From a virus: a DNA stretch of 22,284 nucleotides. Both the position numbers and the translations under genes were made by a program. The stretch covers positions 1 through 22,284 of IMG/VR virus record IMGVR_UViG_3300025138_000413, one strand, 5' to 3'. Below the pieces are notes generated by a model that saw only the letters and a program-made list of their open reading frames with translations, did no database searches and was not told the DNA's origin. Positions 1 to 22,284 of the stretch are shown one piece after another (the stretch's first letter is position 1; every line of letters begins with the position of its first letter).

Positions 1-2
1 TT

Positions 3-1382
3 GCTCGCAAAAATGGGAAGACCACTCTTATGGCAGGCTGTGCGCTCGCTGCTCTTTTCTTTGATCAGGAAAAGGCTGCCGAAGTTTATTTTGCAGCGAC
101 TAAGAAAGACCAAGCCAAGATTGGATTCGACGAAGCGCAAAGGATGGTTCAAGTCTCGCCGCCGCTCAGGAAGCATCTCAAAGCAGGAAAACACGACATC
201 AAAGCGCCGACGCTTTCAGCGCGATGCACGTACCTAAGCGCAGACCGCGATACGCTTGACGGCTTAAACATTCACTTTGCAGGAATCGACGAATACCACG
301 CGCACCAAACGGACGGCGTGGCAAACGTGTTACGATCAGGAATGCAGGCGCGGCGTAACCCGATGCACCTTACAATTACCACGGCAGGCTTTAACCGGGA
401 GTCACCATGCTATCAATTGCAAAAGACGTGCAAGGAAATACTCGACGAGGTCAAACACGATGACGCGCAGTTTGCTATTATATACGAGCTAGACGAAGAT
501 GACGACTGGACAGACAATAGCACTTGGATAAAAGCCAACCCGTCACTAGGCACAGCTTTGCGGCCTCAGTTACTAGACAGCCAATTGCAACAAGCGATAA
601 ACGTAGGCGGATCGCGAGAAGTAGAATTCAAAACCAAGCACCTTAACAAATGGGTGACCGCTTCTAAGACTTGGATACAGGATGAGGTATGGATGGAAAA
701 CAAACGCGATGCCGATTTAAAAGGCTTACGCTGCTATGGTGGCCTCGACCTTGCTAGCGTTTCAGATATGACGGCGCTGGTTATGGTATACCCTGACGAA
801 GGCGGTTATCATGTGCGGGGGCATTACTGGTTACCTGAGGACACAGTGCATGCAGTATTAGACCGAGACCCCGGCCACATCTACCGCACCTTTGTTGACT
901 TGCCAAACGTGCATTTTACTGACGGCAATGTAACAGACTACGCGAGCATACGGCGCAAGGTTAGCGGCGTAATGAACAGGCCCGAGGGTCAAGTAATTGA
1001 CGAGAGCAATCTAATGCAGACTTACAACGTTGAGAAGATTGCTTTTGATAGATACAACAGCACGCAGATTGCAATTGACTTAGTAGATGACGGCGTGCCT
1101 TTAACGCCATTCGGTCAAGGCTTTGTATCTATGAGCAGCCCCACAAAACAAGTTGAAGTTATGACACGGACGGGAAAGATATGGCATGACGGTGACCCTG
1201 TTATGCGTTGGGCACTTGGCAACGTAGAACTAAAGACAGACCCAGCGGGCAACATAAAAGCAGACAAACAAAAAAGCAGCGGTAAGATTGACCCAATCGT
1301 GGCGATGATCATGGCAATAGGTGAACACATGAAGACACCAAACGAAGATGACGGCTTTTTTGAAATTATCAACCTTTCGTAA
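3..1382 (+). CDS. terL: Terminase large subunit, HK97-type (5' end missing)
   Basis: DNA-packaging motor: an ATPase plus headful/site nuclease that docks on the portal. The frame is open to the window edge, and the first visible residues read ARKNGKTTL (nt 3-29), the Walker A P-loop of the Terminase_1 family, so the gene starts upstream and about 80-100 residues are probably missing. Walker B is the hydrophobic run ending GIDEYHAH (nt about 282-305), with a TITTAG coupling motif at nt about 372-389. The C-terminal RNase H-like nuclease shows its acidic residues in GGLDLASVSD (nt about 738-767), AFDRYN (about 1041-1058) and KIDPIVA (about 1284-1304). The portal gene follows after 11 bp, the usual order. 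An ATG at nt 30 lies inside the P-loop region and is not a true start. Confidence 0.95.
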   Translation, partial: ARKNGKTTLMAGCALAALFFDQEKAAEVYFAATKKDQAKIGFDEAQRMVQVSPPLRKHLKAGKHDIKAPTLSARCTYLSADRDTLDGLNIHFAGIDEYHAHQTDGVANVLRSGMQARRNPMHLTITTAGFNRESPCYQLQKTCKEILDEVKHDDAQFAIIYELDEDDDWTDNSTWIKANPSLGTALRPQLLDSQLQQAINVGGSREVEFKTKHLNKWVTASKTWIQDEVWMENKRDADLKGLRCYGGLDLASVSDMTALVMVYPDEGGYHVRGHYWLPEDTVHAVLDRDPGHIYRTFVDLPNVHFTDGNVTDYASIRRKVSGVMNRPEGQVIDESNLMQTYNVEKIAFDRYNSTQIAIDLVDDGVPLTPFGQGFVSMSSPTKQVEVMTRTGKIWHDGDPVMRWALGNVELKTDPAGNIKADKQKSSGKIDPIVAMIMAIGEHMKTPNEDDGFFEIINLS

Positions 1383-1393
1383 CTTAGCGCACA

Positions 1394-2584
1394 ATGGCAA
1401 ATTTGTTCCAACGGATTTTTAAGCGTGGCGGGTATCAAGTAGCTTACACTGGCTATCCGTCTTTTGCTTCACACTTGCGCGGCATCTCAACAAAGAGCGG
1501 CGCATACATCGACACAGAGACAGCACTCGGATTGACTACCGTTTACGCTTGTGTTAGTCGCATCGCGTCAACCATTGCACAGCTGCACTTGGATATAATG
1601 ACGCGGAACGAAGACGGTGTTATAAAAGCAACAGGCCATGTAGCGCAAGACCTAATCAGTCAAGAACCCGAGCCGGGATATACTGCCTTTGATTTTTGGG
1701 AGACATACATTAGTAACGTCCTTATTTATGGCAAGGCTTATGCAATTATTAAGCGTCTACCGAATGGCGATCCGTATGAACTTTGCTTAGTCAACCCAAA
1801 GAGCGTAAAGCAAAAGATGGTTGATAGCGATTTAGTATATGACATAAAAGATCATGGCATCTACTTTCATGCTGATATGCTTATCACTTGCAACTTGTAC
1901 GGGCAAAGTCCTATTGAGTTGCATCGTGAGATGTTAGGACTAGCCAAGGCAGCGCAAGACTTTGCGGCAGAGTTCTTTGGTAGCAGCGGAAACATGACGG
2001 GCATACTGTCAAGCAATGAGCCGCTGAAGAAAGAGCAGATTGATATTATCAAAGACAGCTGGAACAATAGTGGCGACCAGCTAGGCACTAAGCTTTTACC
2101 GTTTGGCTTTAGCTACAATCGTATTGCGGTAGATCCTGAGAACGCAAGCTTAACAGAGCAGCGCGATTTTATGAACCAAGAGATTTGCAGAATCTTTGGC
2201 GTGCCGCCTTCTATGGTCGGTGTGCAGTCAAACGTTACATACAGCAACACGGAGCAGCAAGCCATTCAGTTTGCAAAGTATACTATCGTTCCTTGGACGC
2301 GCAGGCTAGAGCAGGAAATGAATTGCAAGCTGTTAGCTCCTGACGAACGGCCTACACACTTTACACGCTTTGACTTGAGCGACCTATTGCGAGGCGATAG
2401 CGTCAGCCGTGCGCAGTACTATGACACTTTGATAAAGGCGGGGGTAATTAGTATCAATGAAGCAAGGGCCGCAGAAGATTTAAACGCAGTCGATGGCGGT
2501 TCAGTCCATACTGTGCAAGTCAATCAGATTGCGCTAAACAGCCTAGAAGATTACAGCAAAAAAATTAGCAGCGATGGAGAATAA
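1394..2584 (+). CDS. Portal protein, HK97 family
   Basis: Forms the dodecameric ring at one capsid vertex through which DNA enters and leaves, and to which the terminase and the gp6-like adaptor bind. At 396 aa it has the normal length for the HK97 portal family (Phage_portal, PF04860). Diagnostic segments are the N-terminal TVYACVSRIAS helix, VLIYGKAYAII, and the C-terminal clip/stem region with EICRIFGVPPSMVG followed by TYSNTEQQAIQFAKYTIVPW. The start follows the terminase stop by 11 bp, and the 3' end overlaps the protease-capsid gene by 11 bp, suggesting translational coupling. Confidence 0.95.
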   Translation: MANLFQRIFKRGGYQVAYTGYPSFASHLRGISTKSGAYIDTETALGLTTVYACVSRIASTIAQLHLDIMTRNEDGVIKATGHVAQDLISQEPEPGYTAFDFWETYISNVLIYGKAYAIIKRLPNGDPYELCLVNPKSVKQKMVDSDLVYDIKDHGIYFHADMLITCNLYGQSPIELHREMLGLAKAAQDFAAEFFGSSGNMTGILSSNEPLKKEQIDIIKDSWNNSGDQLGTKLLPFGFSYNRIAVDPENASLTEQRDFMNQEICRIFGVPPSMVGVQSNVTYSNTEQQAIQFAKYTIVPWTRRLEQEMNCKLLAPDERPTHFTRFDLSDLLRGDSVSRAQYYDTLIKAGVISINEARAAEDLNAVDGGSVHTVQVNQIALNSLEDYSKKISSDGE

Positions 2585-4592
2585 AAAAGATGACAGATTA
2601 AATGAACTGCGCAAGCAGTACGGCGAGAACGTAGAACTACGAACAAGCGAAGTGCGAGCCGCTGGCGATGACGCTTTAGTTATCGAAGGATATGCAGCAA
2701 ACTTTGAACAGGTCACAGACCTTGGGTATTTTAAAGAACAGATTGCACGCGGTGCATTCGATGAGGTTATGGAAGATGACGTGCGACTGTTGCTGAACCA
2801 TGACGGCGCACCGATGGCACGAACAAAGAACGGCACGTTGGAGTTGAGCGTTGACGAGAGCGGCCTAAAGTATCGCGCGGCATTGGCAGACACGCAAGAC
2901 GGGCGCGATCTTTACAAACTCATTAAGCGCGGTGATATATCACAAAGCTCTTTCGCGTTTACCATACAAGATCAAGAGTGGAACGAATCGCGCACCATGC
3001 GCACGGTTACAAAGATGGCGCGACTGCTAGACGTGTCGCCTGTAACTTATCCAGCGTACCCAACGACTACAGTGGCAGCACGCAACATGGCCGAGGTCAA
3101 GCCTGAGCCAGTACAAGAAACTGAAACAAAATCAGAGGTAAGAAACGAAAAGAAGGAAGTTGTTACCTTTGCTACAATAGCGGAACGACCCGCGAAACTT
3201 TTAAAGATTATGAATTTTAGAAACTCAACAGACGCGGCCCGCTATATCAGCCAACTAGAGGCAAAGCTTGCTAACGTCAACGACCTCGCAGAAACCGAGG
3301 AAAGGGCGCTCACTTCTGAGGAATTGGAAGAGACGCAAGATATTCACTCAAAGCTCGAAGCCGCTGAACAGCAGCGCGACGCATTGTCAAAAAACGAAGC
3401 ACGCCTGAAGCGCCTTGCCGTTGCAGCCGATGCGGTTGTACGCAGCGACAAGGAAGTCATTAAGGCCACAGCACAGTTTGATTTGGGCAAGGCTTTGCGC
3501 GAAGCAGCGCAGGGCGGTGTAACAGGATTGGAGAAGGAAATTGCACAGGAGGCACGCAGCGAGGCATCTGCTTTGGGCTTAGGCTTGCGCGGTGACTTTG
3601 CTATCCCTCAGTCAATGCTAAACGAAGCACGTAACGTGTACGGTGTTGATGCTGGTGCGGCTGGTGTAAATGACGCAGTGACAACAGTAGCCACCGAGGT
3701 AACTGCTTTGGTTGGCGCTTTGCGATCTAACTCTTTGCTTGCTGCTACAGGAGCAACACAGCTAAATGGTTTTGTTGGAGACATTAAAATGCCTTCACTT
3801 CCAACGGATGCGGCAGAAGAGCCAGCTGAAGCGGCAGCAGTTACAGGCAATACGGGTGCAATGGGTTCACAGACTCTTAGCCCTCAGCGTATCGCCCAGC
3901 AAATGATTGTAACGAAGGAAGCAATTAACCAAACAAACGGCAACATGGCCGAGGTAATTGCTACTGACTTCGGAAGGTCTATTGCAAACGTACAGGACAA
4001 GATTGCTTTGCTTGCCGTTCACGGAATCGGTGGCGCTACTGCTTTGGCAGGAGGCACGGGTACAGTTGTTAAGGGTACTATGGTGGATACGAATGACTTG
4101 GAAAAAACAGCAGCCGTTGATTTGCGAAACTTGTGGAGCGAGATTACAGCAAACGGAGCAGAGAACAACACGCAGTTCGTAATGCATCCAACTGCTATGG
4201 CTGAGTTGATGGGATTGGCAAACGTTGCAAGTGTTAGCTCATTAATTGAAAATGGGCAAATGTTTGGCTATAACATCCTAACAAGCGGTTCTGTTCCTTC
4301 AATTAACGCGGGTGCGGTTTACGCTTCACAGCTAATTGACGGCGGTGCTGACGTTGCACTAGGAGCAGCTACAGGATGGGACGCTTTGCGATTCTGTTAC
4401 TATGGTGACTGGTCAGATATGTTCTATGCTAACTGGGGCGGCCTCGACGTAACTGTTGATCCGTTCTCAGGCATTAGCGCTGGAACAGTCAAGATTGTCG
4501 TAGACACTTTCTTTGATGCTAAGGTGCGACGAGCAGGATCAATTGGAGCGTTGCCATTCGCAGCCGCTAAGATTATCGGTGCTGACGCTTAA
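2574..4592 (+). CDS. Fused prohead protease, scaffold and major capsid protein
   Basis: A single 672-aa polypeptide covering what HK97 makes as two proteins. Residues about 20-170 match the S78 prohead protease fold: VIEGYAANF, LLLNHD with the probable catalytic His76, and ISQSSFAF with the probable catalytic Ser126, then VSPVTYPAYP. Residues about 215-290 are charged and predicted coiled coil, like the HK97 delta (scaffold) domain. From about residue 300 onward the sequence is an HK97-fold capsid protein, with segments such as LGLRGDFAIPQ and WGGLDVTVDPFSG near the C terminus. Protease-capsid fusions are known in some phages but are a minority arrangement. Met213 (nt 3210) would make a conventional delta-domain start, so a second, capsid-only product is possible. 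A terminator follows directly. Confidence 0.93.
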   Translation: MENKKDDRLNELRKQYGENVELRTSEVRAAGDDALVIEGYAANFEQVTDLGYFKEQIARGAFDEVMEDDVRLLLNHDGAPMARTKNGTLELSVDESGLKYRAALADTQDGRDLYKLIKRGDISQSSFAFTIQDQEWNESRTMRTVTKMARLLDVSPVTYPAYPTTTVAARNMAEVKPEPVQETETKSEVRNEKKEVVTFATIAERPAKLLKIMNFRNSTDAARYISQLEAKLANVNDLAETEERALTSEELEETQDIHSKLEAAEQQRDALSKNEARLKRLAVAADAVVRSDKEVIKATAQFDLGKALREAAQGGVTGLEKEIAQEARSEASALGLGLRGDFAIPQSMLNEARNVYGVDAGAAGVNDAVTTVATEVTALVGALRSNSLLAATGATQLNGFVGDIKMPSLPTDAAEEPAEAAAVTGNTGAMGSQTLSPQRIAQQMIVTKEAINQTNGNMAEVIATDFGRSIANVQDKIALLAVHGIGGATALAGGTGTVVKGTMVDTNDLEKTAAVDLRNLWSEITANGAENNTQFVMHPTAMAELMGLANVASVSSLIENGQMFGYNILTSGSVPSINAGAVYASQLIDGGADVALGAATGWDALRFCYYGDWSDMFYANWGGLDVTVDPFSGISAGTVKIVVDTFFDAKVRRAGSIGALPFAAAKIIGADA

Positions 4593-4614
4593 TAGTTGAA
4601 TACTGAATAGAAAA

Positions 4615-4642
4615 GGGGAGGCTTCGGCTTCCTCTTTTTTTT
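4615..4642 (+). terminator. Intrinsic terminator after the capsid gene
   Basis: An 8-bp stem (4615-4622 with 4627-4634, including two G-U pairs) closed by a TTCG tetraloop and followed by eight T residues at 4635-4642. It lies 22 bp after the capsid stop and 17 bp before the next start. It should lower readthrough into the connector genes, so capsid mRNA would exceed neck and tail mRNA. Confidence 0.9.
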
Positions 4643-4659
4643 GTCCTTATTTTAGCCAT

Positions 4660-5232
4660 ATGTACTATACCCTAGAAATTACAGGCACGGCATCTGAGTC
4701 TAGCATTGTAAGCACGGCAGACCTCAAGACCTTTTTACGTGTTGATCACAGTGACGAAGACACTTTAATCGAAGCGCTGCGAAGCGCCGCCATTGAATAC
4801 GTGCAGAATTATTGCAACCTGCAACTCGGTGACTTGCCTGCTGTCATGTACTTAGATAATTTCTATGGCACGTGGGAGATACCCATCGGGCCTGTTGCTT
4901 CTATTATCAGCATCACATACAACCCAACGGCAAGCACGACTAGCACCTTGCCAACCAATCAATACTTTGCCGACCTCAAGCGAAAGCCTGCACGCATTAC
5001 AACCGTGTCACCGCCTAGCGTTTACGAATACATCAGCAACGGCGTGCAAGTTAATATGACTTTAGGCTATGCCGAGGGTTCTATTCCTGACGGGTTACTG
5101 CACGCGGTCAAGTTATTGGTGGCGCACTATTATGAAAACCGCAATATTGTAGTAGTGGGCACGAATAGCAGCGAAGTGCCGAACCTCATTCACAGTTTAC
5201 TCAATCCGTATCGCGTAATTTCTGACCGATGA
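4660..5232 (+). CDS. Head-tail connector, HK97 gp6-like adaptor
   Basis: Predicted to form the ring under the portal that begins the head-tail connector. This 190-aa protein shows the family pattern of Phage_connect_1/DUF-type gp6 proteins: an N-terminal helix pair starting with STADLKTFLRVD, and the SAAIEYVQNYCN helix. A beta-rich middle containing the WEIPIGPVASI segment follows, and a C-terminal helix (HAVKLLVAHYYENR) leads into the typical LLNPYR ending. The start is the first ATG after the terminator. The gene ends in an ATGA overlap with the next gene. Confidence 0.85.
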   Translation: MYYTLEITGTASESSIVSTADLKTFLRVDHSDEDTLIEALRSAAIEYVQNYCNLQLGDLPAVMYLDNFYGTWEIPIGPVASIISITYNPTASTTSTLPTNQYFADLKRKPARITTVSPPSVYEYISNGVQVNMTLGYAEGSIPDGLLHAVKLLVAHYYENRNIVVVGTNSSEVPNLIHSLLNPYRVISDR

Positions 5233-5561
5233 GAATAGGACAAAGCGACAGAAGGATAACAATACAACGTTACACGACTAGCACCAACACATACGGCGAG
5301 CGCGTGCAAAGTTATAGCACGCTGATAACCGTTTGGGCAGAACTGATGAAAAACGGCATCGGCATGACCGAGCGCATTGTAACAGATCAGGATATGCCTG
5401 TGCAACGTGTAAAGTTTAAGATACGAAGCAGCGCCGCGAGCCGTGGCGTTAAGGCCGATGACCGCGTACTTTATGATTCTAAGTATTACAACATTCAAGG
5501 CATCGAAGGAATAGGCCGCGATGACCAGCTTGTTTTGCTTTGTCAAATCTCAGGGACGTAA
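5229..5561 (+). CDS. Head closure protein, SPP1 gp16-like
   Basis: Predicted head-tail joining/closure protein (Phage_H_T_join family, PF05521) that seals the connector after packaging. The 110-aa length is normal. The signature is IGQSDRRITIQRY at the N terminus, then VWAELMKNG, a QRVKFKIR strand and the ILYDSKYYNIQGIEG-like segment. It sits between the gp6-like and gp10-like genes, the standard order. It starts in an ATGA overlap with the upstream gene and ends in a TAATG overlap with the downstream one. Confidence 0.88.
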   Translation: MRIGQSDRRITIQRYTTSTNTYGERVQSYSTLITVWAELMKNGIGMTERIVTDQDMPVQRVKFKIRSSAASRGVKADDRVLYDSKYYNIQGIEGIGRDDQLVLLCQISGT

Positions 5562-6079
5562 TGGCGCAAGGATCATTACAGCAAAAAGGCGGTGCAGTTG
5601 GCTTTGAAGGCATAGGCGCAGATATAAAACCGCTGCTTAAACAGTTTGAGCAACTACGTAAGAAGGTCAACGATCCAAACGTACAGAAACGAATACACCG
5701 CGCCGTAGGTAAATTGTACAGAGACGAAATGCTTCAAAATATCAAAGATGCAAAGCAAGTAATTAGAGTGCGCAGAGGCGGCAAAAAAGGCGGGCCTACA
5801 ATCCCCATCGGAACGCTAAGAAGGTCAATAAAAGTGTGGCAAATAGATAAGCAGCACAGCACTTTTTGGGTTGGCCCTAAAGTAGGCAAGCGACAGCCGG
5901 AGAATGCTGACGGTTGGTTTGCAAATATTGTCGAAGGCGGTGACCAAAAATTTGGAGGCAATAAACAAAAGGGCGTTTTTGAAAGGTCAATTAGAGCGGT
6001 TAGAGCTGAGGCATTTAGAGTAATGAGGAAAAAATATGACTTTCAGATTAGAAAGGTTGCACGTAAAAAGAATAAGTGA
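5561..6079 (+). CDS. HK97 gp10-like head-tail / tail completion protein
   Basis: A 172-aa protein of the HK97-gp10 family, which acts at the head-tail or tail-completion interface. Visible features are an amphipathic N-terminal helix (PLLKQFEQLRKKV), PIGTLRRSIKVW, FWVGPKVGKR and WFANIVEGGDQKFGG, followed by a basic C-terminal helix. I chose the ATG at 5561, which overlaps the previous stop as TAATG. An ATG at 5540 would extend the overlap by seven codons and is less likely. The basic C terminus (KVARKKNK) is common in this family. Confidence 0.85.
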   Translation: MAQGSLQQKGGAVGFEGIGADIKPLLKQFEQLRKKVNDPNVQKRIHRAVGKLYRDEMLQNIKDAKQVIRVRRGGKKGGPTIPIGTLRRSIKVWQIDKQHSTFWVGPKVGKRQPENADGWFANIVEGGDQKFGGNKQKGVFERSIRAVRAEAFRVMRKKYDFQIRKVARKKNK

Positions 6080-8391
6080 TGAACGTAGGTAAAGCAGTAT
6101 ATGGTATTCTGAGCAGCACAAGTGCTGTGACGGATATAGTCAGCACAAATATATTCCCTGAGATTGCAGAGCAAGAAACAGCCACGCCGTTTATTGTTTA
6201 CCAATTGCAGGGCGTTGCACCTGAAGACACGCACGACGGGCCGTCGAAGTTGGATGAGGTGCGCATGGAAATCATTTGCTTTTCTGACAGCTATAACGGT
6301 GCAGCCGACTTAGCCGACAAAGTGCGAGGTGCATTGGATCGCGTCAGCGGCACATACAACGGTGTCAACGTCGAGTCTGTACAGTTCAACAACGTTGACA
6401 TAGAGATTGAATATGACCCGCGCCGTTACTCACAGGTCACGACATATACCTTTCGCATAAAGCGCGATAACATAACCATTGCAGCAGGCACGCCAGTAAC
6501 AGGCGCAAAGCTAGGTGATCTATCGGACGTTGATGTTGCAGGCGTTAGTGATGGTCAGTTCATTAAGTACGTAGCAGGGGAATGGCAAGCGGCTGATAGT
6601 ACGGGCGGCGTTACAACGTTAGCAGCTTTGACTGATGTAAACCTTACAGGCTTAGGCAGCAAAGACGTAATAAATTACAACAGCCTAACGGGCAAATGGG
6701 AGCCTGTTGACTTTTTGAATGTGCTGTACACCAATTTAAAAACAGGCGTTAGCACTACAATCAACGATGGCGCAAATACTAACAGCGCTTTAGAGTTAGG
6801 CGCAACAACTGCAAAACTTAAGACGGGCATAAGCGAAATACTTATAACAGAAACCAGTCCGGGCGATATTGATTTTGTAGTGGCAACAGACGGCAGCGGC
6901 GCGACTGCATACACTGCGCTAAATATTGACGGATCAACATCAGCCAACGAAGCTATTTTGAATATACCTGTTGGCACGCAGCTGCATATTAAGAGCGCCA
7001 CGCATTATGCTTACTTGCGATACTCAGGCGGTGCTAATGCCTCGTTAAGTTTACCAACAAGCTCAGGCACGCTAGCAAGGACAACCGACATTGCACTAGA
7101 CTCAGCAGTAGCAGCCAACACGGCAAAGATTAGTTATACCGATGCCAGTGCAGTAGCTGCAAACACTGCAAAAAATACTTACCCGTCAGCAGATGCAACA
7201 AAGTTGGCAGGTATTGAAACAAGCGCAGACGTAACAGACGCGACAAACGTAGCAGCGGCAGGCGCATTAATGGCGGCAAGCGCACAGCTTACAGGTGACC
7301 TTGACACGCAAGCCAACGAGATAAAGACCACGACAGCCAACGGCAATATTATTGTAGCGCCTAAAGGCACGGGCGTGCTAGAAGTCAAAGGCGACACCAA
7401 TAGCGCAGCCATAATTTTAAACTGCGAAGCAAACACGCACGGCGTTACTATACAGTCGCCAGCTCATTCGGCTGGTGCAACCTATACCTTGACATTGCCA
7501 ACAAGCGCAGGGTCAAACGGCCAAGCGTTAACAACTAACGGCTCGGGCGTTCTTTCGTTTGCAGATGTAAGCAACAACGCGGGCACAGTGACCAGCGTTG
7601 CAACTGGCACAGGCTTAAGCGGTGGGACAATTACGGGAAGCGGTACGATTGCCCTTGCTGACACAGCGGTAACATCGGCTGCATACACGAACGCTGATAT
7701 AACAGTAGACGCGCAAGGACGTATCACAGCGGCAGCAAACGGAAGCGCTGGAGGTGTCACGGCTGTGAATAGCTTAACGGGCGGCTTGACAATTGCGGCA
7801 GGTGCAAACGTAACTATATCTGACAACGGCAGCGATACAATTACAATTGCGAGCAGCGGAGGCGGCGGCGGTGGATTGACAGCGGTAACTGGTACAGCAC
7901 CAATTACAAGTAGCGGAGGGAATACACCTGACATTTCAATCACGGCAGCGACAACAAGCGCAGCAGGTTCAATGAGCAGTGCAGATAAAACCAAGCTCAA
8001 TAACATAACCACCAACTACGCAACGAACGCGCTTAACACGGGGCAAAATATTTTGATGACTGCGACTATATCCGTAGCAGATGACAAGATTATTGATGTA
8101 ATGGGTGATGCGTTAGCCGCAAGAGATAACGCCAATGCAAAAAAACTAATTGGATTTCACACTGGAAGCAATGAAGTTGTATTGCAAGGGATGGTAGATG
8201 CAGGCGCTGCAATTAGCGGATCGGCTGCGGGCGCACCTCTTTGGCTTGGCGCATCGGGTACATTTAGCGCGACAGCACCAACAACATCAGACGAATACTC
8301 AAGGGTTGTCGGTTACTATATTGGCGCGATTGGTTCAGCTTATGCCGTTTACTTCGACCCATCGAAAGATTGGGTGCAAATAGATTCATAA
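6079..8391 (+). CDS. Tail terminator (DUF3168-like) fused to a long fibre-like region
   Basis: Residues 1-130 match DUF3168/SPP1 gp17-like tail-terminator proteins in length and pattern: GKAVYGILSS, ATPFIVYQLQG, MEIICFSDSYNGAADLADKVR and TYTFRIKR. They would form the ring capping the tail tube. The frame continues without a stop for about 640 residues that look like a trimeric fibre. Two copies of an LSDV-type fibre repeat lie at residues about 145-173 and 181-211. They are followed by beta-prone Ala/Thr/Gly/Asn-rich repeats, AVAANTAK segments, LTLPTSAG, a poly-Gly linker near 597-602, and a compact C-terminal end (AYAVYFDPSKDWVQID). Start at 6079 (TGATG overlap); the GTG at 6076 is less likely. 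The fusion would place fibres at the neck. Each half is recognisable; its joint role is inferred. Confidence 0.82.
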   Translation: MNVGKAVYGILSSTSAVTDIVSTNIFPEIAEQETATPFIVYQLQGVAPEDTHDGPSKLDEVRMEIICFSDSYNGAADLADKVRGALDRVSGTYNGVNVESVQFNNVDIEIEYDPRRYSQVTTYTFRIKRDNITIAAGTPVTGAKLGDLSDVDVAGVSDGQFIKYVAGEWQAADSTGGVTTLAALTDVNLTGLGSKDVINYNSLTGKWEPVDFLNVLYTNLKTGVSTTINDGANTNSALELGATTAKLKTGISEILITETSPGDIDFVVATDGSGATAYTALNIDGSTSANEAILNIPVGTQLHIKSATHYAYLRYSGGANASLSLPTSSGTLARTTDIALDSAVAANTAKISYTDASAVAANTAKNTYPSADATKLAGIETSADVTDATNVAAAGALMAASAQLTGDLDTQANEIKTTTANGNIIVAPKGTGVLEVKGDTNSAAIILNCEANTHGVTIQSPAHSAGATYTLTLPTSAGSNGQALTTNGSGVLSFADVSNNAGTVTSVATGTGLSGGTITGSGTIALADTAVTSAAYTNADITVDAQGRITAAANGSAGGVTAVNSLTGGLTIAAGANVTISDNGSDTITIASSGGGGGGLTAVTGTAPITSSGGNTPDISITAATTSAAGSMSSADKTKLNNITTNYATNALNTGQNILMTATISVADDKIIDVMGDALAARDNANAKKLIGFHTGSNEVVLQGMVDAGAAISGSAAGAPLWLGASGTFSATAPTTSDEYSRVVGYYIGAIGSAYAVYFDPSKDWVQIDS

Positions 8392-8392
8392 T

Positions 8393-9187
8393 ATGGGAGA
8401 AATATCAGGAGTCCCCACAGCGGACATTAATAACGTCGATGGGTTTTTTACCACGCAGGGCGGTGGCGGTACAGCAAGCACTACTCCGACCCTAAGCACG
8501 ATGTCGGATATTTATGGAGCGGTTCAAAGTGTAACCATTACTAACTACGCTTCATACACGCAGCCAACGGTAAATGCTTCTGTATTTATTGGAGAAACTG
8601 AAATTGTCAGCAATGCGAATGTGACGGACACGAATGGCGTTTTAACGTGGACTGATACAAACGCCAGCACTTCGACAAGAACCGTAAAAGTGCGGGTGCA
8701 GGAGTTCGGTGATTTCGTACAATCCGCAGAGGTAACAGGCACTTATGATAAACTCTCGGCAACTTTCCGATATTTCAAATGCGTTGGAGTTGATTCGTCA
8801 GGCAACGCCAGCAGCTTACACATGGGGATAAGGGACTGGAGATATACAAGCAGCGGCACAGATTACCCTAGCGACATGACAGCCGACAACGCACCAAGTC
8901 CTTTTGTGGCAAGTGCGGGCCATACGTTCAGTAGTTATTCACCTTACAAAGCTTTTGACTCATCAACCTCAACGTGGTGGTGGTCACTTACAACCTCAAC
9001 CGCAAACAATTATTTAATTATTGACATGGGTGCAAGCTATACAATGAGCAGCGGCACTATTCGATTTTATAGCGGTTCGAGTATTCGATACGTCACCATT
9101 AGCGGAAGCACGGACGGCACAAACTATACAGTGATCAACGACACTTTACAGATTAATTTAACGAACGCAGACATGAATATAATCTAA
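8393..9187 (+). CDS. Adhesin-like structural protein with F5/8 type C domain
   Basis: A 264-aa protein beginning one base after the fibre fusion. The N terminus (ISGVPTADINNVDGF) resembles the short leader of Bacteroidota phage appendage proteins. Residues about 30-115 form an Ig-like beta domain. Residues about 120-255 resemble a discoidin/F5-8 type C carbohydrate-binding domain: YKAFDSSTSTWWWS, then a LIIDMG strand, TIRFYSG, and VTISGSTDGTNYTVI. The likely role is binding host surface glycan. Its position between tail terminator and tail tube, rather than in the tail-tip module, suggests a neck-located appendage or decoration protein. Family-level confidence is good; location on the virion is inferred. 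Confidence 0.72.
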   Translation: MGEISGVPTADINNVDGFFTTQGGGGTASTTPTLSTMSDIYGAVQSVTITNYASYTQPTVNASVFIGETEIVSNANVTDTNGVLTWTDTNASTSTRTVKVRVQEFGDFVQSAEVTGTYDKLSATFRYFKCVGVDSSGNASSLHMGIRDWRYTSSGTDYPSDMTADNAPSPFVASAGHTFSSYSPYKAFDSSTSTWWWSLTTSTANNYLIIDMGASYTMSSGTIRFYSGSSIRYVTISGSTDGTNYTVINDTLQINLTNADMNII

Positions 9188-9363
9188 TGCAATACACTCA
9201 AATACAAATTGAAGCGGTTGTTGCGGTCACAGGCGCGGAGCTTTTTATTAATCACGTGCTTGGCATATACTGCGAAGCCGTTTTCGTTGGGATGCAATTA
9301 AGCCACGATGCGGACGGATTAACAGAAGAGGATAAAGCAGCAATTCAAAGTTTGATGCCTTAA
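9187..9363 (+). CDS. Small hypothetical protein (58 aa)
   Basis: Starts in a TAATG overlap with the preceding adhesin-like gene, which supports it as real. The product (MQYTQIQIEAVV... to SLMP) is unrecognised. It has a hydrophobic N-terminal half (VVAVTGAELFINHVLGIY) and an acidic C-terminal helix (LTEEDKAAIQ). It may be a small chaperone or accessory factor for the appendage gene upstream, but only position suggests this. Confidence 0.6.
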   Translation: MQYTQIQIEAVVAVTGAELFINHVLGIYCEAVFVGMQLSHDADGLTEEDKAAIQSLMP

Positions 9364-9387
9364 ACGATTATTGATTAACTTGCACCT

Positions 9388-9555
9388 ATGAAAGTAACAT
9401 TGTTGAAGGCGTGCAAGCTAGAAGGCAACAGCTGGAAAAAAGGCGATCAGCCTAGCGTGCATCCGTTATTTGCAAATGAGCTGGCTGCAAAGGGTTATAT
9501 TGCGGCTGAAAACGATATTGAATTAAAAGAAATAGACCAAGATGGCGATATTTAA
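9388..9555 (+). CDS. Small neck/tail-region protein (55 aa)
   Basis: Product begins MKVTLLKACKLEGNSWKKG and ends KEIDQDGDI. The pattern (KVTLL, Gly, KKGD, a hydrophobic segment, then LAAKGYI) resembles small phage proteins with an SH3-like beta fold often found next to connector or tail genes, usually unannotated. It overlaps the tail-tube gene by 14 bp, consistent with coupled expression. The 24 bp before it contain TAACTTGCAC (9376-9385), which could be part of a promoter. Confidence 0.6.
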   Translation: MKVTLLKACKLEGNSWKKGDQPSVHPLFANELAAKGYIAAENDIELKEIDQDGDI

Positions 9556-9952
9556 CGGCACAGATTTAGGCGTTTACATTGATCAAGTACTAATTGCGGC
9601 TGCAACAGATGTATCCTTGACCTTGAACGCTGAGACGATTGACATAACAACCAAAGACAGCGCGGCATTCCGTGAGCTTTTGCCCGGTGTGCGAAGCGGC
9701 AGCATCAGCGTCAGCGGTTTGATTGATTATGTAGACGCTGCAAACAGAGACACTTTGAATCTTTATGACGCTTGGGAGAACAGGTCAGTACTAGCGTTAA
9801 AGTTTAGCAAGGCAACGCTTGGGACTGGAGAAGCTAGCTTTTCTGCCAACGCTTTTATTACTAGCCTTGAGCAGTCAGGCGGCACAGAAGATACAGCAAG
9901 CTATTCAGCCACATTTGAATTGACTGGTACAATCGACGAAACTGTTGCATGA
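9542..9952 (+). CDS. Major tail tube protein, TP901-1 type
   Basis: Polymerises into the tail tube around the tape measure. The 136-aa product has the typical tube-protein pattern: N-terminal GTDLGVYIDQVLIAAATDVS, ETIDITTKDSAAFRELLPGVRSG split over two strands, SGLIDYVD, and a C-terminal SYSATFELTGTI strand. This fits the Phage_tail_2 family (PF06199). It is followed, with an ATGA overlap, by the tail assembly chaperone, which is the standard order. Confidence 0.9.
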   Translation: MAIFNGTDLGVYIDQVLIAAATDVSLTLNAETIDITTKDSAAFRELLPGVRSGSISVSGLIDYVDAANRDTLNLYDAWENRSVLALKFSKATLGTGEASFSANAFITSLEQSGGTEDTASYSATFELTGTIDETVA

Positions 9953-10233
9953 TAGAACTTAACGGTACGGAATACCCAGTGCGCTATTCAATGAAGGCGC
10001 TCAAGAAATTCGAACGAAAATCGAAAGTCAATGTGTTTAGTTTGTCCGATCCGTCTAAGTTGTCCGCTGATGCTTGCGCGTTCCTGTGCTTTGTCGGCGT
10101 AGAATGCGGCTGCGACTTTGAAGGCATCGACTTTGATATGGAGTTAAATGAGTTCGAAGACCATATAACACTAGCACACGTCACGCAATGTTTTGACGTA
10201 CTGGGCGAATATAGCAGCGAAAAAAAAGTATAG
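9949..10233 (+). CDS. Tail assembly chaperone, short (G-like) form
   Basis: A 94-aa protein between tail tube and tape measure, the position of lambda gpG. It starts MIELNGTEYPVRYSMKALKKF, a pattern common to siphovirus chaperones (an N-terminal beta hairpin then helices), with an acidic C-terminal half. It coats or chaperones the tape measure before tube assembly. The last sense codons run over an A8 tract (10220-10227), and the gene stops at 10231-10233. The -1 frame is open from here to 10571, so this is the unshifted product of a programmed frameshift pair. Confidence 0.85.
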   Translation: MIELNGTEYPVRYSMKALKKFERKSKVNVFSLSDPSKLSADACAFLCFVGVECGCDFEGIDFDMELNEFEDHITLAHVTQCFDVLGEYSSEKKV

Positions 10234-10259
10234 ACGGCACTGACCAGCAGATAGGCTGG
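10220..10259 (+). promoter_or_regulatory. Programmed -1 ribosomal frameshift site (A8 slippery tract with downstream hairpin)
   Basis: In the zero frame the codons read GAA AAA AAA GTA TAG, giving an A AAA AAA slippery heptamer (10221-10227) followed by G. Slipping back one base continues as AGT ATA GAC and stays open. A short hairpin, CCAGC at 10244-10248 with GCTGG at 10255-10259, lies about 16 nt downstream and may help stimulate the shift. The slippery tract and open -1 frame are seen directly; the efficiency is unknown. Confidence 0.82.
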
Positions 10260-10571
10260 GCCGATGTTATTAAGATGGGGATAGGCATTTTGCGCCTGTC
10301 CCCTTCTGCGTTTTGGTCTATGACCTTTGGCGAGATAAGCCTAGCATTAGACGCTAACAGAGAGAACGAAGAAATGCGGGAGCGTATGGAGTGGGAGCGC
10401 ACGCGGTGGCTGGGTTCTATGATTATGCAACCGCACTTAAAGAAAGGCCGTAAATTGCGGCCAAAGGATTTAATGCAGTTCCCTTGGGAAAAGCCAAAGC
10501 AAAATGCGCTTAACTTAACACAAGAGGAATTAATTGCACGAATTAAAGCACGCGACGAATGGCAAAGCTGA
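10227..10571 (+). CDS. Tail assembly chaperone extension (T-like), made as a -1 frameshift fusion
   Basis: Read as a -1 fusion to the upstream chaperone, giving about 207 aa in total (93 + 114). The extension continues SIDGTDQQIGWADVIK and then GILRLSPSAFWSMTFGEIS, a motif characteristic of phage tail assembly chaperone extensions (LSP..FW.MT..E). A charged helix (NEEMRERMEWERTRW) and a LTQEELIARI tail follow. An ATG at 10275 could give a separate 98-aa protein, but it would cut off the conserved lead-in, so the fusion is preferred. It overlaps the tape measure by 13 bp, as in lambda G-T-H. Confidence 0.8.
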   Translation, partial: SIDGTDQQIGWADVIKMGIGILRLSPSAFWSMTFGEISLALDANRENEEMRERMEWERTRWLGSMIMQPHLKKGRKLRPKDLMQFPWEKPKQNALNLTQEELIARIKARDEWQS

Positions 10572-12577
10572 ATGAATTAATTGTAACGATAGGGGCGCAG
10601 ACCCGTTTATTTGATAAAGCGCTTGGTGATTCCATGCGGAAAATGCAGAGCTTTGGTAAAAGCACGAAGCGTCTAGGCAAGTCAATGACTATGGGTTTGA
10701 CCGCACCAATTGCGGCGCTTGGCTTTACAGCGGTTAAAGCATTTGACGAACAAGCCAAAGCCATTGCACAAGTTGATGCAGGTTTAAAATCAACTGGCAA
10801 TTTAGTTGGCTTTACTTCCAAGCAGTTGCAGCAGATGAGCGCTGACCTGCAAACCAAAACCATATTTGGAGATGAGGAGATACTAAAAGATGCAACCTCG
10901 CAGCTGCTGACGTTTACGAACATTGCTGGCGATCAGTTTACACGCACGCAATCAGTTGCTTTAGATCTTGCCACGCGATTAGATGGCGATCTAAAAAGCG
11001 CATCTATTCAATTGGGCAAGGCATTAAATGATCCGATTGCAAACTTGAGCGCGTTAAGCCGTTCGGGTATCCAGTTTAGCGAAGACCAAAAGCAGGTTAT
11101 TAAAAGCCTGACGGAGAGCGGCAGACTAGCTGAGGCGCAGACCGTAATACTGGACGAGCTAGAAAAGCAATACGGAGGTAGTGCAGAGGCAGCAGCAAAG
11201 GCAGGCACGGGTGGACTCAAGCAGTTGGCTAATTCCTTTGGTGACTTGCAGGAAGAGTTTGGCAAAATCATAATGGAGTTTTTGCCGCCTGTTATTGACG
11301 GTCTTAAGAATATGCTGGCCGCATTTCAAAACCTCAGCCCGCAGGTTAAGAGGTTCATGGTTATCGGTGCAGGTATCGCGGCGGCACTTGGTCCGTTGCT
11401 GGTCATACTGCCGAGCATCATACAGGGCTTCATGGCTTTACTATCTCCTGTTGGGTTAGTCATTGCCGCCGTGGTCGGTTTAGGTATTGCGATTGTAACC
11501 TTTGCCGATGAGATAGCGCCGTATATCACCGACGTGATCAATTACTTTATAACGCTTTACAATGAGTCCAGCCTTTTGCGTGGCATCATTGGCGGGATAA
11601 AGGGCACGGTGCAGGTGGTGTTTGATTTCTTTCTGTTCGCGGTTGATAGTGTCATTGGCGCGTTCAAAGATTTAGGTACAATCATCGGCGCGGTAATGCG
11701 TGGCGACTTCAGCGCAATACCTGAATTAGTTGGCAACGCATTCAGCAACGCGGCGGATCGCATGGCTACGTTTGGCGAAAAGGCAGCCGAGGACTTTACA
11801 ACGGCAGTCAACACAGAGCTAGAACGTGAGCCGTTCAGCTTAATAAGTGAGGGCACAGTGGCGGAAACTATTAAAAGCATGGGCGGCTTGTTGGATATGT
11901 TTAACAACATGACCAGCGGCGGCGGCGGTGCAGGTGCTGCTGTAACACCAACAGAAAGCACAGACGTTGCAGTAGGCCCAAGCCCGCAGCTAGTGAATCA
12001 AAGCAGCACAGCCGTCAGCGAGTTAGCGGAGAACCTAAAGGCAGGACGCAAAGAGTTAAGCATGATGGTCGATATGGGGCCAGCAATTGAAGGCGCTTTT
12101 GCAGGTATCGGCATGGCAATCGGTGGACTGATTGCGGGCACGATGCAGATGAGCGATATATTCTCGCAAGCAGTTCTAGGATTGGCCAGCTTGCTCATTG
12201 ATTTAGGCCAGCAGTTTATTGCGGCGGGTATAGCGGCGAGCACTTTTTTCATATCCCTTACTACTAACCCATTGGCAGCCGTGGCGGCTGGTGTCGCAAT
12301 GGTTGCGGCAGGTGCAATAATTCAAGGCTTAAGTCAACGCATGGGTTCGACGCCGCCAGCACTTGCACAGGGTGGCTTGGCTTTTGGCCCTACGATGGCA
12401 ATGGTAGGAGATAACCAAAATGCTGGGGTTGATCCTGAGGTAATCGCACCATTGAGCAAATTGCAGGGCATGATGGGAGGGGCAAGCGTACAAGTGACAG
12501 GCAAGATTTCAGGCCGTGATATACTGCTTACAAGTGAGCGCAATGCAATTGACCGAAACCGAGTAAGAGGATTCTAA
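10559..12577 (+). CDS. Tape measure protein
   Basis: Sets tail length and helps deliver DNA through the cell envelope. The 672-aa product begins with a helical region (DKALGDSMRKMQSFG) and GKSMTMGLTAPIAALG, common in tape measures. A stretch similar to the TP901 tape-measure core (LNDPIANLSALSRSGIQFS) follows. Hydrophobic segments lie at about residues 266-289 and 296-315, with more in 515-530 and 570-590. A Gly-rich linker is near 455-460. The C terminus has LAQGGLAFGPTMAMVGD and VDPEVIAPLSKL, a conserved ending of phage tape measures. At roughly 0.15 nm per residue (established rule), a tail of about 100 nm is expected. Confidence 0.92.
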   Translation: MAKLNELIVTIGAQTRLFDKALGDSMRKMQSFGKSTKRLGKSMTMGLTAPIAALGFTAVKAFDEQAKAIAQVDAGLKSTGNLVGFTSKQLQQMSADLQTKTIFGDEEILKDATSQLLTFTNIAGDQFTRTQSVALDLATRLDGDLKSASIQLGKALNDPIANLSALSRSGIQFSEDQKQVIKSLTESGRLAEAQTVILDELEKQYGGSAEAAAKAGTGGLKQLANSFGDLQEEFGKIIMEFLPPVIDGLKNMLAAFQNLSPQVKRFMVIGAGIAAALGPLLVILPSIIQGFMALLSPVGLVIAAVVGLGIAIVTFADEIAPYITDVINYFITLYNESSLLRGIIGGIKGTVQVVFDFFLFAVDSVIGAFKDLGTIIGAVMRGDFSAIPELVGNAFSNAADRMATFGEKAAEDFTTAVNTELEREPFSLISEGTVAETIKSMGGLLDMFNNMTSGGGGAGAAVTPTESTDVAVGPSPQLVNQSSTAVSELAENLKAGRKELSMMVDMGPAIEGAFAGIGMAIGGLIAGTMQMSDIFSQAVLGLASLLIDLGQQFIAAGIAASTFFISLTTNPLAAVAAGVAMVAAGAIIQGLSQRMGSTPPALAQGGLAFGPTMAMVGDNQNAGVDPEVIAPLSKLQGMMGGASVQVTGKISGRDILLTSERNAIDRNRVRGF

Positions 12578-14976
12578 TGGCAGACCCAATACGTTTATTT
12601 GCTGAGTTTACAGACCAGCTTGGCACGGACTACAAACTAAACATACACCAAGATGGATACGGTGGCAGCGCTACCGAGTTCAACCTAGGATCAGATGGCT
12701 TTGTACTACGCTACAGCGGTGACAATGAAAACCGTATGCAACCAATCATAGGCAGCGAGGTAACGTTTACGCTTACGGAAACGGTTGCACAAGATACGGC
12801 AATGCTGACGGCCTTAGCCACAAGCGAGGATGCTGATTTTAAGGTAAGCATATTTAAAGACCCTGACGGCGCTAACACTTTGTTTTGGACAGGCGTGCTA
12901 TTGCATGAACAGGTAGAGCTACAAGATGAGGCGTATCCTATTCAGAATACCATGAATGCGGTAGATGAATTAGGCGATTTGAAGAACGTACTTTATAACA
13001 ATGCAGGCAGCGCATATACTGGACGTGAAACCATTGCCGCGCATTTAGTCAAGGCTTTGAATAAAACACGTGCATTGCACGTCTATGGCAATACAGATGT
13101 ATTCCTTAAGTATGCAAACGACTTTAAACCTACGACATTTAGCAGCGCAAACGCATTGACAGAGTTAGAGGTAAATCATGCGGCTTTTTACAACGTTGAC
13201 GAGGCTGGTTTTGTTAAGTACATGACAGCCTATGATGTCTTGACAGATATAGCTACAACGTTTAACGCACGGATCTTTTTTGCTGAGGGTTATTTTTGGT
13301 TTGTTCCAGTTGGCGCAGTTAAAAACAATGTGACTATAAACGTACACACTGTGACAAAGGCCGGAACTGTCAGCGGATCAACAAGCGCGGTTAATACGAG
13401 GCTGACAACGGGCAGCGATATTATTAAGCTACGAGGCGGCACTACTAGCTTTTTGCCACCTTTAAACATGGTGCAACGTACTTGGCGAACGGATGCCAAC
13501 GTTCCTTTGATTGGCCCTGAAACGCAATTTTTAAATGCCTCAGGCCAGCAGACAGCATTAGGTGCAAATATTACTGACAACAATTTAGCCTATGATAATG
13601 GCACGCTCTTTCGGTTTCAGTTTAGATACACTCACAGTTTTGACGGCGATGGGTCAAGTACAGGCGCAGATCAGCACGCAAGGTTAGTCCTAAAGTTGCA
13701 AATTAAGGTCGGCAGTTTGTACTATAATAACGCTGTGACCTTTGGCCCAACAACAATGACCTTTGGCAATGCTGAATCGACTTACAGCGTTGACCAAATG
13801 AATTTTAGCGCACCAGCGTGGTCATCAAGTGCTGGGTATTTTTACTTCGCTGTCACTCCATTGCCTTCGTACTTAAATAAGAACAATGGATTATTTTACA
13901 ATCTAACGTTTACACCGCAAAGCTATGCGAGCCTTGCACTATACAATCAACCTGTTATAATTGACTTGCTGCCAATAACAAGCGCACAGACAGGCGCACT
14001 TATAACTGTAAACGTCGAAGGTTACGACGTAGATGGCAACGTAATAACGGACGTAACTGGTTCAAATGCTGACGGCAAGCTTGACAATTTTACAGTGCAA
14101 GTTTTAAACGGTGGTTTGACTAATGGCGACAGGGTTGTATATGAAGCTAACACATCAGATGCAAATCAGGAATCACTAATTCAGGACGAGGTTGTAATTG
14201 GATCAAGTCAATTTAATGACGTCAGAAACATTTACGAAAATAACAGTTCACCGAGTCAACCAATTGACAGCTTCGCGAGCTTTGCAAATAGTGGCGTCAA
14301 CTTTGCCATTCATAAGCTAGGAGTAAAAGAAGTTTTAGCAGGTCAAAACTTTAGCACTAAAGTCAACCGAGGCACAGTTTATAAAAGATTCGTCAGTCCA
14401 TTAAATACAATGCTTTTCGGATCGCGCGACTTTTTACCGTTTGAAACTTCATTCAGTGCAGAAGCAGTACAAACAGAATGCGAATCGTTTTTTTTAACCA
14501 GCAGCGATACAAATGTAAGCGTGCCTGACGGTCAAGTTTTTGACGATCACACGCCAGTAGATGAAACGGAGCCTATTTATAATATCCGAAATGCCTTTGT
14601 TCCTACCGATGGAGATATTCCGCCAAACATATTGCAGAGATTTTTACAGCAACCGGTAAGGAGTATAGCGCAGCGCAGTACACTCACTGGAACGGTTTTA
14701 ACTACTGATCAATTGATTTTTAATACTTGGACAGGTGGCAACGGAACAGCTACCTTGACGCTTCCAACGGTAGCAGGTAACGAGGGGCGTATTTTACGCT
14801 TCCAAACTGATGGAACTATTGCTGCAAATAAGATTATTGCTATAACGCCTAACGGATCTGACTCTAGTGTAACTATCGACGGCGCAAGCACTTACAATTT
14901 AAATAGAAGTTATGACGGCGTTACTATCTTGTGCCATGCAAGTAACTGGTACATAATACAGAAAAAAGAGAAGTGA
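12577..14976 (+). CDS. Large distal tail / tail-tip protein with fibre-like C terminus
   Basis: A 799-aa product directly after the tape measure (TAATG overlap), where distal tail, hub and receptor-binding proteins are encoded. Residues about 1-160 follow a pattern seen in tail-tip proteins of Bacteroidota siphoviruses: RLFAEFTDQLGTDYKLNI, a YSGDNENRMQPIIGSEVTF strand, and FWTGVLLHEQVE. The middle contains beta-rich domains. From about residue 690 a separate C-terminal domain appears, with LTLPTVAGNEGRILRF, SSVTIDGASTYNL and WYIIQKKEK, typical of fibre heads or receptor-binding tips. It probably combines hub and receptor-binding roles, since no other large tail gene follows. The exact function is inferred from position. 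Confidence 0.7.
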   Translation: MADPIRLFAEFTDQLGTDYKLNIHQDGYGGSATEFNLGSDGFVLRYSGDNENRMQPIIGSEVTFTLTETVAQDTAMLTALATSEDADFKVSIFKDPDGANTLFWTGVLLHEQVELQDEAYPIQNTMNAVDELGDLKNVLYNNAGSAYTGRETIAAHLVKALNKTRALHVYGNTDVFLKYANDFKPTTFSSANALTELEVNHAAFYNVDEAGFVKYMTAYDVLTDIATTFNARIFFAEGYFWFVPVGAVKNNVTINVHTVTKAGTVSGSTSAVNTRLTTGSDIIKLRGGTTSFLPPLNMVQRTWRTDANVPLIGPETQFLNASGQQTALGANITDNNLAYDNGTLFRFQFRYTHSFDGDGSSTGADQHARLVLKLQIKVGSLYYNNAVTFGPTTMTFGNAESTYSVDQMNFSAPAWSSSAGYFYFAVTPLPSYLNKNNGLFYNLTFTPQSYASLALYNQPVIIDLLPITSAQTGALITVNVEGYDVDGNVITDVTGSNADGKLDNFTVQVLNGGLTNGDRVVYEANTSDANQESLIQDEVVIGSSQFNDVRNIYENNSSPSQPIDSFASFANSGVNFAIHKLGVKEVLAGQNFSTKVNRGTVYKRFVSPLNTMLFGSRDFLPFETSFSAEAVQTECESFFLTSSDTNVSVPDGQVFDDHTPVDETEPIYNIRNAFVPTDGDIPPNILQRFLQQPVRSIAQRSTLTGTVLTTDQLIFNTWTGGNGTATLTLPTVAGNEGRILRFQTDGTIAANKIIAITPNGSDSSVTIDGASTYNLNRSYDGVTILCHASNWYIIQKKEK

Positions 14977-15179
14977 TGGATTGGGAGATATTAGCGGCGG
15001 TATTACCTGTAGTTGCTGGCTTGGTTGGCGTGTGGGTAAATTTAAATAGCACAGTTGCACGGTTAAAGAGCCGCGTGATCCAGCTAGAACTTGACAGCAA
15101 CGAAATAAAGAGCGACATGAAAGAATTGTTGGCCGCGGTGCATAAGATTGAACTCATGATTGCTAAATTGCAGAAATGA
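14976..15179 (+). CDS. Small membrane protein, one TM plus coiled coil (lysis candidate)
   Basis: A 67-aa protein with an N-terminal hydrophobic segment (residues about 5-24, ILAAVLPVVAGLVGVWVNL) and a C-terminal heptad-like helix (VARLKSRVIQLELDSNEIK and onward). It overlaps the endolysin gene as ATGA. The composition resembles small holin-associated or XhlA-like proteins, but with TM and coil in reversed order. An anti-holin, spanin-like or holin role is possible. The start is the ATG at 14976 in a TGATG overlap, not the GTG at 14973. Confidence 0.72.
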   Translation: MDWEILAAVLPVVAGLVGVWVNLNSTVARLKSRVIQLELDSNEIKSDMKELLAAVHKIELMIAKLQK

Positions 15180-15538
15180 GATATTTTAACTATTATGAGT
15201 TTGACAGCGACGAAATCGGCAGCGGTGAAAACATGATGGACGACGATTTTTTACAGATGTTAGACCGCGCTCGCCACTTGGCGGGCGTTCCTTTTCGTAT
15301 CAACTCAGGATATAGAAATAAAATTCACAACAAACGAGTAGGGGGCAAAGCCAACAGCGCACATTTAGCTGGCTGCGCGGCTGACATACATTGCACAGAT
15401 TCACGGGCAAGGTGCTATATACTTGGCGCACTTCTCGAAGTTGGTTTCAACCGTGTAGGCATTTCAAAAACCTTTATTCACGTGGACAACAGTTACGACG
15501 CAAGCCATGATGAAGATGTAATATGGCTATATGATTAA
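15176..15538 (+). CDS. M15-family peptidase endolysin
   Basis: A peptidoglycan peptidase of the M15 family (Peptidase_M15_3/VanY-like), 120 aa and consisting of the catalytic domain alone. SGYRN at residues 44-48 and VGGKANSAHLAGCAADIH contain the zinc ligands His63 and Asp70. The catalytic/ligand motif FIHVD has His102 and Asp104. There is no signal peptide, so a holin would be needed for export. It sits between two small TM-protein genes with the metallophosphoesterase after it, consistent with a lysis cassette. Confidence 0.9.
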   Translation: MRYFNYYEFDSDEIGSGENMMDDDFLQMLDRARHLAGVPFRINSGYRNKIHNKRVGGKANSAHLAGCAADIHCTDSRARCYILGALLEVGFNRVGISKTFIHVDNSYDASHDEDVIWLYD

Positions 15539-16244
15539 GGACATACGCCCACGGATTAACGCCCAGCAGAAACGGGCACTCGACTACCTTAGAACAAAAG
15601 AGCGGCGTATTTTGGTTATAGGTGACTTGCATTGTCCCTTTGAGCTTGACGGCTATTTCGAATTTTGCTTAGACACCTATGACCGCTTTGCGTGTAATCA
15701 GGTTATCTTGATTGGTGACATTCTAGACAATCATTATGCGTCATATCATGAAACTGATAGCAACGGAATGAGTGGAGGGTACGAGCTACAGGAGGCCATT
15801 AAGCACGTTGATAAGTGGGCGCAAGCCTTTCCCGTGGCTGACGTGATTATAGGCAACCATGACCGCCTTATAATGCGTAAGGCGTTTAGCTCATCAGTGC
15901 CGAGGGAATGGATCAAAGATTATAATGAGGTTTTAGGCACGTCATGGAATTGGATTGAGCGCATTGAGTACGACGGGGTGCAATACTGCCACGGAGAAGG
16001 CGGGACAGCACGCACCAAGGCCAAGAACGATATGCAAAGCACGGTGCAGGGGCACATACATACGCAGGCCTATGTCGAGTGGCTAGTCGGCAACCGTAGC
16101 AAGATATTCGGAATGCAGGTAGGCTGTGGTATTGACCGCGATAGCTATGCGGCTGCTTATGCCAAGCACTACAAAAAGCAGGCGATTGGCTGCGGCGTTG
16201 TTATTGGCGGGCATACTGCTATCAATTGTTTGATGCCGCTTTAA
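15531..16244 (+). CDS. Calcineurin-like metallophosphoesterase
   Basis: A 237-aa two-metal phosphoesterase with all family motifs: GDLHCP (31-36), GDILDNH (62-68), GNHDR (108-112), His154 in YCHGEGG, and GHIHT (174-178). The substrate cannot be read from sequence; the family includes nucleases, cyclic-nucleotide and protein phosphatases. It overlaps the endolysin gene by 8 bp and precedes the holin candidate, so it is transcribed with the late/lysis genes rather than with replication. It may act in nucleic-acid or host-signalling turnover late in infection, which is inference. Confidence 0.88.
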   Translation: MIKDIRPRINAQQKRALDYLRTKERRILVIGDLHCPFELDGYFEFCLDTYDRFACNQVILIGDILDNHYASYHETDSNGMSGGYELQEAIKHVDKWAQAFPVADVIIGNHDRLIMRKAFSSSVPREWIKDYNEVLGTSWNWIERIEYDGVQYCHGEGGTARTKAKNDMQSTVQGHIHTQAYVEWLVGNRSKIFGMQVGCGIDRDSYAAAYAKHYKKQAIGCGVVIGGHTAINCLMPL

Positions 16245-16268
16245 TACCTTGCACTAAAATTTTACATT

Positions 16269-16451
16269 ATGGGAGAATTAATACAGACTTACTGGGCGGA
16301 AATTGTTTTGGCACTTATGGCATTTGTTAAGGTTATTGTAAACTTGACGCCGACAGAAGCGGACAACAAGGTATTCGGCTGGCTTGACGTTCTAATAAAT
16401 GCGATTGTTTCAGATCGTAGAAAAAAGCGACAGCAGTCTAAGAAAAAATGA
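16269..16451 (+). CDS. Holin candidate (60 aa, one membrane segment)
   Basis: A short protein with one hydrophobic segment (residues about 10-26, EIVLALMAFVKVIVNL), an acidic loop, and a strongly basic C terminus (SDRRKKRQQSKKK), a charge layout common in phage holins. It is the last gene of the lysis-like cassette, 24 bp after the metallophosphoesterase and just ahead of a terminator. TACCTTGCAC (16245-16254) and an A/T-rich leader lie just upstream. No family is recognised, so holin is a position- and topology-based call. Confidence 0.6.
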   Translation: MGELIQTYWAEIVLALMAFVKVIVNLTPTEADNKVFGWLDVLINAIVSDRRKKRQQSKKK

Positions 16452-16503
16452 TTAGTTTTGTTGTATTCATTTAGTTATTCGTTATTCATGAGGTTGTTTG
16501 GTT

Positions 16504-16532
16504 AAGAGGCCGTTGTAGAAGCGGCCTTTTTT
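16504..16532 (+). terminator. Intrinsic terminator closing the late operon
   Basis: AGGCCG at 16507-16512 pairs with CGGCCT at 16522-16527 around a 9-nt loop. Three further weak pairs extend the base of the stem, and six T residues end at 16532. It lies about 55 bp after the holin-candidate stop and separates the late genes from the early/replication region. Confidence 0.88.
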
Positions 16533-16550
16533 CATGCCAAATAAATAATT

Positions 16551-16585
16551 ATGCAAAAAGTTGCATAGATGCAAAAAGTTGCATA
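16551..16585 (+). repeat. Two tandem copies of a palindromic 16-bp site (operator candidate)
   Basis: The sequence ATGCAAAAAGTTGCAT occurs at 16551-16566 and again, identically, at 16569-16584, a period of 18 bp. Each copy is a dyad with perfect 6-bp arms (ATGCAA/TTGCAT) around AAAG. The second copy abuts a promoter-like TATCTTTA element. Such paired dyads in front of the first early gene suggest binding sites for a dimeric regulator. A candidate encoded here is the small HTH protein at 19105-19329. Confidence 0.75.
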
Positions 16586-16591
16586 TCTTTA
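16560..16591 (+). promoter_or_regulatory. Candidate early promoter, Bacteroidota type
   Basis: GTTG at 16560-16563 resembles the -33 TTTG element. TATCTTTA at 16584-16591 resembles the -7 element TAnnTTTG with one mismatch. The 20-nt gap is in the usual range. It overlaps the tandem palindromes and follows the late terminator, so it is the likely main promoter for the early/replication genes. Transcription would begin close to 16597, which bears on the start choice of the next gene. Confidence 0.5.
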
Positions 16592-16595
16592 CACC

Positions 16596-16808
16596 ATGAC
16601 AAACGCAAACAACACTACCATGACAAACTTAGAAACAGCAAAACAGGAGCTTAGCAACGTAAACATGACCGCAATAATTCAAGCGGCTTGCAAACAATTT
16701 ACAGACGCTTGTTATGATGAAGGCTTGACAGTTGAAAAAACAAAGCGCATTATGTACAGCGCTGAAGGTTTAGAAGTTATTGCAAAGCTTGCAGCAAAAG
16801 CAATTTGA
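16596..16808 (+). CDS. Small hypothetical protein, first early gene
   Basis: An unrecognised 70-aa, mainly helical protein (IIQAACKQFTDACYDEG, then LEVIAKLAAKAI at the end). Two starts are possible: ATG at 16596 and ATG at 16620, both within the repeated sequence CCATGACAAAC. If the promoter at 16584-16591 is used, transcription begins about at the first ATG. In that case the second (62-aa product) would have a short leader and be the more likely start. A strong hairpin terminator follows. Confidence 0.65.
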   Translation: MTNANNTTMTNLETAKQELSNVNMTAIIQAACKQFTDACYDEGLTVEKTKRIMYSAEGLEVIAKLAAKAI

Positions 16809-16815
16809 ATTTAAC

Positions 16816-16838
16816 GCCCTGCCTTCGGGCGGGGCTTT
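16816..16838 (+). terminator. Intrinsic terminator or attenuator, GC-rich UUCG hairpin
   Basis: An 8-bp stem, GCCCTGCC at 16816-16823 with GGCGGGGC at 16828-16835 (one G-U pair), closed by a TTCG tetraloop. It is followed by only three T residues and then ATCTCTTT. The hairpin is very stable but the U tract is poor, so it may act as a partial terminator that reduces expression of the genes beyond the first early gene. Confidence 0.75.
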
Positions 16839-16849
16839 ATCTCTTTACC

Positions 16850-16963
16850 ATGTGGCGCGAAGGATACGACTACCCAGCAGACGACGAAGACGAAGGCCGT
16901 GACTACTACGAAGAGGCCGACGAACAACACGACAAACAACAAGACGAAAAACTAGAATCATGA
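16850..16963 (+). CDS. Very small, highly acidic hypothetical protein (37 aa)
   Basis: Begins MWREGYDYPADDEDEG and ends DEKLES. About 16 of 37 residues are Asp or Glu against four Lys or Arg, so the net charge is near -12, with Tyr and Trp in the N-terminal half. It ends in an ATGA overlap with the next gene, which supports translation. The function is unknown. Such acidity in early phage proteins can indicate nucleic-acid mimicry or a binding tail, but nothing specific supports that here. Confidence 0.55.
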   Translation: MWREGYDYPADDEDEGRDYYEEADEQHDKQQDEKLES

Positions 16964-17166
16964 TTAATAAACAAACCTTACTAAAAAACGGCTTTATCGA
17001 ATTTGAAAACGATTCAGATGTTTTAGAAATAACTCACAGACAAAAGCATTTTAAGCCGTTTGGTTTATGGCTTAACGGTGAATTGATAAAGTCAGCCAAA
17101 GCATTTAAAACAATTGAAAAAACTGCATTGCCAATGATAGAGGCGAATAATTTGTTAGAACTATGA
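16960..17166 (+). CDS. Hypothetical protein (68 aa)
   Basis: Unrecognised. Basic-neutral, alternating strand/helix pattern: LLKNGFIEFENDSDVLEI, then FKPFGLWLNGELIKSAKAF and a C-terminal helix. Coupled at both ends by ATGA overlaps (starts at 16960, next gene at 17163), so it is very likely a translated member of the early operon. Confidence 0.7.
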   Translation: MINKQTLLKNGFIEFENDSDVLEITHRQKHFKPFGLWLNGELIKSAKAFKTIEKTALPMIEANNLLEL

Positions 17167-17312
17167 ATAAACCTATTTGCGTACGCTCCAGCGTACAAGT
17201 AACCGCGCCACAATCATTTAATAAGTGGCAGCAAGACCTAGCCGAGGAACGTGAGTTAATTCGCTTGGTAGATCAGTTTAAAATGCACATCAAACAAAAC
17301 CGGGAGAAATGA
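17163..17312 (+). CDS. Small hypothetical protein (49 aa)
   Basis: Starts in an ATGA overlap with the gene before and ends in an ATGA overlap with the primase-like gene after. Product begins MNKPICVRSSVQVTAPQSF and continues with a charged helix (KWQQDLAEERELIRLVDQF) and a basic end. No domain recognised. The precise coupling on both sides is the main support. Confidence 0.62.
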   Translation: MNKPICVRSSVQVTAPQSFNKWQQDLAEERELIRLVDQFKMHIKQNREK

Positions 17313-17851
17313 ATATTGAAACAATACAAGTCAGCGCGTGTCGTGGCGCTTTTGATCGTAATACCTATGACGTTAATTTATTGCAATGGTTGGAAAGTGT
17401 AAGACCTGAATATCCTCGTACAGAATGGGAAAAGAAACAGTTGCCAGCAATTATGCCACATGGTTTGTTTAAGACACGCAAGCAAGACAGCTTTAAAAAG
17501 CACAGCGGTTTGGTGCAAATTGATATTGACGCAAAGCACCAGCGTGATAGCTGGACACTAGAGACAACACTCGAATTAATGGCAGAGCAAAAAGAAATTA
17601 TTGCCTATGGCAAAAGTTGTGGAGGTCAAGGCGCTTATGCTTTAGTTGCAGTAAGGAATATAAACGCTGATAAACATACTGACTTGGCTGAAGACGTCAT
17701 AAGTCTCGCAACGGAGTGGCTATGGTCTGATATTGATATGCCAGTAAGCAACAATCTAAGTAGTTTGCGTTTTGCGAGTCCTTATATGCCTGTAATTAAT
17801 TATGACTGCGTGCCTTTGTTAATGGTTGACACAAACGATAAAGAGATATGA
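17309..17851 (+). CDS. Stand-alone BT4734/VirE-N-like primase-related protein
   Basis: A 180-aa protein resembling the BT4734-like N-terminal domain (VirE_N; DUF3874-associated) of Bacteroidota primase/helicase proteins, related to archaeo-eukaryotic primases. Visible motifs are LPAIMPHGLFK (residues 45-55), HSGLVQIDID (65-74) with the Asp-x-Asp expected to bind metal, and SCGGQGAYALVAV (103-115), matching the family's Ser/Gly-rich loop. Near the C terminus NNLSSLRFASPYMPVIN occupies the place of the usual RxxFxSxDP-like motif. The usual large C-terminal helicase domain is absent and no separate helicase is seen. It could prime at the phage origin or be a reduced accessory form; catalysis is not proven. 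Confidence 0.75.
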   Translation: MNIETIQVSACRGAFDRNTYDVNLLQWLESVRPEYPRTEWEKKQLPAIMPHGLFKTRKQDSFKKHSGLVQIDIDAKHQRDSWTLETTLELMAEQKEIIAYGKSCGGQGAYALVAVRNINADKHTDLAEDVISLATEWLWSDIDMPVSNNLSSLRFASPYMPVINYDCVPLLMVDTNDKEI

Positions 17852-18228
17852 GCAACGAAGACAAGAATGCAGACCTGCGGAAGCTGGCAAAGAAGTATAA
17901 AATGGACATGGAAAAGCAGTTTCACATTGATCCGCGTGGCTTTGTCATTATGACGCGCGGAGGAGTGGAATACTTGCAAGCTCAAATAAAGGCCGTGGTT
18001 ACCTTTGACACAGTGCCCGAGTGGTCAGATACCAACGAGGGAAAATACTGCGTTAAAGCCTACGCAAAATGCGAACTAGGGCAAGTAGAGACGTATGGCG
18101 AGGTTAACAAATTAAATAACCGCAATAATTACCCAATTGCAATGGCTGAAAAGCGGGCTTTATCGCGTGCTGTTTTAAAGCTTGCTGGATTTGGTAACGT
18201 GTACGGTGAGGATGAACTTGATCAATGA
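17848..18228 (+). CDS. Candidate single-strand annealing / recombination protein
   Basis: A 126-aa protein with GFVIMTRGGVEYLQAQ, a beta-rich centre, and a C-terminal AMAEKRALSRAVLKLAGFG...YGEDE segment. That helix (AExRAxxRAxLxxxG followed by a short acidic tail) is a hallmark shared by several ERF/Rad52-like phage single-strand annealing proteins and their relatives. The length is short for ERF or RecT, so assignment to a specific family is not secure. ATGA coupling to the primase-like gene upstream and to the next gene downstream puts it in the replication/recombination operon. Confidence 0.55.
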   Translation: MSNEDKNADLRKLAKKYKMDMEKQFHIDPRGFVIMTRGGVEYLQAQIKAVVTFDTVPEWSDTNEGKYCVKAYAKCELGQVETYGEVNKLNNRNNYPIAMAEKRALSRAVLKLAGFGNVYGEDELDQ

Positions 18229-18521
18229 ACTGGGTGCATTTATTTAACTATAAGCCTGAAGTCGATGCGGCTTATGCGGTTAGTGATGGCGATTTAGTCG
18301 GTATCGGCACGTGGAAAAACGGCAAGTTTACACAAGTCCATTTAGATTATGAGGATGCTTTTGACCATCCAAAGGTGCAAAAACGGGCGTTTGTTTGGTG
18401 GGCAAATTTGAACGTACAGAGGTTTGGCGTGAATAAGCTAGACAGCAATGCCGTGAAACTAATGAGAACAGCGCAAGATTTATTGGATGTAATTGACAAC
18501 CTAGAAAACTTAAATGGATAG
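18225..18521 (+). CDS. Hypothetical protein (98 aa)
   Basis: Unrecognised. N-terminal part WVHLFNYKPEVDAAYAVSDGD and GIGTWKNGKFTQVHL suggest beta strands. A central FVWWANLNVQRFG segment and a C-terminal helix (KLMRTAQDLLDVIDNLENL) follow. ATGA overlap with the annealing-protein candidate upstream and an 8-bp overlap with the next gene indicate it is a translated operon member. Confidence 0.7.
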   Translation: MNWVHLFNYKPEVDAAYAVSDGDLVGIGTWKNGKFTQVHLDYEDAFDHPKVQKRAFVWWANLNVQRFGVNKLDSNAVKLMRTAQDLLDVIDNLENLNG

Positions 18522-18792
18522 TATTGATGAGTTTTTCGATAACCTAGAACAAGTACAAGCCGATCATTTAGAAAACTTGAGGGATTACGCTTTGCACCTG
18601 TTAAGCACGTCAACAATGAAAGAAGATGATGACGGCCTAGCGGATGAGATTATAGATACAGAACCAACACAGATCCGATGGCGTGAAATATTTGAGCGCT
18701 TACGATTAAACCAGCTAAGGGCAATCGACATGCCGAACTGGTCACAAACAGAATTTAACAAATCATATAAAAAACATGGAATTAGTAATTGA
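18514..18792 (+). CDS. Hypothetical helical acidic protein (92 aa)
   Basis: No family recognised. Acidic, leucine-rich helices at the N terminus (IDEFFDNLEQVQADHLENL), an acidic patch (KEDDDGLADEIIDTE), then IRWREIFERLRLNQLRAI. It overlaps its neighbours by 8 bp and 17 bp. It could be an adaptor for the DNA-metabolism proteins around it, but only context suggests that. Confidence 0.68.
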   Translation: MDSIDEFFDNLEQVQADHLENLRDYALHLLSTSTMKEDDDGLADEIIDTEPTQIRWREIFERLRLNQLRAIDMPNWSQTEFNKSYKKHGISN

Positions 18793-19105
18793 GGGAGTTA
18801 TTAAGCGCGTTTGCAAGCCAGTAGAGAAAGATAGTGGCTTTCGAAAGTGCGATGTGCACGTAACTGTAGTAGATGGCGAATATTCGCAAATCATACCCTT
18901 GACGTTTTTAAAAAAGGACGTTGATGAGGCTTTAAGTTTACCTGAAGGCAAGACAATTAAAGCACGGTGCAACGTTCGTGGAAATGAGTGGCAAAAAGAC
19001 TCAGATTCAGAGCCAATAGCATTTTTAAGCCTTATACCGTGGAAGTACGAGATAATTGAGGGCGAGGTAGCAAAAGGCGCACAGGGAATTATAAAAGAAT
19101 GGTAA
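18776..19105 (+). CDS. DUF3127-family protein (OB-fold ssDNA-binding candidate)
   Basis: A 109-aa protein matching the DUF3127 pattern seen in Bacteroidota phages and mobile elements: an N-terminal strand MELVIEGVIKRV, GFRKCDVHVTV, IIPLTFLKKD, then the VRGNEWQK motif, and a closing WKYEII strand. The family is widely regarded as OB-fold-like with a probable ssDNA-binding role, but this is not firmly shown. Location beside the annealing candidate and nuclease fits a recombination or replication role. It overlaps the HTH gene as TAATG. Confidence 0.78.
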   Translation: MELVIEGVIKRVCKPVEKDSGFRKCDVHVTVVDGEYSQIIPLTFLKKDVDEALSLPEGKTIKARCNVRGNEWQKDSDSEPIAFLSLIPWKYEIIEGEVAKGAQGIIKEW

Positions 19106-19329
19106 TGAACTTGAAGCAATACATAAAAACGCACTGGCAGAGCGACGAGAATGCTGCTGCTGATCTTGGCGTAAGCCTTAGAACTATAAAGAACTGGACG
19201 AGCGTTAACCCGTCAGGCATACTAAAGCACAGCGGTAAAATTATGCAGCGTAAAGGCATTGAGGTGCTGGAGTTGTTCGACGCGGTTGCACAGTCAATTG
19301 AACAAATGAACAGGAGCCGCGTCAAATGA
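19105..19329 (+). CDS. Small helix-turn-helix DNA-binding protein
   Basis: A 74-aa protein with a clear HTH (AAADLGVSLRTIKNWTSVNP; residues about 18-37) in Cro/XRE-like spacing, then KHSGKIMQRKGIEVLELF and a short C-terminal helix. It is the only obvious small regulator in the window and so a candidate to bind the tandem palindromes at 16551-16584. The start was chosen at the ATG of the TAATG overlap; an in-frame ATG at 19099 would add two residues. It ends in an ATGA overlap with the nuclease gene. Confidence 0.75.
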   Translation: MNLKQYIKTHWQSDENAAADLGVSLRTIKNWTSVNPSGILKHSGKIMQRKGIEVLELFDAVAQSIEQMNRSRVK

Positions 19330-19847
19330 TTCTGCAACCATTGACCATACAAGAGATGCAAGATGCACAAGTCAATGAGGCTAATTTACCTAAAGTGCTT
19401 ACGCTTGACGTATCGGGTAATCTGTACAAAAACAGGTTAGGCGGTTGCATTGGTGAAATTGCTGCTGCATCCTATTTGGAAAGGAAATTAGAGCATAATT
19501 ATGAATTTGACATAGTGCATAACGGCTTTAAAATAGACGTCAAAACAATAATTAGAAGTGTAACCCCTTTACCGCATTATGCCTGTAGGGTTGTAATAAA
19601 TAGCCATATGCAAGAGTGCGATATTTACCTTTTTGCTTGTGCTGGGTATCAAAATGGATTCTATTCTAGTGCTTATTTATGCGGCTGGGCCAGCAAGAAA
19701 GAGGTGCAGCAATGGCGCAAAGTAAACAAAGGCGATCCATGGCCTGAAGTATTGCATAAAACAGAGAAAAGTGACGCGTACAAATCAACTTACAGCACAT
19801 TAAGACCGATGCAAGAGCTTAAAAATATTCCACACAATGGAGCGTAA
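19326..19847 (+). CDS. PD-(D/E)XK-type nuclease candidate
   Basis: A 173-aa protein with the core of the PD-(D/E)XK superfamily. An N-terminal helix carries Glu44 (GGCIGEIAAASYLERKL). Asp62 follows in YEFDIVHNG, and the metal/catalytic strand KIDVKT has Asp71 and Lys73. A later strand pair (CRVVINSHMQECDIYLFAC) completes the expected topology. This resembles small phage exonucleases, resolvases and restriction-like enzymes, but its substrate is not evident. ATGA coupling upstream and an 11-bp overlap downstream with the replication initiator put it in the replication/recombination operon. Confidence 0.72.
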   Translation: MILQPLTIQEMQDAQVNEANLPKVLTLDVSGNLYKNRLGGCIGEIAAASYLERKLEHNYEFDIVHNGFKIDVKTIIRSVTPLPHYACRVVINSHMQECDIYLFACAGYQNGFYSSAYLCGWASKKEVQQWRKVNKGDPWPEVLHKTEKSDAYKSTYSTLRPMQELKNIPHNGA

Positions 19848-20553
19848 GGGTATATGGATACCGCTGGCGATATGGGAGCTAGACCTTGCCCCTATGGACC
19901 GCGTTTTATTGGCTGAGGTGGCCAGCTTTCAAGCCAACAAGCTAAAATGCTTTGTAACTAATGAACACCTTGCCGAGTTGTTAGGCATTAGCGAAGACCG
20001 CGCCCGCAAGATTATTTACCGACTGATTGACAAAGGCCATTTAAAGAGGGGGGTGGTTGCTAACGGACAGGGTGGCTACAAACGGACTTTAGGGTGGGTG
20101 CAATCGGACAGGGGGGTGGGCGCAAACGGACTTTTGGGTGGGCGCAAACGGACACATACTAAACCAGTACTAAACCAATCTACTAAACCAGTACTAAACC
20201 AAGGGGAAAAAGTCACGGTTGTGCTACCATGGCAAACACCCACATTCGAAACCGCATGGAGCGAATGGAAAGAGTACAAGCACACGGATCACAGATTTAA
20301 ATACAAATCGCCTAAAACTGAACAAAGGGCACTAATACAACTATCAAATGAATACACTGACGAAACAGCAGCAACCGACGCAATACATCGAGCAATTGCA
20401 AACGGATGGAAAGGCTTGGTATTTGACACATCCAAAGGTGGCAGAGCTAACAACAGGCGAGCGGATAACCTTGAAAGAGATGGCAACCGCGAAAAGCTTG
20501 CAGAATTTGCAAGAACTGGACGTATCGAAAATGACAATCGAAACGTGCTTTAA
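19837..20553 (+). CDS. Replication initiator protein (winged-helix, origin within gene)
   Basis: A 238-aa protein of the phage replication-initiator type. The N terminus is GIWIPLAIWELDLAPMDRVLLAEV, followed by a winged-helix region (FVTNEHLAELLGISEDRARKIIYRLIDKGHLKRG; residues about 39-73). A central linker encoded by DNA repeats follows (about 73-125, including TKPVLNQ twice), then the C-terminal pattern FETAWSEWKEYKHTDH...AIHRAIANGWKGLVF common to this group. By analogy with lambda O, it should bind the iterons inside its own gene (20051-20153), open the origin and recruit host helicase. Its last 74 or more bases overlap the next gene. Confidence 0.87.
   Translation: MERKGIWIPLAIWELDLAPMDRVLLAEVASFQANKLKCFVTNEHLAELLGISEDRARKIIYRLIDKGHLKRGVVANGQGGYKRTLGWVQSDRGVGANGLLGGRKRTHTKPVLNQSTKPVLNQGEKVTVVLPWQTPTFETAWSEWKEYKHTDHRFKYKSPKTEQRALIQLSNEYTDETAATDAIHRAIANGWKGLVFDTSKGGRANNRRADNLERDGNREKLAEFARTGRIENDNRNVL
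20051..20153 (+). repeat. Five 18-bp iterons, candidate replication origin
   Basis: Copies start at 20051, 20070, 20092, 20114 and 20136; the last three spacings are exactly 22 bp, about two DNA turns. The consensus is GGGTGGGCGCAAACGGAC. The last two copies match it exactly, and the others differ at two to three positions. They lie inside the initiator gene, as in lambda ori within O. The repeats are imperfect at the protein level, so they seem to be selected as DNA rather than as a peptide repeat. Confidence 0.85.
20157..20201 (+). repeat. Four copies of TACTAAACCA next to the iterons
   Basis: TACTAAACCA occurs at 20157-20166, 20168-20177, 20181-20190 and 20192-20201, spaced 11, 13 and 11 bp, about one DNA turn. 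Together they form two copies of a 21-bp unit 24 bp apart and encode TKPVLNQ twice. The block is A+T-richer than the iterons and lies just downstream, the place of an unwinding element or a second protein site in a lambda-like origin. Confidence 0.75.
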
Positions 20554-21055
20554 AGGCACTAATGTTAAAACGGCCTTAGTGATAGATGAAGCGCCCACGC
20601 GAGCCGCGTTAATCGGAATGCTGACGCGCTGCGTGAAGTTTATAGATGCAAACAAGACGCTAACAGAGCCCGAGCACATTGCAATGACCGTGAATGAGCT
20701 ATTGCAGCAATTTCCAACCTTTACGCTTGAAGATTGGCGGCTTTGCCTGTATATGATGGCAAAAGAGAGCTTTGGGCCGTACTATGAGCGGCTGAAATTA
20801 GCGCAGTTTGTCGATTGCTTTAAAAAATATGACCAGCTAAAGCAGCCAGTAGTTCAAACCATACGCGAAAACGAACGAAAAGAGGATCAGAGATTGCAAG
20901 ATGAAGCAATGAGGCATTTAAAGCCCGAATACGCCATTGAAATAAACACATTGGCTGCAAGGGTTCAAGCAACCGATTGGATGCGTGGAGAGAACCGCTT
21001 AACGTACACAGAGCGGCAGGAGATGGAGAACCGACAGAAGCAAGCGCAGAAATGA
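20480..21055 (+). CDS. DUF6633-like protein (possible replication accessory factor)
   Basis: The pattern of APTRAALIGMLTRCVKFIDAN, a variable segment, FPTFTLEDWRLCLYMMAKESFGPYYERLK and FVDCFKKYDQL matches DUF6633-type proteins found after initiator genes in Bacteroidota phages. Their role is unknown; position next to the initiator suggests a helicase-loading or partner function. The start is uncertain: ATG at 20480 (used here, 74-bp overlap with the initiator), 20531 (23-bp overlap) or 20348 (206-bp overlap). The conserved part lies after about 20570. The C terminus is charged and helical (RQEMENRQKQAQK), and the gene ends in an ATGA overlap. Confidence 0.75.
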   Translation: MATAKSLQNLQELDVSKMTIETCFKGTNVKTALVIDEAPTRAALIGMLTRCVKFIDANKTLTEPEHIAMTVNELLQQFPTFTLEDWRLCLYMMAKESFGPYYERLKLAQFVDCFKKYDQLKQPVVQTIRENERKEDQRLQDEAMRHLKPEYAIEINTLAARVQATDWMRGENRLTYTERQEMENRQKQAQK

Positions 21056-21438
21056 CTGATATCGAAAGGTTTTGGCTGGATCTGATGGACGCACGCAGGT
21101 ACTCAATTACAGAAGTTTATGGCGCGGAATGCGCGAGCAGATACAGACCGCACCCAAAAGAACGCGAGTATTTTATCAATAATGCAGGGACGTTCTCAGA
21201 GCATCCCAGTGTAACGGAACACACCAAAGCGTTTTGGGTGATGTGCGAAACGCATTACACAACCCAGCGCGAGGCGTACCGTACGAAGCTAAGGGCGAAC
21301 TGGCATAAGGTGCAGCAGTCAGACGAATACAAGAGCCGCAAGCGAGAGCGTGAATTGCTAAAGGATTACATTACCCAAGCAATTAACGGCAATGGCAAAG
21401 AAACAGACGCACGCACAGCTAAAAAAGAAGGTCGATGA
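21052..21438 (+). CDS. Hypothetical protein (128 aa)
   Basis: Starts in an ATGA overlap with the gene before; a start at 20977 would overlap it by 79 bp and is unlikely. The product is MTDIERFWLDLMDARRYSI, a central HPKEREYFINNAGTF segment, and a long basic C-terminal helix (KVQQSDEYKSRKRERELL). No family recognised. Location between the DUF6633-like gene and NinG suggests a DNA-metabolism role, but that is context only. The last 47 bp overlap the NinG-like gene. Confidence 0.72.
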   Translation: MTDIERFWLDLMDARRYSITEVYGAECASRYRPHPKEREYFINNAGTFSEHPSVTEHTKAFWVMCETHYTTQREAYRTKLRANWHKVQQSDEYKSRKRERELLKDYITQAINGNGKETDARTAKKEGR

Positions 21439-21883
21439 GTGGTACAGCAAAGCGATCAGATACCGCGCAGCAGACAAAGACGGGTTTGCCGAATGCTTTA
21501 CCTGTCACACACGTTACCACGTTGGGTATCTCCATTGCGGGCATTTTGCAAGCAGGCGGCACATGGCCACCCGTTGGCACGACCCAGCGGACGGCATCGG
21601 TAACACAGCGCCGCAATGCGTTGCCTGCAATCTGTACGACCAAGGGCGGCAGTGGTATTTCGGTCAAAGACTTGACAGCTTTAAGCGTGGAAGAGCTGAA
21701 GAGATTATGCAAGAGGCACAGCGCCCGCGTAAGTATGCGATGGGAGAGCTTAGAGAACTGTGCGAACGTTACAGACGAGAGGTTGAACAACACCTTGCAC
21801 AAACGTCTGCGCTCGCTAACAGACCAGCAAAGAGAGGCAAGGATACACGAACTAAGGCAGGAGCGTCTAAGGCTGATGTATGA
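21392..21883 (+). CDS. ninG: NinG/Rap-like recombination nuclease
   Basis: A 163-aa protein of the lambda NinG (Rap) family, which acts on recombination intermediates such as Holliday junctions and D-loops. A zinc-binding core is visible: CFTC (residues 35-38), the CGHF motif (49-52), RWHDPADGIGNTAPQC (61-76) and CVAC (76-79) with Asn80. The family's YFGQRLDSFKRG segment follows. The C-terminal half is helical and basic. It overlaps the preceding gene by 47 bp and the following one by up to 149 bp, so its real C terminus may be shorter in function than in frame. Presence beside the annealing candidate suggests a phage recombination set. Confidence 0.87.
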   Translation: MAKKQTHAQLKKKVDEWYSKAIRYRAADKDGFAECFTCHTRYHVGYLHCGHFASRRHMATRWHDPADGIGNTAPQCVACNLYDQGRQWYFGQRLDSFKRGRAEEIMQEAQRPRKYAMGELRELCERYRREVEQHLAQTSALANRPAKRGKDTRTKAGASKADV

Positions 21884-21968
21884 ACGGGCAAACAATGACG
21901 CACGGCGCAGGGTTGTCGGAGATCAACTGTATATACTAACGGGCTACCTAGGCTATAAGCGACGCTGA
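21735..21968 (+). CDS. Hypothetical coiled-coil protein (77 aa)
   Basis: Overlaps NinG by 149 bp from the chosen ATG at 21735; a later start is possible, since the most protein-like part (REARIHELRQERLRLMYER) begins about 21820. It ends with DARRRVVGDQLYILTGYLGYKRR, and the stop is in a TGATG overlap with the HNH gene, which supports it as real. Very basic, helical and unrecognised. The frame stays open further upstream to 21435, but that part looks like a shadow of NinG. Confidence 0.55.
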   Translation: MRWESLENCANVTDERLNNTLHKRLRSLTDQQREARIHELRQERLRLMYERANNDARRRVVGDQLYILTGYLGYKRR

Positions 21969-22249
21969 TGCCGACGATACCACGCAAGCAGACGCCCGAC
22001 CCGAGGCGCAAAGCACGCAAGCGAGACAGGCCACAAGACAAGCGTTATTGGACTAGTCAATGGCGCAAGGCGCGGCTGTCATTCATTAAGCATAATCCTG
22101 TATGCAATGAGTGCGGGCGCGTGGCTCAAGTAGTGGATCACATCGAACCCGTTAGGTTAGGCGGTGACTTTTGGAACAGCAGCAACTGGCAACCACTCTG
22201 CACCTCTTGCCACAACGCCAAATCAGGACGCGAAGCGCACGAGGGGTAG
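21968..22249 (+). CDS. HNH endonuclease (packaging-associated)
   Basis: A 93-aa HNH protein. The zinc knuckle CNEC (46-49), the first catalytic DH pair (57-58, VDHIEPVRLGGD), Asn73 in NSSNWQPLC and a second CTSC (78-81) followed by His82-Asn83-Ala-Lys85 are all present. HNH proteins of this size next to terminases in HK97-type phages assist DNA cleavage during packaging. Here it is the last gene of the window; 35 bp follow it, and the next genes in the phage are probably the small then large terminase. It starts in a TGATG overlap. Confidence 0.9.
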   Translation: MPTIPRKQTPDPRRKARKRDRPQDKRYWTSQWRKARLSFIKHNPVCNECGRVAQVVDHIEPVRLGGDFWNSSNWQPLCTSCHNAKSGREAHEG

Positions 22250-22284
22250 CCCCCTTGACAATCTGAGGCAAAAAGCGCCTGCAT

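Follow-up and report, generated by a model that had tools for sequence, protein, structure and literature searches.

Introduction

In the cases that we found, known neck fibres are separate proteins carried on a dedicated anchor, and the way in which such fibres are attached in siphophages is largely unsettled. In lambda and T5 the terminator ring is a hexamer that closes the tail tube below the stopper, and phage fibres of the present kind are usually trimers. The lactococcal neck passage structure (NPS) is composed of a near-constant ring domain of about 130 residues, a shaft and carbohydrate-binding modules that can be exchanged; one such module bound weakly to host cells (PMC6669499). The neck fibres of the lactococcal siphophage TP901-1 are non-essential (PMC4493119). 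In Anabaena phage A-1(L), a neck fibre that bears a carbohydrate-binding module showed no binding to the host (PMC10966104). Here we analyzed a linear IMG/VR virus record of 22,284 bases (the whole stretch is called the window below), in which a predicted tail terminator continues in frame into a long fibre.

Results

Genome setting

The window starts within the gene for the terminase large subunit, which is cut by its left end, followed by the portal, a protease/capsid fusion, the adaptor, the head closure protein (stopper), a gp10-like protein, ORF 6079-8391, a lectin-like gene, the tail tube, two small ORFs in the position of tail chaperones, the tape measure, a tail-tip protein (12577-14976), a peptidase M15 and early genes. 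From the adaptor to the tape measure, this order is that of TP901-1, in which ORF41 is the tail terminator (PMC4493119). The open ends of the window are covered by a circularly permuted close relative (L012, contig G016). Since it supplies the ~0.7 kb between the window ends, namely a small ORF in the position of the terminase small subunit and the N-terminus of the large subunit, the whole genome is about 23 kb. Neither a second terminator nor a further long-fibre gene was seen in this genome (window plus the stretch read in L012).

One ORF of 672 aa (2574-4592) apparently joins the head maturation protease and the major capsid protein. A gene of ~70 aa with a hydrophobic start follows the tail-tip gene (14973-15179). 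A similar-looking gene lies directly after the terminator in two relatives with unfused terminators (L074, at about 5409-5620, and L075) and also after the fusion in locus L069; the product could be holin-like. Bacterial genome contigs scanned for prophage relatives, as a pointer to the host, gave only two weak partial matches, in Magnetococcales.

Terminator domain and fibre in one reading frame

ORF 6079-8391 on the + strand is intact from the ATG at 6079, with GTG 6076 as an alternative start. Its 770 codons encode a protein with a computed mass of 77.4 kDa and a pI of 4.3. An earlier note, written from the letters of this DNA, had taken residues 1-130 as a DUF3168 tail terminator and the remainder as a fibre-like continuation, rich in Ala, Thr and Gly and with two LSDV-type repeats, and both parts of this reading were borne out (Table 1).

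A Pfam search matched residues 5-127 to PF11367 (Tail_completion_gp17 / DUF3168) with 52.7 bits and E 6e-14, against a curated cut-off of 24.5 bits, and residues 1-132 matched PHROG 347 'tail terminator' (E 9e-17). PF11367 was found at one place only in the window. The terminator gene comes after the gp10-like gene and before the tail tube gene, from which the fibre and one more gene separate it. The PDB sequence search by the terminator profile gave no match, and matches came from fold comparison alone. The AlphaFold model of the full chain was poor (pLDDT 40), with only moderate confidence at the N-terminus. With this model, the Foldseek matches were almost all tail terminators. They included the Douge connector protein (E 3.7e-4) and, further, Bxb1, NF5, T5 p142, T4 gp15, SPP1 gp17, a gene transfer agent and lambda gpU, all matched by the N-terminus. 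The nearest relatives of the terminator in the annotated collection (L082 4995-5396; L083 4980-5369) came from Bacteroides phages and from a human faecal phage; in each case the terminator was unfused and the tail tube gene came directly next.

Residues 131-770 contain 16% Ala, 14% Thr and 12% Gly. For the module at residues 403-497, tblastn found up to 57-68% identity to proteins annotated as tail fibres in pelagiphages and cyanophages, the match covering residues 403-496. Homology to known fibres, together with the modular exchange of tips described below, marks this part of the chain as a fibre, a putative receptor-binding protein.

Table 1. Features of the fused gene and of the genes following its tip class
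Feature	Position	Strand	Basis
Tail terminator domain (PF11367 / DUF3168), residues 1-130	6079..6468	+	Pfam, PHROG 347, Foldseek, gene position
Join, conserved linker RDxxIAxGTPVTGA, without stop or in-frame start	6469..6510	+	pN/pS, start-codon scan
Two LSDV-type fibre repeats, starts at residues 145 and 181	6511..6723	+	Sequence; PHROG 13853 match at residues 138-165
Fibre shaft region, AANTAK repeats at residues 345 and 360	6724..7284	+	Sequence; varies among relatives
Fibre module common with pelagiphage/cyanophage tail fibres, residues 403-497	7285..7569	+	tblastn
Distal fibre and tip, YFxPSxDW class; compact tip about 8040-8388	7570..8388	+	Same tip on other anchors; tip-class counts
Downstream gene, MGEISGVPTADINNVDGFF... 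start and F5/8 type C (discoidin-like) domain	8393..9187	+	Pfam PF00754
Genes with ISGVPTADINNVDGFF-type N-terminal motif	window 8393-9187; L155 4950-6146; L063 6928-7878; L148 3838-4632		

Conservation of the join

The join contained no stop codon, and no in-frame ATG, GTG or TTG occurred from nt 6439 to TTG 6628. Re-initiation at the join was thus ruled out, the nearest in-frame start being well away. Among 56 distinct haplotypes, the in-frame pN/pS was 0.16 for the terminator, 0.20 for residues 126-145 and 0.29 for residues 130-165, and the junction gave values of 1.2 and 2.8 in the other two frames. Purifying selection acts in frame across the join.

Loci were fetched by four queries, namely the terminator domain, the neighbouring head-closure gene (which is independent of the fibre), the tip and a divergent terminator. 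After removal of duplicates, 154 contigs with the window-type terminator were obtained, the window itself counted. They comprised 98 complete fused ORFs and 42 fused ORFs running off the contig; another 7 contigs were unfused, 6 were cut by the contig end and 1 had a short extension. The same fusion, which the earlier note had proposed to look for in related phages, was therefore present in about 140 of the 154 IMG/VR contigs, from many metagenomes and including loci found via the head-closure gene alone, which excludes chance. In the 98 complete ORFs, 251-1091 residues (median 684.5) followed the domain. The frame was broken within the fibre in L114, L229 and L002, the latter two going on in another frame in a frameshift-like manner.

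As a background, 398 bacterial genomes yielded about 110 PF11367 matches. The four longest open frames above the cut-off (339-449 aa) owed their length to upstream GC-rich sequence and had 3-12 residues after the domain. Since the longest frames extend only upstream, a long C-terminal extension is unusual for PF11367 in that bacterial sample.

Unfused relatives were also found at this locus. The neighbouring genes of L074 and L075 are closely related to those of the window (the L074 tail tube is 82% identical), and their terminator, which is 74% identical to that of the window, ends at residue 129. No fibre gene lies between terminator and tail tube in these two loci, only two very short genes. 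Loci L318-L322, with about 40% identity to the L155 terminator, are unfused too. Because the same terminator occurs without a fibre, the fibre extension can be regarded as an add-on to the terminator. Conservation, selection over the join, the occurrence of unfused relatives at this locus and the presence of the same fibre repertoire on another terminator-like anchor (see below) together strongly support, from sequence comparison, that the terminator-fibre fusion is genuine and not a lost boundary, in agreement with the earlier note, which had seen neither a stop nor a ribosome-binding-like break at the join.

Tip classes and their downstream genes

One terminator was found with at least four tip classes, as defined by C-terminal sequence motif. 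The tips of the 98 complete proteins included 73 LamG/ArabFuran-like lectins (for example L041, with PF09206 at E 2.8e-18 and PF13385), 16 of the YFxPSxD class of the window, 3 TGERQ and 1 Lcl_C (L069). The L069 gene (4155-5309) encodes the terminator and a short extension that ends in the Lcl_C (C-type-lectin-like) domain, with no long fibre.

With the window-type terminator, the LamG-type tip was followed by a gene of ~132 aa (YIIVLP...) in 76/76 cases, and the YFxPSxD tip by a gene starting with a xIxGVxxADIxxVxG-type motif in 16/16 cases; five rows in these counts were assigned from printed translations. Because each main tip class keeps its own downstream gene, the product of gene 8393-9187 is probably a tip partner or chaperone, as judged from its sequence context. 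The genes after YFxPSxD tips have a short common N-terminal motif (ISGVPTADINNVDGFF and looser forms), after which unrelated domains follow (F5/8C, RCC1-like propeller or LamG). This motif may serve as a tag by which adhesins dock on the fibre tip. The ~132-aa gene (MNGYIIVLP...; L226 8432-8836 and many other loci) was present after every LamG-type tip in both phage types, that is, also with the second anchor described below. It had no convincing Pfam or PHROG match, and its product is a possible fibre-tip chaperone.

PHROG 10356 (852 positions) matches the head-closure protein (window 5229-5558) at its start and the L041 LamG-type fibre further on, pointing to a possible stopper-lectin fusion in another phage. 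S-CBS4 gp59 and Gordonia Lucky10 gp27 were too short for such a fusion, and none was found in the loci searched.

A second anchor with the same cassette

The tip of the window recurred in L148 at 97% identity, together with a near-identical copy of the downstream gene, in another phage type. Window-type tips were also found in L149 and L150, which come from other metagenomes, again on this other phage type. The N-terminus of the second anchor (MITFNNIVERF...) had no Pfam model and no convincing PHROG match. From 263 matched relatives 80 were kept. Wherever a locus was read far enough, the second anchor was followed by the same repertoire of fibres, with apparent frameshifts as the only exceptions, and tips and partners were paired as with the first anchor, in 30/30 and 13/13 cases. 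PF11367 was absent from 15 second-anchor contigs, many of which are fragments.

The AlphaFold model of the second anchor had a pLDDT of 64.5 and a pTM of 0.64. Its best fold matches in the PDB were lambda gpU (E 1.3e-4), the terminators or neck structures of Mu (terminator), E217 (neck) and A-1(L) (neck/terminator), the collar of R2 pyocin and the stopper-terminator complex of R4C. The TM-scores were modest (0.3-0.5), and the terminator reading rests on the consistency of the hits rather than on precise superposition. The predicted structure matches a tail-terminator fold. No sequence similarity between the two anchors was detected by hhalign profile comparison, in which the alignments were shallow. 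The same tip and partner thus occur on a terminator-fold anchor that is unlike in sequence, which implies two or more separate fusion events or a transfer of the cassette from one terminator to another. Most simply, two lineages of terminators share one fibre cassette, through independent fusion or through recombination after a single fusion.

A 40-kb contig (G001, IMGVR_UViG_3300048115_000173; L324-L325) appears to combine two different phages, with the fibre cassette common to both as the point of joining, and is probably a chimeric assembly. On this contig (L226) the second anchor seemed to lie directly upstream of a window-type tail tube gene. This apparent synteny was dropped once both ends had been read and the contig had proved to be chimera-like.

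In the viral structure library (BFVD), relatives of the second anchor were either stand-alone (~150-165 aa) or long (393-971 aa, some named collagen repeats), and positions 241-386 of PHROG 347 (394 positions) were matched by the L063 lectin gene. Therefore, such fusions probably sit unrecognised in databases. UniProt already holds long terminator-like proteins, which are uncharacterised.

Discussion

Proposed neck fibre

The best explanation overall, which we consider likely, is a single chain in which the terminator ring forms the base of a long adhesive neck fibre. It is very likely that the product of ORF 6079-8391 is translated and assembled as one piece. If so, the fused protein would very probably sit at the neck, because its anchor is a terminator. 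The fibre itself is probably a glycan-binding adhesin.

In the proposed mechanism, six copies would form the terminator ring, which would cap the tail tube, dock it to the head stopper and double as the fibre base. The C-terminal chains would exit from its outer face and trimerise, most likely giving two fibres per ring (two trimers per hexamer). By analogy with hexameric rings and trimeric fibres, two fibres appear more likely than six single-chain extensions, and the 'ring of fibres' envisaged in the earlier note is the weakest part of that reading. The lectin-like tips would bind surface glycans and help the first, reversible adsorption, the YFxPSxDW tip of the window acting with the F5/8C protein as partner or chaperone. 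The tail-tip protein would commit after this first adsorption and complete infection. Glycan binding at first contact is suggested by the lectin-like nature of the tips, by their turnover while the base stays constant and by the absence of another long-fibre gene. An accessory role is possible, because the A-1(L) neck fibre failed to bind its host and TP901-1 can do without neck fibres.

Other explanations of the fused gene were weighed. The fusion might be translated whole and cut near residue 130 in assembly, so that the ring bears no fibre and the freed fibre docks elsewhere (e.g., at the tail tip) or functions unattached. In favour of this, the two domains are cleanly delimited, relatives manage with an unfused terminator, and phage structural proteins are commonly processed. 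However, the linker is conserved under selection, and although a separate gene would be the simpler arrangement for two independently used parts, the fusion is kept in nearly all relatives and with the second anchor; we thus regard cleavage as unlikely. An adhesin role might also be lacking in a fibre that does sit at the neck and serves assembly or environmental sensing. Such roles are cited for T4 whiskers in PMC8265664, and the negative host-binding result for the A-1(L) fibre tip (PMC10966104) points the same way, but the fast swapping of lectin-like tips on a constant base suits host recognition better than assembly, which makes this explanation as improbable as cleavage.

The terminator activity of the N-terminal domain is predicted, and this domain could be a co-opted paralogue that resembles a terminator while another protein terminates the tail. 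Against this, it is the sole PF11367 match in the window, it occupies the canonical position and an unfused relative stands at the same locus, so that a paralogue is very improbable. A TP901-1 ORF41 mutant with a stop at the start codon reportedly forms polytails. The joining of two genes by an assembly or sequencing artefact, for which the chimera-like contig G001 offers a precedent, is hardly credible here: recurrence of the fusion in so many contigs and metagenomes already refutes an artefact, and with selection crossing the join it also rules out a lost stop.

With the adhesive neck fibre as the preferred explanation, a large group of marine phages probably makes a ring protein and a long fibre with a swapped sugar-binding-type tip in one piece. 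No description of a terminator-fibre fusion was found in the open-licence papers searched. Notable here are the use of an essential terminator as anchor, in one covalent chain with the fibre, and a cassette common to two terminator types. Because anchor and fibre are one covalent chain, on two terminators, attachment and stoichiometry are directly testable. Genes annotated by pipelines as no more than 'tail terminator' or 'hypothetical' can conceal host-contact modules, and the receptor-binding repertoires of marine phages may therefore be undercounted. The evolution of host range may involve the neck in addition to the tail tip. A broader view, which is possible but which we hold only tentatively, is that abundant small marine siphophages use the terminator ring as a general port to dock their main receptor-binding fibres, that cassettes of tip and partner move between sequence-unrelated terminators, that host range evolves at the neck and that the first grip is sideways, by the neck.

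Comparison with known systems

The terminators lambda gpU, SPP1 gp17, T5 p142 and TP901-1 ORF41 (PF11367 / PHROG 347) share the N-terminal profile, fold and gene position with the window protein. They have about 130-160 residues and no fibre, while the proteins of the fused group continue for hundreds of residues after the domain. The tail fibres of pelagiphages and cyanophages (Skadi, HTVC and P-SCSP1 groups) contain the homologous middle module and are annotated as tail fibres; their records gave no match to the terminator domain.

The fibritin whiskers of T4 and the whiskers of alterophage R7M (PMC8265664) are likewise fibres at the head-tail interface. However, they are encoded by separate genes with no terminator fusion, and R7M ORF28 is a proposed candidate only (PMC8265664). 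Anabaena phage A-1(L) has trimeric-type neck fibres with a distal carbohydrate-binding module (PMC10966104), which resembles the arrangement proposed here. In A-1(L), the fibre proteins gp80-82 are separate and sit on the 15-mer neck ring gp5, whereas the terminator gp8 carries no fibre (PMC10966104).

The lactococcal NPS (TP901-1 ORF51 and the 936-group; PMC6669499, PMC10747895) has, like the window fusion, a constant base, a long shaft and swappable carbohydrate-binding-type tips in several groups. Like the window fibre, it is present in some relatives and absent from others, and it is located at the neck, a position that for the window fibre is predicted from its anchor. As its anchor the NPS uses a BppU-like beta-sandwich, for which a place on the portal/adaptor has been proposed and which is encoded apart from the terminator (PMC10747895), whereas in the window the terminator itself is the anchor and the N-terminus is PF11367 rather than BppU-like. 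Since the anchor domains differ, the window fusion falls outside the NPS family. The lactococcal NPS is the closest working analogue of the proposed window neck fibre.
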